Shown here piece after piece: positions 1 to 64,000 of a stretch of 64,000 nt of DNA. Position numbers and translations under genes: made by a program. The notes beneath the pieces are model-generated. The model was not told where the DNA came from, ran no database searches, and saw nothing but the letters and a program-made list of their open reading frames with translations. Source of the DNA: Verrucomicrobiaceae bacterium. Its GTDB lineage: Bacteria; Verrucomicrobiota; Verrucomicrobiia; Verrucomicrobiales; Verrucomicrobiaceae. Position 1 is the first letter of the stretch; each line of letters starts with the position of its first letter. Location: assembly GCA_027490195.1 (NCBI GenBank), contig JAIXYN010000028.1:1-64000 (forward strand). The letters are read 5' to 3'.

Positions 1-1
1 C

Positions 2-91
2 CGCATGGCTTATGGCTACCGTGACGTCGAGTTCCTCCACCTGCGCATCTACGCACTCCACGAGTCAAAACACATACTCACTGGCACCTGA
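2..91 (+). pseudogene. 3' end of a transposase gene, cut by the window edge
   Basis: An open frame enters from the left edge and stops with TGA at 89-91. The 29 visible residues include MAYGYRDVEFLHLRIYALHE. A short tail with aromatic and basic residues around GYRD and HLRIYAL resembles the C-terminus of ISL3-type transposases. No catalytic residue lies inside the window, so I cannot say whether the gene is intact. The next 120 bases to the DUF1501 stop codon hold nothing I recognise and no clear terminal inverted repeat. The frame could instead end an unrelated gene. Confidence 0.45.
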
Positions 92-212
92 TTACCGCAC
101 CAACTTCTCGGATGAACCGGATTTGGTCTGGTGTCAGCATTCAGCCCGATCCAAGCCAATGCCTGACGAAAAGGCAAGAAAAGCCTTTGTCGCATTCAAA
201 ATAGTACGGCTG

Positions 213-1664
213 TTACACCAGCAGATCCTTCACTACGTGGCCGTGGATGTCGGTGAGGCGATAATCGCGGCCTTGGAAGCGATACGTCAGACGCTCGTGA
301 TCGAAGCCGAGGAGGTGCATGACGGTGGCCTGGAAATCGTGCACGTGGACTTTGTTTTCGGCGACGCTGAACCCGAGCTCGTCGGTGCTGCCGTACTCGA
401 AGCCGCCCTTCACGCCGCCGCCGGCCATGAAGAGTGAGAAGCAGTCGGGGTAGTGATCGCGGCCGAGCACCTTGCTGGCGGCGGTGCGGCCTTCGCGGAA
501 GGGGGTGCGGCCGAACTCACCGCCCCAGATGACGAGGGTATCGTCCAGCAGGCCACGCTGCTTGAGATCTTTGATGAGCGCGGCCACGGGCTTGTCGGTC
601 GCTGCCATTTTGGCGGTGAGACCGGTGGTGATGCCCGTGCCTTCGCTGGTGCCGTGAAAGTCCCAGCCCCAGTCGAAGAGATTCACAAAACGAACGCCTT
701 TTTCAATGAGACGGCGAGCGAGGAGGCAGTTGTTGGCAAAGCTGGCCTCACCGGGTTTTGCGCCGTAGGCTTCAATGACTTCCTTCGGCTCCTTCGAGAT
801 GTCCATGACATCGGGTACGCTGGTCTGCATGCGAAAGGCGAGTTCGTACTGGGCCATGCGCGTGACGGTCTCGGGATGGCCGAATTCGGCGACCTGCTGC
901 TGATTGAGATCTTGCAGGGTATCCAGTGTCTTGCGGCGCATGGCGCGGTTCATGCCAGCGGGGTCGCTCACAAAGAGAACGGGGTCGCCCTTGCTGCGGC
1001 ATTGCACGCCTTGATACACGCTGGGGATGAAGCCGCTGCCCCAGCAGCCCTGGCCGCCACTGGGCTGCGTGCCGCTGGAGATGAGTGCGACGAAGCCCGG
1101 CAGATCCTGATTCTCCGTGCCAAGGCCATACGTGGCCCAAGAACCCAAGGAGGGACGGCCCTGCCGCGCATGACCGGTGAAGAGCAGCAGCTCCGCTGGC
1201 GCATGATTGAACTGATCCGTGTTCATGGAGCGGATCAGGCACATTTCATCGGCGATGGTGTGGAAGTTTGGGCAGGCATCGCTCATCGTGACCCCGCCTT
1301 TGCCATAGCGCCCAAAGGTACGCGGCGTGCCCATGAGCTTGGGCACCCCGGTGGTGAAGGCAAAGCGCCGGCCTTTGAGGATTGAGTCGGGGCAGTCCTG
1401 TCCGCTGCGTTTGACGAGTTCCGGTTTGTAATCAAACAGATCGAGGTGCGGTGGTGCTCCTGACATGTGCAGGTAAATCACGCGCTTGGCCTTCGGGGAA
1501 TACTGCGATTTCTTGGGCGCGAGCGGATTGTCCGAAGCCGCACTGGCTCCCGCGTTCTGCTTCATCGCATGCATGGCAATGGCCCCGAGGCTGAACTGCC
1601 CCGCGTTGCCAAGAAACTGGCGGCGCGTCTTGAGCTGAAGGGTGTCGTGAGTGATGGGGTTCAT
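213..1664 (-). CDS. DUF1501 family secreted protein (sulfatase-like fold)
   Basis: A 483-residue protein of the DUF1501 family, common in Planctomycetota and Verrucomicrobiota and predicted to adopt an alkaline-phosphatase/sulfatase-like fold. The ATG at 1664 is chosen because it places a twin-arginine motif (TRRQFLG) about 12 residues in, followed by a hydrophobic stretch; this predicts Tat export. Family-typical segments include YLHMSGAPPHLDLFDYKP, VIWGGEFGRTPF and GRDHYPDCFSLFMAGGG. It is the last gene of a minus-strand operon behind a cytochrome/DUF1549/DUF1553 gene, the usual pairing. In related genomes these pairs sit near sulfatases and glycan-degradation genes, but the substrate is unknown. 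The family call is firm; the function is not. Confidence 0.9.
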   Translation of the reverse strand: MNPITHDTLQLKTRRQFLGNAGQFSLGAIAMHAMKQNAGASAASDNPLAPKKSQYSPKAKRVIYLHMSGAPPHLDLFDYKPELVKRSGQDCPDSILKGRRFAFTTGVPKLMGTPRTFGRYGKGGVTMSDACPNFHTIADEMCLIRSMNTDQFNHAPAELLLFTGHARQGRPSLGSWATYGLGTENQDLPGFVALISSGTQPSGGQGCWGSGFIPSVYQGVQCRSKGDPVLFVSDPAGMNRAMRRKTLDTLQDLNQQQVAEFGHPETVTRMAQYELAFRMQTSVPDVMDISKEPKEVIEAYGAKPGEASFANNCLLARRLIEKGVRFVNLFDWGWDFHGTSEGTGITTGLTAKMAATDKPVAALIKDLKQRGLLDDTLVIWGGEFGRTPFREGRTAASKVLGRDHYPDCFSLFMAGGGVKGGFEYGSTDELGFSVAENKVHVHDFQATVMHLLGFDHERLTYRFQGRDYRLTDIHGHVVKDLLV

Positions 1665-1680
1665 GTGAATTGAATGAGCG

Positions 1681-1905
1681 TTATCGATTGGACAAAAATG
1701 CATAACCAGCTGCCACGAGCCCACCTGGGCCAACGATCCATGTGTGCCAGGTGCCGCCACCGATGGCAGCCAGCGTTCCAAAAATGCCAAAGATCAAAAG
1801 ATAGGCAAAACCAACTGCCCGCAGCACTGGGCGCTCCACTTGATTGGCTGCATTGAAGAAGCCAGCCGCCAGGCAAAGTCGGAGGATAAAAGTCGTCGTG
1901 GTCAT
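1681..1905 (-). CDS. Small two-to-three-helix membrane protein, unknown
   Basis: A 74-residue protein starting at ATG 1905, only 5 bases after the stop of the upstream cytochrome/DUF1553 gene and 16 bases before the DUF1501 start. It is therefore almost surely co-transcribed with both. Hydrophobic stretches run roughly over residues 5-20, 28-48 and 53-70, with glycine-rich turns (GIFGTLAAIGGG). I do not recognise a family. The position suggests a membrane accessory of the DUF1553/DUF1501 pair, which is inference from spacing only. It lacks cysteines or a lipobox. Confidence 0.65.
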   Translation of the reverse strand: MTTTTFILRLCLAAGFFNAANQVERPVLRAVGFAYLLIFGIFGTLAAIGGGTWHTWIVGPGGLVAAGYAFLSNR

Positions 1906-1910
1906 GGAAC

Positions 1911-4900
1911 TTAACGGCGCATCAAAAACTCATCCAGATTCATCACCACATTGGCGATGGTCGTCCATGCAGCGAGTTCGGCGATGTCGGCACCTTGGGG
2001 AGCCGGGCCGAGGGGATCGGTGGCCATCTTGGTGGCTTCTGCTGAGTCGGCGTGATAGGTGGTGAGTGTGTCATTGTAGAGCCCGGTCAATGAGGTGACC
2101 TCATGCGTGTTCGGGGCGCGTGAGAGGCAGAGTTTGAAGAGGAGGGCGAGACGCTCCGGCGTGGCCTTGGCTTCGGCTACGAGGCGGCGGGCCATGGCTT
2201 GGTTCGTTTCGATGAAGACAGGGTCATTGAGCGTCACGAAGGCCTGCAGCGGCGTGTTGGTACGGCTGCGGCGGATCATGCAGACTTCGCGGTTGCCAGC
2301 GTCAAAGGTGGTGAAGCTGGCGTAGGGGCTGTTGCGGCGCACTTCGGTGTAGAGGCTGCGGCGGTGCTTGTCCTCGCCCGCGCTGATAGTCCAGTCGTTG
2401 CTGCGGCCAAAGGCGGTGGAGAGGCCGAGATTTGGCGTCAGTGGGCGCACGGGTGGGCCGTACATTTTGGCGCTGAGCAGGCCGCTGACGGCGAGTGCTT
2501 GATCCCGCAGGAGTTCGCCGGTGGGACGGAAGCGTGGACCGCGCGCCAGGAGTCGGTTGTCGGGGTCGCGTTCATTGAGTTCCGGCGTGGTCTTGGTGCT
2601 CTGCTGATAGGCTTGGCTGGTGAGCAGCAGTTTGAGCATGTGCTTGATGTCCCAGCCGCTGTCCATGAGCTCGGCGGCTAGCCAGTCGAGCAACTCGGGA
2701 TGGAATGGCAGATCTCCCTGGCTGCCGAATTCCTCGCTGCTGCGTACGATGCCGGTGCCGAAGATGCTTTCCCACAGGCGGTTCACGGTCACGCGTGCGG
2801 TGAGCGGGTTGTCACGGCTGACGAGCCATTTGGCCATCGTGAGGCGGTTGCGTGGCGCATTGGCGGGAAGGGGATTGAAAACACTCGGTGTGGCTTCGGT
2901 GACTTCATCTCCCAGCGCCTGCCAGTTGCCACGCAGCTGGATTTTCGTCACGCGACGCTGCTTGGGATCGAGATCGCGCATGATCGGAACGGTAACCGGT
3001 TTGAGTGCGGCGAGTTCTTTGCTGGCGGCGGCAAGGCGTGTGCGCTCCGTGGCGGATGCTTTGGTAAAATTCCGCACGAAGTAATCCACCACGGTCTGCT
3101 GCTGCGCGGGTGTGCGTTTGTCCTTCGCCTGTGCGAGTGCGGCGACGACATTTTGCGGTACTTTGGTGACCTGCTGCACACGGGCATCTCCCGTGTAGCT
3201 GAGGCGGAAGCTGCCAAGGGTGTGCTGCTTGAACTCGCTGTTTTGTACGAGCGTGATGCGGAGCTTGGAGCCGGAGGGAACGACCACAGGAGATGCAGCC
3301 AGCAGGGTGAGTGTGTGCGGCTTGTCGGCGGCACCTGAGACGGCCCAGCCCTGATCCTTTTTGCTCTTCGGCTTCAACACGGAGGCGGCGGTGAAACCGT
3401 CCTGCTCGAAATCAGCCAGCGCGGTGGTGAAGCTCACGGCGACCGGGCCGCTGATGGCGAAGGCTTTGTCTTTCGCAGGTGCAGGGGTGGTCTCGCTCTT
3501 CCACAAAGTCTGGCGTTTGTCATCGAGCAGCACAACGCGGAAGCCATCGAGACGGCTGCCGGCGTTGCCATCCGTGCGGTTCCAGACGACGACGCGGTCC
3601 ACGGGTTTGGCTGCTTTCAGATCGACTTCCCACCAAGGATCATTGTCAGTGCCAGCGGTGTGGGCCACGCTGCTCTTCGCGTAGTTGCCCTCGGTATTGC
3701 CATCGATGGCGCGCTTGGCGGCGGCATCGGTGTACATGCTGCTTTGTGTGGCGACCCCGGCTGGCCCGATGTTTTCACTGCCGCTGAAGACCTGCACTTC
3801 GGCCAGTTGGAGCATCTTTTTTTCTCCTGGCAGTTCAATGCGTACGTAGCGCGCCTGTGGAGCCTGCCTGGCATCCGGTGGCACGACTTCCGCTTTGACG
3901 TCGGTGATGACGAAGTTACCGAAACCAGCGGTGGGAATCGTCTCGATGCGCAGCGCACTTAGTTTGTCGCCCGTGGCGGGCAGTTCGATGGTGTAGCTGT
4001 CTTTGTCGCTGTTTTTGGGGATCGAAACGGCACCGCCTGCGGCGATGGCGGCGGTTTGTTTGGACTGCGTAGTCACCTTGGCCGGCTGCGGTGTCTGCCA
4101 GCCGAGATCGCGGGCAAAGCCCTGGTCCCAGGCATCGAGACCGGCGAGCCATGCCGGGGCAGGGGAGGTGAACTTCTGCTCCAGAGCATCGATCTCCTTT
4201 TTCAAATTTGTGCGCTGCTGAATCAATTCCGCTGTATCGAAGCTGTGCAGCGGGACTTCGTCCTTTTTGTCGCTGTCGGCGCTTTGATTGAGGAAGGCGT
4301 AGAACTGAAAGTACTCGTTGATGGTGATGGGATCGAACTTGTGCGTGTGGCACTGGGCGCAGGCCATGGTGGTGCCCATCCAGACGGCGAAGGTGGTGTT
4401 CACGCGGTCGATGATGGCGGCGTTGCGGAATTCCTCGTCGTCGGTGCCGCCTTCATTTTGCGTCATCGTATTGCGATGAAACGCGGTGGCGATGAGCTGA
4501 TCGTCCGTTGGTTTGGGCAGCAGATCACCGGCGTTTTGCTCGATGGTGAACTGATCAAACGGCATGTTCGTGTTCAGCGCGCGCACGACCCAGTCGCGGT
4601 AGGCCCAGATCTCGCGCGGCTGGTCGCTTGGGTAGCCGGAGCTGTCCGCGTAGCGTGCGAGATCGAGCCACTGCCGCGCCCAATGTTCGCCGTAGGCGGG
4701 AAGGGAAAGGTAATGATCGACGATCTTGTCGTAGGGCTGCTTGGCCAGCGCATCGAGTTCTGCGAGCGTCGGCGGCAGTCCGGTGAGATCGAGAGCGACG
4801 CGGCGGATCAGGGTGGCGGTGTCGGCCTGTGGAGAGTACTTGAGACCTTCCTGAGTCAGGCGCTGCAGGAGGAAGGCGTCCACGGGCTGTTTGGAGCCTG

Positions 4901-5306
4901 CGGGAACGGCTGGCTTCACCACCTTCTCATAGCTCCAGTGCTTTCCCCAAGGCGCGCCTTGTTTGATCCACTCCGTCAGCAGCGCAATCTGCGCCGGAGA
5001 GATGGTCTTGTGTTGCTTCGGCGGCGGCATGACCTCTTCAGGGTCCTTGCTCACGATGCGTTCCAGGAGGGCGCTCTTTTCAGGATGCCCTGGAACCACG
5101 GCCGTGGTGCCGTCATTGTTCTTTTTGGCGCTGGTTTCGTCGTCGAGGCGCAGGCCGGCTTCGCGCTTTTTTTCATCAGGACCGTGACAGAAAAAGCAGT
5201 TCTCGCTCAGGATGGGACGGATCTCCTTGGAGAAATGGATGGGACGCGGTGCCGGCTGTGCAACGGCAGAGGCAACGAGTGGAAGAGTGATGAAGAGGCG
5301 AATCAC
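1911..5306 (-). CDS. Cytochrome c (PSCyt1)/DUF1549/DUF1553 secreted protein
   Basis: An 1131-residue protein with a signal peptide (about residues 1-17) and a haem-binding CxxCH motif at Cys37-Cys40-His41 in the Planctomycete-type cytochrome c domain. DUF1549 follows (about residues 135-345, containing WARQWLDLARYADS and CAQCHTHKFDPI). The middle holds a discoidin-like (F5/8 type C) carbohydrate-binding segment near residues 480-600. DUF1553 forms the C-terminal third (NRLWESIFGTGIV, LLRDQALAVSGLL, RRSLYTEVRR). A second CxxCH occurs in DUF1549 (CAQCH, about residue 315). The family is strongly tied to PVC bacteria and probably mediates extracytoplasmic electron transfer or polysaccharide handling; no reaction is established. 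It heads the operon with the 74-residue membrane protein and DUF1501. Confidence 0.92.
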   Translation of the reverse strand: MIRLFITLPLVASAVAQPAPRPIHFSKEIRPILSENCFFCHGPDEKKREAGLRLDDETSAKKNNDGTTAVVPGHPEKSALLERIVSKDPEEVMPPPKQHKTISPAQIALLTEWIKQGAPWGKHWSYEKVVKPAVPAGSKQPVDAFLLQRLTQEGLKYSPQADTATLIRRVALDLTGLPPTLAELDALAKQPYDKIVDHYLSLPAYGEHWARQWLDLARYADSSGYPSDQPREIWAYRDWVVRALNTNMPFDQFTIEQNAGDLLPKPTDDQLIATAFHRNTMTQNEGGTDDEEFRNAAIIDRVNTTFAVWMGTTMACAQCHTHKFDPITINEYFQFYAFLNQSADSDKKDEVPLHSFDTAELIQQRTNLKKEIDALEQKFTSPAPAWLAGLDAWDQGFARDLGWQTPQPAKVTTQSKQTAAIAAGGAVSIPKNSDKDSYTIELPATGDKLSALRIETIPTAGFGNFVITDVKAEVVPPDARQAPQARYVRIELPGEKKMLQLAEVQVFSGSENIGPAGVATQSSMYTDAAAKRAIDGNTEGNYAKSSVAHTAGTDNDPWWEVDLKAAKPVDRVVVWNRTDGNAGSRLDGFRVVLLDDKRQTLWKSETTPAPAKDKAFAISGPVAVSFTTALADFEQDGFTAASVLKPKSKKDQGWAVSGAADKPHTLTLLAASPVVVPSGSKLRITLVQNSEFKQHTLGSFRLSYTGDARVQQVTKVPQNVVAALAQAKDKRTPAQQQTVVDYFVRNFTKASATERTRLAAASKELAALKPVTVPIMRDLDPKQRRVTKIQLRGNWQALGDEVTEATPSVFNPLPANAPRNRLTMAKWLVSRDNPLTARVTVNRLWESIFGTGIVRSSEEFGSQGDLPFHPELLDWLAAELMDSGWDIKHMLKLLLTSQAYQQSTKTTPELNERDPDNRLLARGPRFRPTGELLRDQALAVSGLLSAKMYGPPVRPLTPNLGLSTAFGRSNDWTISAGEDKHRRSLYTEVRRNSPYASFTTFDAGNREVCMIRRSRTNTPLQAFVTLNDPVFIETNQAMARRLVAEAKATPERLALLFKLCLSRAPNTHEVTSLTGLYNDTLTTYHADSAEATKMATDPLGPAPQGADIAELAAWTTIANVVMNLDEFLMRR

Positions 5307-5413
5307 TTCTTAGATACGCTGGAGAATGACGGATCTTGACGCGGAGCGGCATTCTCCATGCGGGAAGCAGCGGTCTGGCAGCCTGGCTGCGGCGCGTCGG
5401 CAGCTTTTTCTGG

Positions 5414-5827
5414 TTATGGACTGTTGCTGCCGTCCTGGCGGTACTGCAGGAATGAATCGTTGAGCGCCAGAAATCGCATCGCCCCTTTGATCTCTGTGTC
5501 TTGGATGTTCGGGATTCTGAAGGTGCGCCCGCGAAAGGCCCCGGTGGCGGGGGCAATGCCATCTCGCAGGTTGGCAATGGTGGCCTGCTCGTCATTCGGC
5601 ACGATGAAGCTGGCTCCGGCTGCGGTGGCCATGGCGGCTATGCTGGCAATTTCCTGGGCATTGCGTTTGTCCTTTTGATCATCCGCAGCCTGATGGGTAC
5701 TGCCCAATGACATGACGGAGATGCTCATGATAAGGCCTAGGATCACAATGGTGACCAACAATTCCATCAAGCTCATTCCGGAGGTGGATGGACGTGATTT
5801 TTTGAAAATTGGGTCGGCGATTGTCAT
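5414..5827 (-). CDS. Type II secretion/type IV pilin-like prepilin
   Basis: A 137-residue protein with a class III prepilin leader: basic N-terminus, then the cleavage context G-MSLMELLVT with Glu five residues after the cleavage point, and a hydrophobic helix to about residue 42. The remainder is a short globular pseudopilin-like domain. The family role is as a minor pilin or pseudopilin processed and N-methylated by PilD-type peptidase. No other secretion or pilus gene is nearby, so it appears as an orphan, a common state in Verrucomicrobiota where such leaders are abundant. An AT-rich stretch upstream (5828-5895) probably holds its promoter. Confidence 0.8.
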   Translation of the reverse strand: MTIADPIFKKSRPSTSGMSLMELLVTIVILGLIMSISVMSLGSTHQAADDQKDKRNAQEIASIAAMATAAGASFIVPNDEQATIANLRDGIAPATGAFRGRTFRIPNIQDTEIKGAMRFLALNDSFLQYRQDGSNSP

Positions 5828-6030
5828 TTCACTCTAAATATTTCTAAAAATTGGATTATTTATAGTAAATTTACAAACATTTTTTATTACCATGGCTGCT
5901 GGCCTTTGGCGATCCACCTATGCAGATGGTTGATATTCAATCGGATGGGCTCTTAACCTGCCGGGCGAAGACAAACCCCGCCTTTACCTTCGGCGTCATC
6001 CCGCTACCATCCACGCTCTCTTTTCCAGCC
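5828..6030. promoter_or_regulatory. AT-rich divergent intergenic region between prepilin gene and alaS
   Basis: About 200 bases separate the divergent prepilin and alaS starts. Positions 5828-5895 are strikingly AT-rich compared with the GC-rich surroundings, so promoters for one or both genes are expected here. I could not assign confident -35/-10 boxes. An in-frame upstream ATG at 5920 would extend AlaS by 37 residues without family support. Confidence 0.4.
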
Positions 6031-8799
<2,769 letters not shown>

Positions 8800-8892
8800 T
8801 CTCGTTGATGTGCCTCACGGCACCGCATGCCTAGCCTGAATTTTTCACACTCACTGGGAATAGGTAAACAGTGTGTGGGACGCGTAATGTAG

Positions 8893-8942
8893 CTCGGTAT
8901 TATGATACCGAGTCGCGCCCTTCGCGGACTCGGTGCCCCGAG
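8893..8942. repeat. Cluster of three small palindromes
   Basis: Three stem-loops lie back to back: ctcggtat-tatg-ataccgag (8893-8912, eight-base stem), cgcg-ccctt-cgcg (8914-8926) and ctcgg-tgcc-ccgag (8929-8942). None is followed by a T-run, so an intergenic repeat is likelier than a terminator. It lies between alaS and the REP/RAYT cassette and has a different sequence from the REP elements there. Confidence 0.6.
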
Positions 8943-8995
8943 CAACATCGCCGGATGTCAACGTTTGGAGTGTGAGAAGTGCGGGCTAGCTCATG

Positions 8996-9081
8996 TATTG
9001 TAGTCCCGGCTTTAGCCGGTTCTGGGCGCGCGTTCTTGTAGCACCCGCTGTCCAGAACCGCTTAAAAGCGGGACTACAATA
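8996..9081. repeat. REP-type inverted pair (BIME-like), upstream copy
   Basis: An 86-base imperfect inverted repeat. The left arm begins tattgtagtcccggcttta and the right arm ends agcgggactacaata, each with an internal ccgg-tta/ccgg-like hairpin. A close relative lies at 9729-9811 on the other side of the REP-associated transposase gene, sharing tattgtagt, a central tagcacccgct and cagaaccg. Flanking a RAYT gene by its own palindromes is the classic arrangement in which the transposase recognises these hairpins. Confidence 0.85.
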
Positions 9082-9121
9082 CGGCCTTGCTTGACTTGGA
9101 CACTCGAGTTGAAATCAACCC

Positions 9122-9721
9122 ATGTATGCTTGGCGAAAATGGACGCAGGAGATGCGTGACGAGGTTCTGCGACGCCGCAAGCTGTTGAATCGTCCTTGGC
9201 ATGGGCCGCCGCATTTCACTGGCCAGCAGACAAGCCAGTATCTCATCACCGGGACATGTTACGAGCATGCCCCGATCATCGGTTCCTCAATGGAACGCAT
9301 GGATGACTTCGTGAAGCAGATGCAACACGCGTGCGAAGAACTCGGGGCAGTTGTTCACGCATGGTGCGTTCTTCCCAATCACTACCATTTGCTTGCTACT
9401 GCCTCAGACCTCCCGCCCCTCATCGCAAAGCTCGGCAAACTGCATGGCCGCATGTCCTTTGCCTGGAATGGAGAAGATGATGCACGTGGGCGTATCTGCT
9501 GGCATCGGGTGACTGACCGCGCGATGCGTAGTGAAGCCCACTTCTGGACAACCGTGAACTACGTCCATCACAATCCCGTAAAGCATGGTCATGCCTCCAA
9601 ATGGACCGACTGGCCATGGTCCAGCGCGCATGATTATTTGCGAGAAAAAGGTAGAGATGCAGCCACCCTCGCGTGGAAGGCCTATCCAATTCTCGACTAT
9701 GGTGCAAAATGGGACGACTGA
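9122..9721 (+). CDS. REP-associated tyrosine transposase (RAYT, Y1/HUH family)
   Basis: A 199-residue single-strand transposase of the IS200/Y1 superfamily. The HUH metal motif is seen as PNHYHLL (about residues 84-90). The RAYT C-terminal signature NYVHHNPVKHG followed by DWPWSS includes the probable catalytic tyrosine. RAYTs are domesticated relatives of IS200 transposases that bind and cleave REP hairpins. Here palindromic pairs sit 40 bases upstream and 7 bases downstream of the gene, matching that role. The frame is open and full length, so it may be active. GC content matches neighbours. Confidence 0.9.
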   Translation: MYAWRKWTQEMRDEVLRRRKLLNRPWHGPPHFTGQQTSQYLITGTCYEHAPIIGSSMERMDDFVKQMQHACEELGAVVHAWCVLPNHYHLLATASDLPPLIAKLGKLHGRMSFAWNGEDDARGRICWHRVTDRAMRSEAHFWTTVNYVHHNPVKHGHASKWTDWPWSSAHDYLREKGRDAATLAWKAYPILDYGAKWDD

Positions 9722-9728
9722 ATCTCAG

Positions 9729-9811
9729 TATTGTAGTACCGGCTTCAGCCGGTCCGGGCGAACGTCCACATAGCACCCGCTTTCCAGAACCGGCTAAAGC
9801 CGGGACTACAA
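9729..9811. repeat. REP-type inverted pair (BIME-like), downstream copy
   Basis: The partner of the 8996-9081 element. It reads tattgtagtaccggcttcag at the left and cggctaaagccgggacta near the right end, with the central tagcacccgct conserved. It begins right after the RAYT stop codon and ends about 28 bases before rsuA, so it may also affect rsuA transcript stability. Confidence 0.85.
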
Positions 9812-9839
9812 AACCCAGATTCCCCCTCCACCCACCCAC

Positions 9840-10535
9840 ATGCGCCGCCTCGATCAACTGCTCTCTGCCCTCGGTTACTGTTCACGCCGGGAGGCGATGG
9901 CCTTTGTCAAAGAGGGCCGGGTGAAGCTGGAGGGCGTGGTGGTGAAGCGTTCGGATCAGCGGGTGGATTCCGCGCTGATCACTGTGGATGACGAACCGCT
10001 GGAAGCACCGGATGGTTTGCTGGCGATGCTTCACAAGCCTGTGGGCTACTCATGCACCCACAGCGAGGAGGAAGGCCAGAACATCTATGAGCTGCTGCCC
10101 GCGCACTGGCCGGATCGCAATCCAGCGGTGACGAGCGTGGGCCGTCTCGACAAAGACACCAGCGGCCTCCTTCTCGTCACGGACATCGGCAGCCTCGTGC
10201 ATCGCTACACCTCGCCGAAATCGGACATCGAGAAGACCTATCTCGTGGAAGTGGATCGCGAACTCGATCCCGCGCTCATCGACATCTTTGCCAAAGGCGA
10301 TCTCATGCTCCGCAGCGAGGAGAGACCCTGCCTGCCCGCGACATTGGAAATCGTTTCCAGCCTGTCCGCTCGCCTCACGATCACGGAAGGCCGTTACCAT
10401 CAGGTACGCCGCATGTTTGCCAGCCAGGGCTGGCGCGTGGAAAATCTGCACCGTGAGCGCTTCGGCCCCTACACCCTCGGCGATTTGGCGGAAGGCGAGT
10501 GGCAGATGCTTTCGCTGGAACACGTGCCACGCTGA
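9840..10535 (+). CDS. rsuA: 16S rRNA pseudouridine(516) synthase RsuA
   Basis: A 231-residue protein, the same length as E. coli RsuA. An N-terminal S4 RNA-binding domain (MRRLDQLLSALGYCSRREA) is followed by the RsuA/RluB/E/F catalytic domain with GRLDKDTSGLLL, catalytic Asp104. The segments EKTYLV, FAKGDLML, LTITEGRYHQVRRMF and LHRERFG match RsuA more closely than the 23S-acting RluB. It would isomerise U516 of 16S rRNA during 30S assembly. Start is ATG 9840. RluE/RluF cannot be fully excluded. Confidence 0.88.
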   Translation: MRRLDQLLSALGYCSRREAMAFVKEGRVKLEGVVVKRSDQRVDSALITVDDEPLEAPDGLLAMLHKPVGYSCTHSEEEGQNIYELLPAHWPDRNPAVTSVGRLDKDTSGLLLVTDIGSLVHRYTSPKSDIEKTYLVEVDRELDPALIDIFAKGDLMLRSEERPCLPATLEIVSSLSARLTITEGRYHQVRRMFASQGWRVENLHRERFGPYTLGDLAEGEWQMLSLEHVPR

Positions 10536-10597
10536 GCACGTTCACGGCAGTCTTTAAATGAAGCACGCTTTTCTATGCGCGGATCCGCAGCGCGGAT

Positions 10598-10630
10598 AAA
10601 AAAACAGCACCCAAGAGACCTTGGGTGCTG
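10598..10630 (-). terminator. Rho-independent terminator of the minus-strand lipoprotein gene
   Basis: Read on the minus strand, a GC-rich hairpin (cagcacccaa...ttgggtgctg, about ten pairs, short loop) is followed directly by a run of seven T. It lies 31 bases downstream of the lipoprotein stop codon and faces rsuA, so it may work for the convergent transcript too. Confidence 0.85.
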
Positions 10631-10661
10631 CGTGAGAGTAGCTGGAGCTAGTGGCAACTGA

Positions 10662-11108
10662 TCAATGATGATGGCCGCCAAAGTAGCTGCGGCCGCCACC
10701 AAAGCCGCCAAACGGAGAGCAGCCAATGTTACTGGAAAAGCTGCGATTGCCGAATGGAGAACCACCGAAGCCACCACCAAAGGGCGACAGATTGTTGCTG
10801 CCTAGGAAAGGAGAGCTGTAGACGCTCCTGGTGTATCCAATGTTACCGAAGTTCCCAAAGGAACGGTGCGGGCTGGAGTAGCAGTTACGATTGTAGTTAC
10901 TATAAGCGTAGGGCCTGGAATAACCGCCATAGTAATTAACCGGTCCACCCAAGCCGAGCAGCGGGCTCGAATAGTAGCTGGTGTTGTAGCTGCGGCCATA
11001 ACCGCCGTACCCTCCGTAGCCATAGCCGGGATACCCGTACATGTCGCATGAGGAGAGTGATAGAGCGGCGAAGACTGCGCCGCACAGGAGAATGAGTTTC
11101 GTTTTCAT
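10662..11108 (-). CDS. Gly/Tyr/Ser-rich small lipoprotein
   Basis: A 148-residue protein with a clear lipoprotein signal: basic start MKTKLILL, hydrophobic core and lipobox LSSC at about residues 18-21. The mature part is low complexity, dominated by Gly, Tyr, Ser and Phe (GYPGYGYGGYGGYG, SPFGG repeats), with few charged residues and a GGHHH end. ATG 11108 is preferred because it starts the signal peptide cleanly. Function is unknown; the composition suggests an outer-surface, possibly disordered or adhesive protein, which is inference. A strong terminator follows. Confidence 0.8.
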   Translation of the reverse strand: MKTKLILLCGAVFAALSLSSCDMYGYPGYGYGGYGGYGRSYNTSYYSSPLLGLGGPVNYYGGYSRPYAYSNYNRNCYSSPHRSFGNFGNIGYTRSVYSSPFLGSNNLSPFGGGFGGSPFGNRSFSSNIGCSPFGGFGGGRSYFGGHHH

Positions 11109-11241
11109 GACAGTGGGTTTGACGTCCACACATGAGAACTATTCAGAAATAAATACAATTAACTTTAAAACCAACCATGGCCCGGTGTTGAACGCAGCCT
11201 GTAGCCGTGGATGTTGACCGCTTTTCCCAAGCCATTTTCAC

Positions 11242-11931
11242 ATGTCCGCTGAATCCGTCACCTCCGCCATTCTGTTCACGCTCACGCCCGAAGCCGCCCG
11301 AGTCATGGGATGCTTGATCGAAAAAGAAATCACGCTGCCGGATTACTATCCGATGACGCTGAATGCGCTGGTCACCGCCTGCAATCAGACCACGAACCGC
11401 GACCCCATCGTGCGCTATGACGAACGCACCGTGCTGCGGGTGCTGGAGTCGATGAAATCCCACGGCTACGTTTTTGAAGTCAACATCGTGGGTGGACGCA
11501 CGCTGAAGTACCGTCACAACCTGAAGGGCAAGCTGCAAGGTCTGGACCGCTCCCACATGGCGCTGCTGTGCATGCTGCTGCTGCGCGGATCACAAACGGC
11601 AGGCGAGCTGCGCCAGCGCACCGAGCGCCTGTTTGAATTCCCGGACGTGCCCAGCGTGGAGAACACGCTGGCCGAGCTGATCGGCTACAACGAAGGCCCG
11701 CTGGTGCAGTGCATTCCGGCCGGCCCAGGGCAGCGCGTGGCGCAGTTCATGCATCTGCTCTGTGGTGAAGTGGCAGGCGCAGAGGCTGCTACTCTCTCTG
11801 CCCATGCGGCGGTTGCACCGGCTGCAGAAGATTCATCCGATGCTGACTGGCGTGCGAAGATGGAGGCGGAGATCACGCTGCTGAAGGCCCAGGTGTCGCG
11901 GCTGCAGACGCTGATCGGTGCGGTGAAGTAA
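11242..11931 (+). CDS. YceH/DUF480 family protein
   Basis: A 229-residue protein of the UPF0502/DUF480 (YceH) family, two winged-helix-like domains of unknown role. Family signatures visible are LTPEAARVMGCLIEKE, TLPDYYPMTLNALVTACNQ and the second repeat MALLCMLLLRGSQTAGELRQRTERL. The C-terminal 40 residues are a variable Ala-rich linker and a short coiled coil (MEAEITLLKAQVSRLQTLIG). It stands alone, convergent with the Deg-paralog gene 3 bases downstream. Regulation or DNA binding is suggested by the fold only. Confidence 0.9.
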   Translation: MSAESVTSAILFTLTPEAARVMGCLIEKEITLPDYYPMTLNALVTACNQTTNRDPIVRYDERTVLRVLESMKSHGYVFEVNIVGGRTLKYRHNLKGKLQGLDRSHMALLCMLLLRGSQTAGELRQRTERLFEFPDVPSVENTLAELIGYNEGPLVQCIPAGPGQRVAQFMHLLCGEVAGAEAATLSAHAAVAPAAEDSSDADWRAKMEAEITLLKAQVSRLQTLIGAVK

Positions 11932-11934
11932 CCA

Positions 11935-13485
11935 TCACTCCAGCCGCATCAGGCTGCCGATGCGATAGGCACCGCCGAGCAGGCGCTTGTTGTCATTGGC
12001 TGCATTGGTGGTGTCGAGGTAGAGGATGTGCGGGAAGTCATTGAGCTCGATGACATGCGTGGTGTCCTTGACGCTCTTGAAAGCCTCATTGAGATCGTTG
12101 AGATCTTTGATGGCCTTGCCGTTCACCTTGTTGACCACCTGACCGCCGAGCTTGTCATAGCCCTGGGCGCTGGGAGTGGGCAGCACGAGACTGAGGAAGA
12201 CGAGTTTTTTGCGGCCTTCTCCCTCATACTTGTCAGGATGAGAGGCGACGCGTGAGAGGCGCAGAATGGCACCGCCGCGCTGCTCTTCGCCAAAGGCGTC
12301 CAGATACGAATGTGATAACTCCTGAAACAGCAGTCCTCCCATCAGCACGTAGCGCGGACCTTTGTCGAACAGGTAGGGCAGCACGAGAAAGTCATCCGGC
12401 TTGCGGCGGGTGAGCTCTCCCTTGAGCGTGACTTCCTTGCCTTCGCGAATCACTTGGATCTCCACCTTGTCACCCACATAGGCACGGCCGCGCACCAGAT
12501 GGCTGGAACTGAGGGCGCCGAACTGCGGGTCCTTGTAGTCTCCGCGTGAATCAATGACGAACCCATTGATGGCCACCAGGATATCGCCCTTCTTCATGCC
12601 GGCCTTTTCAGCCGAGCCGCCCTTCATGACCATGCTGATGAGCACGCCCGGGGCATCGGCCTTGAGTCCAAGGAAATCACGGAACTGCTCGTCCAGCGTG
12701 GTCTGAAGTTCCATGCCGAGGCTGGGGAAGCCTTCATAGCTGCCGTCCGCCACGTCTTTGAGAAAGTGCTCGATGATCGGCGCCGGGAGAATGGTGGTGA
12801 CTTGGTTCTTGGAGTCGTAGCTCAGCAGCAAACCAACGAGCTTGCCGCTTTTCACCACAGGAAGGGTGAAGCTGTTGGCCTCGCTGCGCACGATGTTGTT
12901 GGCCTCATAGACGAGGAAGCCGGAGCCTTCGACATTGTAGCGGCGGGTCATCACTTTGCTGATTCTCAGCTCACTTTTGATGAGCTCACCGACGCGGCCG
13001 GTCTGCAAGATGTCCACCTTGTCATCAATGCGTGTGCTGCTGTCCACCGCCATGGGCTTGAGGCCGGCGAAGAACGCCTTCTGCTTGTCGGAGGGCGCGG
13101 ATTCCAGCAGAGCCAGATTGGCTTCGTAATCCACCGCCACGACTTTGGCGGGAAGCTTCTGGCCAGTGGCCGGCAGCTCGAGCTCGATGTAAGTGGCGTC
13201 CGCCACCATCTGTCCAGTAACGAGCACACGGTTGCCAGCAAGCACGACACCGAGTCCGCGCCGGCTTGAAGGCGATTCCTTCTGCCAGGGCAGATGCAGG
13301 CTGTAGGGCTGGGAGGTGGCGTTCACCCGCACCAGTGAATTGTTTTGGACGACCTGCTGCGGAGCAGAGCCCGCCTCTGCTGGCGCAGGGGCACGCTTCT
13401 TTTTGGGGGCTTCTGTCTCGGGTGTCTGAGCCGACAAAGTGGCGGCACCGAGTGCAAGGAAGAGGAAAATCGGGGAGAACTTCAT
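11935..13485 (-). CDS. Deg/HtrA-like pseudoprotease with PDZ domains
   Basis: A 516-residue secreted protein (signal peptide to about Ala19) with the layout of the protease encoded just upstream: trypsin-like region, a PDZ domain (about 265-355, GSAEKAGMKKGDILVAING) and a second PDZ-like C-terminal domain. The catalytic triad is gone. The position of TNAHV reads VTGQM (Gln92 for His), DCDLAL reads EANLAL (Asn123 for Asp), and GNSGGP reads ANSFTLP. It is probably a non-proteolytic chaperone, adaptor or regulator of its neighbour in the periplasm. It lies 41 bases after that gene on the same strand, so it is likely co-transcribed. Length and reading frame argue against simple decay. Confidence 0.85.
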   Translation of the reverse strand: MKFSPIFLFLALGAATLSAQTPETEAPKKKRAPAPAEAGSAPQQVVQNNSLVRVNATSQPYSLHLPWQKESPSSRRGLGVVLAGNRVLVTGQMVADATYIELELPATGQKLPAKVVAVDYEANLALLESAPSDKQKAFFAGLKPMAVDSSTRIDDKVDILQTGRVGELIKSELRISKVMTRRYNVEGSGFLVYEANNIVRSEANSFTLPVVKSGKLVGLLLSYDSKNQVTTILPAPIIEHFLKDVADGSYEGFPSLGMELQTTLDEQFRDFLGLKADAPGVLISMVMKGGSAEKAGMKKGDILVAINGFVIDSRGDYKDPQFGALSSSHLVRGRAYVGDKVEIQVIREGKEVTLKGELTRRKPDDFLVLPYLFDKGPRYVLMGGLLFQELSHSYLDAFGEEQRGGAILRLSRVASHPDKYEGEGRKKLVFLSLVLPTPSAQGYDKLGGQVVNKVNGKAIKDLNDLNEAFKSVKDTTHVIELNDFPHILYLDTTNAANDNKRLLGGAYRIGSLMRLE

Positions 13486-13526
13486 GGATGCGTCTAGGCT
13501 GAAAGGTTCAAGGTCGGATCACGCGG

Positions 13527-15029
13527 CTATTCATCGCCAAGATAGGAGTCTTCCATGATGTTGTAGGTCTGCATGATGCGTTTGTGGGCGGCCTCAGCGA
13601 GTTCACGCTTGAGCACCAGCGGGCGGTTTTTTTCCAGCAGAATGATCTCGATGAAGGGCTTGTCCTTCTTGGCCAGCGCCGTCTCCACATCCTTGAGCGT
13701 TTTGATTTTCACGCCGTTGATTTCATCCACGATGCTGTGGGCATAAGGAGTGATCCAGGTGTTCACTTCATCTGGCAGCACGTTCGTCAGCACCACCGGC
13801 TCTGGGCGCTCAACGTAGAGCTTGTCGGTCAGGAAGTTGTCGAAGACGTAGTTGACTGTGTCGTCGCGCATTTGATGGGCATCCATCAGGTTGCGGTCCA
13901 GCGGCTGAAACACGAGCCCGGCGTTGACGATGTAGCGTGGGCGTTGGTTGTACTGGGCACCGAGGCGGACATAGGGATCAAAGCGTTTCAGCGTCACCGT
14001 GGACTCCAGTTTTTTGCCATCGCGCATGTACTTCAGCTTGATGGTGTCGCCAGCAAACTTGCGCTCGACGATTTCATTCATGTCCATCAGCTCGCCTTCA
14101 AAGCGCACGAGGCCGTTGTTCATCACCGGGTTGTCATCAATGCTCAGAATGACGTCACCGATTTTCAGCAGATCGCCCACGCTGCCCTGGGGCTCCACAT
14201 CTCCGACCATCACGCCGACACCATCACTGCCGGTGCCGAGCGCCTTGGCCTGCGCAGGATTCTCAATGGGGAAATCGCTCGCGGCGAGATCCACGTAGTG
14301 ATCGTAACGGCCATCTTCGATGTCCTTGAGGAAGCGTTTGATCACCGGCACTGGGATCATGTAGCCGACATTCTGCGCCACGCGGCCGCTGAAGCCCTGG
14401 AAGGCCACGCCGACGACTTTGCCCTCTTGCATCACCGGACCGCCGGAGTTGCCGGGATTGATGGCGGCATCCACCTGAATGGCGAGATGCGAGTCCACGC
14501 TGGTATGGCTGTAAGGGCGGAAGTCGATGCGTGAGACCACGCCGCGCGTCACGGAGATGCGATCACCGCCGATGGGATAACCGATGGCGATCACCTCAGT
14601 GTTGAGCTGGGGAATGCCGCCGAAGTCGAGCGGCTTGAGCTTTTCAAAGTGGCTGCTGTCCTCGGCTTCGATCAGCGCCAGGTCACAGTCATGCGCGATG
14701 TGGACGATCCTGGCCGGATGCGGCTCGGGATCGTTGGTGGTGCGGATCAGAATGCGTGTGGCATTGCTGACGACGTGCGCATTGGTCAGGAAACGGTTTT
14801 TGCCAATGAGGAATCCGGTGCCGCTGCCACCGCTGGGCTGCCCGGCGTTCCACGGCTCACGGTAATCGGGGACGAGCACCGAAACGTCGATGTTCACGAT
14901 GCCTTCCCAGGCGCCTGATTTAACATCGATGGCCTGAGTCGCCGGGGGCGGTGCCTTGGCGGGTTGCGCGCAGAGGGCTGAAGGAAGCAGAGCCAGGGCG
15001 AGAAAAGTCAGGAGCGGTCGGGTGTTCAT
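13527..15029 (-). CDS. Deg/HtrA-type periplasmic serine protease with PDZ domain
   Basis: A 500-residue S1C serine protease with a signal peptide (to about Ala21). The triad is intact: His85 in TNAHVV, Asp116 in DCDLALIE and Ser195 in PGNSGGP. A PDZ domain follows (about 270-350, VEPQGSVGDLLKIGDVILSI), then a second PDZ-like domain containing VDEINGVKIKTLKDVE. Family members degrade or refold damaged envelope proteins. It is the first gene of a pair with the triad-less paralog at 11935-13485. The overall resemblance of the two, including the C-terminal YxxNAGLVFQ/YVLMGGLLFQ region, indicates tandem duplication. Confidence 0.92.
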   Translation of the reverse strand: MNTRPLLTFLALALLPSALCAQPAKAPPPATQAIDVKSGAWEGIVNIDVSVLVPDYREPWNAGQPSGGSGTGFLIGKNRFLTNAHVVSNATRILIRTTNDPEPHPARIVHIAHDCDLALIEAEDSSHFEKLKPLDFGGIPQLNTEVIAIGYPIGGDRISVTRGVVSRIDFRPYSHTSVDSHLAIQVDAAINPGNSGGPVMQEGKVVGVAFQGFSGRVAQNVGYMIPVPVIKRFLKDIEDGRYDHYVDLAASDFPIENPAQAKALGTGSDGVGVMVGDVEPQGSVGDLLKIGDVILSIDDNPVMNNGLVRFEGELMDMNEIVERKFAGDTIKLKYMRDGKKLESTVTLKRFDPYVRLGAQYNQRPRYIVNAGLVFQPLDRNLMDAHQMRDDTVNYVFDNFLTDKLYVERPEPVVLTNVLPDEVNTWITPYAHSIVDEINGVKIKTLKDVETALAKKDKPFIEIILLEKNRPLVLKRELAEAAHKRIMQTYNIMEDSYLGDE

Positions 15030-15115
15030 GCGAGTGACGTGAAGTCACAAACATACGCGGCCCGCCGCTTCTAACACAAGTTTGCTGATGAAATAATCAC
15101 CGTGAAAGCGAGCGC

Positions 15116-16768
15116 TTACTTCTTTCCGGCTTTTTTCCTCGCTTCGTTGAGCTTCTTGAGGTCTTCCGCACGCTTCGCGTTCTGGGCCTCGGCGCTGTTC
15201 GGATTGGCCGGATCTGTGATCATAGGAAAATTATCCGTGCGGAATGGCGTCACGGGCAGGCCTTCGGCGGAATACACATTGCAGATAGGATTGTCAGCCC
15301 AGGCATAGCGCACGGCCACCGGCTTGGCGACGCCTGCGGCGCTCACTTCGATCTGATTCGTGCCTTTCTTCGAGCCACCGATGATGCTGGCCTTGGCCCA
15401 GGCCCACTTCTTGTCCTCACCACAGATCATGAAGCCTTTGACCTCATCCGTATCGACGGTGCGCAGGCCCTGCGGAGCGAAGTCAAAAGTCAGCAGTGCT
15501 TTGCCGCCGTCGAACTTCGCGTCTTTGAGCTCCGGGCTGCGGTAGGGCAGCTTCTGGCCGTAATCCTTCACCAAAGCCCAGCGGGCGAGGCGCTCGGCCA
15601 CGTCGCGCTTGTTCTTCGGATGGATGTCATTCGCTTCACCGAGGTCGGTGATGACGCACTGGCCGGTGTGCGGCAGTTTGCTCATCGTGAGAGTCTGGGC
15701 TTCGCGCAGCTCGGCCCAGTCGCTTTCGACTGGCTCCGTCTGGTAAGGCTTGAAGTCGGCCAGTTGCACCCAGTAGAAGGGGAAATCGCCCTGCTTCCAC
15801 TCTTTGCGCCAATGGTCGATCATGAAGGGAAACAGATCGCGATATTCCTTAGCGCGGCTGGCATTGGATTCGCCCTGGTACCAGATCACGCCTTTGATGC
15901 CGTAGCCAATCGTCGGGTGCAGCACACCTGCATAGAGATTGCCCGGACGGTGCTGGCCAGCCATGGGATTCTGCGGCGCGCGTGGTGCCTGCGTGGTAAA
16001 CAATGTCTTGGCTTTGGCGGCTTCCATGCGGGCTTTGGCCCAGGCATCCACTTTGGCTTTATGATCGGCCACCTGCTTATCGAAGGCTTCCTTCGTGAAG
16101 GTGGACTCGGTTTGTTTCCAGCGGGCGATGATGGAGGCAAAGCGCGGGTCTTTCTCCAGCACATCGCGCTTCACCCAAGCTTCGCAGGCGCTGCCGCCCC
16201 AGGCATTGTCAATGAGGCCGACAGGCACGCCGAGCATCTCATGCAGCACGCGGCCGAAGTGATAGCCCACAGCGGTGAACTGGCCGGCATTGGTCGGTGA
16301 GCATTCCTCCCACTGGCCTTTGAAGTCGTCCTGGATCTCCTGCGTGCCAACCTGCGGCACCGAGATGAGGCGGATCTGAGGGAACTTCGCCTGTGCGATG
16401 TCGAGATCGGCATCCCAGACACTGGAGAGATTGAAGCCCATGTTGGACTGGCCGGAGCAGATCCACACTTCGCCCACGAGCACGTTTTTCAGCTCCTTGG
16501 TGCTGCTGCCCTTGATGGTGATGGTCGCTGGCTTCGCATTCGCCGGCACCGCATCGAGCTTCACCGTCCATTTGCCATCCGCGCCGGCTTTGGCGGTCTT
16601 GGTTTGACCGGCAAAGGTCACTTTGATCTCCGTGCCCGGCGTGTCCCAGCCCCAGACCGGATTCGCCTGCTTCTGCTGCAGCACCATGTTATCGCCAATG
16701 ATGGCCGGGAGTTTCAGTTCCGCACGGGCGGAAACTACAAGAAGCGTGAGGAGGCAGAGAATGCGCAT
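15116..16768 (-). CDS. Sialate O-acetylesterase (SGNH hydrolase)
   Basis: A 550-residue secreted esterase of the sialate O-acetylesterase (SASA) family, which removes O-acetyl groups from sialic acids or other acetylated glycans. A signal peptide (to about Ala16) is followed by the family start LPAIIGDNMVLQQ, an Ig-like insert and the SGNH block GEVWICSGQSNMGF with the nucleophile serine. VIWYQGESNA and the late block DLGEANDIHPKNK supply the catalytic His region. The C-terminus is Lys/Ala-rich (KRAEDLKKLNEARKKAGKK). With the nearby sulfatase and DUF1501 genes it fits degradation of host or algal glycans. Confidence 0.92.
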   Translation of the reverse strand: MRILCLLTLLVVSARAELKLPAIIGDNMVLQQKQANPVWGWDTPGTEIKVTFAGQTKTAKAGADGKWTVKLDAVPANAKPATITIKGSSTKELKNVLVGEVWICSGQSNMGFNLSSVWDADLDIAQAKFPQIRLISVPQVGTQEIQDDFKGQWEECSPTNAGQFTAVGYHFGRVLHEMLGVPVGLIDNAWGGSACEAWVKRDVLEKDPRFASIIARWKQTESTFTKEAFDKQVADHKAKVDAWAKARMEAAKAKTLFTTQAPRAPQNPMAGQHRPGNLYAGVLHPTIGYGIKGVIWYQGESNASRAKEYRDLFPFMIDHWRKEWKQGDFPFYWVQLADFKPYQTEPVESDWAELREAQTLTMSKLPHTGQCVITDLGEANDIHPKNKRDVAERLARWALVKDYGQKLPYRSPELKDAKFDGGKALLTFDFAPQGLRTVDTDEVKGFMICGEDKKWAWAKASIIGGSKKGTNQIEVSAAGVAKPVAVRYAWADNPICNVYSAEGLPVTPFRTDNFPMITDPANPNSAEAQNAKRAEDLKKLNEARKKAGKK

Positions 16769-16861
16769 GAGGTTGGAAAAAAGCTGGAAGTTGGGAACGC
16801 TGCGTGAAGGCAGATCATTGCAGCAGGATACAAGGATTGTGCTGCGGACTGTCGCCAGCGT

Positions 16862-18448
16862 GTGCTAAATTTTCGCGTGATTCGTTTCGTCTTTGCCGCC
16901 GCTCTTCTGCTCACCCTCGCCGCCTGCGGCAAGTCGCGGCCGCGTGCAGACTTGGTCTTCATCAATGGTGCCGAGCCGGAGAGCATTGATCCGCACATCG
17001 TGTCCGATCAGGTCGGCATGCGCATCTCCTCCGCCTTGTTTGAAGGCCTCTGCCGCATTGACGAAGCTGGGAAACCGCAGCCCGGCATGGCGGAACGCTG
17101 GGAGATGACGCCGGATCGCAAGACCTACACCTTTCATCTGCGTCCCAACACCACATGGAGCGATGGCGCACCGCTCACGACGCAGGACTTTATCTATTCG
17201 TGGAAGCGTGTGCTCACACCCGAGTTCGGAGCCGACTACGCCAGCCAGCTCTACGTCGTCAAAAACGCCCAGCAGTATCACGAAGGTACACTGAAGGATT
17301 TCAGGCAGGTTGGCGTGACCGCGGTGGATGACCGCACGCTGCGCGTTGAGCTCGAAAATCCCACGCCCTACTTCATCGACCTCTGTGCCTTCACAGCATT
17401 CTATCCCGTGCCGCAGCGCATCGTTGAAAAGCACGGCACGGCGTGGATCAAACCGGGATGCCTGATCGGCAACGGCTCCTACACGCTGGAAGAGTGGCTG
17501 CTGGACGACCGCATCATTCTGCGCCGCAACGAGCGCTATTGGGACGCCGCCAATGTGCCCATGAAGAGCATTGAAATCCTGCCCATTTCAGAGCCGAACA
17601 CCGCCATCAATTACTTCCTCACCGGCCAGGCCGACCTAATCGTGGACAAGGGCATGGTGCCCACCTCGCTGACCGTCAAACTCAAGCAGCAGCCCTACTT
17701 CCACACCGGCCCCTTCCTCGGCAGCTACTTCACCCGCTTCAATGTCACCCGCGCTCCCTTTGACAATCCAAAGATCCGCCTGGCCTTCTCGCTGGCGATT
17801 GATCGCAAGCGCATCACCGAAAAAATCACCCATCTCGGCGAGCGCAACGCCTACAGTCTCACCCCGCCCGGCACCGGACAAAACTACCAGCCACCACCCG
17901 GCCCTGAATTCGACCCCGAACGCGCGCGCAAACTTCTCGCGGAAGCTGGCTACCCCGGCGGCAAAGGCTTCCCGCGTGTTGAGTACCTCTACTTTCCCAA
18001 GCCCATCGAGCGAAACATCGCCGTGGAACTGCAGGCCATGTGGCAGCAGCATCTGGGCATCAGCGTTGACCTGGCAAAGCAAGAATGGAAGATCTACCTC
18101 GATTCCATGAAGAACAAAGACTACTCCCTCTGCCGCAGCAGTTGGGTGGGCGACTACAACGACCCCGGCACATTCTTGGACATGTTCCTCTCCGGTAACG
18201 GCAACAACCGCACCGGCTTCGCCAGCGCTTCATACGACGCACTCATCGCCGCCGCTGCTCGTGAACCGGATTTGAATCAGCGCAACACACTCTTCCAGCA
18301 GGCCGAAAAACTTCTCGTCACTGAAGAAGCCATCATCATCCCCATCTACCACTACGTCGGCGTCCAGTTCTACCACGCCGACCGCCTAATGGGCGTGCAG
18401 GCGAACTTGATCGATGATCATCCCTTCCGCTGCATGCGGTGGAAGTGA
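16862..18448 (+). CDS. Oligopeptide ABC transporter substrate-binding lipoprotein (OppA-like)
   Basis: A 528-residue SBP_bac_5 family protein. The N-terminus has a lipoprotein signal with lipobox LAAC (about residues 19-22), so it is probably membrane-anchored in the periplasm. Family blocks include ADLVFINGAEPESIDPHIV, DFIYSWKRVLTPEFGADYAS, GNGSYTLEEW and FDNPKIRLAFSLAIDR. The start is GTG at 16862 or GTG at 16877; both retain the signal. No permease or ATPase gene is adjacent, so it must work with transporter parts encoded elsewhere. It is convergent with the unknown gene at 18449; the two stop codons abut. Confidence 0.9.
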   Translation: MLNFRVIRFVFAAALLLTLAACGKSRPRADLVFINGAEPESIDPHIVSDQVGMRISSALFEGLCRIDEAGKPQPGMAERWEMTPDRKTYTFHLRPNTTWSDGAPLTTQDFIYSWKRVLTPEFGADYASQLYVVKNAQQYHEGTLKDFRQVGVTAVDDRTLRVELENPTPYFIDLCAFTAFYPVPQRIVEKHGTAWIKPGCLIGNGSYTLEEWLLDDRIILRRNERYWDAANVPMKSIEILPISEPNTAINYFLTGQADLIVDKGMVPTSLTVKLKQQPYFHTGPFLGSYFTRFNVTRAPFDNPKIRLAFSLAIDRKRITEKITHLGERNAYSLTPPGTGQNYQPPPGPEFDPERARKLLAEAGYPGGKGFPRVEYLYFPKPIERNIAVELQAMWQQHLGISVDLAKQEWKIYLDSMKNKDYSLCRSSWVGDYNDPGTFLDMFLSGNGNNRTGFASASYDALIAAAAREPDLNQRNTLFQQAEKLLVTEEAIIIPIYHYVGVQFYHADRLMGVQANLIDDHPFRCMRWK

Positions 18449-20014
18449 TCATTTCGCCACACCCGCCACGGCGATGCCGAGTTCCACGGTCGGCTCAGCC
18501 GCATCATTCATCGGCGGCTCCGTGGCTGCGCCATTGGCGGATTTGAGGTCATTTCCCACGGACCAGATCAAACCGCGTGCCAGGCTGTATTGCAGCGGGG
18601 AACCGGTGTAGGGATCGACAGGCACATCGAGCAGGAAGTTGAAGGTACGCAGTTGTTCGAGGGTAGCAGGCACCATTTTTTTCTCGGCAATGCAGCGCCG
18701 CACCGCAAACAAGGTGACGATCAAATTCCCACGGGTGCGCGCAAGTCCAAGCGCAGCGGGCAGCGAAGTGTAGGTCTTCATGCGCTGATGGTAGTAGGCC
18801 AGCCCGGCGGAGTTCGGCTGGTAGGAAGCCTCGCCAGCAGCGTCGTGTTTCAGATGCACCTCGGCGGTGAGGACCAGCGGTGTCTCGGTTTCATTTTTGA
18901 TCTGCCGGAACGCCGTGGCGAAATGCTGCAGGGTTTCGTACGGTTTGAAAAACAACCGGCCCGGACGATGCAGCTGCACGCCACCGGGCATGGTGTCGAG
19001 ATTCTCGCCGCTCTTCGGGCCGAGAATGAGTTTTTTCTCATGTACGTAATAAGCATTCATTGCCCCCTCCAATACTTCCGTCATGGGCTGGCAGACACTG
19101 AACTGGCGCTGAAACTGCCGCAGCGTGGCTTCTGGCAGCTTGGTCTGCCGCAGCAGATCGGCCAGCGTTTGTGCGGCGAGTTTCTGTGCCTCCAGCGAGC
19201 GCTGGTAGCAGGAGGGCCAGGCCCAGATTTGCTCCAGCCGCCAGCCAAACTCCGCGAGATCGATCGCCGCAGTAAACGCCGCCTCCTCCTGCATGCGGCG
19301 TGAGAGGTAGGCGGCCTCCGCCTGCTTGAGCACCATCATCTGATGCAAGCGCGGGTCCATGCACAAATCTTCGGCGTGCCATGCTGCATGCGTGGGATGC
19401 CAGTCGGCGTCTTCCAGAAGATCACGCAGATTGTCGAGCGCGATGCCATTGGACTGGACGACGCGCGACAGCGTGGGTGTGTCCCACAGCCATGGCGGTT
19501 TGCCGTTCAATCGCGTTGAGTCGTAAGGCACCAGCGCATTCAAAAACTTGCGCAGCTTGCCAGGCGTCTGAATCGACACCGCCTGATCGACCGGCCGGTT
19601 TAAAAGCAGGTCTGTGTCCAGGCCCGGCGCTTGATCGTCCACATACAGCCAGGCGATGAAGACCAACGCCAGCATTCCCATGCTCAGAATCGCCAGCGTG
19701 GACCATGAAGCCTCGCGCTCCACGGCATGCTCAGGCCGCTTCTTGACCAGTCTGGAAGGCGGCGCCTGGCGTGGTACAGCGGGCACTTCTTCCACCACCG
19801 CTGGCGGTGGAGCTTCCACTGGTGGCCTGGGTACTGCTTGGCGCTCTTTGGGCGCGGATGTCCGTTTCTCCTCGATGTAGGGGCGCTTCTTTCCGGGCGG
19901 CGCATCCAGCCACTCCAGATCCAGCTCCCAAGGGGACGACCATGCACCACCCGCCTCTCCGCGGTGCGCGGGCTTGTCGGCGGGTGTTTCTGGCGGCGTA
20001 TGGGGCCGGATCAT
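18449..20014 (-). CDS. Single-pass membrane protein of unknown function
   Basis: A 521-residue protein starting at ATG 20014; a TTG at 20050 would add 12 residues. The first 100 residues are charged and proline-rich (RPPVEAPPPAVVEEVPAVPRQ) and predicted cytoplasmic. One transmembrane helix lies around residues 103-125 (LAILSMGMLALVFIAWLYV). The extracytoplasmic 395 residues are mostly helical, with Trp-rich segments and DPYTGSPLQYSLARGLIWSVG near the end. That ending resembles planctomycete/verrucomicrobial proteins with a DPFTGxPL-type tail. I do not recognise an enzymatic domain. Confidence 0.8.
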   Translation of the reverse strand: MIRPHTPPETPADKPAHRGEAGGAWSSPWELDLEWLDAPPGKKRPYIEEKRTSAPKERQAVPRPPVEAPPPAVVEEVPAVPRQAPPSRLVKKRPEHAVEREASWSTLAILSMGMLALVFIAWLYVDDQAPGLDTDLLLNRPVDQAVSIQTPGKLRKFLNALVPYDSTRLNGKPPWLWDTPTLSRVVQSNGIALDNLRDLLEDADWHPTHAAWHAEDLCMDPRLHQMMVLKQAEAAYLSRRMQEEAAFTAAIDLAEFGWRLEQIWAWPSCYQRSLEAQKLAAQTLADLLRQTKLPEATLRQFQRQFSVCQPMTEVLEGAMNAYYVHEKKLILGPKSGENLDTMPGGVQLHRPGRLFFKPYETLQHFATAFRQIKNETETPLVLTAEVHLKHDAAGEASYQPNSAGLAYYHQRMKTYTSLPAALGLARTRGNLIVTLFAVRRCIAEKKMVPATLEQLRTFNFLLDVPVDPYTGSPLQYSLARGLIWSVGNDLKSANGAATEPPMNDAAEPTVELGIAVAGVAK

Positions 20015-20056
20015 GCGCCGCAGTATGTACTCTCGAACGCGTGCGGGCAATACGCG

Positions 20057-21475
20057 TCATTGCTTCGTCTGGCGCAGTTCCTTCGCCTTACCGCCGAAAT
20101 AGGGGTAGCGGTCCCACACGTTCGTCGCTGGATCGACGCGCGGATCGTTCGTCTCACGCATCCAGGCATCGGTGCTGTCGCTGAGCCCGGCTTTGACCTT
20201 CGCAAACCGGGGATCGGCGGCGAGGTTGACCCCTTGATCGGGGTCGTTCTTCACATCGTAGAGTTCCTCGGCAGGCCGTTTGCCAAAGCTGATCTCAAAC
20301 AGCGGCTTCACCGCCGGATCATTCGCATGCGTCATCAGGTAAAGCTTCGTGCGCGAACCATCAATGTCACCGTAAGGCCCCACGGCATGATAGAGCTGTG
20401 GATCGCCCGCCGGCCAGCGGTCCGGCCGCAGATTGCGCAGATATAAAAACTCCGCCGTGCGCACGCCACGCACGGGATAGCTCAGATCGCCCCGCCGCAC
20501 GTTCGCGTGCCGCTCACGCTCGATGAACACGCGGTCGCGCTTCACCGCCGGAGGTTCTCCCGTCAGCACATCGACCAAACTGTGCGCCGTCATCTCCGGC
20601 CACGGCTGGAGCCCGGCGATCTCCAGAAACGTCGGCGCGAAGTCGGTGAGCGAGACGAACGCATCGCTCACGCTGCCCGCCTTCACCCTGCCGGGCCAGC
20701 GTACCGCCAGCGGCACGTGCGTGCCTTCGTCATAGCAATGTGCGAGTCCGTGCGGCATCTGCCAGCCGTTATCGCTGGTGTGAATCACCACCGTGTTGTC
20801 CAGCTCGCCGTTCTTTTCCAGCAGCGCGAGGGCCTCACCAAACGCCTCGTCCATCAGCTCCACCTGCGCGAGATAGTCCGTGATCTCCTCGCGCACTTCA
20901 GGCACATCTGGCAATGCCTTCGGCACACGCACCTGCGCCGGATCAATGCCACGCGCCCTGCCAGTGCCGGCGCGCCAGCGGTTCAGTGAGGTGTGAGTCG
21001 ATCCGAACCAAAAGAAAAAGGGCTGCTTCTCCTTTCGCCCGGCCATGAAGGCGGAAAAGTCTTTGAACTCGGTGCCGGCTGGATTCAGGTCGCGGCCGAA
21101 ATCTTTGAAATTCCCCGGGGACCAGCCCTTGCCAGAGAATCCCACATGCCAGCCCGCCTGGCTCAGTGCATCGCCGAACACGCGAAATTTCCCCGGGAAC
21201 TTGCTCCACAAGCTCGCCGCATCCTCAAGCTGATGCGCCGCACGCCCGGTGACGATGCATGAGCGAGTGGGCGAGCACGACGGCACCGGGCAGAAGGCGT
21301 TCGTGAAACGCATGCCCTCGCGTGCCATGCGATCAAAGACGGGTGTGCGCACCGCCTTGTCACCATTCGCCGCAGCGTGCTCATAGGACCAGTTGTCGCC
21401 GATCAGCAGCAAAATGTTTGGCGCGGCATTCACCGCAGAACCTAGGATCAGCAGAGAGAGCAGCAGACGAATCAT
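20057..21475 (-). CDS. Secreted sulfatase (formylglycine type)
   Basis: A 472-residue sulfatase with a signal peptide (to about Ala18). The active-site motif is CSPTR with Cys67 converted to formylglycine by a separate maturase. The metal-binding start NILLLIGDNWS has Asp27, and HTSDNGWQMPHGLAH carries the second metal-ligand region. The C-terminus has the typical ELYDVKNDPDQGVNLA strand. It would hydrolyse sulfate esters of polysaccharides in the periplasm or outside. No formylglycine-generating enzyme is in the window. The substrate cannot be told from sequence. Confidence 0.93.
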   Translation of the reverse strand: MIRLLLSLLILGSAVNAAPNILLLIGDNWSYEHAAANGDKAVRTPVFDRMAREGMRFTNAFCPVPSCSPTRSCIVTGRAAHQLEDAASLWSKFPGKFRVFGDALSQAGWHVGFSGKGWSPGNFKDFGRDLNPAGTEFKDFSAFMAGRKEKQPFFFWFGSTHTSLNRWRAGTGRARGIDPAQVRVPKALPDVPEVREEITDYLAQVELMDEAFGEALALLEKNGELDNTVVIHTSDNGWQMPHGLAHCYDEGTHVPLAVRWPGRVKAGSVSDAFVSLTDFAPTFLEIAGLQPWPEMTAHSLVDVLTGEPPAVKRDRVFIERERHANVRRGDLSYPVRGVRTAEFLYLRNLRPDRWPAGDPQLYHAVGPYGDIDGSRTKLYLMTHANDPAVKPLFEISFGKRPAEELYDVKNDPDQGVNLAADPRFAKVKAGLSDSTDAWMRETNDPRVDPATNVWDRYPYFGGKAKELRQTKQ

Positions 21476-21574
21476 GCTTTACGAAACGGTGGTGATGGCC
21501 ACCGCCTCTCATTCCATTGCATCCCAACGGCAAGCCGCAGGGCAACAGGTGTCATCGCCTCGTATGGCCGGCTC

Positions 21575-22222
21575 TCAGCGCCAGGCCATGAATCGATAGG
21601 CCCCAAACGGATGACTGCTCACCCGTATCTGCCAAGGGGCATCCAGTGCGAGGGCTTCACGCAGCTCGTCGCCCTGAAATCCCGCACGAATGCTCGCCTG
21701 CATGTCATGGCGTTGCACATGATTGAGCTCCGCCAGCTCACAAAACAACCTGCCGGAGAGGCTGTGAATCCAGTGACGAGCAGGTTCGGCAGCAATGATC
21801 AACCGTGTCACAGGAGACAGGCGCGAACCCAGCAGACGGAGTTGTTCCGTGGTGAAATGATGCAGAAACAAATTCGCGATCACGATTTCTGTGTCTGGCA
21901 GCGCCTGTGCCAGTACATCACCGCGCGTCCATTGCGCCTCCACAGGCCAGAGCTGCGGCCTGGGTGCCAAATCAAAAGCATGCAGCGCCGCCTCAGAGCA
22001 ACAGCCTGCTTCCAAGAGCCGCAATGAAAGAGCTCCATCCCCCGCACCCAGCTCCGTGATGCGCCAACCGACTTCGCGATGACGGCGAACCATGCGCTCA
22101 ATCCAGCGATGATTGCCCATGATGCCGTTGACCTGCAGCATTTCCTCACGCGCGCGGATGGCGTCGGGGTCATCTGGCGGCAGCGTATCGAGAAGTTCAG
22201 GCTGGAAGGCACGCTCTTTCAT
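21575..22222 (-). CDS. Class I SAM-dependent methyltransferase of the polyketide operon
   Basis: A 215-residue protein with the SAM-binding motif I ITELGAGDGALSLRLLEAG (about residues 55-72), motif II HAFDLAP and motif IV-like DTEIVIANLFLHHF. The upstream ketosynthase ends only 9 bases before this start, so it is the last gene of the type III polyketide operon. An O- or C-methylation of the aromatic product is the simplest reading, by analogy with SrsB in the Streptomyces griseus phenolic-lipid cluster. The exact target is inferred from context. Confidence 0.82.
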   Translation of the reverse strand: MKERAFQPELLDTLPPDDPDAIRAREEMLQVNGIMGNHRWIERMVRRHREVGWRITELGAGDGALSLRLLEAGCCSEAALHAFDLAPRPQLWPVEAQWTRGDVLAQALPDTEIVIANLFLHHFTTEQLRLLGSRLSPVTRLIIAAEPARHWIHSLSGRLFCELAELNHVQRHDMQASIRAGFQGDELREALALDAPWQIRVSSHPFGAYRFMAWR

Positions 22223-22231
22223 GGCTTCAGA

Positions 22232-23500
22232 CTACCGGGGGCAAGGCTGCGAAAAAATCAGCGTCACATTCGAACCGCCGAAGCCACTGGAGTTGCTCAT
22301 CGCGACACGTGGGGCCTGATCGTTCGGACTGGTGAGGATGTCCACGCCTTCGCAGGCGGGATCTAGCTGCTGAATCTTCGCCGAAATCGGCATGAAGCCC
22401 TCCTTCAAGGCCAGGCAGCAGATGCCAGCCTCCAGAGCTCCCGCGAGACTAAGCCCGTGACCGGTCAGTGCCTTGGTGCTGCTGACCTTCGGTCTGACAT
22501 CACCGGTGAAGAGAGTTTTGAGCGCGCTCAGCTCGGCAATGTCGCCTGCGCTGGTCGCGGTGGCATGAGCATTGATGTAGTCGATCTCGGCGGCTTTCAG
22601 ATCAGCATCCTGCAGCGCTTGGGTCATGGCGCGTGCCAGTCCGCTGCCGCTGGGATCTGGTGCGACCACATCGTAGCCATCGGAGCCCTGGCCCCAGCCT
22701 GTGACCTCCGCGTAAACGGTGGCACCGCGTGCGGCGGCGTGTTCCGCATCTTCAAGCACGAGCGCCACACCGCCACCGGTGGTGATGAAGCCATCGCGGC
22801 CTGCATCAAACGGACGCGGTGCTAGGGCAGGGTCACTGTGCGAACTCAAGGCCCTCAGCGAAGCAAATGGCAAAACGGTGTGCAGCAGCTGGGCGTCTTC
22901 CGCACCGACCACGAACATGGTTTTCTGCCGCCCCATCCGGATCATGTCGCAGGCGTGCCCGAGGGCGTGTGAGGAAGAAGCGCAGGCGCTGTTGAACGCC
23001 AACGCGGCACCTTTGATTCCAAACAGGGCCGTGAGATTGAGGTGCAACGAATTCGGCATGCCGGAGATGACCACAGGCGCTGAAGTGCGGGCCGGCCCGC
23101 GTTTGATCACCGAATCCATCGCCAAATAGGTCATCCAAGGCGATCCTGCCGAGGCACAGTACAAGCCGGTCTGCGGATCCGAAACCTGCGTGGGTTCCAG
23201 TTTGGCATCAGCAATGGCCTCCTTCATGGCGGCGTAGGCAAACACGGCATTGGGAACCATCGTACGCAGTTGCGCACGGCTCAGCTTCACATGCTCGGGG
23301 AAGGTCCAGTCGAGCGGATCAGAGGTGGGGAATTCGAAGCCCTTCACCGTTCCTGCCAGCTTCACGCGGTCATTGGCAGCGGCCAGTTCTGGAACAAATT
23401 CAATGCCAGACCTGGCTTCGCGCAGGCTTTCCGTCACCGCAGCACGGTTGTTGCCGATGCTGGAGATGAATCCCAGCCCGGTGACGACCACGCGGTTCAT
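22232..23500 (-). CDS. Beta-ketoacyl-ACP synthase (FabF-like ketosynthase)
   Basis: A 422-residue condensing enzyme with the Cys-His-His triad: Cys173 in SACASSSHA, His312 in INAHATAT and His348 in TGHGLSLAG. The C-terminus SNSSGFGGSNVTLIF is typical of KAS II. The start overlaps the acyl carrier protein stop by 4 bases (23497-23500), giving translational coupling. With its own ACP it is likely to make or extend an acyl chain dedicated to this pathway, for example a starter for the type III synthase, rather than serve housekeeping fatty acid synthesis. That role is inference. Confidence 0.92.
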   Translation of the reverse strand: MNRVVVTGLGFISSIGNNRAAVTESLREARSGIEFVPELAAANDRVKLAGTVKGFEFPTSDPLDWTFPEHVKLSRAQLRTMVPNAVFAYAAMKEAIADAKLEPTQVSDPQTGLYCASAGSPWMTYLAMDSVIKRGPARTSAPVVISGMPNSLHLNLTALFGIKGAALAFNSACASSSHALGHACDMIRMGRQKTMFVVGAEDAQLLHTVLPFASLRALSSHSDPALAPRPFDAGRDGFITTGGGVALVLEDAEHAAARGATVYAEVTGWGQGSDGYDVVAPDPSGSGLARAMTQALQDADLKAAEIDYINAHATATSAGDIAELSALKTLFTGDVRPKVSSTKALTGHGLSLAGALEAGICCLALKEGFMPISAKIQQLDPACEGVDILTSPNDQAPRVAMSNSSGFGGSNVTLIFSQPCPR

Positions 23501-23892
23501 GAGTCGCTCGCGCCAAATTTGGAGCGGAGGAATGTCTTCAGATCTCCCAGAGTGGCGATGCCGCCCATCTCTTGCGTGGCGATGGTGAGGCCGAGGACTT
23601 CTTCCGCCGTCATCATGACTTCGATCATACCAAAGGAATCCATGCCAATGTCACCCATCAGCTTCATGTCATCGGTGACTGTGGCCATGCCATCAGGTCG
23701 TGGGTTGGCGGCATCACGTGCCAGCACACCGAGAATGATGGTCGGCAGCTCGTCGAGGTTCTTGGTTTCTTCAAAGCGTAAAGCGGCGGCGACCGTCTCC
23801 TCACTGCAACGTTTCAGGGATTTGGCTATTTCCTGTTTTCGGTCTTCGCTCACGGGCATGGCGGTGTTTAGTCCGTTATGTTGATGGTTCAA
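23497..23892 (-). CDS. Acyl carrier protein with N-terminal extension
   Basis: A 131-residue ACP-like protein. The phosphopantetheine site is Ser86 in GDIGMDSFGMIEVMMTAEE, with Phe replacing the usual Leu after DS. The first 45-50 residues are a charged helical extension absent from ordinary 75-85 residue ACPs. A downstream ATG at 23859 (MPVSEDRK) is an equally good start and gives 120 residues. It overlaps the ketosynthase gene by 4 bases, so the two proteins are probably made in balanced amounts and act as a pair. It carries acyl intermediates as thioesters after activation by a phosphopantetheinyl transferase encoded elsewhere. Confidence 0.85.
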   Translation of the reverse strand: MNHQHNGLNTAMPVSEDRKQEIAKSLKRCSEETVAAALRFEETKNLDELPTIILGVLARDAANPRPDGMATVTDDMKLMGDIGMDSFGMIEVMMTAEEVLGLTIATQEMGGIATLGDLKTFLRSKFGASDS

Positions 23893-24052
23893 TGCTTTTC
23901 AGTGCGGAAGGCACCTAGGGAGCCGTGGCAGCCATGGCTATTCACTCGATCGTGGAGTTAATCTAGGGTCTGCAGGCGATGAATGGCACGCTCTTTCGCT
24001 TTTCGTTCCGCCAAACTCCAGCCACCACGGGCTGCGCCTAGAGGACCTGAGT

Positions 24053-25249
24053 TCAGATCCGTTGCGGCGGCTGACTGGTCAAAGGAACCTGTTTGAGGGT
24101 GTTGAACGGGATCGTGAGCATCGCATAAAAAGAACCCATGTGTCTGGCGACGGGTTTCTGGCGGAGCAGGAACTTCAAGAGGACATCACGCAGCATCGAG
24201 AGCGCTTTGCCGCGCCAGGTGCCCAGCCACATGCCCCACTCGGCGCGAAAGATGGCTGCCTTAGCCGCCTTGCGCCGGAAACGGTTGTAGGCTGGCAGCA
24301 GTTGCAGCGGATCGGCCTGGCAAAGAATAGCCGCGAGGAACTCTGCGTCGGCAAAACCGGTGTTCATGCCCTGGCCGCCGATGGGGCTCATGCCGTGCGC
24401 GGCGTCACCACAGAGGATGATGCGCCCCTCGTAGTAGCGGTCACAGTTGAATTTACGCGGCGTGAAGGCGCTCTCACTGAGTTGATCGGCGGCGGGTACG
24501 TCCATGCCGGTGCGCCTTTTGATCAGTTCACTGACAAACCCCAGTGGCGGATGATCCAGATGCGTTTCAGTCTGCACAATCCAGCGCCGCTGGCCACCGG
24601 GCAGCGGAAAAGACTCCACCGCACCCGTCTCGGTGAAAAACAGGTGCGCCTCATCACCCAAACCGCTGCGGTCGATGAAATCGCCCATGGCAAAGTGGCA
24701 GTCATAGACATGACCCGGTGCCCGCATGCCGATGAACTCGCGCAGGCGACTGCGGCTGCCATCACAGGCGATCACGAAGCGTGCCGTGAGCGTACGTTCA
24801 CCAGTTTGCACACAGCAGTGATCCTCCAACTGCCTCACATCGCTGACTTCACATCCAGGCTCGAAGTGCTCCTGCCCCAGATGCTTCAGCAGCATCGCAA
24901 TGGTGGTGGCCTGCGGAAGTGAAAGAATGAAGCGGTGCGCGTCCGGAATCTCCCGAAACGAAACACAACCTAGCCGGCCACGCTGGCCATGGACTAGGCA
25001 GTCGCGCACCTGCACACCCCTGGCGACGAACTCGGCTGCGAGACCCAGCTTGTCCAGAATCTGCAATGAGGGTGGCGTGATGCCGATGGCCGCCGAGTAC
25101 GCCATGGGCTCTGTACGCCGCTCCAACACGCGGAGACGCAGTCCCTGCTGCTTCAGCAGACAGCCCAGCAACAATCCCACAGGCCCGCCACCCACGATGA
25201 TCACATCGTAGTCGGTCGCTCCTGCTGTACTATCAGTGACCGGTTTCAC
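24053..25249 (-). CDS. FAD-dependent aromatic hydroxylase/monooxygenase
   Basis: A 398-residue flavoprotein hydroxylase of the PHBH/UbiH fold. The dinucleotide motif is VIIVGGGPVGLLLG near the N-terminus, with RVLERR at the end of strand 2. The second FAD motif is ILCGDAAHGMSPIGGQGMN, and CDGSRSRLREF matches the DG motif. The start is taken as GTG at 25249 because it overlaps the type III PKS stop (25246-25248) in a GTGA arrangement and gives a normal N-terminus; longer frames upstream merely shadow the PKS gene. It probably hydroxylates the polyketide aromatic ring with NAD(P)H and O2, analogous to SrsC. A 160-base gap follows before the ACP gene. Confidence 0.88.
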   Translation of the reverse strand: MKPVTDSTAGATDYDVIIVGGGPVGLLLGCLLKQQGLRLRVLERRTEPMAYSAAIGITPPSLQILDKLGLAAEFVARGVQVRDCLVHGQRGRLGCVSFREIPDAHRFILSLPQATTIAMLLKHLGQEHFEPGCEVSDVRQLEDHCCVQTGERTLTARFVIACDGSRSRLREFIGMRAPGHVYDCHFAMGDFIDRSGLGDEAHLFFTETGAVESFPLPGGQRRWIVQTETHLDHPPLGFVSELIKRRTGMDVPAADQLSESAFTPRKFNCDRYYEGRIILCGDAAHGMSPIGGQGMNTGFADAEFLAAILCQADPLQLLPAYNRFRRKAAKAAIFRAEWGMWLGTWRGKALSMLRDVLLKFLLRQKPVARHMGSFYAMLTIPFNTLKQVPLTSQPPQRI

Positions 25250-26403
25250 GCCTCGACTTGTACCAGCACGGCAGGTTGAGCTTTCTGCGTCGTCGGTATC
25301 GCCGCGCCGCAGCGCTCCAGCACCGCCGTTTCCACCGTCAGCCCCGGGCCAAAGGCAATGGCACAGGTCGTGGCACGCTCCGTTTCCGCTTCTTCGAGGA
25401 AACCCTTGAGCACAAACATCACCGTCGGGCTGCTCATGTTGCCATAGTCGCGCAACACGCTCCGGGCCATGTCCAGCGCAGCCGCAGGCAGCGCTAGCTG
25501 CTCCTCGATCTGCTCTAAAATCGCCCGCCCTCCCGGATGCACCGCCCACTCGTCGATGTCCCCCAGCGCCAGCCCGCATTTGTCCAGGATCCCCCCGAGC
25601 ATCTCGCGGATGTTGCTACCGATCAGCTCCGGCACATAAGCCGAAAGCACCATGTTGAATCCGTGGTCGCCAATATCCCACGCCATGTGCGCCTCGCTGG
25701 AAGGCACCAGCGCCGACTGAAAGCCCTGGACCCGGTAATACGGCCGGTCATGCGCCGGCTCGCGGGCGCTGACGATGGCCGCCGCCGCGCCGTCCGCAAA
25801 AAGCGAATTGGCCACAATGCTCTCCGGTTTGCCGCTGACTTGCAGATGCAGCGAGCACAGCTCCAGACACATTACCAACACCACGGCCTGTGGATTCGCC
25901 TCACAAAACTGCGCCGCCATGCGCAGCGCCGGAAAGGCCGCATAGCAGCCCATGAACCCCACCGTGTACCGCTCCACGTTCTCATTCAGCCCCACCTCAC
26001 GGATGATGTGGTAGTCCGGCCCCGGATTCGCAAACCCCGTGCACGAAGCAAACACCACATGCGTGATGTCACTCTTCGCAAACTGCGGACACTCAGCCAG
26101 CGTCTTCTGCGCCAGCTTCACCGCCAGCTCGCGGGCGGCTTTGGCATACAGCGTATTGCGCTGCCCGGTGCTCGGCGAGTTCATCGTACCATCCGGCAGC
26201 GTGTGAAACAATTCGCCGTCGTCCTTCATGAAGTCGCCGCACGCGCTGTACCGCGTCTCGATCCCCGTGCGCTCGTAGATCATTTCGATCATGCGTTTGG
26301 CCCGCGGCTCGGACACCCAGTTCTTCATGCGCTCACGCGAGAACTCATTGGTGTAAATGAACTCCGGCGTCTCCGTGGAGATGTGATGAATGTAAGCGGG
26401 CAT
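25246..26403 (-). CDS. Type III polyketide synthase (chalcone synthase-like)
   Basis: A 385-residue homodimeric ketosynthase of the chalcone/stilbene synthase superfamily. The triad is Cys153 in GFMGCYAAFPALR, His289 in WAVHPGGRAIL and Asn322 in DYGNMSSPTVMF. Such enzymes extend an acyl starter with malonyl-CoA and cyclise it to resorcinols, pyrones or related rings. The neighbouring hydroxylase and methyltransferase match the SrsA-B-C logic for alkylresorcinol and alkylquinone lipids. It lies 2 bases after the YceI gene and overlaps the hydroxylase start, so the cluster is one tight transcript. The starter could be acyl-CoA or an acyl chain from the local ketosynthase and ACP. Confidence 0.95.
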   Translation of the reverse strand: MPAYIHHISTETPEFIYTNEFSRERMKNWVSEPRAKRMIEMIYERTGIETRYSACGDFMKDDGELFHTLPDGTMNSPSTGQRNTLYAKAARELAVKLAQKTLAECPQFAKSDITHVVFASCTGFANPGPDYHIIREVGLNENVERYTVGFMGCYAAFPALRMAAQFCEANPQAVVLVMCLELCSLHLQVSGKPESIVANSLFADGAAAAIVSAREPAHDRPYYRVQGFQSALVPSSEAHMAWDIGDHGFNMVLSAYVPELIGSNIREMLGGILDKCGLALGDIDEWAVHPGGRAILEQIEEQLALPAAALDMARSVLRDYGNMSSPTVMFVLKGFLEEAETERATTCAIAFGPGLTVETAVLERCGAAIPTTQKAQPAVLVQVEA

Positions 26404-26405
26404 GA

Positions 26406-26993
26406 TCAGGAAGGATTGCGTTTCAGGGAGACGGCAGCATGCACCTTGATCGTATCACCCACACGGAGGAACAACAGCACAGAGGGGACCTTGATGTCGC
26501 TCTTTTTGAGTGAGAGATCGAAGTCGAGTTCGAAGGTAGCCTTGTCGCCCTGCTGTTTCCAGTGGCTGATCCGGCCCGTGATCGTCTGCGTTTTACCCAG
26601 CATCGTGAGTTTCAAGGGCAGCGTGGCAGGCTTCGAATCTCCCTGCCGGATGGCAGAGAAGGGCGCGTCGATGACGCCGGTGATGAGCGGATGGGCCGTG
26701 GCCTGCATGGCCTTGAGCATGTTTTCATCACGCTTCGCCTCGGCGGTGTCCATTTTCGCCACTTCGACGGTCACGGCCGCCACCACCCGTGTGGGATTTC
26801 CGGCGGCATCGGTGGTAACCTTGGTGACAAAAGGTTTCGTGGCCACCTTGCCACCCCAATCATGCAGGGTGGAGGTGCCGTCGAAGGAGATCTGGCTGGT
26901 GCCAGACCAATGAGTGGTGTCAGCCAGGGCATTGCCAAGCAGCGCCATGCAGACGAACGATGAAAGCCGGAAGATCATGGCGGTTCGCATCAT
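26406..26993 (-). CDS. YceI-family periplasmic lipid-binding protein
   Basis: A YceI-like lipocalin-fold protein of about 195 residues with a signal peptide ending near ALA. Family features are WSGTSQISFDGTSTLHDWGG, an AKRDENMLKAM segment and LTMLGKTQTITGR. ATG 26993 or 26990 is likely; a GTG at 27005 is less so. A characterised YceI homologue binds polyisoprenoid, and the fold encloses a hydrophobic tunnel. As first gene of the polyketide operon, only 2 bases from the PKS gene, it may carry the phenolic lipid or quinone product across the periplasm. That link is inference from linkage. Confidence 0.88.
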   Translation of the reverse strand: MMRTAMIFRLSSFVCMALLGNALADTTHWSGTSQISFDGTSTLHDWGGKVATKPFVTKVTTDAAGNPTRVVAAVTVEVAKMDTAEAKRDENMLKAMQATAHPLITGVIDAPFSAIRQGDSKPATLPLKLTMLGKTQTITGRISHWKQQGDKATFELDFDLSLKKSDIKVPSVLLFLRVGDTIKVHAAVSLKRNPS

Positions 26994-27065
26994 TACGCAG
27001 CCCACCGGGATAAAAACGTGCTTTCCGATTTAAAAATGATCTTCTCCTCTTCCGGCTTGTCCGCA

Positions 27066-27290
27066 TCATTCCTTCGTGAATGACATTCCAAAGCATGCTG
27101 CTAACGATTTGCCATGCCCTCCCCCTGCCGCTGGAAATCCCTCGCCTTGCGCCTTTGGCGCATCGCGCTGCTGGCGCTGGCGGTCCTTGCCATTCGGCGC
27201 CTCAAACACCGCAGGCATGATCGAAGTCGCGGTGCCCGCGTAGGCCAGCAGCAGCAGCAGAACGACCATCAGGCTGCGGAAACGTTTCAT
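27066..27290 (-). CDS. Possible small secreted protein, antisense to the duplicated gene start
   Basis: A 74-residue frame starting at ATG 27290 with a good signal-peptide look (MKRFRSLMVVLLLLLAYAGT). The downstream 40 residues (PNGKDRQRQQRDAPKAQGEG) are the antisense of the duplicated fragment at 27114-27203 and have no protein character. Possibly a real short gene whose 3' part was replaced when the island boundary formed. No homologue recognised. Confidence 0.3.
   Translation of the reverse strand: MKRFRSLMVVLLLLLAYAGTATSIMPAVFEAPNGKDRQRQQRDAPKAQGEGFPAAGGGHGKSLAACFGMSFTKE
27114..27203 (+). pseudogene. Displaced 5' end of the NosR-like gene (left boundary of island)
   Basis: From ATG 27114 the frame reads MP....W.SLALRLWRIALL and on to LAVLAIRR. 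This matches the start of the NosR-like gene at 31448, with the initiator Met, W and SLALRLWRI at identical spacing and strong nucleotide identity over about 65 bases. The similarity ends after the RR codons (about 27203 against 31537), and the frame then runs into unrelated sequence. It is best read as one of two direct copies of a gene start, here without its body. Confidence 0.7.
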
Positions 27291-27483
27291 GCAAAAACCA
27301 AATCACTCTGCGTCAGAACCCCCGCAATTCCACACCCCACCCACCCTTCAACCTTTTCCACCCTTCCCACTCTGATGCACGTGATACTCAATCTCATTGG
27401 TTACCATATCCAGCGCCATCATGATGCGACGATCCCTGCCACAGTCTTTGCAAAATTGCCGTCCGCTCTGTAATATCACGACC

Positions 27484-27711
27484 ATGAGCACTGACCGCAT
27501 CACCCTTGATCCCGCCGTCATGTCGGGAAAGCCCTGCATCCGCGGCCTCCGCGTCACTGCTGCAAACATCCTCCGCCAGCTCGCCAATCACCGCACGCCC
27601 GAGCAGATCCTCGCGGCCTATCCCTACCTCGAGGCAGCGGACATCGACGCCTGTCTGACCTATGCCGCTTTGCGGGTGGATGATGAAGAGCTCGTCATGG
27701 CCGCCGCATGA
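27484..27711 (+). CDS. DUF433 antitoxin
   Basis: A 75-residue DUF433 protein: DRITLDPAVMSGKPCIRGLRVTAANIL is the family signature, a small winged-helix antitoxin usually paired with a DUF5615 PIN-like toxin. ATG 27484 is chosen because the family begins at this point; upstream in-frame codons add non-family sequence. The partner toxin frame overlaps its last 4 bases but is cut short (27708-27821), so the antitoxin is now effectively orphaned. Confidence 0.88.
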   Translation: MSTDRITLDPAVMSGKPCIRGLRVTAANILRQLANHRTPEQILAAYPYLEAADIDACLTYAALRVDDEELVMAAA

Positions 27712-27821
27712 AGCTGCTGGTGGACATGAATCTGAGTCCGGACTGGGTGCCGCTGCTCGTCTCCTTCGATACACAGTGTAACAGCGTGGAGATCAGGCCG
27801 CAGCCTGCGCGCAGGGCTTGA
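27708..27821 (+). pseudogene. Truncated DUF5615-type PIN-like toxin
   Basis: The frame starts at ATG 27708, overlapping the DUF433 antitoxin stop in the usual ATGA fashion, and reads MKLLVDMNLSPDWVPLLVS. That is the canonical DUF5615 start with the first acidic active-site residue (Asp6). After about 20 residues similarity ends and a stop follows at 27819-27821; full proteins are about 110 residues. The convergent higA-like gene begins its 3' end inside it (27793), so the toxin was probably cut off when that gene arrived. Confidence 0.8.
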
Positions 27822-28092
27822 TGCGTTTTAACTCGAGACGCATCTCGGTCTCGGTCATCTGGCGGTCATAGCTGCCTTGCAAATTCATCCAGACCTCGGC
27901 AGGCCACGCAAAATACCGAGACAGCCGAAGAGCCGTGTCCTCGGTGATGGAACGCTTGCCCTTCACGATTTCATTGATTCGACGGGGCGGGACACCAATA
28001 TCATGTGCCAGCCGGTATTCCGACAGGCCCTGCGGCACGAGGAAATCCTCACGGAGCACTTCGCCCGGATGAATAGGAGCATGTTTCTTCAT
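27793..28092 (-). CDS. higA: HigA-family antitoxin (XRE helix-turn-helix)
   Basis: A 99-residue antitoxin: HPGEVLREDFLVPQGLSEYRLAHDIGVPPRRINEIVKGKR is the HigA/VapI-type signature, with the helix-turn-helix around residues 22-47. HigA represses its operon and neutralises the HigB ribonuclease. HigB normally lies immediately upstream on the same strand. I find no HigB-like frame at 28093-28500, so this copy looks like an orphan. Its 3' end overlaps the truncated DUF5615 toxin on the other strand. Confidence 0.88.
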   Translation of the reverse strand: MKKHAPIHPGEVLREDFLVPQGLSEYRLAHDIGVPPRRINEIVKGKRSITEDTALRLSRYFAWPAEVWMNLQGSYDRQMTETEMRLELKRIKPCAQAAA

Positions 28093-28153
28093 GGTTTGGA
28101 GAAGACTTCGATTTCACCCGATACGCCGCAACCGTCCCGTTATTATCTCCATT

Positions 28154-28603
28154 ATGCCAACACCAATCTCCAGCTCGCTCATCTGTGGCCCATGCGCCCG
28201 TTCTCAGTCCCTCCCACAGTCAGAAGTCTTCCGGACAGGGTGCTGGACTGGCACAGGCGTTCTCAAATACATTGCTACTCACAGTTATTCGCACCCCCAC
28301 AAGCCCACAGGCAGTTACTTTTTTGAGACAGACCTTCCTGCCGTACAAGAAAGAGCACGCCAGTGTTACACGAGTGCTCACCACTATTTCGAGGAAGAAA
28401 AGCCGGGCAAATTCCGAGCATGGCAGCCAAACGCCTTACACTCAGGTCAAATGGAGTATTTGGGGGTTCCAGGGGATGCATCGAACACCTTAAAATTCGT
28501 TTTGCTGGACGATGTCAACAACCGCCACGGAATGCTCGCGTTATCTGCATCACTCCCAACTGGCTTCTGTGCAACATGTGGCAGACAGCTCCCTTATGCT
28601 TGA
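28154..28603 (+). CDS. Hypothetical protein with Cys pairs at both ends
   Basis: A 149-residue frame from ATG 28154. It has LICGPCA near the N-terminus and FCATCGRQL at the C-terminus, which could form a split zinc site; the middle is rich in aromatic and polar residues (YTSAHHYFEEEKPGKFRAWQPN). I recognise no family. Base composition is lower in GC than the genomic average, like its neighbours in the island. Overlapping frames in this stretch are weaker. The gene may be real but is only moderately supported. Confidence 0.45.
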   Translation: MPTPISSSLICGPCARSQSLPQSEVFRTGCWTGTGVLKYIATHSYSHPHKPTGSYFFETDLPAVQERARQCYTSAHHYFEEEKPGKFRAWQPNALHSGQMEYLGVPGDASNTLKFVLLDDVNNRHGMLALSASLPTGFCATCGRQLPYA

Positions 28604-28669
28604 AACCAGCCTTCTCCCCACATCATGGAAATTGAGCCTCGCACGAAAGCTTATTAAAAGCCACATTCT

Positions 28670-29155
28670 ATGAAAACGATTACTTCGCAAGAATTCGAGA
28701 GTTTGCTGCCCCTTGCCGCTGAATGGGCGGCTGAAAAAGAAGACACGATTCTTCAATCAGGAGTTCCTCTGAACGATTCACAGCTAGCAGACGCGCGGCG
28801 GCTAGGTGTGGAAAATCCAGGGCGGGTTCGTTTGCTTCGGGTTTCGCAGATACCCATGCCAAGCCATCCGACTTTGGCGGCGGCCGCATCCGCAACGAAT
28901 CTTATCTCACCCCTCACTGCAGGCCTGACAGTTCGATATGGCATATTTATTCGCAATGACTGCTGGCCGAACCGCTTGCTTGTTGCTCATGAGCTGGTTC
29001 ATACATTGCAGTATGAACGACTCGGCGGTTTCGCGGCTTTTCTCCGACCGTATTTGATCGAGTGCCTGACACCTCCTGGCTATCCTTACGGACCGATGGA
29101 GAGGGAGGCAGACGCTGTTTCAAAGACACTTTGCGGTTCTCAACCACATTCATAG
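28670..29155 (+). CDS. Putative zinc metallopeptidase (HExxH), island gene
   Basis: A 161-residue protein with the zinc motif HELVH at His107-Glu108-His111 inside LLVAHELVHTLQYERLGG. A likely third ligand is in MEREADAVSK (Glu144 or Glu146). This order (HELVHTLQY, then E.EAD) resembles the compact DUF4157-like peptidase domains often linked to secreted toxins. There is no signal peptide. It stands 57 bases upstream of the ankyrin gene on the same strand, so they may form a two-gene unit. GC content is clearly lower than in flanking housekeeping genes. Confidence 0.72.
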   Translation: MKTITSQEFESLLPLAAEWAAEKEDTILQSGVPLNDSQLADARRLGVENPGRVRLLRVSQIPMPSHPTLAAAASATNLISPLTAGLTVRYGIFIRNDCWPNRLLVAHELVHTLQYERLGGFAAFLRPYLIECLTPPGYPYGPMEREADAVSKTLCGSQPHS

Positions 29156-29211
29156 AGATCTTCGGATTGCCAAAACTGTATGAGGTTGAAAATCAAAACA
29201 CGGACTGAACT

Positions 29212-30903
29212 ATGAATGAGCGTCCATCAAGATTCGCAGGCCATCATGTTAACGTGTCACTTCATCATGCCTGCAAAAGTGGAAAACTAGTAAAGGTGTT
29301 GTCTTTGTTACAGGAAGGCGCAGACCTAAATGCATTAACCGGCACAGGTGAAACACCTCTAAAATTGGCTTCCGCGAAAGGACATCTGGAAATCGTCAAA
29401 GTGCTCTTGGGGCTTGGTTCTGATGTCAACTACTGCCCAGGAGATCAAATAAACTCATACACTGAAACAGCTTTGTGCGCTGCGGTTCGCGGGGGACATT
29501 TGGAAGTCGTGTCCGCATTGATTAAAGCGGGCGCGAGACCTCAATCGCCAAGCTCATGTTTGTTTCAGCCCTTGAATCAAGCGGCGCGTTTGGGGCTCGT
29601 AAATATCGTTGAGGAACTTATTCGGGCTGGAGCCAGCTTGAGCTTGCTTGACGGTTTCGGTGAGACGCCGCTGCATACCTCGGTCAAATCAGGATCCGCT
29701 AACGTCATAAGACTACTGTTGATGGCGGGGGCAAATGTGAACGCCCTTGATTCTTCAGGCATGACACCTTTGCACTTAGCCGTCCAATGTCTGAACGACA
29801 AGGTTTCATCAGTGCTCTTTGAGTTGTTGAAGTGGCGGCCATGTTTGGACCTAAAGTGCGTAGGCTCTTTATCCACACCAGCGGAGTTGGCTCAAATGCT
29901 GGACAAAAACGAGGCGCTAGAAATCTTATGTTGCGCCGGCGCAACCCCGCCATCCTCAATCGATAATTCGGAGGACATAAGTTTCGATTTCATCGATGAT
30001 GGTGGAAATACACATACATTCAGCTTGTCAGTCGGCGGGCCAATTAGTGAAGCCAGTGACAAAATCTTGGCCGCCAAAATCTCTGACTATGGAACACCCG
30101 GACTCCTAAAAAACTTTGGTTGGACATCTTCACCACGCCATTGGGCGATTCTCGAAAGAGTCGTTGATCCAACCAACCTTTTGCGCATAGCGTATTTTGC
30201 CAGGAACTGCTGTAATGCGCCAAAAGGTTACGAGCTTGATGATGCATTGTGCCTTCTTGGTGAGTCATATCAAGACGCTGTGGACAGGCTTGTGGAATCA
30301 GGACTTCTGCGTAAAATCAGTGTGATTGAGTCGGTGGGTCGGTTTGCAACAACCTTAAGGCTAAAGCAGTTTGCAAAGCAGCATTCTCTGAAGATTGCAG
30401 GGACAAAGGAAGCGATATCTGCCATCCTACTAGCTGCAGTCCCTGAATCAGAGCTGGATCTTTTGGTTGATGAACCCAGATATATCCGCACAGAATTAGC
30501 AAAGCAGGAGTTAGCGAACAAAAAGACATATCTTGATGGCGCTAAAAAAAGGATTCAAAAGCATATGCTCGGCGCTTTAACTGAAGGAAATCTGTTTTGT
30601 GCCGGTTTGCTCGCCTTGGATATGTGCACGTTGCGAGGCAAACCCAGAAAAGTTTCCGCGCAGTCAATATACAAGGCAAGAATCACGCTTTCGGGAGCGT
30701 TCCCAGAGGAGGTTGATATAGGAAACAACGATGAACAGACGTTACGCAGAATTGGAGCGATAAACGCTTTGTGCCCAGATTGGAATAGTTGGGCGGAGTT
30801 TGGAGTAATTAAGCCGCCTTCACATCCATTTGCGGGCAAGCTTACGCCATATGATTTCTCGGATGAGATCGTTGCGTGGAACGAGCATAACGAACAATCA
30901 TGA
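29212..30903 (+). CDS. Ankyrin-repeat protein with SAP-like C-terminal segment
   Basis: A 563-residue protein. Residues about 12-250 form six or so ankyrin repeats (TGETPLKLASAKGHLEIVKVLL, FGETPLHTSVKSG, SGMTPLHLAVQ). A middle region follows (about 260-390). Around residues 390-410, LKQFAKQHSLKIAGTKEAI looks like a SAP-type helix-extended-helix, a putative nucleic-acid contact. The C-terminal 130 residues are of unknown fold. Low GC and eukaryote-like repeats indicate acquired DNA. Ankyrin arrays mediate protein binding; pairing with a metallopeptidase gene suggests a substrate-presenting partner or an immunity protein, which is speculation. Confidence 0.8.
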   Translation: MNERPSRFAGHHVNVSLHHACKSGKLVKVLSLLQEGADLNALTGTGETPLKLASAKGHLEIVKVLLGLGSDVNYCPGDQINSYTETALCAAVRGGHLEVVSALIKAGARPQSPSSCLFQPLNQAARLGLVNIVEELIRAGASLSLLDGFGETPLHTSVKSGSANVIRLLLMAGANVNALDSSGMTPLHLAVQCLNDKVSSVLFELLKWRPCLDLKCVGSLSTPAELAQMLDKNEALEILCCAGATPPSSIDNSEDISFDFIDDGGNTHTFSLSVGGPISEASDKILAAKISDYGTPGLLKNFGWTSSPRHWAILERVVDPTNLLRIAYFARNCCNAPKGYELDDALCLLGESYQDAVDRLVESGLLRKISVIESVGRFATTLRLKQFAKQHSLKIAGTKEAISAILLAAVPESELDLLVDEPRYIRTELAKQELANKKTYLDGAKKRIQKHMLGALTEGNLFCAGLLALDMCTLRGKPRKVSAQSIYKARITLSGAFPEEVDIGNNDEQTLRRIGAINALCPDWNSWAEFGVIKPPSHPFAGKLTPYDFSDEIVAWNEHNEQS

Positions 30904-31072
30904 AAATTTGGAGATTGTGGTCCTATTTTTTGCGCCTCTTTGCGGCCACCGAGCAATCTCACCGACAAAACATCATCCCCACATCCACCCCTCCCACCCG
31001 CCACGATTACTCAGTGATCACCGACATAGAAACTCGACCACTCTAGGAAGAGCCAGCAACAAAAGTGATCGT

Positions 31073-31111
31073 CAGGCGCGCGGACCCTCACCGGTCCCGC
31101 GCCTCTTTTTT
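31073..31111 (+). terminator. Terminator-like hairpin downstream of the ankyrin gene
   Basis: aggcgcgcggacc pairs with ggtcccgcgcct across a short ctca loop, followed by a T-run (31106-31111). It lies 170 bases after the ankyrin stop codon and is a plausible Rho-independent terminator for the island transcript. Confidence 0.7.
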
Positions 31112-31170
31112 GTCCACTGCCCACTAGAGTCATCGCCTCCACCATATAGAGGGCCACGTGAGCGTAGATG

Positions 31171-31194
31171 GCAGAGAACGAATTCATTCTCTGC
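31171..31194. repeat. 24-base near-perfect palindrome
   Basis: gcagagaa-cgaattca-ttctctgc pairs over 22 of 24 bases, with a single mismatched pair next to the central gaattc. It could be an operator or a recombination site; nothing in the sequence decides which. Confidence 0.6.
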
Positions 31195-31447
31195 TCCCTC
31201 TGCCTCTCTGCGGCAAAATCGCACGTCCCTCGACCTCCAACCCCCCATGGCGCACCACTCTACACGCAAGCTTTCCGAAACCACTCTCCTCCCCCATTCA
31301 CGTTGCCAAATCATTCCTTTGCCGAAAACAGCGCTTCCTCCTCCACCCATCGTCCCCCGCCGCACCATTCGGCATTCGGCATTCGACATTATTTAGTCAT
31401 TCGGTTTTACTCATTCGTCATTGTCCTCCCCTCCTCTACCTCTCCCC

Positions 31448-33112
31448 ATGCCCAAGAACCGCCCCTGGCCCTCCCTCGCTCTGCGCCTTTGGCGCATCGC
31501 GTTGCTGGCCCTAGCGGTTCTTGCCATTCGGCGCTCGCACTCGCCTGCGGCGGTGGCTTTGACGGTGGACCGCATCCACGACTTCTTCCCCACCGCAGCC
31601 TCTCTCTCCCCACAAAACGGCATGCAGGCGGTGAAGGACGCCTCGGGTATCACGCTGGGCCACGTCATGCAGACCTCCCCAGAGGCAGATGACATCATCG
31701 GCTACTCCGGGCCCACGAACACGCTTATCGCGCTCGACTCACGCGGCAAAGTCCTGGGCCTGCGCATCCTGAGCAGCGGCGACACGACGGATCATCTGGC
31801 TGAGGTGGTGCGCGAACGTGCGTTCTTCAAGCAGTTCACGGACAAGAAAGCCGCCGAGCTCGCGAACCTGCAACCGCAGGCCGTTTCCGGCGCGACGCTG
31901 ACCAGCAGCGCGATCGCCGAAGGGGTCCTGCGCCGCCTGGGCAAAAGCGCCACCACCTCGCTGCGGTTTCCTGACGCGATCACGCTGGAGGAAGTCAAAA
32001 AGCTCGAACCCCGCGCGGCGACACTTCGCGAATCCCAAGCGCATCCCGGTTCACACGAAGTGCTGGATGAGAAAGGTGCGGTGATAGCGCTGGCCGTGCG
32101 CACCGCGCCAGCCTCCGATGGCACGGTCGGCTACAAAGGACCGAGCGACACCTTCATGCTGATGGATGCTGGCGGCACGACGCTGCGCGGCATTGCACTG
32201 CGGCGCAGTTACGACACCGAGCAGTATGTGGGCTATGTCACCGGCGATCCGGTGTTTTTGAAAACGTTCGATGGCATGACGACGGATAAGATCGCGCACA
32301 TCGACTTCAATGCCGCCGGCGTGGAAGGCGTTTCCGGGGCCACGCAGACGAGCTACGGCATCGCCGAAGGCATTCGCGTGCGAGCGGAGTCCTGGCTCAA
32401 AGAAAACGAAGCCCGCCGCTCTTGGTGGCAGCAGATTCGCTGGCGCTGGCAGGACAGCGGGCATGTGGCGATCCTGCTGGCGGCTTTGGCGATGGCCTTC
32501 ACGCCGCTGCGGGGCCGGGCATGGTGCCGCCACCTGCACCATGCGCTGCTGGTTATTTATGGCGGTTTCATCGCCGGGGAAATGCTGTCTCAAGGTCTCC
32601 TCGCAGGCTGGGCCACCCATGGCACCCCCTGGCGCAATGCGCACGGGCTGGTGCTGCTGGCTGCCGTGGCGCTGCTGGGGCCGGTGTTCACCAGCAAGCA
32701 GCTCTACTGCCACCACATCTGCCCGCACGGTGCGCTGCAGCAGCTTCTGGCGCGGCGCTTGCCGTGGCAGTGGTCGCCCTCGAAAGCGGTCGACAAGCTG
32801 CTGTCCAAACTGCCCTTCGTGCTCCTCGCGCTGGTTCTTTTCAGCGTGACCTTTGCACTGCCGGTCAATCTGAACGCGCTGGAGCCCTTTGATGCCTACC
32901 TGTTTCGCGTGGCTGGCTGGGCGAGCATCACCATCGCCATCGTCGGCCTGCTGTGGTCCCTCTTCACCCCGCTGGCCTACTGCCGCTATGGCTGCCCGAC
33001 GGGGGCCTTGTTCAAACTGCTGCGCTTCACCGGAGATGGAGATCGCTTCGGCGCGCGCGATTGGCTCGCCGCGCTGTGTGTGGCGTTCGTTCTTCTCTTG
33101 GCTCCCGGCTGA
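31448..33112 (+). CDS. NosR-like membrane protein: two FMN-binding domains plus Fer4_5 iron-sulfur motifs
   Basis: A 554-residue protein. An N-terminal transmembrane segment (about 9-28) precedes two extracytoplasmic FMN-binding domains with flavinylation motifs VSGATLTS (Thr150) and VSGATQTS (Thr299), the type of threonine modified by ApbE. About five transmembrane helices follow, with cytoplasmic cysteine clusters CHHICPHGALQ and CRYGCPTGALFK typical of NosR/NapH-type membranes. It should move electrons between membrane carriers and extracytoplasmic acceptors. No soluble 2x[4Fe-4S] tail is present; the frame ends soon after the second cluster inside a REP-like palindrome. ATG 31448 is supported by the duplicate gene start at 27114. 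No apbE or reductase gene is adjacent. Confidence 0.88.
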   Translation: MPKNRPWPSLALRLWRIALLALAVLAIRRSHSPAAVALTVDRIHDFFPTAASLSPQNGMQAVKDASGITLGHVMQTSPEADDIIGYSGPTNTLIALDSRGKVLGLRILSSGDTTDHLAEVVRERAFFKQFTDKKAAELANLQPQAVSGATLTSSAIAEGVLRRLGKSATTSLRFPDAITLEEVKKLEPRAATLRESQAHPGSHEVLDEKGAVIALAVRTAPASDGTVGYKGPSDTFMLMDAGGTTLRGIALRRSYDTEQYVGYVTGDPVFLKTFDGMTTDKIAHIDFNAAGVEGVSGATQTSYGIAEGIRVRAESWLKENEARRSWWQQIRWRWQDSGHVAILLAALAMAFTPLRGRAWCRHLHHALLVIYGGFIAGEMLSQGLLAGWATHGTPWRNAHGLVLLAAVALLGPVFTSKQLYCHHICPHGALQQLLARRLPWQWSPSKAVDKLLSKLPFVLLALVLFSVTFALPVNLNALEPFDAYLFRVAGWASITIAIVGLLWSLFTPLAYCRYGCPTGALFKLLRFTGDGDRFGARDWLAALCVAFVLLLAPG

Positions 33113-33126
33113 AACCGGACTACCAA
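33099..33126. repeat. REP-like palindrome spanning a stop codon
   Basis: tggctcccggctgaaaccgg then actaccaa. Its reverse complement, tagtccggtttcagccggga, resembles the RAYT-associated REP left arm (tagtaccggcttcagccggt). The TGA of the upstream gene (33110-33112) lies in its loop. Confidence 0.6.
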
Positions 33127-33136
33127 CACACCTGAC

Positions 33137-33925
33137 ATGCCCCTCATTTCCAAATTAGAGTCCAAATTCGGCCGCTTCGCCATTCCCAACCTGGTCAAGA
33201 TCATCGCCGGATTTCAATTGCTCGTGCTCTTCATGGTCATGGTGATGTCGCCAGAGGGCGCGACGGCGTATTTGCAGTTCCTTGAGCTGAATCCGACACG
33301 GGTGCTGCACGGCGAGGTCTGGCGGCTGGTGACCCATGTGTTCATTCCCGGGAATTTTAAGCTCATCTGGGCGGTGATCGGCGCGATGTTCATGATGTGG
33401 ATTGGCAGCGGTTTGGAAGCGGCCTGGGGAGCGTTCCGGGTCAATCTCTACATCATCGGCTGGATGGTTGCCGTCACCTTGGGTGCGCTGCTGTTCCACT
33501 GGCCGGCATCGGGAATGTTTCTCTTTCAAACCCTGCTGTTCGCTTTTGCGACCCTTTATCCCAATGAGGAGATCTACATCTACTTCATCCTGCCGATCAA
33601 AATGAAGTGGGTGGCGGCATTGACTGCGGGAATGACGGCCTTTCTGGTGGTGAGTGAGCCCTCACTGCTGTTCCCAGTTCTGGTGGGACACCTGAACTTT
33701 TTCGTCGCGTTCGGTCCCGCGTTCCTCAGCGAGCGGGCGCGCATGGCCCAGGTGGCATCACGCCGTGGCAAGTTTGAATCTGCCCAGCTCCCGCAGGGCT
33801 CCTTTTTCCACCAGTGCTCGGTTTGCAAAAAGACGGAGCTGGATGATTCACACCTGGAGTTCCGCGTGCTGGACTCCGGCGATGAAATCTGCAGCGTGTG
33901 CCGTGCGAAACGGACCGGAGGCTAA
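33137..33925 (+). CDS. Rhomboid-fold membrane protein lacking the catalytic serine, with zinc ribbon
   Basis: A 262-residue protein with six hydrophobic helices (about residues 18-200), including HVFIPGNFKLIWAVIGAMFMMWIGSGLE and LVGHLNFFVAFG, which match the rhomboid L1 and helix 6 regions. The GxSG catalytic serine motif is absent: the corresponding helix reads FLFQTLLFAFATLYP. The His of helix 6 (GHLNF) remains. A soluble tail carries two CxxC pairs (CSVCKK and CSVCRA), a likely zinc ribbon. It is probably a non-proteolytic rhomboid relative (derlin/iRhom-like principle). It lies 5 bases upstream of xerC. Confidence 0.78.
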   Translation: MPLISKLESKFGRFAIPNLVKIIAGFQLLVLFMVMVMSPEGATAYLQFLELNPTRVLHGEVWRLVTHVFIPGNFKLIWAVIGAMFMMWIGSGLEAAWGAFRVNLYIIGWMVAVTLGALLFHWPASGMFLFQTLLFAFATLYPNEEIYIYFILPIKMKWVAALTAGMTAFLVVSEPSLLFPVLVGHLNFFVAFGPAFLSERARMAQVASRRGKFESAQLPQGSFFHQCSVCKKTELDDSHLEFRVLDSGDEICSVCRAKRTGG

Positions 33926-33930
33926 ACGCC

Positions 33931-34818
33931 ATGGAGGACAAGCTCGCCACCGAGTTTCTGGAGTTCATGGAGGTGGAGCGCCGCTCTTCGGAACGCACAC
34001 TGGCGAACTACGAGCTGGCCCTGCGGCAGTTCCGCGAATGGCGCACGCCCTTCAAAGGCTGGAGCGAACTCACCGCCGATGACTTCCGCGCTTTTCTCTT
34101 CGACCTGATGAAGCGTGAACGCGGCCGGGCGACGATCCGGCTGCAGTTCGCCGCGCTGCGCAGTTTTTTCAAATGGCTCACGAGACGCCGTGGCTGGAAG
34201 ACGAATCCGCTGCTCGATGTTCAGCTGCCCAAGCGCGAGAAAAAGCTGCCCGTGGTGCTCACGGTGACGCAGGTGGAGGCCATGCTGGCACTGCCGCTGA
34301 CCCTGGAAAAATCCAAGCGCGATGCTGTGTGGGCGCCAGAGCGTGACACGGCGATCCTGGAGCTGTTTTACAGCACCGGCATGCGACTCAGCGAGCTGGT
34401 GGCACTGAATGTGGCGGACATCGACACCTACACCGAAACCGTGCGTGTCTTTGGCAAAGGCAAAAAAGAGCGCCTCTGCCCGGTGGGCTCCAAAGCACTC
34501 GAAGCCGTGCAGCGCTACCGTGTGAAAGCCGGCGTGCATGACGGCGCACTGTTTCTCAGCAAGCTGCGCAGCCGCATCACCGGCCAAGCCGTGGACGATG
34601 TGATCATGAAATACTGGCGTGCCTCCGGCCTGCCAGTCCACCTCACCCCGCACAAGCTGCGCCACAGCTTTGCCACGCATCTGCTGAACAACGGCGCGGA
34701 CCTGCGCAGCGTGCAGGAGCTGCTGGGACATGCGAGCCTTTCGACCACCCAGATCTACACGCACGTCTCCACGCAGCGCATGAAGGAAGTCTATGAGGCC
34801 GCGCACCCGCGGGCGTGA
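33931..34818 (+). CDS. xerC: Tyrosine recombinase XerC/XerD
   Basis: A 295-residue tyrosine recombinase that resolves chromosome dimers at dif. An N-terminal SAM-like core-binding domain (residues 1-90) is followed by the catalytic domain with Arg152 (STGMRLSELVAL), Lys about 176-178 (GKGKKE), His241 and Arg244 (HKLRHSFATHLL), His267 (LGHASLSTTQIY) and the nucleophile Tyr276. ATG 33931 gives the family-normal N-terminus; longer frames start inside the rhomboid-like gene. XerC and XerD cannot be separated with confidence by eye. Full length and uninterrupted, it looks like the housekeeping enzyme, not an island integrase. Confidence 0.9.
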   Translation: MEDKLATEFLEFMEVERRSSERTLANYELALRQFREWRTPFKGWSELTADDFRAFLFDLMKRERGRATIRLQFAALRSFFKWLTRRRGWKTNPLLDVQLPKREKKLPVVLTVTQVEAMLALPLTLEKSKRDAVWAPERDTAILELFYSTGMRLSELVALNVADIDTYTETVRVFGKGKKERLCPVGSKALEAVQRYRVKAGVHDGALFLSKLRSRITGQAVDDVIMKYWRASGLPVHLTPHKLRHSFATHLLNNGADLRSVQELLGHASLSTTQIYTHVSTQRMKEVYEAAHPRA

Positions 34819-34868
34819 GTTGAGAGATTGAAAACAGTCAGGAGTCGGTTTAGGGTGTTGGCACTCTC

Positions 34869-35120
34869 ATGACCTCTTTGCTTGAAGTCGAATTCCCGGT
34901 CACCTTGACATTGCACGCCAAGAGCCGGGCAGACGTGGAACAACGCAGCCGCTTCCTGCTGGCGCTGAAGTACTTCGAACTCGGAGAAGTCAGTTCAGGG
35001 CAGGCGGCAACCATGTGCGGCATGGGCAGGGTGGCTTTCCTCGCCGAATGCAGCCGCTGTGGAGTTCCGGTAAGCGAACTGGACGGTGATGATCTCGAAC
35101 GGGAATTCGCTGATGGCTGA
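34869..35120 (+). CDS. UPF0175-family antitoxin
   Basis: An 83-residue UPF0175 protein: ALKYFELGEVSSGQAATMCGMGRVAFLAECSRCGVPV is a helix-turn-helix-like family signature. It is the usual antitoxin partner of DUF3368 PIN toxins. The toxin start at 35113 overlaps its last 8 bases. It would bind the toxin and autoregulate the pair. Confidence 0.88.
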   Translation: MTSLLEVEFPVTLTLHAKSRADVEQRSRFLLALKYFELGEVSSGQAATMCGMGRVAFLAECSRCGVPVSELDGDDLEREFADG

Positions 35121-35607
35121 TTTCTTTGCTCATCCCATTGTCTGCAACACCGGCCCGCTCATTGCGCTGAGCCGTGCCAACCTCGGGCATTTACTGTCAA
35201 AGCTGTTTCCGCGCGTGATGACCACGCAGGCGGTGGTGGCCGGACTCACCGCCAAAGATGCCGGTGACGCCGCCGAGATACGGCAAACTCTCGCTCATGT
35301 CGACATCGTGGAGACATCAACACCCGACCCTTTGCTCGTCACCGAGCTGGATGCCGGTGAGGCATCAGTCATTCAGGCGGCCCGGGATCATGGCATCACC
35401 GGTGTCTTGATTGATGAACGCCGGGCGCGACGGATCGCAGCAGAGGCCTATCATCTGGAGGTGCGCGGCACCTGCGCAGTCTTCCTGCGTGCGAAGCGTG
35501 AAGGCTTGCTGCCAAGCATCAAACCCGTGCTGGAGAACCTTGTTACGCAAGGCTGTTTCATGGGCCATAATCTCATGACGGAATGCCTGCGACAGGCAGG
35601 TGAATAG
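35113..35607 (+). CDS. DUF3368 PIN-domain toxin
   Basis: A 164-residue PIN-like protein, a predicted ribonuclease toxin. The start block VCNTGPLIALS corresponds to the DUF3368 (D/N)TGPLIAL motif. Further family blocks are ELDAGEASVIQAARD and VLIDERRARRIA, supplying acidic metal ligands. ATG 35113 overlaps the UPF0175 antitoxin by 8 bases, so translation is coupled. The module appears complete, unlike the broken pairs in the 27-28 kb island. Confidence 0.9.
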   Translation: MADFFAHPIVCNTGPLIALSRANLGHLLSKLFPRVMTTQAVVAGLTAKDAGDAAEIRQTLAHVDIVETSTPDPLLVTELDAGEASVIQAARDHGITGVLIDERRARRIAAEAYHLEVRGTCAVFLRAKREGLLPSIKPVLENLVTQGCFMGHNLMTECLRQAGE

Positions 35608-35691
35608 CACACTGGGCGTCATCTTGCTACCTGCCGCCGTTCTCCGCGCCGGATATGAAGAAACTCAGAAAACGGCCACATGCCGCAATGA

Positions 35692-38010
35692 TCACTTCTT
35701 CACCCAAGTCGCCACCGGCGTTGCCGTATGTGCTGGCGCTTCATCAAGGGCAAAGGTGATGCAGAGGCTTTGCGGTCCTTTGCCCCCTTCGATCTTTGCT
35801 TTGAGCACGTGGACGTTGGCCTTCACCAAATCGCGGGACTGCTCGTTGGCGGGCTCTGGCGGGACGTCGCTGCTGAAGGTGGCCGAGGCAGGTGACACAA
35901 TCGTGGCGACGAGGGTTTTGCCCCCGAGGGTGAGCTTGGCCGTGGTGCCGCTGGCGGTGATCTCCGCCATCGTGTGCATGCTCCAGACGATGCTGCCGGT
36001 GTTCTTCATCAGAAGATCATCCTGCACCACGATGTAGGGCTTCTCCCCGCGCACAACCATGATGCCCCGATGGACATCCTTCGCCGGTTTGGAATAGGCT
36101 TTGGTCATGTCCACCACGGCGAGGCCACGCTCCGGTGTCGAGGCACCGAGCAGCACTGCTGCTTTGGCGTCGAATTCCTGCTGATTGCCGTCAATGACGA
36201 GGGTGTTCTGCCCCAGCGTATTCTCGAGGTAAAGCGCAAACCGTTTGGTACGGTCCGCGCCGGGTTTGACTGCAAATCCGGGGGCTTTGTCTGTCTCAGC
36301 ACCGAGCTCGATGCCCCAGCGCTGCCCGCCGGCCTCCATCACAAAACTGCCGATGTCGAGCTGCGCGGTGGTGTCTTCATTTTCGCCACCTTTGACCGCG
36401 ATGAAGCAATCCGTCTTTTCCCAGCCAGAGCGTGAGGTCGCCACAAAGCCGCCGGGCTGCGCGTAGTCCATCGTGTCTGCCGTGCCGTCTCCGGCGGCGT
36501 GCGGGTTGTAGTAGATGAAATTGCCAACCTGGCCAAAATAAGCGGCGGTCACAGGCTGCTTGCCTGTTGCGGCTACGGCACGGATACCAGGATTTCCAGC
36601 GACCCCGCACAGCCAGGTGGCGACCCACGGACGGGCAGATGCAGCACTCGTGGCATCCCCAAAATTGAAAGTCTGACCGCTGGGGCCCATCATGTGCATG
36701 CGGGCGGTATTGAACTGCGGAATGCCTTCCAGCAGGCTGATGTTGAGATCGCGCCCCGAAGCAGCCTTGAGGGACTCTGAGACCATCGCGACGTAGTCCA
36801 TCACCGTTTCACCTGCCTGCAGGCCTTCGGGCCAGACACCTGCCGGGGCAAAACGGACAATGCCTTTGCCGAAAACCTTGGCAGCCGCATCCGCCGCTTT
36901 TTTGGCGATGCCAGGATCCTCATCCGCAAGGCAGATGGCAGAGAGCAGCAGCGCGGAGGCGGCGGCCATCTGCTTGCTGTCTGGCAGCAGTTTGCTCACA
37001 TCTGGCTTCGCCTGGGGTTTTGCGGGTGCCTTAGCTGGTGCCTTCGATTTCGTTCCTGTCTGGCCGCCGGAGGTGCCTTTGGCGCTCTCGGGGATTTCTT
37101 CACCTTCAAGATGGGCGATCAGGGCCGCGATGCCCTTCTCCGCGAGAAAGGTGCGGGTGACAGCAGCCTGTTCGGCGTTCAATCCCGCACGGAACCAGTC
37201 ATACCCCAGCGCAGCAGCCACCACCAGGTCCGTCACATTGTCCAAGAGATCGGGGTGCCAGTCGCGGAACGACACTTTGTCTGTCAGGGCGATGAGTTCC
37301 TTGGTGCCTTTGTCCAGCCATTTGGGGTCACCATCGCCGAAATGCAGGGCTCCGAGCAGGCCCATTCGATAAACGGCCTTTGGCCCTTCTCCCCCGGTCT
37401 CGCCGTTGATACGGGCCAGCTCAGGGTCTTTCAACAGATCCTCGCCGGAGGCTTTCATGGCCTCCATGATTTTCGCCAGCACCGGATCCACTGCGATCTG
37501 CCCTTTCAGCGCTGCCCAGCCTGCCGCGTTGTGAATCAAGCGTGGCCGCACCTTGGCAATGCCACTGAGGTAATCGTTGGTCGAAGGGGCCTTGAATTTG
37601 GATGCAGGTACCACCGTGATCGCGGGTCTCGGGGGCGCAGGCTTTTTCACGACGGCGGCGGTTTTGGCACCTCCTTTGGGTGTGCCGGCTGGAGGTGTCC
37701 CGGCTGGAGTCGCAGGCATGGCCACTGCGGGTGTGGCAGGCGGGGCGGCCTGCATCGCGGCATAGCGCCCCTTGGCGTATTCAAAGTCGGCTGGGCTCAG
37801 GGTGGCAATGGCCACGTCGAACTCGCGCCCATCCTTTGTCCTGATCTTAACCATCTTGGCGACGGCATCGACCGAAACGAGCGACGCCTCAACCTGCTTG
37901 CCGGAGGTGTTCGTCCACGTGTGGAATTCTTCCGCGAGCTGCGCACTGGCGCTGGAAGCAGCGATCAGGCAGACGGAAGCAACAGAAAGGAAACGCGAGG
38001 CGGTTTTCAT
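35692..38010 (-). CDS. Secreted SHD1-domain, heparinase II/III-like protein
   Basis: A 772-residue protein with a signal peptide (to about Ala23). Residues 25-85 form an SHD1-type domain (FHTWTNTSGKQVEASLVS, then DGREFDVAIATLSPADFEYA), frequent in PVC secreted proteins. A Pro/Ala linker runs to about 140. The rest looks like a helical alpha/alpha toroid (WHPDLLDNVTDLVVAAALGYDW) followed by a beta-rich C-terminal half whose GGFVATSRSGW and DIGSFVMEAGGQRWGIELG resemble the heparinase II/III beta-sandwich. It could be a polysaccharide lyase, but I could not fix the Tyr/His catalytic set. It is divergent from the envelope locus at 38233. Confidence 0.7.
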   Translation of the reverse strand: MKTASRFLSVASVCLIAASSASAQLAEEFHTWTNTSGKQVEASLVSVDAVAKMVKIRTKDGREFDVAIATLSPADFEYAKGRYAAMQAAPPATPAVAMPATPAGTPPAGTPKGGAKTAAVVKKPAPPRPAITVVPASKFKAPSTNDYLSGIAKVRPRLIHNAAGWAALKGQIAVDPVLAKIMEAMKASGEDLLKDPELARINGETGGEGPKAVYRMGLLGALHFGDGDPKWLDKGTKELIALTDKVSFRDWHPDLLDNVTDLVVAAALGYDWFRAGLNAEQAAVTRTFLAEKGIAALIAHLEGEEIPESAKGTSGGQTGTKSKAPAKAPAKPQAKPDVSKLLPDSKQMAAASALLLSAICLADEDPGIAKKAADAAAKVFGKGIVRFAPAGVWPEGLQAGETVMDYVAMVSESLKAASGRDLNISLLEGIPQFNTARMHMMGPSGQTFNFGDATSAASARPWVATWLCGVAGNPGIRAVAATGKQPVTAAYFGQVGNFIYYNPHAAGDGTADTMDYAQPGGFVATSRSGWEKTDCFIAVKGGENEDTTAQLDIGSFVMEAGGQRWGIELGAETDKAPGFAVKPGADRTKRFALYLENTLGQNTLVIDGNQQEFDAKAAVLLGASTPERGLAVVDMTKAYSKPAKDVHRGIMVVRGEKPYIVVQDDLLMKNTGSIVWSMHTMAEITASGTTAKLTLGGKTLVATIVSPASATFSSDVPPEPANEQSRDLVKANVHVLKAKIEGGKGPQSLCITFALDEAPAHTATPVATWVKK

Positions 38011-38232
38011 GACGAGTAAGTTGAGAGTAACGCTAAAGCAGCGGGTAGGAGCAGTTAGGTCAAGTATAAACGCAGCTCAGATGCCCGACTTTGTCGGAAA
38101 CATGCTCCCAAGAATCACGCAGATGCCGCGTGCTGCTCCTAAGTCTTTACCGAGCGTTTACACATCTGCTCTCGTCAAAAAGCCGTGTTCCTGCTAAAAA
38201 ATTCGTGAATTCAATCCCAACCGCCAATTCTC

Positions 38233-41200
38233 ATGCGTTCGCTGCTCTCCCTTCTCCTCCTTTCGTGCTTCGCCTCCGCCAGCGCGCAAACTCCTGCGCC
38301 GCCCGATGACATACTCCCCGTGCGCGAACGTGAACGCCGCGTGTATGTGCCCTTCGATGAGCTCGAAAAAGTCTTCAATGACGGCGGCAGGGGCGTCTTT
38401 CTGCCCTACCGCGAATTCCTCGATCTCTGGAACGAACTCACGCTGAAACGCGAGGAGGACGAAAAGCCGCCACCCGCCGCAGCGGTGCTGGCCAAAGCCG
38501 AGTACACCGGCCGTGTCGAGGGCGACAGCGTCATCCTCGACGCCAAGATCACGGCGGAATCTTTCCAGAAAGGCTGGGTAATGCTACCGCTGACAGAGAG
38601 GGCCGCTCCTGGCATCGGCGAAGCGACCACGGGCACCGCAGTGCTGCGTTCGCGGGCGGATGGCAGCGATCTCATGCTTCCTGAGAAAGGCGTGTATGAG
38701 ATCACCCTGAAGATTTACGCGCCCATCATCCGCAGCGCAGGCAAATCGCGCGTCACGCTGAACCTGCCCCGCGCGGCGGTTTCGCGTCTCAGCATCACCG
38801 TGCCGGGAGAGGGCTTGGAGTTTGAGCTCAATCCCGCCGCAGCCTTCACCGCCCAGGTGGAAAATGGCCAGACACAGTTCGCCTGCTTCTTCGGTGCTGG
38901 CGCTCAGCAAAACATCGCCTGGGGCGCCGCGCAGGCCGTCACCCAGATGAGCCCGCTGGTGCTCGCCCAGCACAAACTGACCACGCAGATCGGCATTGGC
39001 TCGGTGGCGACTACGGCGGACATCGCCCTGCGCGTGCTGCGTGCTCCGATCAACGAACTCAAAATCGGCCTCCCCGCCGATCAGGAAATCCTCGGCGTCA
39101 CCGGCGCTGGCATCAAAGAGTGGAAGATCGAACCCGCAGCGGGCAAAGCCGCACGCAAAACCCTCATCATCCTCCCCGAGAAACCCCTGCGCGATGACTA
39201 CGACCTCAAGCTACAGCTCGAAGGCCCCGTGGCCAAGCTGCCCTCTGAAGTCAGCGTGCCTGAAATCGAGATCATCGGGGCCGCCCAAGCCAATGGCGAA
39301 GTGGTCGTCGGCGCGGAATCCCAGCTCGATGTCACACCGAAGACCCTCACCTCCACCACGCGCTCGCTGGCGGGAGACAGCCGCTCGCAGGTCGGCACCT
39401 TCCGCATTCTGCGCCAGCCCTACCAGCTCACCCTCGATGTCGCCGAGGCCAAACCCCAGGTCGAGGCCACCAGCCTGACCAAGCTCAATGTCCGCCGCGA
39501 GGCCGCCACCCTGAGCACCGAGTTCAGCTACACCGTCCGCCGCGTCGGCATCTTCGAAACCCGCCTCACCCCGCCCGCCGGTTGGACCATCACGGACGTG
39601 AAGGGCCAAATCGAATCCTGGAACCTGGAAGGCACCGATGTGGTCATCAAACTGCCGAAACAAACCGCGGGCGATTTCAAATTCACCCTCACCGCCCGCC
39701 AAACCCGCGCGCAGGCCACCGCAGATGTCGTCCTCCCCGTCTTCACCCCGCAAAACGTCACGCGTCACGAGGCCCTCGTCGGTGCCACCATTCACTCCAG
39801 CCTGGAACCCAACACCAAGGAACTCGGCGACTTCCAGCAGGAAGACGTCAGCGCCGTGCATCTGCAAAGCGAGCCCAACGCCACCGAGCTCGCCTTCCGC
39901 TATCGCGACACCGCCAAGCCCGCCAGCCTCACCCTAAAAAGCCGCAGTTCGCAGGTCAGCGTGGAAGTTCTCACCCTCGTCGAAGTGAAAGAGCAGTCCA
40001 CCCGCCACACCTGGACCCTCGCCTTTGATGTCGCCTACGCCGCCACCGATCGCTTCGTACTCGCCGTGCCCAAAGAGGTCGCCGATCAGATTCGCTTCGT
40101 CGATCCGCAGCTCAAGGAGATCAACAAAACCTACCAGCCTCCGCAGCCCGTCACCCTGCCCGATGCCGCCACTTACGTGCTCTGGGAAGTCGTCCTCCGC
40201 AGCGAGCGCCAGGGCAGCTTCTCCCTCAGCTTAAATCTCGAGCGCCCCATCGCCCTCGAAGCCGGCAAGACCGGCAAGATGGATCTCCTGCACGTCCATG
40301 TTCCCGGTGCCTTCCAGGAAACTGGGCAGGTCGCCGTCGTGAAAGCAGATAGCCTCGAAATCCGCAAGTCAGAGCCCGAAACCCTCGAAGAAATCGATGC
40401 CCGCGAGCTCCGCAGTGAGTTGCAGCGCCCCGGCATTTTCCTCGCCTACAAGTATCGCTCCCTGCCCATCAAGCTCAGCGTCGAACTTGCCAAGAACAGC
40501 TTCATTCCCGTGCCGCAGGCCGTCATCACGCATGCGGATCTCACCACCGCCGTCGCCACCGACAAGGCCCAGACCACCGAGGTGATCTACTGGGTGAAAA
40601 ACAACGACCTGCAGTTCCTCGTTGTGCGGCTGCCGCAGGGCTCGCGACTGCAGTCGGACGTGTTCGTGAATCGTGAAGCGCAGCAGCCTATGCGGCGTGA
40701 AGGCAGCGAGGACATGCTGGTGCGTCTTCCCAGCGGCGATGCCGCACGCTTGGCCTTCCCCGTGCGCTTCGTGTTCGAGTCTCCCAGCCCGAATCCCGGC
40801 AAAAAGCTCGGTTCTTGGGGCAGCATCGCGGTCGCTGCACCGCAGGTGGCGGATGTCGGCATCATGGAGACCCAGCACCTTCTCATTCTGCCCGCCAACG
40901 AATGGCACTACACCGCCTTTAGCGGCCCCCTCTCGCCGGAATCGCATGATCGCTCCTGGCGGACGATGCAAAGCATCGTCAACACCGTCCTCCCCGCCTT
41001 CGGCCCGCAGCTCGACAACCTGGATCAAACACAGCAGAGCCAGATGCCCATCGTGCCTGACGATGTGCGCACGCTCTACGGCTCGCAGGTTCAGCAGCAG
41101 GGCCATCGCGAGGTGCTGCATCGCCTCGGCCCTCCCGCCGAGATCGGCGTGAGTTTCCGTGGCAGGCGCATCACCTTCCTCTATCAGGCGCTGGCCTTTC

Positions 41201-41508
41201 TGGTGTCGCTCATCGCCGGCGTGCGCTGCTGGAACCGCAGTCCGCAGGAGAAACTGCGCTATCTGGCGGTCTTCGGCCTCGGTGCCATGCTGCTCACCGG
41301 CCTGTTCAGCGCCGCCAACGTTCCCGTCCTCCTCGCTTCCATGCTGGCCGCGTTCATCCTCCTGCTCACTTGGGTGTTTCGTAGTGCGCTGAGTCTGGCT
41401 TTGCGCGCTTGGCAGTGGCTGTGCGCCTGGCAGACGAAACGCCGTGCCAAACCACCGGCCCCTCCAGCCCCGCCTCCCGTTCCCACGGCCCCAACTCCCA
41501 ACGCGTAA
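38233..41508 (+). CDS. Large envelope protein, single-module paralog of the giant
   Basis: A 1091-residue protein with a signal peptide (to about Ala18). The mature start RRVYVPFDELEKVFNDG then FLPYREFLDLW is a motif that recurs twice in the downstream giant. A long, mostly beta-rich extracytoplasmic region follows with EYTGRVEGDSVILDAKIT and LTLNLPRAAVS-type repeats. Residues about 985-1060 hold two or three hydrophobic helices, then a basic, Pro-rich tail (KRRAKPPAPPAPPPVP). Architecture suggests an inner-membrane-anchored periplasmic protein. The giant gene starts 4 bases after its stop, so they form an operon. I do not recognise a named family; similar large hypothetical proteins seem typical of PVC bacteria. 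Confidence 0.85.
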   Translation: MRSLLSLLLLSCFASASAQTPAPPDDILPVRERERRVYVPFDELEKVFNDGGRGVFLPYREFLDLWNELTLKREEDEKPPPAAAVLAKAEYTGRVEGDSVILDAKITAESFQKGWVMLPLTERAAPGIGEATTGTAVLRSRADGSDLMLPEKGVYEITLKIYAPIIRSAGKSRVTLNLPRAAVSRLSITVPGEGLEFELNPAAAFTAQVENGQTQFACFFGAGAQQNIAWGAAQAVTQMSPLVLAQHKLTTQIGIGSVATTADIALRVLRAPINELKIGLPADQEILGVTGAGIKEWKIEPAAGKAARKTLIILPEKPLRDDYDLKLQLEGPVAKLPSEVSVPEIEIIGAAQANGEVVVGAESQLDVTPKTLTSTTRSLAGDSRSQVGTFRILRQPYQLTLDVAEAKPQVEATSLTKLNVRREAATLSTEFSYTVRRVGIFETRLTPPAGWTITDVKGQIESWNLEGTDVVIKLPKQTAGDFKFTLTARQTRAQATADVVLPVFTPQNVTRHEALVGATIHSSLEPNTKELGDFQQEDVSAVHLQSEPNATELAFRYRDTAKPASLTLKSRSSQVSVEVLTLVEVKEQSTRHTWTLAFDVAYAATDRFVLAVPKEVADQIRFVDPQLKEINKTYQPPQPVTLPDAATYVLWEVVLRSERQGSFSLSLNLERPIALEAGKTGKMDLLHVHVPGAFQETGQVAVVKADSLEIRKSEPETLEEIDARELRSELQRPGIFLAYKYRSLPIKLSVELAKNSFIPVPQAVITHADLTTAVATDKAQTTEVIYWVKNNDLQFLVVRLPQGSRLQSDVFVNREAQQPMRREGSEDMLVRLPSGDAARLAFPVRFVFESPSPNPGKKLGSWGSIAVAAPQVADVGIMETQHLLILPANEWHYTAFSGPLSPESHDRSWRTMQSIVNTVLPAFGPQLDNLDQTQQSQMPIVPDDVRTLYGSQVQQQGHREVLHRLGPPAEIGVSFRGRRITFLYQALAFLVSLIAGVRCWNRSPQEKLRYLAVFGLGAMLLTGLFSAANVPVLLASMLAAFILLLTWVFRSALSLALRAWQWLCAWQTKRRAKPPAPPAPPPVPTAPTPNA

Positions 41509-41512
41509 CGAG

Positions 41513-44500
41513 ATGAACACGCTTCATTCGATCCATCGCTTGGTACGCGCGCCAGCGTCCCCGGAGTGCGGCGCTTCAGCGCCGCTTTCGAGCGTCCCTA
41601 CCCCCCCGCAACCCCCCCAAGCCCCGCGGCCCTCAAACCCCTCGCCATCGTCCTTGATCCCGCCCCACAATCACACCCCACCCCGCGCCCCCCAAAAACG
41701 CCCTCGCCTCCTCTCCCTCTTCACATTCCTCATTCTTAATTCTGGTTTCGTCATTTCGGCGGAGCCGACGCGTCAGGAACTCTGGGTCCCCACCCAAGAA
41801 CTCGACACCGTCCTCAAAGCACACCCCAACGCCGTCATGCTCTCCCCAGAGCAGTACGAGACGCTGATCCGTGATGCGGGCAAAACTCAAGCCACGGAAG
41901 ACCCCAAGCTCGCGCCGCCGAAGGTCATCGCCATCGAAGGCATGAAGCTAGAGGGCAAGGTAGAACCCGGCGCGGCGAGTGTGGCGCTGCGCGGCGAACT
42001 CACCCTGCAACTGCCCTCCAAAGACTGGCTCAGCACCAAGATCACATGGCCGTTTGCCATGAGCCGTGTGACCTCTGAAGGCAACGTACTGGCCTATGTG
42101 GAAGCGTCGAAAGGAAACAAGACGACGCCTGCGGGTGAGCTGAACCTCTTTGCCAAAGGTCCGGGTGTGGCGAAGCTGCGCTTCGAGGCCGAGGTGCCAA
42201 TGTGGCTGCGATTGCGCGCAGGAGAGCGAACGCTGGAAGTGCCGGATGTCCCTTTCGGCGGAGTCTTGAATCTCACCCTGCCCGCCAACGCAGACCTGCT
42301 CGCAGGATCAGCCTACGAACGCAACGGCGACACCATCAAGGTCGCCTTCGATCACCGTGGCTACGACGACAACGAGTCGAGCATCCCCCGGGGTGCCAGC
42401 CGCTCCCTGCGCGTACGTTGGATCGAGGCAACTGAAGCGGTCGCCCCGCAGCCAGTTCGCTATTCGGCATCATCCACTGCCGACATCCGCGTCTCCGAAT
42501 CCGATGTCTCCACCACGCTGCGCCTCAGGGTGCGCGTTCAGGAAAAATCGGAACGTGCCCCCGAGTTGGTCTGGCCGCTCGTCGGCAAGGACACCCAGGT
42601 CACCGCAGTCAGCGGCGTGGCTCTGCGGAAATGGCGGCAGGAGGGCTCCAGGCTCTTCGTCACTCTCGAGCGCGATGGCGGCATGCATGACCTCACCGTG
42701 AATCTCCGCCGTATCATCGGCTCCGTGGCAGAAGCCGGCGAGTTGCCGCTGCTCGCTCTCAACCCACCGCTGCGGATCAAGGCCAGCCTCCACCTCGCGC
42801 CCGATCTTGATTTCCTCGATCTCTCCGCCGCTCGCCAACTGGATCACGACCACTTCGAATTCCAGCTCGGCGTCGATCAGCCCCGCCTCGTCCTCCGCAC
42901 CTCCAAGCCCCGCATCGAATCCGACGTCGATGTCATCGCCCGCATCGACAAGGACAGCGTGCAGATCGAGCGCAAGCTCGTCCTCCGCAGCGACCGCCCC
43001 GTCACCGAGGTCAAAGTCACGCTGCCTCCAGGAGAAGAGTTCATCGCGATTCTGTCAAAGCCGGTGGGTTCCACTGTGCCTGCTTCCATTTTGAACGCTG
43101 GAACGCTGGACATGAAGCAGCAGAACGAACGCCTCGTCACTCCCAACATCATCAGCCAGCCAATTTTCTCCGAACGACTCACCACCTCAAACGTCGCCAA
43201 TCCGCTGTCATCGACACTCTACCGCCTCACCTGGAGGCGCGTTGGCCAGACCATCGCGATTCTGCCGACGCAGCCCTTGTCGCCTGCGAACTCGCTCGAA
43301 CTCAGCGTCACCTCCCGCCTGAAACTCACCAAGGCATGGACCGGTCCGAAGAATCCCGAATCCATTACGATCCATCAGCTCGACATCCCCGACGCCGTCA
43401 AAGTCGCCGGCTACACCGCGCTGGATTTCGACGACGCCTGGCGCGTCGCCTTGAAGGAAGCCAGAGGACTCGAAGACCGCGATGCACGCCTCACCCCCGT
43501 CAAAGGCCGCATGGCTTGGTTCGGCCTGCGCGAGCACTCACTCACCTTTGAAGTCGAACGCGCCGAGGCCGTGTTCTCTACCGAAGTCACCGCCTACGCC
43601 CTGCCGCGTGCGCGCACGATTGAGATCGAGGGCCAGTTCACCCTCGACATCACCGGCGCACCGTTGCGCACCTTCCAGGTCAAACTGCCTGTGGCGAATG
43701 CGAAACTGCTGCGGGTGACATCCCCGCTTGTCGGCGAGCAGCAACTCGATGAAGCCACTGGTATCTGGACCTGCACCCTGCGCCAGGAATCCAAAGGCCG
43801 GCAGAAAATCCGCTGGCGCATGAGCCTCCCCAGTAACGGGGGCATTCCTGCCCCCAATCCCAGCAACCCGGCCCCTCCCAGTAACGGGGGCATTCCTGCC
43901 CCCAGTGAACCCGCTGCTTCCACAAACAACACCCTCACCGCCACCCTCCCACACCTCGAACTCCCCCAGTCCCGCCGCTTCGCTGGAACGTGGATCATTG
44001 AGGCCAACACGGACACGCAGCTCTCGACCAAGATGCAGAACATGCAGCCGCTGGACGTGCTGCGCGTGCCGGTGGTGGCAGACTATCAGCCGAGGCATCG
44101 CATCACCAGCGCCTTCACCTATGGCGCGGGTGACAATGCGCTGACGATCACCGCGCAACGCCATGTGCATTCGGAACTGGCCACGCTGGTGGTGAATCGC
44201 ATGAGCCTGACCTCCGTGCTCGGCACCGACGGCCACAGCTTGCACCAGGCAACGCTCGATCTGAGTCATTCCGGCGAGCAGTTCGTGAGCCTGCATCTCC
44301 CGCAGGATGCTGAACTCCTCAGCACCTCCAGCGGCGGCCAAGCCGTCAAACCCGTGCGGGGTGTGGACGACGCCATACGCAGCGGGGACGACGTCATCGC
44401 CATCCCACTGCCCGCCGGCTCCGCCAATGCACCGCACACCTTGGTAAGCGTGCAGTACCGGCAGCAAAAGCCGGTGTGGGGCCGCAGCGGCACCCAAAAC

Positions 44501-47500
44501 CTCGAACCCATTCGCCTCGTCGGCAACGTGCCCGTGCTGAGCACCGACTGGATCGTCCATGCGCCTGCTAGCTTTGGGTATGAAAAAGTGAGCACCACAC
44601 TGGAGCAGCCCCATCTCGTGGCCGACGCCGACGATCTCGGCTTCTTACCGCGCCTGGCCTTGCTGCTCGCCAAACCGCTGGGGATAGTCCGATACGAACG
44701 CGGCATCATGGGAAAAGAAGTCGATTTTTTGCCCGGTGGACCGAATCCTTTACTCCCTCCTGTCGCATTGCCAGATGAAGAATTGGCCCGCATCTCCGCA
44801 ATGGTTGAAGCAGCGCGCACTGACATGGATCGTGGCGACAAACAGTTCAGCTACGGTGGCTATCAAGCAGCTCTCGATTCCTATCGTTCGGCAGAGCAGT
44901 CACTGCCAAGTTCCCCTGAGCTCGCAGACTGGCTCGCTCTCGCCAAACTCAAGCAGGCCGACTGCAGCGTAACAATGGCCCAGGAGCAGGCAAAAAAAGG
45001 AAACTTCAGCGAAGCACAACATTTGCTCAATGAAGCACTCCAACTCGTGCCGGGACACAAGGGCTCCAGGACGATGCTTCAACAATTGAAGGATCCAGAT
45101 CGCTGGCCACCAGCCCTGACCGCCGAGCACATGACCAACGTGACCAAGGTGCAGGCAGGACTCCTGCTCGGCAACAGCTCAGTCGAGATCGGCAACTACG
45201 ACGCCGCCATCGCTCAATATCAGGACGTGCTGCGCACCGATCCCTACAACAGCGCCGCCCGACGCGGCATGGAGAATGCAGAGCGGCGCAGGCAGGAAAA
45301 CTTCAAGACCGCCTACGATCACCAGCGAGCCAAAATGCTGGCCCAGGTGGGACAGTCTTGGGAGGACAAGGTGCCGGTGCAAGGATCTGCGGTTGCCTTC
45401 GACTACGGCGTTGGCCACTCCCCCGGTGCCTACCTGACGGAGAAGATGAACCAGATCATCCTTCCTTCAGTCCATTTTGAGAATGCCCCCGTTGAAGAAG
45501 CCATCGAATACCTCCGCGTGAAGTCCCGTGATCTGGACACCTTCACCGAACCCGGCGGCACCAAGGGCGTCAACATCATCCTGAGAATGGGTGATGCCCC
45601 CTCCGGCGCCAGCATCAGCCTCGATCTCAAAGACGTGCCCATGAGCGAAGCCCTCCGCTATGTCACCGAACTCGCCCAGATGAAGTACAAAGTCGAAGCG
45701 CATGCAGTTATCATCACGCCCATAGGGGAGGGCACCCCCGAACTCCTCACCCGCACTTTCAAGGTGCCGACGGATTTTCTAACACGCGTGAATCCCATGC
45801 CGGAAGGAACACCGATACCTCCAGCAGATCCATTTGCGGCAGGCGGTCGGACCACGGGTCAATCAGGCATCATCGCACGGCCGACGGCCAAACGAGGACT
45901 GGAAAGCATGGGCGTGGTCTTCCCCGAAGGTGCCAGCGCGTCCTACAACCCCGCCACCTCAGAGATTGTCGTGCGCAACACCCAGGCCAATATAGACCTC
46001 GTCGAAGCGGCCGTTGAGAGTCTCGGACTCGGAGACCCTACGGCGCGAGGCCTTGGCGATGACATGACACCATCACCCGCCGCTTCCCCCTATGCTGCTG
46101 CGCGGTCTCCGGGAGCCTACCTGACGGAGAGGATGAACCACACAATTCTCCCCTCAGTCCAACTCAAGAATGCCACCATTGAAGAGGCCATCGAATACCT
46201 CCGAGTGAAATCGCGTGAGCTGGATCAAAACACCGACTCTAGCGTCAAACACGGGGCCAACATCGTCTTGCGAAATGGCGATGCACCTTCAAACGCCACC
46301 ATCAGCCTCGATCTCAAAGACGTGCCCTTAAGCGAAGCGCTGCGCTATGTCACCGAACTGGCGCAGATGAAGTACAAAGTCGAGGACCATGCGGTGGTCA
46401 TCGTCCCGCTTTCGGAGAACTCCAGCGAGCAGTACTCTCGTAGCTTCCGTGTGCGACCGAATTTTCTCATAGCAGACGGTGGCAGCCGCCTCACGGCTAA
46501 ACAAGCTCTCGAAGGGGCTGGCATCATGTTTCCTGAAGGGGCGAGTGCCAGTTACAATCCCTCGAACATGACGCTCGTGGTGCGCAATACCCAGCCAAAT
46601 CTCGATTTGGTGGATGCGTTTGTTGAATCCGTAGCCAGGAATGAAATGCATTCCAAATCTGGACTCATCCCGCTCGATGTGACTCTGCCGGAAACAGGCC
46701 GCCTCCTGCGCTTCCACGGGGCGCAGCCACCGGAGATGCTGGCGCTGCATTACACCTCATGGTCGCAGCAGATGGTGCGCGCAGTCCTCGCCATGGCGCT
46801 TGGTCTGGCCTTGTTCTGGCGCTTTGGCAGACAGCGCCCTTGGTTCCTCACACTCCTGGTGCTGGTACTGACCGCCTGGGGCATGCCGCTCCTGCTCGAA
46901 GGCACCCTGCTGGCACTCACCAACGCCGTGGCCTTTGGCTGGCTCTGCGCTCTCGCACTCCACCTGCTGGGCCGCTTGTTCTCCATAAGTACGACTGACA
47001 CGCCTGTCTGTCGACCAGCGCTCCGCAATCTCACCACTCACCCGACAGCCACGTCGCTCCTTCTCGCGCTACTGGCTCTGACGACCGCACTCCACGCTGA
47101 AGACAAACAACCACCCCCTGATCCCGCAGCCCATACGGTGATCATTCCCTATGATGTCAAACGACTCGAAGCCCAGAAAGCCGAACGCTTCTACCTCGGC
47201 TATGACGACTTCCAGCGCCTCTGGAAACTGGCCAAAGAAAACCGCCGCGCCCTTCCCGCAGAGAAGGATGCAACCCAGCACGCCGTCATCCACAGCGCCC
47301 TCTATCAAGGCCGCATCGAAGAACGCGGCCTCGTTCTGGAAGCACGCATCACTGCCACGACACGCGGCGAGTGGACGAAGCTGCTGCTGCCTTTTGCCCA
47401 CGTCGAAAACGGTTCCACCACGACCCCCGCGCTGGTGGGCGAGGTCCGCGTCGATGGCAAATCCGCCGCACTCACCGACAACCTTCTCACCCTCGAACTT

Positions 47501-50500
47501 CCGGGCACTCACGCCATTGAGCTGACCGCCACACTGCCACTGCCGCATGACTGGAATGATCTTTCCCTGCAGCTCCCACCGGCGCTCTCCGGCATGCTGT
47601 CGCTTCTCACACCCAAGTCAGACGGCTGGCTGCGCATGGCTGGCACAGCCGCCACCACGGTAGAGGAGCAGGCCGCAGGGCGGCTTTTCACCCAGACGCT
47701 GGGCACCCACCGTGAAGTGCGGCTGCAACGTTCCCCACGCGGTCTGGAGCGTGGCGAAGGCCCGGTGCCTGCGGCCACCGTGCGCGGCACTCTGACCCTG
47801 CGCGAACTGGAACCGGAAACGCTCGACGCTGAGATCGAATACGAGTTCCCCGGCGCTGTCCGGCGCACCCTGGAGTTTGCCGTGGATGATGGCGGTCTGG
47901 AAATCGGCGCCCTGAACACCTACATCACGACTCCCAGCGCAGGAAAGGTGCGGGTGCCAACGATGACGACGCAGGTAAAACGAGCCGGCGGCAAACTGGT
48001 CTTCACGATCACCCTGCGCCACGAGGTCAGCCACGGTGCCGTCATGCGCATCGAAGGCGCACAACGTTTTCTCCATGCGGCCGGAGCACGCACCATGCCC
48101 GTGATCCAACCGCTGGCCCAGCGCGTGAAGCAGGAGATGGCGCTGCTGCACGATGACTCGATGAAGATCAAGGTGAACGCCGGCACCGCCCAGCGCTCAA
48201 CTAACCATGACCGCAATGGTTTGCTGGACGCAGGCCGCTGGCAGTGGAGCGGCACCGCAGCACCCACCTACGACGTGCAGCCCGCCGCCCTGTTTGCCGA
48301 AGCCGACGTGAGCTACGTCTTTCAACTCTCCGAACAGAAAGCCGAACTGCTGGCCGCCCTGACCCTGAAACGCAAACGCGGCCTCTGGACCCGCGCCGTG
48401 GTGGGCCTCCCCGCCGACTACGAAGTCCAGGCCGTGCAGGGCCCCGCGCTCACCTCATGGCAGCATGAAGGATCTCAACTTTATATGCAGCTCGATCCCG
48501 CCATCGCCGGACCCGAGGCCCGCGTCGTGGTCCATCTCGCGAAGGTTGCGGCCCAGCCCGTGACCTCCTGGAAACTGGAGCCGCTGAAGCTGGAAAATTA
48601 CGAGAAGGTCGGCGGCAAGGCCTTGATCGTGGCGCATGCCGCCAATGACGTAAAGTTGCCGGATCCGACACAACTAAAGGACCTCAAAGAGCTCGATCCC
48701 ACCGTGCTCGACAGCGTCTTCGCCATCGCGCCCCCGATGGAAAAGAAGCGCGCCCTCCAACACGAAGGCACCACCTGGACCGTGGACGTGACCCTCACTC
48801 GCCAGGCCTCCCGCTTCTCCGCAGAAACAATAGCGCTCGTCCTCGCCTCAGACGCAGGTATCCGCATCTCGCAGCAGGTGGTGGCATCCGTGGAACAGGG
48901 TGCAGTTCGCAGCATCATCGTGCGCCTTCCTGCAACCCTCCCCGAAGCCGTCGTCAGCGGCCCCCTCCTCCGTGAAACCCGCTCCCGCATCGAAGGCACC
49001 GACCGTATCTACGAATGCTCCCTGCAAACCGAAGTCCTGGATCGTGCCGAACTCACCTTCGATCTCGATCTGCCGCTCACGGCGGAACTGGACGTGCCGT
49101 TTGTGAAAGTAGCGGACGCCAGCCGCCTCACACGCTTCTTCGTGCTCGATAATGCATCATCACGCGAGTCAAAGACCACCACTCAGACCGCTCTGGAGAT
49201 CGTCGCCCGCGAAGCCGTGCCCTATCTGCCTGCCGGCCTCGCACGCCCCCAGTTCTTCCGCGCCACGGGCGATGGTGCGCTGAAGCTCGCCTACACGCAG
49301 CTCACGAGCACGGAAGGCAATGCCGCCTTGATCACTCTGGCGGATCTGACGACCGTCCTGCGCCCGGATGGCTCGCGCTGGGACATCGCGCAGTATTCGC
49401 TGATCAATCGCTCCCTGCAGTTCCTGCCAGTGATCCTGCCGGACAAGGCGGAGCTGATCAGCGTGAGCGTTTCCGGCGAGCCGGTGCGCGCCGATGAAGA
49501 AACGCAGAACGGCAGGCGCGTGCGTCTGATCCCGCTGATCCACACACGGCCCGGACAGCGGGCGCTGGAGGTGAAGATGATTTATCGCTTCACGCAGAGC
49601 GGCGGAATGCAGCACGGCGCCAAGCTGGATGATCCCGAGATCGTCGGCTTGTCCGTAGAACGCACGACATGGACGGTGTGGACGCCGCAGGGCTGGAACC
49701 TCAAGGATTTTGACGGCAACATGACTGCAACCGCCGCCGAAGGGCGCGAACTGCTGCAACTCGAAGGCATGCTCAGCGAACTCGGCGAGGCGAATCGCGC
49801 CCTGTCGTCCGGCAAGCTCGACTACGGCGATGCCGAAGCCGCGTATCGGGATGCCAATGCACTGGCGCAAATGGTGCAGGAAAAGAAGCGCGAGCTGCTG
49901 AGCAAGGCAGGACGTGGAACGCTCATGCTATCCAGTGCACTCGAGGGCAAGATGGACACCGAGGTGAAGCAGCAGCAGGAGCTGCTCAAAGGGAACTGGG
50001 ACAACAACTACGCCAATGGGAAAGCAGTGACGAAGAGCGGCAAGAACGAGCAAGGAAAGACATCCTGGGGATCTAACAGCGCTGCACCCGAGGAGCAGCA
50101 GTTGCGCCTCGGCGGCAACAACACCTTCAGCGGCTCACTCACCACCAACGGTGGCCAGCTTTTCAATGACAACCTGGCCGTGGACAACACCTACTTTGAC
50201 AATGGAGTGAAAGCACCCCAGGAGCAGGTGAATGGCGGAGCTTTGGTTCTGGGTGGTGCCACTACCTTCACAGGCGGGACAACAGTGACTGCGGGTGGAG
50301 TCCTCACCCTCAATAACAGCGGTGCAGCATCTCGCTTGGGTTCAACCAATTTCCAAACCTCGCAGGCACTCAACCAGAACGCCAATGGCTCCTTCAACAT
50401 CGTCAACTCGAATGCCCGTAGCAACAATCTTGGCAATGGCGCGCAAGTGGCCGCAATTCAGACTGCGACAGGGGTGCCTGGGGCAAACAGAGGTAGCCAA

Positions 50501-51229
50501 CTGGTAGCGGATGCGCCGGTAAACGGTGTGCTGTTTAATGGCAAAGACATGCAGTCCCTCCCCGGCGGCGGTGCCGGAGTGACCGTCAACAGCCTGCCGC
50601 TTATTCAGGCAGAAAGCGGGAATCCTTTGACCACCCGTGACAGGGCGGCCGGGACAGGCGGTCTGACTCAGAGTGCTTCCACCTTAAATCTCGCCGGTGC
50701 ATCTGCAACCACAGGTGCGGCAACCTCCACGGCGGGCAACAGCAATTTCGGAGGCATGGCCATGGGTGCCACCACCCAACACCCTCAGGCTCTCCAACAA
50801 GAGCTGGCGATTCCTAAACCGGAGAAACAGCTGCCAGCTGCGGCTGCTCCGGCGATGGGAGCCGATCCATTCGGTGCGCCTGACGCTGCTGCTGCTGTTA
50901 ACCTGCCAATGGCAGAAGATGCGCTAAAGAAAGCTGCCCCGGTTGTCGATGATAATGACGAAGGCAAGGAACTAGGTGGTCGAGCCCTCACCCTCGCGCA
51001 AACGGTCGAATCACTGCGCCCTACTGGGCGTCGTGCACTCGGCATTGAGCTGCCGCTCGATGGCACGGCGCATCACTTTTCGAAGCTGAAGGACCACGCG
51101 GTGCTGGAGATCGCGCTCAAGCGAGTGGGTGATCCGAAGACGACCTCACGCCTGCTCTGTCTCACAGGCGGATTGCTGCTCTGGGCAGCGATTGGCTGGA
51201 AGCTGAAACGCCGCCGCTCAACAGTCTAA
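41513..51229 (+). CDS. Giant 3238-residue modular envelope protein
   Basis: One uninterrupted frame. Order: a Pro-rich leader with a hydrophobic segment near residues 66-84; module I (about 87-1080), starting LWVPTQELDTVLKAHPNAVML; TPR-like helices (about 1109-1285, GDKQFSYGGYQAALDSYRSAE and IGNYDAAIAQYQDVLRTDP); two STN/secretin-N-like units (about 1303-1510 and 1532-1716); three or four membrane helices (1750-1826); a signal-peptide-like stretch LLLALLALTTALHAE (about 1848-1862); module II (about 1870-2850), starting VIIPYDVKRLEAQK; an Asn/Gly-rich PATR-like segment (about 2865-3000); and a C-terminal membrane helix (3213-3233). Modules I and II resemble the protein encoded upstream. ATG 41513 is the first plausible start after that gene; the true start could be later. 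It looks like a fusion of two membrane proteins in a periplasm-spanning complex. No enzymatic motif seen. Confidence 0.85.
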   Translation: MNTLHSIHRLVRAPASPECGASAPLSSVPTPPQPPQAPRPSNPSPSSLIPPHNHTPPRAPQKRPRLLSLFTFLILNSGFVISAEPTRQELWVPTQELDTVLKAHPNAVMLSPEQYETLIRDAGKTQATEDPKLAPPKVIAIEGMKLEGKVEPGAASVALRGELTLQLPSKDWLSTKITWPFAMSRVTSEGNVLAYVEASKGNKTTPAGELNLFAKGPGVAKLRFEAEVPMWLRLRAGERTLEVPDVPFGGVLNLTLPANADLLAGSAYERNGDTIKVAFDHRGYDDNESSIPRGASRSLRVRWIEATEAVAPQPVRYSASSTADIRVSESDVSTTLRLRVRVQEKSERAPELVWPLVGKDTQVTAVSGVALRKWRQEGSRLFVTLERDGGMHDLTVNLRRIIGSVAEAGELPLLALNPPLRIKASLHLAPDLDFLDLSAARQLDHDHFEFQLGVDQPRLVLRTSKPRIESDVDVIARIDKDSVQIERKLVLRSDRPVTEVKVTLPPGEEFIAILSKPVGSTVPASILNAGTLDMKQQNERLVTPNIISQPIFSERLTTSNVANPLSSTLYRLTWRRVGQTIAILPTQPLSPANSLELSVTSRLKLTKAWTGPKNPESITIHQLDIPDAVKVAGYTALDFDDAWRVALKEARGLEDRDARLTPVKGRMAWFGLREHSLTFEVERAEAVFSTEVTAYALPRARTIEIEGQFTLDITGAPLRTFQVKLPVANAKLLRVTSPLVGEQQLDEATGIWTCTLRQESKGRQKIRWRMSLPSNGGIPAPNPSNPAPPSNGGIPAPSEPAASTNNTLTATLPHLELPQSRRFAGTWIIEANTDTQLSTKMQNMQPLDVLRVPVVADYQPRHRITSAFTYGAGDNALTITAQRHVHSELATLVVNRMSLTSVLGTDGHSLHQATLDLSHSGEQFVSLHLPQDAELLSTSSGGQAVKPVRGVDDAIRSGDDVIAIPLPAGSANAPHTLVSVQYRQQKPVWGRSGTQNLEPIRLVGNVPVLSTDWIVHAPASFGYEKVSTTLEQPHLVADADDLGFLPRLALLLAKPLGIVRYERGIMGKEVDFLPGGPNPLLPPVALPDEELARISAMVEAARTDMDRGDKQFSYGGYQAALDSYRSAEQSLPSSPELADWLALAKLKQADCSVTMAQEQAKKGNFSEAQHLLNEALQLVPGHKGSRTMLQQLKDPDRWPPALTAEHMTNVTKVQAGLLLGNSSVEIGNYDAAIAQYQDVLRTDPYNSAARRGMENAERRRQENFKTAYDHQRAKMLAQVGQSWEDKVPVQGSAVAFDYGVGHSPGAYLTEKMNQIILPSVHFENAPVEEAIEYLRVKSRDLDTFTEPGGTKGVNIILRMGDAPSGASISLDLKDVPMSEALRYVTELAQMKYKVEAHAVIITPIGEGTPELLTRTFKVPTDFLTRVNPMPEGTPIPPADPFAAGGRTTGQSGIIARPTAKRGLESMGVVFPEGASASYNPATSEIVVRNTQANIDLVEAAVESLGLGDPTARGLGDDMTPSPAASPYAAARSPGAYLTERMNHTILPSVQLKNATIEEAIEYLRVKSRELDQNTDSSVKHGANIVLRNGDAPSNATISLDLKDVPLSEALRYVTELAQMKYKVEDHAVVIVPLSENSSEQYSRSFRVRPNFLIADGGSRLTAKQALEGAGIMFPEGASASYNPSNMTLVVRNTQPNLDLVDAFVESVARNEMHSKSGLIPLDVTLPETGRLLRFHGAQPPEMLALHYTSWSQQMVRAVLAMALGLALFWRFGRQRPWFLTLLVLVLTAWGMPLLLEGTLLALTNAVAFGWLCALALHLLGRLFSISTTDTPVCRPALRNLTTHPTATSLLLALLALTTALHAEDKQPPPDPAAHTVIIPYDVKRLEAQKAERFYLGYDDFQRLWKLAKENRRALPAEKDATQHAVIHSALYQGRIEERGLVLEARITATTRGEWTKLLLPFAHVENGSTTTPALVGEVRVDGKSAALTDNLLTLELPGTHAIELTATLPLPHDWNDLSLQLPPALSGMLSLLTPKSDGWLRMAGTAATTVEEQAAGRLFTQTLGTHREVRLQRSPRGLERGEGPVPAATVRGTLTLRELEPETLDAEIEYEFPGAVRRTLEFAVDDGGLEIGALNTYITTPSAGKVRVPTMTTQVKRAGGKLVFTITLRHEVSHGAVMRIEGAQRFLHAAGARTMPVIQPLAQRVKQEMALLHDDSMKIKVNAGTAQRSTNHDRNGLLDAGRWQWSGTAAPTYDVQPAALFAEADVSYVFQLSEQKAELLAALTLKRKRGLWTRAVVGLPADYEVQAVQGPALTSWQHEGSQLYMQLDPAIAGPEARVVVHLAKVAAQPVTSWKLEPLKLENYEKVGGKALIVAHAANDVKLPDPTQLKDLKELDPTVLDSVFAIAPPMEKKRALQHEGTTWTVDVTLTRQASRFSAETIALVLASDAGIRISQQVVASVEQGAVRSIIVRLPATLPEAVVSGPLLRETRSRIEGTDRIYECSLQTEVLDRAELTFDLDLPLTAELDVPFVKVADASRLTRFFVLDNASSRESKTTTQTALEIVAREAVPYLPAGLARPQFFRATGDGALKLAYTQLTSTEGNAALITLADLTTVLRPDGSRWDIAQYSLINRSLQFLPVILPDKAELISVSVSGEPVRADEETQNGRRVRLIPLIHTRPGQRALEVKMIYRFTQSGGMQHGAKLDDPEIVGLSVERTTWTVWTPQGWNLKDFDGNMTATAAEGRELLQLEGMLSELGEANRALSSGKLDYGDAEAAYRDANALAQMVQEKKRELLSKAGRGTLMLSSALEGKMDTEVKQQQELLKGNWDNNYANGKAVTKSGKNEQGKTSWGSNSAAPEEQQLRLGGNNTFSGSLTTNGGQLFNDNLAVDNTYFDNGVKAPQEQVNGGALVLGGATTFTGGTTVTAGGVLTLNNSGAASRLGSTNFQTSQALNQNANGSFNIVNSNARSNNLGNGAQVAAIQTATGVPGANRGSQLVADAPVNGVLFNGKDMQSLPGGGAGVTVNSLPLIQAESGNPLTTRDRAAGTGGLTQSASTLNLAGASATTGAATSTAGNSNFGGMAMGATTQHPQALQQELAIPKPEKQLPAAAAPAMGADPFGAPDAAAAVNLPMAEDALKKAAPVVDDNDEGKELGGRALTLAQTVESLRPTGRRALGIELPLDGTAHHFSKLKDHAVLEIALKRVGDPKTTSRLLCLTGGLLLWAAIGWKLKRRRSTV
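41568..41585. repeat. Palindrome inside the giant gene's leader
   Basis: gcggcgct-tc-agcgccgc forms an eight-base-pair hairpin within codons for the Pro/Ala-rich leader. It looks like an intergenic palindromic repeat that now lies in the reading frame. Confidence 0.6.
43826..43906. repeat. Two in-frame copies of a palindromic repeat in the giant gene
   Basis: Two near-identical copies of about 33 bases, 43826-43858 and 43872-43906, share cccagtaacgggggcattcc and continue tgccccca. Each contains gggggca-ttcc-tgccccc, a seven-pair stem. They encode the repeated peptide PSNGGIPAP, foreign to the beta-rich module around it, so the element seems to have inserted without breaking the frame. Confidence 0.85.
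45418..46660 (+). repeat. Tandem duplication of an STN/secretin-N-like unit
   Basis: Two units of about 200 residues, starting at 45418 and 46106 (period about 688 bases). Both begin SPGAYLTE.MN and contain EEAIEYLRVKSR, ISLDLKDVP.SEALRYVTE, FPEGASASYNP and VVRNTQ. Nucleotide identity is high around LDLKDVP and LAQMKYKVE, which points to a fairly recent internal duplication. Confidence 0.9.
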
Positions 51230-51861
51230 GCCTGCGCCACGAGAGTGAGGCGAAAGCGGCCGTCATACTGGCCGCCCGCGTGCTTGCGACAGCAATGCAG
51301 GCAGGCGGTGGGGCGGCGGAATTTGCGCACGCGCTGCACCGTGGTCTTACAGGCAGGGCAGGCGTAGGTCAGCTTGCGTTCGACTTCGTTGCGTGGAAGC
51401 GGCAGGCGGTGCTGTGCTTTTTCACCGGCGATGCCGAGATCCGTACAGGCCTGACGCCATTCGCGGCCATGCGGCTCGATGCGTTTTCGGCCGCTGCGAT
51501 GGTAGGCGATCAAATGAGCCAGCTCATGCTTCAGGGTGCGCTCCACCTGACCTTCAAATTCGCGCAGCTTCGGGTTCAACTCAATGGCCCAGCCCGGGTA
51601 GCGCGCGTAGCCCGCCGTGCTGCGCAGGCGCGCATTCCACGCCACCGTGACAAGTTTAGCTCCGCCCGGCAGATCCAGCGCCAGGAGCATGGCCCGCGTT
51701 TGTTCTTCCAATTCAGCATCGCGGCCATCAGGGATGGTTTCATCCGCTGAACCCTCCGCCGGTTCTGGCGGGGGCGTGAGGTCGCGCACCTTGCGAAACG
51801 GCACCCAGTGCGGCAGGGCGGAGAAATCAAAATTGAGCTGGGAGAGATCGAGCATGCTCAC
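51226..51861 (-). CDS. SprT-like zinc metalloprotein
   Basis: A 211-residue SprT-family protein. The zinc motif is HELAH (His112-Glu113-His116) with a third histidine in EPHGREW (His131), and a C-terminal zinc ribbon CPACKTTVQ...CLHCCRKH. The SprT/Spartan fold is a metalloprotease, though bacterial members are poorly characterised. The GTG at 51861 overlaps the serine acetyltransferase stop by 4 bases; ATG 51855 is an alternative. The 3' end overlaps the giant gene's stop by 4 bases on the opposite strand. It probably forms an operon with the acetyltransferase gene. Confidence 0.88.
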   Translation of the reverse strand: MSMLDLSQLNFDFSALPHWVPFRKVRDLTPPPEPAEGSADETIPDGRDAELEEQTRAMLLALDLPGGAKLVTVAWNARLRSTAGYARYPGWAIELNPKLREFEGQVERTLKHELAHLIAYHRSGRKRIEPHGREWRQACTDLGIAGEKAQHRLPLPRNEVERKLTYACPACKTTVQRVRKFRRPTACLHCCRKHAGGQYDGRFRLTLVAQA

Positions 51862-52739
51862 TTCTTCTTTTTGACCTGCACCTTGTGTTCCTGTTCACCC
51901 AGCGCGTAGAGCATGTCTGGGGCCACGGATTCGAGGATGAATACGTTCGCGCCGATGGTGCTGCGCGCGCCAATGATCGTGTCGCCACCGACAATGGTCG
52001 CATTGGCATACACGGTAACGTGGTCTTCCAGCGTGGGGTGGCGCTTCTTGCCGCGCAATGCCTGCCCGGCGGCGAGGGACCGCGCCACAAGACCGACGCC
52101 TTGATACAGCTTCACGTGGTTTCCCAGCGTGGCGGTCTCACCGATGACCACGCCCGTGCCGTGGTCGATGAAGAAGTGCGTGCCAATTTGCGCGCCGGGA
52201 TGGATGTCGATGCCGGTGCGGCTGTGCGCCCACTCCGTCATCATGCGCGGGATCACCGGCACGTTCTTCAGATACAGTACATGGGCCGTGCGCTGAATCG
52301 CGATGGCTTCAAGTCCGGGATAGGCGAGGATGATTTCCTCAAAGCCACGTGCTGCCGGATCGCCGGCATAGGCGGCTTCGACATCCATCTTCAGCAGCGC
52401 ACGAACCTCGGCGAGACTCATCAAGAAACTGCACACGATGTCGGCAGCTTCTGCATCACGATTCTCCTGATTGCCATTCAGCCGGAGGCTGCGGCGCACT
52501 TCCACATTCAGACGCTCACGGATGCTGGCGACGAGTTCATTTGTCATCAGCTCCAGCTCCTGGGAAGACACGGCTTCATCGGAAAAGAAGCCGGGAAAGA
52601 GCAGATGCAGCAGATCCTCGCACAGCGTTGCAATGGCGCGCTTTGAAGGCAAATTGCCGCAATCGACATGGTTGATCCCGCCCACCTCGTGATACGAGGT
52701 CATCAGGCTGGAGACGATTTCATTTTGGCGGCAATCCAT
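51858..52739 (-). CDS. cysE: Serine O-acetyltransferase (EpsC/CysE type)
   Basis: A 293-residue enzyme that makes O-acetylserine from serine and acetyl-CoA for cysteine synthesis. The N-terminal helical domain (about 1-165) is followed by the left-handed beta-helix with hexapeptide repeats: IDIHPGAQIGTHFFIDHGTGVVIGETATLG, GVGLVARSL and RHPTLEDHVTVYANATIVGG. The substrate-binding His of DHGTG and the longer N-terminal domain fit the EpsC subgroup. ATG 52739 is preferred over a TTG at 52778. The Lys-rich tail (QVKKKK) is unremarkable. Confidence 0.92.
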   Translation of the reverse strand: MDCRQNEIVSSLMTSYHEVGGINHVDCGNLPSKRAIATLCEDLLHLLFPGFFSDEAVSSQELELMTNELVASIRERLNVEVRRSLRLNGNQENRDAEAADIVCSFLMSLAEVRALLKMDVEAAYAGDPAARGFEEIILAYPGLEAIAIQRTAHVLYLKNVPVIPRMMTEWAHSRTGIDIHPGAQIGTHFFIDHGTGVVIGETATLGNHVKLYQGVGLVARSLAAGQALRGKKRHPTLEDHVTVYANATIVGGDTIIGARSTIGANVFILESVAPDMLYALGEQEHKVQVKKKK

Positions 52740-52956
52740 GTGTGCAGTCAGCGATACCGTGCTGTGATCTGGATTCAAGCGCGGGGGTGAGATGATTGCT
52801 GTGAATAAGTGGCCAAAGCGCCTTCACGCAGAGCTCCGTCGCATGCGTGAGACATCTTTTCTGCTTTCTGAAGTAGTCGCACAGACGCACCAGCTCCATG
52901 TTGAGCGGATGAAGAACATTTCATGCATCTGCCGAACGGACCATGGACGTGCCACG

Positions 52957-53472
52957 ATGACACTCCTCGTGATTTTGGGCTTTGGCACTTTGCTTCTGGG
53001 GTTCATTCTTTCCCCAATTTCTCCAGTCTTGAGCAAAGGCTATCCATCGAAGGAAGCAGCGCCCGCCATTGAGTTCTTCCGACAACATCAAGCTGACTTT
53101 GAACGGCTGCGCACCCTCATCACCGCCCATCCTTCTCTCGTCTATCTGCATCTCAAAAGACGCGAAGCTACACCACCGGATGTCTTCCACCACGACAAAC
53201 ATGCATTGGAGGAGGTGCTGACATTGATGACCCAGCTGCGATTAACTTCACTCAACGGCCCGGCATCCAGTTGGGGTCTGCGAATGTCATTTTGGAGCCA
53301 AGGAATGGTCATGGCCAGCCAGGACCTCAGTTTTTGGTTCAGCGAAATTCCGCCGGATAAAGACAGAATCTTTGCCACCTTTGGAGATCATCTTCCAGAC
53401 AAGAGCGGATCAGGGAGCGCCTTTTGTGAGATCGCCTCGCACTGGTATCTGCGGCTCGATTGGGGCGGTTAG
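52957..53472 (+). CDS. Hypothetical single-pass membrane protein
   Basis: A 171-residue frame from ATG 52957 begins directly with a transmembrane helix (LLVILGFGTLLLGFILSP), then a soluble domain with HDKHALEEVLTLMTQLRL and WFSEIPPDKDRIFATFGDHL. Longer starts (ATG 52792) add a basic, charged N-terminus without clear support. No family recognised. It ends 53 bases before the HD-domain gene on the same strand. Composition is close to the surroundings. Confidence 0.6.
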   Translation: MTLLVILGFGTLLLGFILSPISPVLSKGYPSKEAAPAIEFFRQHQADFERLRTLITAHPSLVYLHLKRREATPPDVFHHDKHALEEVLTLMTQLRLTSLNGPASSWGLRMSFWSQGMVMASQDLSFWFSEIPPDKDRIFATFGDHLPDKSGSGSAFCEIASHWYLRLDWGG

Positions 53473-53525
53473 TTGACATCTTTCCGCGTGTTTCACTGCT
53501 TTGCGAATTACACCTCAATGAATCA

Positions 53526-54137
53526 ATGACGGCATTAAAAAAGCGATTTGAAGCACTTTGGAGGCGTCTGAGTCTGTTGGGCGATGGCTCGGCCTGGCAT
53601 TCGCGATTGCTGGAATGCTACGCAGAGCCGCAGCGTGCCTACCACACGCTTCAGCATCTTGAAGAATGCCTGCTCATCCTAGACGAGGCCAAGGCGACCG
53701 GTTTGATCACGAAGCCGGACCTCATCGAAATGGCGCTGTGGTTTCATGATGCGGTGTATGACCCTCAAGGCCACGAAAACGAAGAACTCAGCGCGCAGAT
53801 GGCACGGGAGGCGCTCGGCGAGACTGAGTTGGCGCACGAGGTGGCACGGCTCATCCTGCTGACAAAGTCACACCAGCCGGGAGACGGAGAGGATGATGCC
53901 TGGATCATCGACATTGATCTCGCGATCTTCGCACAGCCGATGGCGCGGGTGCTGGAGTATGAACGGCAGATTCGTGCGGAGTATGCGTGGGTGCCGGAAG
54001 AGGTGTATGCGGAGAAACGTGCGGAGATTCTGATGGCCTTTTTGAATCGCCAACAGATCTACCTCACCGCCTGGGCATGGGAACGGTTTGAATCGCAGGC
54101 GAAAGAGAATCTGCGTGTATTGATCGACTCGATTTAA
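53526..54137 (+). CDS. HD-domain metal-dependent phosphohydrolase-like protein
   Basis: A 203-residue protein of the predicted HD superfamily (COG4339-like). Motifs are RAYHTLQHLEECL (first His ligands), ALWFHDAVYDP (the HD doublet) and DIDLAIF (distal Asp). The order fits the small HD proteins that include YHNxxHI...WFHDAVYD. ATG 53526 is chosen because the family starts near here. The substrate is unknown; HD proteins hydrolyse phosphomonoesters or nucleotides. It lies 61 bases upstream of the helicase gene, so co-transcription is possible. Confidence 0.85.
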   Translation: MTALKKRFEALWRRLSLLGDGSAWHSRLLECYAEPQRAYHTLQHLEECLLILDEAKATGLITKPDLIEMALWFHDAVYDPQGHENEELSAQMAREALGETELAHEVARLILLTKSHQPGDGEDDAWIIDIDLAIFAQPMARVLEYERQIRAEYAWVPEEVYAEKRAEILMAFLNRQQIYLTAWAWERFESQAKENLRVLIDSI

Positions 54138-54198
54138 AGGCAGAGTTTTCCACCGCCAGCATTGCGGGCAGAGCGACGCCGTTCTAGAGACAGGAGTC

Positions 54199-56664
54199 GT
54201 GCTCCCATCTCTCAACCAACTCAAACTCCCCGATCCGTGGCAGCACCAGGCGGTGAATTTGCTGCGTTCGGGTTGTGATGTGGTTGTCAGTGCGCCGACG
54301 GGCGCAGGGAAGACGTATATTTTTGAGCTGCTGCATCAGGGGCGGCATTTGCAGGGACAGGCAATCTACACGGTGCCGACGCGGGCACTGGCGAATGACA
54401 AGTACGCCGAGTGGAAAGAGGCGAAGTGGAATGTGGGCATCGCCACGGGTGACATCGCGGAGAATGTGGACGCGCCTGTCGTGGTGGCCACGCTGGAGAC
54501 GCAGATCGAACGCCTCGTGCGTGGCGAAGGCCCGGCAATGCTGGTGATCGACGAGTATCAGATGATCTCGGATCACTCCCGTGGTGCGAACTATGAAGCG
54601 GCCATCGCGCTTGCACCCCATGAAACGCGCCTGCTGCTGCTGAGCGGCTCTGTGGCGAACCCTGAGGATGTGGCTGCATGGCTGGTGAGTCTGGGGCGCA
54701 AAGCTGAGGTGGTCATGACGCGGGAACGGCCTGTGCCCCTGGAGGAAGTGCCGATGGAGACGCTGCCACAAAGGCAGCGGCAGTTTGAGAATTACTGGCC
54801 GCGATTTGCTGCCGCCGTGATGATTGCCGATCTCGCACCGTTGCTGATCTTTGCACCACGCCGCAAGGAAGCGGAGTCAATTGCACGCAGACTCGCTGCG
54901 GATCTGCCGATGGGTGATCCGCTGGAGCTCACGGCGGAACAGCGTGCTGTATGCGGCAAGGACCTGGCCACGCTGCTGGAGAAACGCGTGGCTTTTCATC
55001 ACAGCGGGCTGTCGTATGGCGCACGCGCGGGAGTGATCGAACCGCTGGCGAAAGCGGGGCAGCTTCGTGTCATCGCTGCGACGATGGGTCTCGCGGCGGG
55101 CATCAATTTCTCGGTGCGCAGCGTGCATGTGGCCGGCACGACGTTTCACGATGGCAAGAGCGAGCACAAACTCGCGCCGGATGAACTGCTGCAGATGTAT
55201 GGCCGCGCCGGACGGCGGGGGCTGGATGACAAAGGACATGTGATCACCAGCCGCGACAGCCCTTCCATCTTTGATGCGCGGCCTGCAAGGCTGCACCGCA
55301 GCACCCTGCTCGCGTGGCCGATCTTTCTACGCGTGATGAAACACGCCGCGCTTCGGGAGGAGAATCCCTTTGAGGCTGCGACACACTTTGCGGGAAGGTT
55401 GTTTGCCAAGGTGCCCCCGCAGTTGGGGCTGGAGGAACTGGAGCCGAACGTGGTGCAGCCGCAGCATGAAAATGCGAAGGCGCTTTTCGGACTCGAAGCC
55501 ACGGAGAAGCAGGTCTTGAACTCCTACGGTGAATGGGAGCGTAAGCACCGCCATGCGCTGCAGCGTGTGCCCCTGAGCCGTGTGCATGCGGTGCTGAGTG
55601 TCCCGGCTTTTGCCGCGAAGTTTGCGCATGGCATCGGCCGCGTGGGGAAAATCCGCCGCGAAAAGGATGTGACTTACGGCGTCGAGATCAGCCTCGGTAC
55701 GCCGGTGGGAGATGACGTGAAGCCGACGAAGTCGATTCGTCGTCTGCTCAAAGTGCCGCGCACCATGGAGACGGTGCCGCTGGAGGAAATCACCGTGCTG
55801 CATGCGGGGGACCTCGCGAACGCCATCCTCGCGAATGGGGAAGATGTCATCAAGGATGTGGCCCCCGAATTCATCGGCACGGTGACGAAGGAGAACCTGG
55901 TCTTTGCCTGCTTCGATCTCGCGCCCATTGAGGTGATGGCTTACGAGGACGGTCACGGCAAACTGCTCTTCCTGCCACAGGAACGCAGCATCGTGGTGAA
56001 GAATGAAACGGGTGTACACATGGCCGAAACTGCCACGACCGACCGCGAACCGCGTGGTGGATCACCGATTCATGCCTGGCGCACGCTGGGCCTGATCGAT
56101 GCCGATGGCGTGCCCACGCGGCGTGGTGAGATTTTCAGCTTCTTCCAGCATGGTGAAGGGCTGGCGATTGTGGCGGCACTCGAAGACGAAAGCTATCCTG
56201 CGGACGATCTGGTGCATCACCTAGCGAATCTGCGCAGCGGCTCCAAGTTTGATCTGCCGCTTGATTGCGGTTCCGAACGTCTCGCGGCGGTGTGTCGTGG
56301 CACGTATGGTTTTGTGAATCACCATGGCTACCTTGATAATGGCCTGCCAGATGACTACGGCGAAGGCGCGGCGGAGCTGCTCGATGCTCTGCTGCATCCG
56401 GAGCAGCCCGGTGCGCAGGATTTGAAAGCGGGCATCGCGGAAGGGGACATCTCCCGCGCGTATGTGGAATGGCTGAGTTTGCTGCGGCACATCACGCACG
56501 CGCCGGATCATCCGTGGCGGAGGTGGAGGGAGCTGAAGGAAGCGGCGAAACAGACGCTGAAGCACCACACCAAGACCCTGAGGCATTTTTTCCATCTTGA
56601 TCTGCCGCCGCTGACGAACAAGCAGAGGCATGGCAAGACGCGGCATTATTTGATGGTGAAGTGA
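54199..56664 (+). CDS. Ski2-like DEAD/DEAH-box helicase
   Basis: An 821-residue superfamily 2 helicase. Walker A is SAPTGAGKT (residues 31-39), motif Ia is TVPTRALANDKY, the Walker B motif reads DEYQ instead of DExH, motif III is LSGSVANPED, and motifs V-VI are GLAAGINFSV and QMYGRAGRRG. The arrangement fits Ski2/Mtr4-like or Hel308-like RNA/DNA helicases. The C-terminal 400 residues have no domain I recognise. The GTG start at 54199 follows an AGGAG at 54192-54196, closer than usual. It follows the HD gene at 61 bases. Role in RNA turnover or DNA repair is possible. Confidence 0.88.
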   Translation: MLPSLNQLKLPDPWQHQAVNLLRSGCDVVVSAPTGAGKTYIFELLHQGRHLQGQAIYTVPTRALANDKYAEWKEAKWNVGIATGDIAENVDAPVVVATLETQIERLVRGEGPAMLVIDEYQMISDHSRGANYEAAIALAPHETRLLLLSGSVANPEDVAAWLVSLGRKAEVVMTRERPVPLEEVPMETLPQRQRQFENYWPRFAAAVMIADLAPLLIFAPRRKEAESIARRLAADLPMGDPLELTAEQRAVCGKDLATLLEKRVAFHHSGLSYGARAGVIEPLAKAGQLRVIAATMGLAAGINFSVRSVHVAGTTFHDGKSEHKLAPDELLQMYGRAGRRGLDDKGHVITSRDSPSIFDARPARLHRSTLLAWPIFLRVMKHAALREENPFEAATHFAGRLFAKVPPQLGLEELEPNVVQPQHENAKALFGLEATEKQVLNSYGEWERKHRHALQRVPLSRVHAVLSVPAFAAKFAHGIGRVGKIRREKDVTYGVEISLGTPVGDDVKPTKSIRRLLKVPRTMETVPLEEITVLHAGDLANAILANGEDVIKDVAPEFIGTVTKENLVFACFDLAPIEVMAYEDGHGKLLFLPQERSIVVKNETGVHMAETATTDREPRGGSPIHAWRTLGLIDADGVPTRRGEIFSFFQHGEGLAIVAALEDESYPADDLVHHLANLRSGSKFDLPLDCGSERLAAVCRGTYGFVNHHGYLDNGLPDDYGEGAAELLDALLHPEQPGAQDLKAGIAEGDISRAYVEWLSLLRHITHAPDHPWRRWRELKEAAKQTLKHHTKTLRHFFHLDLPPLTNKQRHGKTRHYLMVK

Positions 56665-56736
56665 CGGCTGGGTTCACGAACGTTTCTCGCATACCTCCGG
56701 CATGCGCCCTTGAGCAAAGGGTGTGGTCTGCATGGT

Positions 56737-56796
56737 CCAGGGGTGGCGCTCGTGCCTCGCTTACCCCTGGCTACCTTCTTTGATCCCTCCGGGATC
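56737..56796. repeat. Double-hairpin intergenic repeat
   Basis: ccaggggt...acccctgg (56737-56770) is followed by gatccc-tcc-gggatc (56782-56796). A hairpin with variable loop followed by ctaccttctttgatccctcc resembles a dispersed repeat type I associate with PVC genomes. No T-run, so probably not a terminator. Confidence 0.6.
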
Positions 56797-56811
56797 GTTC
56801 ATTCGTGACGG

Positions 56812-56991
56812 ATGAATGCAGAAGCCATGCTTCAGTTAAAACAGCAACTTGTGAGAATGAGCCTAAAGCAGAGGCAGGAAGTGGCTGCTTTTATTCACAG
56901 GCTTAAACAAGAATCTCCGGCGTGGAAAAAGGAGATGACGCGACGCATGGCGGAGATGGATGCCGGGAGGAAATTTCAACTGCCACGCTAA
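56812..56991 (+). CDS. Small basic helical protein (59 residues)
   Basis: ATG 56812 opens a 59-codon frame: MLQLKQQLVRMSLKQRQEV, then a PAWKKEMTRRMAEMDAGRKF end. It is almost wholly helical and strongly basic, with the look of a small antitoxin or DNA-binding addiction-module protein. No toxin frame follows; the next sequence is the panE relic, whose ATG overlaps its stop codon by one base. The frame is good but no family is recognised. Confidence 0.5.
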   Translation: MNAEAMLQLKQQLVRMSLKQRQEVAAFIHRLKQESPAWKKEMTRRMAEMDAGRKFQLPR

Positions 56992-57150
56992 TGGCTCCGA
57001 TGATCGAAGAACAAAGACGACGAATCGCCATCGTCGGCTCCGGCGTGCTCGGCAGCCAATACGGTGTGCCGGGCGAAAGCGGCGGGGATTGAGATGCCGC
57101 AGGTGGAGAGGTTGTATGAGGAGTTGAAGGAACGGATTGCGGGCAGATAG
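56991..57150 (+). pseudogene. Collapsed 2-dehydropantoate 2-reductase (panE-like) relic
   Basis: From ATG 56991 the frame reads RRRIAIVGSGVLGSQYG, the Rossmann start of ketopantoate reductase, then stops at 57090. In the shifted frame from about 57060, CRAKAAGIEMPQVERLYEEL followed by KERIAGR and a stop is the typical PanE C-terminus. Full proteins are about 300 residues, so nearly all of the middle is deleted and the ends are joined out of frame. It has no function as an enzyme. Confidence 0.8.
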
Positions 57151-57259
57151 TGGGTGTGCACCGCCCCGTGTGCGGGCTTGAGCGTCAGGAGACGCTCGGC
57201 CGACCGCACAGGGGATTCCCTTCGGGGCTGCGCAGGTGCGGACCCCTTTGCTCACGCCC

Positions 57260-58018
57260 ATGTCGCTTACTGCTCTTCAAAACGCCCGTCCTGAAACTGC
57301 GATTGTGCTGGGTTCCGGTCTTGGAGCTGTGGCGGAGGCGTTTGGGATGGAAAGTGAAGTCGCGTATGCCGAGGTGCCTGGGTTGAGTGCTTCCACGGTG
57401 CCGGGGCATGCGGGGCGCTTTGTTTTAGCCCAGCATCACGGCAAGCCCATCCTCCTCGCACAAGGACGACGGCATTTGTATGAGGGGCTCACGGCACATG
57501 AGGTCACGGCGAGCATCCGCTTCATGCATGAGATCGGCGTGAAGCGCATGGTGCTCACGAATGCGGCGGGTGCGATCCATGAGAATTTTCATGTCGGGGG
57601 TTTGATGCTCATCACGGATCATCTCAATCTCCAAGGCACCACGCCGCTGCTCGGCGGTCCGAACTTCCATGACATGAGCGAGGTCTATTCGAGGGCTTGG
57701 TGCGAGAAGTTTCACGCGGCGAGTTTGGAGATCGGTTTAAAGCTGCACGCGGGCGTGTATGCGGGGCTGCTGGGGCCGCAGTATGAAACACCGGCAGAGA
57801 TCCGCATGCTGCGCACGCTCGGTGCGGATGCTGTGGGAATGTCCACGGTGGCGGAGGCGATTCAGGCACGTGCGCTGGGGATGGAGGTCGCGGGCATTTC
57901 CATGCTCACGAATTGGGCCGCTGGATTGAGAGCACAAACGCTCCACCACGCTGAGGTGATGGAGGTGGGCAAGACGGCGGGGATGTATCTGGCGCGGCTG
58001 TTGAAGGCGGCGGTGTGA
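57260..58018 (+). CDS. Purine nucleoside phosphorylase
   Basis: A 252-residue protein of the trimeric PNP family (PNP_UDP_1/MTAP type), which cleaves purine nucleosides with phosphate to free base and ribose-1-phosphate. Motifs are IVLGSGLGAVAE, GRRHLYEG, LTNAAGAI, GPQYETPAEIRMLRTLGADAVGMST and SMLTNWAAGL. ATG 57260 is preferred over an upstream in-frame start at 57236. It is followed after 6 bases by the convergent toxin gene. A diverged copy of its 3' end lies at 58588-58655. Confidence 0.93.
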   Translation: MSLTALQNARPETAIVLGSGLGAVAEAFGMESEVAYAEVPGLSASTVPGHAGRFVLAQHHGKPILLAQGRRHLYEGLTAHEVTASIRFMHEIGVKRMVLTNAAGAIHENFHVGGLMLITDHLNLQGTTPLLGGPNFHDMSEVYSRAWCEKFHAASLEIGLKLHAGVYAGLLGPQYETPAEIRMLRTLGADAVGMSTVAEAIQARALGMEVAGISMLTNWAAGLRAQTLHHAEVMEVGKTAGMYLARLLKAAV

Positions 58019-58024
58019 GTTGTA

Positions 58025-58372
58025 CTACAGCCGCATCGATAGGTTCCAGGTGGTGCGCACGGCAGCGAGATCATGGCTGCTCAGAACGCCGAGACGCCGG
58101 ATAAAAATGGATTTCTCTGCGGTCACGATCCGATCCAGCCGCACGACAGAGGGCTTGAGCAGATTGGCTGCCTGCCAGTCAGTCACAGTGACATCCAAAG
58201 ACCCGCTGCGCTGAACGGAAGTTACACGGGCGATGATCGCATCCTGTCCAAGATCAAACAACACCAAGGCAGGCCGAATCTTGGAGCCTGCACCCGAAGT
58301 GAAGGGGAACCGGCAAAGCTGGATCTCGCCAAACAGGTTACGCGAGAGCTTCGTAAACTGCGTCTTCTTCAG
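58025..58372 (-). CDS. MazF/PemK-like toxin with uncertain, non-AUG start
   Basis: A PemK/MazF-type endoribonuclease toxin of about 115 residues. The family core reads FGEIQLCRFPFTSGAGSKIR, then PALVLFDLGQDAIIARVTS, with the conserved Arg-Pro, and KPSVVRLDRIVT. The usual N-terminus lies upstream of the first GTG/TTG, so a start at those codons (58267) would remove the catalytic loop. In-frame options upstream are CTG 58372 or ATT 58375; there is no ATG, GTG or TTG. The frame overlaps the 3' end of the antitoxin gene by about 35 bases. Either a rare start is used with coupled translation, or the gene is damaged. Confidence 0.7.
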   Translation of the reverse strand: MKKTQFTKLSRNLFGEIQLCRFPFTSGAGSKIRPALVLFDLGQDAIIARVTSVQRSGSLDVTVTDWQAANLLKPSVVRLDRIVTAEKSIFIRRLGVLSSHDLAAVRTTWNLSMRL

Positions 58373-58547
58373 AATCGTCTTTCAGAAACTGGTCGTAGGC
58401 TGCCGTCTGCCACTCGGCATCATCATCTGAGTTCGTCAGCACAATGACGCGTGCAATACCGCTCTTAGGAAGCTGCGCGGCGATGTTTCCCGGAATCGGA
58501 AAACTGGCGGCTCCGTGAAGCTCGGTGGTAAATTCGACGGCTTGCAT
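58338..58547 (-). CDS. Antitoxin of the MazF-like module
   Basis: A 69-residue protein from ATG 58547. The N-terminal half TELHGAASFPIPGNIAAQL is AbrB/MazE-like; the C-terminal half is acidic (NSDDDAEWQ, KDDSEEDAVYEALA), as expected for a toxin-binding tail. It precedes and overlaps the MazF-like toxin frame. The pair sits between purine nucleoside phosphorylase and a broken copy of that gene's 3' end. Confidence 0.8.
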   Translation of the reverse strand: MQAVEFTTELHGAASFPIPGNIAAQLPKSGIARVIVLTNSDDDAEWQTAAYDQFLKDDSEEDAVYEALA

Positions 58548-58587
58548 GCACTCAATACTAATTCTTTTGCACGGGAGGTCAACCCAC

Positions 58588-58655
58588 AGGGCCGCTGGTT
58601 TGCGGGCGCAGCCACTGCATTACGCTGAGGTGGTGGAGATGGGAAGACGACGGTA
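58588..58655 (+). pseudogene. Diverged duplicate of the punA 3' region
   Basis: The segment encodes AAGLRAQPLHYAEVVEMG, matching AAGLRAQTLHHAEVMEVG of the phosphorylase (57914-57981), with about three quarters nucleotide identity and one missing base near the end. The preceding 5' part of the gene is absent. The toxin-antitoxin pair lies exactly between the real 3' end and this fragment. Confidence 0.8.
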
Positions 58656-58660
58656 TAAAG

Positions 58661-59107
58661 CTACTGATCGGCTTTCCGCCTCAAACTTAACGCCAGCAGA
58701 TAACTCAACACAATAGGAACGCCTAGCATGGCGAATACGCGAGGAAACAGCCATCCCAGCGTCTCCCCAAGCTCGTCCGACCTAAGCATCATTGAGAATG
58801 CCAATGAAATGACCACTGCGACCACGAAGGCAGTAACTGTATATCCGCGCAATCTGCATGCTTTGGCATCGAGAATCAGCAACGACGGGATTCCGAGGAA
58901 GATTTGAAACTTTGCCACGACAAGTAGCAGCAGAATGCCGCCAATAATTTCGCCGGGTTCTCCAGACGCAATACGATTGCGATTAGGCCGCAGGAAATGA
59001 TCGGCTATTTCAAGGGCAAACGAACCCAAAAAATATGCGGCAGGAATTGGTAGCAAAAGCAACCGTGTTGCCCGAATCACATAAAGAATCGGGCTACTTG
59101 GACTCAT
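58661..59107 (-). CDS. Four-helix membrane protein, unknown
   Basis: A 148-residue protein with four hydrophobic segments: about residues 15-33, 55-78, 88-108 and 122-142. Loops are short; the C-terminus is basic (LRRKADQ). I recognise no family and no catalytic motif. It lies downstream of bioB on the same strand? no: bioB ends at 59129 and reads into it, with a 21-base gap, so bioB and this gene may share a transcript. GC is slightly lower than average. Confidence 0.7.
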   Translation of the reverse strand: MSPSSPILYVIRATRLLLLPIPAAYFLGSFALEIADHFLRPNRNRIASGEPGEIIGGILLLLVVAKFQIFLGIPSLLILDAKACRLRGYTVTAFVVAVVISLAFSMMLRSDELGETLGWLFPRVFAMLGVPIVLSYLLALSLRRKADQ

Positions 59108-59128
59108 GGATTAAAGATCGGGGTCTTG

Positions 59129-60166
59129 CTAGCAGCACCCGTTCGCCTTCTCCAGCTCACAGGCGTGCTCTTCGGTGCAGCAGGGCATGAGGGGGCGGCC
59201 TCCGGTGGCTTCGGGGGCTTCCATTTCGGGATTGGGGGCCTGAGGGGCGAGGCCGAGGTCGCGGAGGAGTTTCATGTCCTCGTTGGCGCGCGGGTTGGCG
59301 GCGGTGAGGAGTTTGTCGCCGTAGAAGATGGAGTTGGCTCCGGCGAAGTAGGCAAGGGCCTGGGCTTCGCGGCTCAAGTTGGTGCGGCCGGCGCTGAGGC
59401 GCACCTTGGCCTTGGGCACGGCGATGCGGGTGACGGCGATCATGCGGATGAAGGCGAAGGAATCGACGACTTCGTTGTCGCCAAGCGGTGTGCCTTTGAT
59501 GGGCATGAGGGCGTTGATCGGGATGCTCTCGGGCTGGGGATTGAAGTTGGAGATGACTTCCAGCATCTTCAGGCGGTCCTCGATGGTCTCGCCGAGGCCG
59601 AGGATGCCGCCGCAGCAGACGGACATGCCGGCATCCTGCGCGTGGCGGATGGTGCGCAGGCGGTCGTCAAAGGTGTGCGTGCTGACGATGTTTGGGTAGT
59701 GCTCCGGGGAGGTGTCCACGTTGTGGTTGTAGGCGGTGACGCCGGCTTCCTTGAGATCGGTGGCCTCATCCGCGCCGAGTTCGCCGAGGGTGACGCAGAC
59801 TTCCATGCCGAGCTTGGAAACGTCGCGCACGATGTCGAGCACCTGGTCGAATTTCTGGGTGCCTTTGCGCACGCCTTTCCAGGCGGCGCCCATGCAGAAG
59901 CGGGTGGAACCATTGGCACGGGCGGCGAGGGCGCGCTCCATGACCTGCTCCTTGGGCATGAGATTTTCCTTCTGCAGGCCGGTGCTGTAGCGGGCGCTCT
60001 GGGCGCAGTAGCCGCAGTCTTCGCTGCAACCGCCGGTCTTGATGCTGAGGAGGGTGCAGAGCTGCACTTCGTTGCCGGTCCAGTGCTCGTCATGCACGGC
60101 GCGGGCCTGCTTGAGGAGATCGAAAAAGGGCTGGTGATAGATGCGGTGAAGTTCGGCGAAAGTCAT
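59129..60166 (-). CDS. bioB: Biotin synthase
   Basis: A 345-residue radical SAM enzyme that inserts sulfur into dethiobiotin. The SAM cluster is CSEDCGYC (Cys47, Cys51, Cys54). Other family blocks are AYNHNVDTSPEHYPNIVSTHTFDDRL, GGILGLGET and KVRLSAGRTNLSREAQALAYFAGANSIFYGDKLLT; Arg in LSAGR would bind the [2Fe-2S] cluster. ATG 60166 gives the normal start. The C-terminus has an unusual Cys-rich tail, PCCTEEHACELEKANGCC. No other biotin gene is adjacent. Confidence 0.96.
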   Translation of the reverse strand: MTFAELHRIYHQPFFDLLKQARAVHDEHWTGNEVQLCTLLSIKTGGCSEDCGYCAQSARYSTGLQKENLMPKEQVMERALAARANGSTRFCMGAAWKGVRKGTQKFDQVLDIVRDVSKLGMEVCVTLGELGADEATDLKEAGVTAYNHNVDTSPEHYPNIVSTHTFDDRLRTIRHAQDAGMSVCCGGILGLGETIEDRLKMLEVISNFNPQPESIPINALMPIKGTPLGDNEVVDSFAFIRMIAVTRIAVPKAKVRLSAGRTNLSREAQALAYFAGANSIFYGDKLLTAANPRANEDMKLLRDLGLAPQAPNPEMEAPEATGGRPLMPCCTEEHACELEKANGCC

Positions 60167-60376
60167 GGCGAATGGTGGCAGCCCCGATAGTGGGCGAAAA
60201 CGGCCCGGATGCACGGGGAAAGTGATGGGCGCGAGCCTGCAGCGACCCCGGAGAAGGCGGAAGGCTGCAAGACCGCTGATTTTCCCGAACGCAGCAAGCG
60301 AATTTCAAGAATCGCGGTGGCGGCACAGTACTAGCTTGTAAGTAGTGATTGGTTGTACGAACAACCACAATTCATA
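60167..60376. other. Divergent spacer between bioB and the autotransporter gene
   Basis: The 210 bases hold both promoters. Positions 60230-60310 are GC-rich with gcctgcagc/gctgc complementarities that could form stem-loops in a bioB leader on the minus strand, but they match no riboswitch or regulator site I know. Confidence 0.4.
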
Positions 60377-62488
60377 ATGAGAAAGAAACTTGCGCTGATA
60401 GTTGTTATATTGTGGACCCTGCAGCAGCCAGCCGCGCTGGCAATTGTGGGGGTGAATTCAGCCTCTCCAGGCATCATCGGCAATCAGCACATCACTTTTG
60501 CCTCCAGTCTGGATCTCGGGCGGACGGTGGGCTTTGTGAGTTATAGCAATTCAAACGCGACGGGCACTTTGGTGCCATCGTTGGAAGCGGGGACCCTGAA
60601 GTTTCTCACCGCCGCGCACAACGTGGACCACAACAATGATGGCGTGCTGGACGCTGGCCTCGGAACGATCATTTTTTATTTTGGCAATGCTCCCGGAGAA
60701 AATGGCGGGACGGCCACCTACTCTGTGACAGCCACGGCGACGCAGATTGCCGTGAATCCGCTGTGGGCCACCAAGCCTGGAGGTCCCACCGGAGGTACAC
60801 CGACCAATGACCTCGCCGTGGTGAGCTTCAAGATCAATCAGGTGACGACCGTCACTGCCGAATCCCCCGTCATTCAGGCTTCAGCCGTGAGTTCCACCTC
60901 ACCCGTGGGCCTGGCTGGGGTGGTGGCGGGCCATGGCCTGCATTCGGATGGAACGGTGATTCTGGGTGGAAGTGCTGGGGCGGGGCAGCAAGTGGATGGT
61001 ATTCTCAAGGGCGGCACGAACACCATCGACTTTGTGGGAGTGCCGACGATCACCGTGGGCGGCACGATCAATGACACTTCAGGCACGGTGATTTTGTTGG
61101 ACCTTGACAAGCCGGACGGCAGCACCAGCACCCTTGGAGCGACAACGGGAGGCCCCAATGAGGCTGGCACTGCGAAGGGAGACAGTGGCTCTGCGCTGTA
61201 TGCCGACACCAACAAGGATGGCAAGCTGGAGGTGGTGGGGGTGCTCAATGGCGGAGACAACCCGTATCCCACAGGAGTCAGCACCTTTGGAGACATCTCG
61301 CAGTATGCCCCGATCCTGACGCCAACGAACCTGGCCTTTCTCAAGGCGCAAAACGTCTTTGTGGGAACGTCGCTGAATGGAGTCTCGGCGGGGAACTATG
61401 GTGGAGTAGGTTTCATGATCGCTGATGGCGCTGGCCTGAACAATTTCACCTACGGCCTGACCGCCGCCATGCTGACGCAGTCTCAGGGCCAGCAAGTGCT
61501 CCAAGGCTCCCTTGGCACGGTGCAGACGCGCACCAGCAGCGTGGCCCGTGGCACCTCAAATCTTGAAAATGTCGGGGGTGATGAGGTCACATTGAGCGAT
61601 CTGGCAGGCTTTGGCTCGCGCCGGTGGGAAGCGTGGGCGGCAAGCAATCTGGCGCGCGTGGATTCCCAAGGACGCGGCAGCCGGAGCAGCGGACTGGACG
61701 CCCACTACGGTGCGGCCACGGTGGGGGTGGACTTTTTGGCCACCTCCCACGTGATGCTCGGTGCCTACTGGAGCTACTTGTACGGCCGTGGCAGCGCTAC
61801 GGATCTGAAACTCGACAGCAGCGGGAATGCGCTGGGCTTCACGGTGGTGGGTGAATGGTACGGCCTGTGCAGCACCTTCATCTACAACTACTCCCACGCC
61901 GAGACTGATCTGCGCCGCAGCATCGGCACGGCGCAGGCATTCGCCAAGCCCAGCTCTTCATCGCACACCCTTGACTGGATGCTTGCCTACAATCTGCGGC
62001 ACCGTGGCTGGGTGCATGGGCCCACAGGCGGTCTGCGCTACACCTTTGGGAATGTGGGAGGCTACACCGAGCAGTCTGACACTCCAGTAGCGGGATTGCT
62101 GAGCGCGAACAGCCAGGACTTCAGCGTGTTCCGACTGAATCTCGGATACAATGCGGCCTACCACTTCGAAACCAACTTTGGCAAGGTGGTGCCTTACTTG
62201 AGTGCGAACTGGATTTACCTGGCCCAGCACAGCAGCAGCAGCACCGCCTCGTATCAAGGCACTCCGTTCTCGATCGTGGGCAGTGGTGGCGGCCTGGTAC
62301 CCTTCAGCTCCGGTCCCAGCACCGCGACCGGCGGCTCTGGCACTTACAGCAACTTCGCCAATGTGCAGATGGGGGTGGAGCTGATCGCCCATGAGCGTCT
62401 GAAGCTCAATCTTCAGACCTACGTCAGCGTGTTTCGTTCCGGCACGATGGAAGTGGGTGGTGGTGTCCAGGTCGGCTTTATTTTCTGA
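60377..62488 (+). CDS. Autotransporter with trypsin-like protease passenger
   Basis: A 703-residue protein. A signal peptide (to about Ala22) is followed by a passenger with an S1-protease triad: His81 in LTAAHNVD, Asp145 in NDLAVVSF and Ser270 in KGDSGSALY. The segment HNNDGVLDAGLG resembles a calcium-binding loop. From about residue 415 the protein becomes a beta-barrel autotransporter domain (RRWEAWAASNLARVDSQG, YRYTFG-like strands) and ends with VGFIF, a typical terminal aromatic for outer membrane insertion. It is thus probably secreted by the type V route and may cleave itself or external proteins. The start ATG 60377 gives a clean signal peptide. Confidence 0.88.
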   Translation: MRKKLALIVVILWTLQQPAALAIVGVNSASPGIIGNQHITFASSLDLGRTVGFVSYSNSNATGTLVPSLEAGTLKFLTAAHNVDHNNDGVLDAGLGTIIFYFGNAPGENGGTATYSVTATATQIAVNPLWATKPGGPTGGTPTNDLAVVSFKINQVTTVTAESPVIQASAVSSTSPVGLAGVVAGHGLHSDGTVILGGSAGAGQQVDGILKGGTNTIDFVGVPTITVGGTINDTSGTVILLDLDKPDGSTSTLGATTGGPNEAGTAKGDSGSALYADTNKDGKLEVVGVLNGGDNPYPTGVSTFGDISQYAPILTPTNLAFLKAQNVFVGTSLNGVSAGNYGGVGFMIADGAGLNNFTYGLTAAMLTQSQGQQVLQGSLGTVQTRTSSVARGTSNLENVGGDEVTLSDLAGFGSRRWEAWAASNLARVDSQGRGSRSSGLDAHYGAATVGVDFLATSHVMLGAYWSYLYGRGSATDLKLDSSGNALGFTVVGEWYGLCSTFIYNYSHAETDLRRSIGTAQAFAKPSSSSHTLDWMLAYNLRHRGWVHGPTGGLRYTFGNVGGYTEQSDTPVAGLLSANSQDFSVFRLNLGYNAAYHFETNFGKVVPYLSANWIYLAQHSSSSTASYQGTPFSIVGSGGGLVPFSSGPSTATGGSGTYSNFANVQMGVELIAHERLKLNLQTYVSVFRSGTMEVGGGVQVGFIF

Positions 62489-62533
62489 GTGCTGCAAGAG
62501 CATGGTGGTGGAGACCGACTTTGTCCCACCATC

Positions 62534-63799
62534 ATGAACCGACGCACTTTTTTCCACCAAACGTCCGCGCTCGCCGCTGTCTCCGCATTGCCGAAACTTT
62601 ACGCTGCGGATGAGGCAGGGAAGAAGGTCAAAGTGGCCGTGGTGGCGCTGGGCCGGGGCATGCAGCATGTGCAGGCCCTGCTCAAAATTCCGGGCGTGGA
62701 GATCGCCTATCTGGCCGAGGTGGACCCGAAGCGCCTCGAATTGGGCCTCAAGGTCGTCAATGACACGCAGAAGGTGTCCTGCGTGGGTGTGAAGGATTTC
62801 CGTTCGATCCTGGATGACAAGACGGTGGATGCCGTCTTCATCGCCACACCGAATTTTTGGCACACGCCTGCCGCGCTGCTGTGCATGCAGGCTGGCAAGC
62901 ATGTCTATGTAGAAAAGCCCGGCAGTCAGAACGCGCATGAGGCGGAGATGATCGTGGCGGCCTCGAAGAAGTATGACCGTCTGGTGCAGATGGGGAATCA
63001 GCGCCGCACCTGGATGAAGGAGGCGATCGAGGCGCTGCATGGCGGTGCCATCGGCACGGTACGCTTTGGCCGTGGCTTCTACTACAATACACGCAAATCG
63101 GTGGCCATGAACGAGAAGCCCGCGTCACCGGACATCGACTACAACCTCTGGCAGGGCCCGGTGCCGGATGATGCGAAGCATGATTTCAAGTCGATGGCGC
63201 ACTACGACTGGCACTGGTTCTGGCACTGGGGCAACGGCGAGCTCGGCAACAACGGCATCCACTCGCTGGACATCCTGCGCTGGGGCCTCAAGGGCGACTA
63301 TCCGCTGCGCACGACCTACAACGGCGGCCGCTACTTCTACAATGACGCGCAGGAAACACCGGACACCGGCACGGCGGTGTATGACTTCGGCCACGCCGGC
63401 TGCGAGTGGGTGCAGAGCAGCAGCCATCCGCGTGCGGCAGAGAAGCCGCTGGGGGAAGTCATGTTCTATGGCGACAACGGCACCATGGCCATCGCGCGTG
63501 ATTCGTGGATCAACTACGACCTGAAGGGCGTGGAAATGAGCAAGGGCAAAGGCGCTGGTGGCGGTGATCCCGCGCACATGGGCAATTTCATCGAGGCCAT
63601 CCGTGGCAATGCGAAGCTGAACAGCCCGATCGAAGAAGGCCAAAAGAGCACGATGATGTGCCACCTGGGCAACATGGCCTACCGCACGAATACCGTGGTG
63701 AAGTGTGATCCGAAGACCGGGAATGTGCTGGATAACGCGGAGGCGCTGAAGCTCTGGGGACGGGACGGGTATCGGAAGGGCTGGGATGTGAAGATATAG
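62534..63799 (+). CDS. Tat-exported Gfo/Idh/MocA family oxidoreductase
   Basis: A 421-residue protein of the Gfo/Idh/MocA family of NAD(P)-dependent sugar oxidoreductases. The N-terminus NRRTFFHQTSALAAVSALP is a twin-arginine signal. The Rossmann start KVAVVALGRGMQHVQAL is slightly altered from GxGxxG (ALGRGMQ). EKPGSQNAHEAEMI carries the conserved EKP. The second half has GNGELGNNGIHSLDILRW and EVMFYGDNGTMAI. PVC bacteria have many such exported members, tied to glycoside breakdown (oxidation-elimination chemistry). ATG 62534 is chosen for the signal. It lies 45 bases downstream of the autotransporter gene on the same strand. Confidence 0.92.
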   Translation: MNRRTFFHQTSALAAVSALPKLYAADEAGKKVKVAVVALGRGMQHVQALLKIPGVEIAYLAEVDPKRLELGLKVVNDTQKVSCVGVKDFRSILDDKTVDAVFIATPNFWHTPAALLCMQAGKHVYVEKPGSQNAHEAEMIVAASKKYDRLVQMGNQRRTWMKEAIEALHGGAIGTVRFGRGFYYNTRKSVAMNEKPASPDIDYNLWQGPVPDDAKHDFKSMAHYDWHWFWHWGNGELGNNGIHSLDILRWGLKGDYPLRTTYNGGRYFYNDAQETPDTGTAVYDFGHAGCEWVQSSSHPRAAEKPLGEVMFYGDNGTMAIARDSWINYDLKGVEMSKGKGAGGGDPAHMGNFIEAIRGNAKLNSPIEEGQKSTMMCHLGNMAYRTNTVVKCDPKTGNVLDNAEALKLWGRDGYRKGWDVKI

Positions 63800-63812
63800 C
63801 CGACCAGATCAA

Positions 63813-64000
63813 ATGCCTCCCTACTGGAAAACATTTGTCGAACAGCATCAGCTGATCGGACGAGAGTTCTTGCTGCCTGATGATGTCGATTTGTCAGGTG
63901 TTGGCGCAGACATCGAGATTCTCGGTGAAGCCAACATTTTGAATGAGCAGACTGAAAGCTATCCTGGAATAGCGGTGGCTTCTGCCGGATTCTTTCCCGT
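63813..64000 (+). CDS. 5' end of a hypothetical protein, cut by window edge
   Basis: ATG 63813 opens a frame without stops to the edge (62 complete codons): MPPYWKTFVEQHQLIG, FLLPDDVDLSGVGADIEILG, ESYPGIAVASAGFFP. The acidic DD.D.SG.G.D pattern and YPGIAV..AGFFP resemble the start of SMI1/KNR4-like immunity proteins, but I am not sure. It lies 13 bases after the oxidoreductase gene. Confidence 0.55.
   Translation, partial: MPPYWKTFVEQHQLIGREFLLPDDVDLSGVGADIEILGEANILNEQTESYPGIAVASAGFFP

Follow-up and report, generated by a model that had tools for sequence, protein, structure and literature searches.

Type III polyketide synthases (PKSs) are usually described as enzymes that work without an acyl carrier protein (ACP) and are fed by CoA thioesters. 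Type III PKSs that can accept an acyl-ACP starter include germicidin synthase Gcs and the Ars system of Azotobacter, which has a fatty acid synthase (FAS) of its own, ArsA, whose ACP domain it employs (PMC6274091). In the cylindrocyclophane system (Cyl), a free-standing ACP-bound starter is upstream of the type III PKS (PMC8086630), and a fatty acyl-AMP ligase is involved with Myxococcus FtpA according to a title cited in PMC10896814. With Ars, Gcs, and Cyl as precedents, the idea of a dedicated ACP or of a type III PKS loaded from acyl-ACP is thus not itself new.

In the srsABC system of Streptomyces griseus and relatives, an alkylresorcinol is methylated and hydroxylated, with srsB-type genes said to encode isoprenylcysteine carboxyl methyltransferases (ICMTs) (PMC6669644). 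The hidABC genes of cyanobacteria (hierridin) are arranged in the order of methyltransferase (MT), FAD-dependent monooxygenase (FDO), and PKS (PMC10896814, PMC8086630), while the acyl-ACP starter of HidC is itself only proposed (PMC8086630). The five-gene operon of 'S. ferox' combines a type III PKS with an oxidoreductase and a methyltransferase, plus a lipid/isoprenoid-binding protein (PMC10896814). Within the terms and collection used for our literature search, no paper joining YceI with a type III polyketide was found, and no title among the matches listed concerned alkylresorcinol synthesis in Verrucomicrobiota.

Organization of the operon

The window, i.e., the whole stretch of 64,000 nucleotides analyzed here, carries six intact and conserved genes in the order of yceI, PKS, FDO, ACP, β-ketoacyl-ACP synthase (KAS), and MT, all on the (-) strand (21575-26993). 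The preliminary description had given the same six genes on one strand in this order, which is borne out by the positions of the open reading frames and the Pfam matches in the window (YceI, chalcone/stilbene synthase N and C, FAD_binding_3, PP-binding, and ketoacyl-synt N and C). The 2-base gaps and 4-base overlaps reported there were recovered at the yceI-PKS junction (2-base gap), the PKS-FDO junction (4-base overlap, GTGA), and the ACP-KAS junction (4-base overlap, ATGA), but the KAS-MT gap is 9 bases long. The ACP-KAS overlap is kept in 24/24 relatives, which is beyond chance. A promoter/terminator scan yielded no promoter-like and four terminator-like sites, not above the level in shuffled sequences, and is silent on transcript ends.

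Distribution of the ACP-KAS pair

The ACP-KAS pair was found near the PKS at 25/25 loci of one PKS clade (the window and 24 relatives, hereafter clade 1), all of which are coded as the genus of the window, probably Prosthecobacter. The pair was found at none of the 34 next-tier and none of the 22 outer loci, which together make up the remaining 56 PKS loci retrieved from this phylum, tiered by PKS identity, not by the tree; the absence is weak at eight of them because less than 4 kb of sequence is available beyond the start of the PKS (L054, L062, L247, L249, L252, L264, and L267 of the 34; L067 of the 22). In the PKS tree, which stems from a quick search, contains long branches, and has no bootstrap, the gain of the pair maps to a single branch as one change, leading to one clade with an SH-aLRT of 97. 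The KAS matches at E 1e-80 did not include G432 (with L267), the genome adjoining clade 1 in this tree.

A survey of 56 genomes found that the same 21 genomes hold a close KAS and a close PKS, and that no genome holds the former without the latter. The whole-genome KAS search covered 14 pair-less genomes of the same genus (G004-G006, G008, G013, G015, G017-G019, G024-G026, G033, and G034), with genomes G435 to G462 outside its scope. At two loci of clade 1 (L046 and L047), a more distant FDO match (51 and 53%) follows KAS, and PKS, ACP, and KAS still adjoin. Altogether, the ACP-KAS pair accompanies this PKS, in support of the preliminary description, which had called the ketosynthase and ACP dedicated. 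The PKS and KAS distances correlate (r 0.81, with 0/2000 permutations as high), which is also expected from plain shared descent; in this analysis, L223 was placed with the ACP-DH module described below although no DH match was found there.

The median dN/dS was 0.09 for PKS, 0.088 for KAS, and 0.118 for ACP, as estimated by the Nei-Gojobori method with dS above 1 in many pairs and pairs lacking a finite dS dropped (PKS 1/24, KAS 3/24, ACP 5/24, FDO 3/24, and MT 3/17). By these estimates, purifying selection acts on KAS and ACP as it does on the PKS.

YceI and the type III PKS

The yceI gene (26406..26993, (-) strand) encodes a signal peptide, recognized by eye, and a YceI lipocalin-like domain (Pfam YceI, 39.7 bits against a cutoff of 23.7). 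The fold comparison of the model (mean pLDDT 88) also placed the protein in the YceI fold, with a VIA-align Z of 18.1 to the polyisoprenoid-binding protein 1wub, whereas phmmer against PDB sequences returned nothing at E 0.01. YceI was not found at 3/24 clade-1 loci (L037, L046, and L047) and matched at the C-terminus only at two further loci (L032 and L034), implying that it is not essential. Members of the YceI family bind polyprenyl-like ligands in crystals. We propose that the YceI of this operon may be a periplasmic carrier of a phenolic lipid, and the operon would tie the YceI family to phenolic-lipid synthesis.

The type III PKS (25246..26403, (-) strand; 385 aa) has the chalcone/stilbene synthase N and C domains of Pfam (98 and 100 bits against a cutoff of 27) and the catalytic triad C153, H289, and N322, which is present in 81/81 aligned rows. 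We take W242 and M251 of this PKS to be the positions of G256 and F265 of CHS (CHS numbering). The former is Trp in 79/81 aligned rows and, by the alignment to stilbene synthase 1z1e and a 9-residue spacing, appears to match the position of ArsB W281, the equivalence being indirect as ArsB and ArsC are outside the alignment. Mutants of ArsB/ArsC tie Trp at this position to resorcinol rather than pyrone cyclization (PMC6274091), and the PKS of the window appears to keep this residue. At the gate position (CHS F265), Met occurs in 25/25 rows of clade 1, Ile in 31/34 next-tier rows, and Met also in 2/34 next-tier and 7/22 outer rows without ACP-KAS. Met is likewise found here in the HidC group, for which the use of acyl-ACP is predicted (PMC8086630).

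FDO, the spacer, and methyltransferases

The FDO gene (24053..25249, (-) strand; 398 aa; FAD_binding_3, 158 bits) starts with a GTG that overlaps the PKS stop, and an FDO match was found at 24/24 clade-1 relatives. Between FDO and ACP lies a spacer of 193 bases (23860..24052, (-) strand), where 15/24 clade-1 relatives have a second methyltransferase (MT2, ~282 aa). MT2 was searched for and not found in the window, and its best match in the same genome is 30%. The spacer is similar to that of L241, which likewise lacks MT2 (79% over 70 bases), and shares only short matches with MT2-bearing relatives (41 bases in L039 and 17 in L038 and L033), mostly at the ACP-side end. A decayed MT2 as the origin of the spacer is not supported, given the match to L241 and no clear MT2 remnant.

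The last gene (21575..22222, (-) strand) encodes a small methyltransferase-like protein of 215 aa with a sub-cutoff match to NCBIfam PRK06202 (36.1 bits against 243), no Pfam match at E 0.01, and no family match above cutoff. A match to this MT lies within 9 kb of 16/24 clade-1, 8/34 next-tier, and 5/22 outer loci. In relatives, a membrane methyltransferase domain forms one ORF with FDO in 25/28 cases; with the domain of these relatives, not SrsB, as the query, it was found at 0/24 clade-1 loci and not in the window. Three such proteins gave PEMT matches of 23.2 and 17.2 bits (cutoff 25) and none, respectively, and one of them an ICMT match of 13 bits; with matches weak or absent, we did not equate this domain with SrsB and left it as 'SrsB-like.' Judged from its sequence, the MT of the window is soluble-looking and differs in kind from SrsB. 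Thus, of the SrsA-C logic invoked in the preliminary description, the set of PKS, FAD hydroxylase, and methyltransferase holds and follows srs/hid, but an ICMT-type methyltransferase like SrsB is not supported.

The ACP and KAS

The long ACP (23497..23859, (-) strand) has Ser75 in a DSF motif (PP-binding, 23.6 bits against a cutoff of 20.8), and MDSFG, with the attachment Ser, is found in 24/24 relatives. An N-terminal extension of ~35 residues is suggested by a low-confidence model (mean pLDDT 62, pTM 0.51). Because the ATG at 23859 is common to the relatives, several of which have an in-frame stop just upstream, the ACP most likely starts there and is 120 aa long; in the relatives, the starts of some ORFs were chosen by script. 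The long gap before ACP, noted earlier as the only one of its kind and 160 bases in length, does exist, but the latter figure presumes a TTG start and the length is most likely 193 bases.

The KAS (22232..23500, (-) strand) matches ketoacyl-synt N and C of Pfam and has C173, H312, K343, and H348, kept in 25/25 sequences. It had been labeled 'KAS II-like,' which does not agree with the solved structures: the top 17 rows are mostly named KAS I/FabB (280 to 266 bits) and the first row named KAS II scores only 227 bits. The KAS in the operon shares only 37% identity with the presumed housekeeping KAS. No ketoreductase, dehydratase, enoyl reductase, or acyl-AMP ligase was recognized by Pfam and NCBIfam among the operon genes and, without such reducing and dehydrating enzymes, the ACP-KAS pair alone cannot finish an elongation cycle.

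Elsewhere in Verrucomicrobiia, the KAS subfamily also occurs without an adjoining type III PKS, and a dehydratase domain was found at 11/20 loci examined and the tested SDR at 7/20. The ACP-DH/KAS(/SDR) modules (L218, L219, L226, and others) have, like the window, a long ACP with an LKRCS-type motif, and their KAS is 48 to 58% identical; the long ACP and KAS of the window belong with this module subfamily. In contrast to these modules, neither the dehydratase domain nor the tested SDR had a match at the 24 clade-1 loci or in the window, while ACP was found at all 24.

Discussion

A lipid with a phenolic head is the likely product of the operon. As the likeliest reading, we see about an even chance that the locus is, taken jointly, a phenolic-lipid operon with an added ACP-KAS pair that supplies the acyl starter to the PKS. 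The dedicated ACP and FabB-like KAS would have been added once in the Prosthecobacter clade. The pair would build or select an acyl chain on this ACP, relying on the housekeeping enzymes of fatty-acid synthesis for the steps that it lacks, and pass the chain on to the PKS as acyl-ACP. The type III PKS would take this long acyl starter, add malonyl units, and close a resorcinol ring, which FDO would hydroxylate and the methyltransferase methylate, yielding an alkylhydroquinone or alkylquinone that YceI would bind in the periplasm. On the sequence evidence, the custom acyl starter put forward in the preliminary description is plausible.

The missing partners of KAS allow another reading, in which a first, single condensation by KAS on the dedicated ACP is left unreduced and the resulting β-ketoacyl-ACP is accepted by the type III PKS, which adds only the remaining malonyl units and finishes the aromatic ring. 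Both the lack of matches to dehydratase and SDR at loci that have the ACP and the shift of the gate residue in the PKS favor this division of labor. However, this ACP could be served by housekeeping reductases, and no sequence mark showing the acceptance of β-ketoacyl starters was found; we regard this reading as rather unlikely. If true, the locus would represent a type II/type III hybrid line, and the relay would have arisen once, in a Prosthecobacter ancestor recruiting a trimmed fatty-acid module.

The occurrence of the KAS subfamily elsewhere with no adjoining type III PKS might instead indicate that the operon is of the ordinary srs/hid type and that ACP-KAS hitchhikes in it, acting in general fatty-acid synthesis. 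This is improbable in the light of the 56-genome survey, in which close KAS never occurred apart from close PKS, and of the adjacency kept in the rearranged L046 and L047. We give the lowest credence to ACP-KAS working after or beside the PKS, e.g., making a second acyl group attached to the phenol: the order in which the enzymes act does not follow from gene linkage alone, but no acyltransferase-family gene was recognized in the operon by Pfam and NCBIfam, and the pair directly follows the PKS in L046 and L047.

Whichever applies, this lineage fixed an ACP and a ketosynthase beside a type III PKS in one step of the tree, both under selection. Clade 1 and the sister Prosthecobacter without the pair offer a natural comparison for the gain of ACP-fed starters.

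Compared with known systems, the same kinds of PKS, oxidoreductase, and methyltransferase are found in the 'S. ferox' operon, of which the lipid/isoprenoid-binding protein is comparable to YceI; its gene order differs from that of the window, and the available text of PMC10896814 mentions no ACP or KAS ('ketoacyl' does not appear there). Likewise, hidABC has the same three enzyme kinds, and Met at the CHS F265 position in the HidC group, but its order is not yceI-PKS-FDO-ACP-KAS-MT and no KAS is mentioned for it in the available text. With srsABC, the PKS and monooxygenase are shared, whereas SrsB is of the ICMT type and no membrane methyltransferase was found in the window or clade 1. Cyl elongates with type I PKSs, with no FabB-like KAS mentioned in the available text, and the ACP of Ars is a domain within ArsA, whereas the window has a discrete ACP and a discrete, FabB-like KAS. 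Altogether, the core of YceI, type III PKS, FAD monooxygenase, and methyltransferase is a Verrucomicrobiota version of the alkylresorcinol/alkylquinone operons (srs, hid, and planctomycete), in which the unusual part, the pair of ACP and KAS, may alter the supply of the lipid tail.

Organization of the operon

The six genes, on the same strand as the preliminary description had claimed, are located on the minus strand from 26993 to 21575 in the order yceI, type III polyketide synthase (PKS), FAD monooxygenase (FDO), ACP, beta-ketoacyl-ACP synthase (KAS), and a small methyltransferase-like gene (MT). Pfam families back the first five, and MT was matched by NCBIfam alone, below the cutoff. The genes had been described as separated by 2-base gaps or 4-base overlaps apart from one 160-base gap; a 2-base gap (yceI-PKS) and two 4-base overlaps (PKS-FDO and ACP-KAS) were indeed found, but KAS and MT are 9 bases apart. 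Furthermore, the ATG at 23859 is most likely the start of ACP, because it is common to the relatives, several of which bear an in-frame stop just 5' of it, and the FDO-ACP spacer would then be 193 bases. At two related loci (L033 and L040), an RND-type exporter-like gene was noted by eye on the opposite strand between KAS and MT, in the place of the 9 bases of the window.

The Pfam chalcone/stilbene synthase N family was matched once in the genome (6.98 Mb, the window being its contig C84). At a threshold of 1e-3, no match in the window was found to the queries for membrane methyltransferase, MT2 (a second methyltransferase in the FDO-ACP spacer of many relatives), UbiE-like, MMPL-like, dehydratase, or SDR proteins. 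A sulfatase (20057-21475) and then an uncharacterised protein (18449-20050) follow the operon on the same strand, and their matches were found within 9 kb downstream at 4 and 10, respectively, of the 24 loci termed clade 1 below. On the other side, two diverged copies of a short stretch (27127-27200 and 31461-31534; 86% over 74 bases) enclose approximately 4.2 kb with DUF433 and HTH genes; GC dips in part of this segment (0.51 at 28-30 kb). Matches to both flanks sit close together in L032, suggesting an old insertion or deletion.

Distribution of the operon core and the ACP-KAS pair

The PKS survey covered 34 further genomes of the same group as the window. Within the family, a PKS match at 1e-40 was obtained in 56 of 68 genomes; in 25 of these (the window counted), the match is at least 81% identical to the window PKS. 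An even draw of the phylum gave matches at 1e-50 in 32 of 387 genomes. We mapped window- and neighbour-derived genes on 80 loci taken from these three sets of matches. The 24 loci with a PKS identity of at least 78% (clade 1; 25 with the window) all possess FDO, ACP, and KAS, together with yceI (21), MT (16), and MT2 (15); a membrane methyltransferase was detected at none of them. Neither ACP nor KAS was found among the 34 loci of 52-78% identity (FDO 30, yceI 28, membrane methyltransferase 21, MT 8, MT2 3) or the 22 below 52% (FDO 11, yceI 9, membrane methyltransferase 7, UbiE-like 7, MT 5, MMPL-like 4). In a separate set of 80 PKS loci from named organisms, ACP and KAS occurred at nine (L072-L079 and L087), which apparently coincide with nine loci of the first set; neither was found at the remaining 71. 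Thus, yceI-PKS-FDO is a widespread backbone, to which ACP-KAS is an addition of restricted occurrence. The membrane methyltransferase-like domain shares one ORF with FDO in 25 of 28 cases (L052, L060, L262, L272, and L275 among them), perhaps an SrsB-SrsC-like fusion with a weak family assignment.

Of the 56 genomes surveyed, 21 contain a close PKS (at least 81%), and exactly these 21 also contain a close KAS (at least 77%); the remaining KAS matches listed were at most 48% identical. The ACP-KAS loci formed one clade of 25 with an SH-aLRT of 97, corresponding to one change, in the PKS tree of 81 rows, which came from a quick search with SH-aLRT support only and no bootstrap. PKS and KAS distances inside the clade were correlated (r 0.81; reached by 0 of 2000 permutations), as expected from shared descent. 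L046 and L047 have the order PKS-ACP-KAS-FDO-MT, with yceI absent in the mapping of window-derived genes and a more distant FDO (51 and 53% identical) that may be a replacement; ACP-KAS still adjoins PKS there. The catalytic Cys, His, Lys, and His of KAS are kept in 25/25, and the ACP motif MDSFG and the 4-base ACP-KAS overlap in 24/24 relatives. The median dN/dS against the window was 0.09 for PKS, 0.088 for KAS, 0.118 for ACP, 0.165 for FDO, and 0.162 for MT. Altogether, we regard the ACP-KAS variant of the operon as real and clade-specific, with its key reaction being a proposal from the sequences.

Origin of the ACP-KAS pair

Elsewhere in the same genome, the next KAS matches share 37% (full length) and 40% (partial) identity, and the next ACP match 29%. 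KAS relatives at 1e-80 were found in 61 of 387 genomes of the phylum draw, and 20 KAS loci were read (16 from this draw and four from the 56-genome survey). The same long-type ACP lies 5' of KAS in 16 of these; 11 of the 20 have a dehydratase domain and 7 have an SDR. ACP and dehydratase form a single protein in L226. At the clade-1 loci, ACP was found in 24/24, a dehydratase domain in 0/24, and an SDR in 0/24. In the KAS tree, clade 1 was united with a support of 100, and its sister (support 92) was L218, which carries ACP, dehydratase, and SDR. The simplest reading is that ACP-KAS was recruited as a trimmed module, in which the direction of loss is inferred.

The long ACP/dehydratase/KAS/SDR module recurs in the class (L218, L219, L222, L224, L226, L227, and L228). 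In L231 and L232, a long ACP-KAS of the same subfamily is followed, by eye, by a radical-SAM-like gene, and in L231 an MMPL-like gene also lies 3'; these sets possibly belong to another lipid pathway.

YceI

The predicted YceI structure resembles YceI and polyisoprenoid-binding structures in VIA-align, with the best match to 1wub (Z 18.1, rmsd 2.5 over 161 residues) and a Z of 17.2 to E. coli YceI (rmsd 2.7 over 156). PMC5350466 reports octaprenyl-like molecules, which it warns may be artefacts, in most bacterial lipocalin structures, and among its references is one to a Neisseria protein described as ubiquinone-8-binding. From these fold matches and ligands, a role of YceI as a carrier of the phenolic lipid is a reasonable inference. 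yceI was undetected at L037 as at L046 and L047 (3 of 24 clade-1 loci), and the match is confined to the C-terminus at L032 and L034, so YceI appears dispensable in some clade members. Related PKS genes are directly preceded by yceI in Desulfuromusa, Pelovirga, and Desulfuromonas (L091, L140, and L141) and in MAGs titled Deltaproteobacteria (L093-L095); several of these six loci also have MMPL-like and/or UbiE-like genes.

PKS residues and predicted product

The catalytic C153, H289, and N322 are present in 81/81 PKS rows. Aligned to stilbene synthase 1z1e, W242 and M251 fall at what we take to be G256 and F265 in CHS numbering. W242 occurs in 79/81 rows, and M251 in 25/25 clade-1 rows, with Ile at the latter position in 31 of the 34 rows of 52-78% identity. 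In the Ars system, Trp281 of ArsB versus Gly284 of ArsC sets resorcinol versus pyrone, and Met293 of ArsC lies nine residues further (PMC6274091). W242, placed via stilbene synthase and not Ars sequences, is likely the counterpart of Trp281, since W242 and M251 are also nine residues apart; with Trp in place of Gly, resorcinol-type cyclisation is the better guess. The HidC group, a predicted acyl-ACP user, has Met at the F265 position (PMC8086630), but this residue is also seen in 9 of the 56 rows lacking ACP-KAS, and is therefore only suggestive of acyl-ACP use. At L038, a 56-residue match to the PKS N-terminus lies approximately 1.5 kb 5' of the intact PKS, on the far side of yceI, and is a possible relic of duplication.

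Comparison with known systems

In kind, the operon core corresponds to the planctomycete operons, hid, and srs. The SrsA-C logic proposed in the preliminary description holds for the core, but not as strict srs membership, as no membrane methyltransferase was found in the window; the operon also lies outside strict hid membership, its gene order being different. In the literature searched, one open-access collection to which the claim of novelty is limited, we found no description of a type III PKS operon that has a FabB-like KAS and an ACP as discrete proteins. When expressed in C. glutamicum, the PKSs of these planctomycete operons gave pentadecyl- and heptadecylresorcinols (PMC10896814). 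Acyl-ACP feeding of a type III PKS is described for Ars and Gcs in PMC6274091, and a free-standing ACP for Cyl in PMC8086630.
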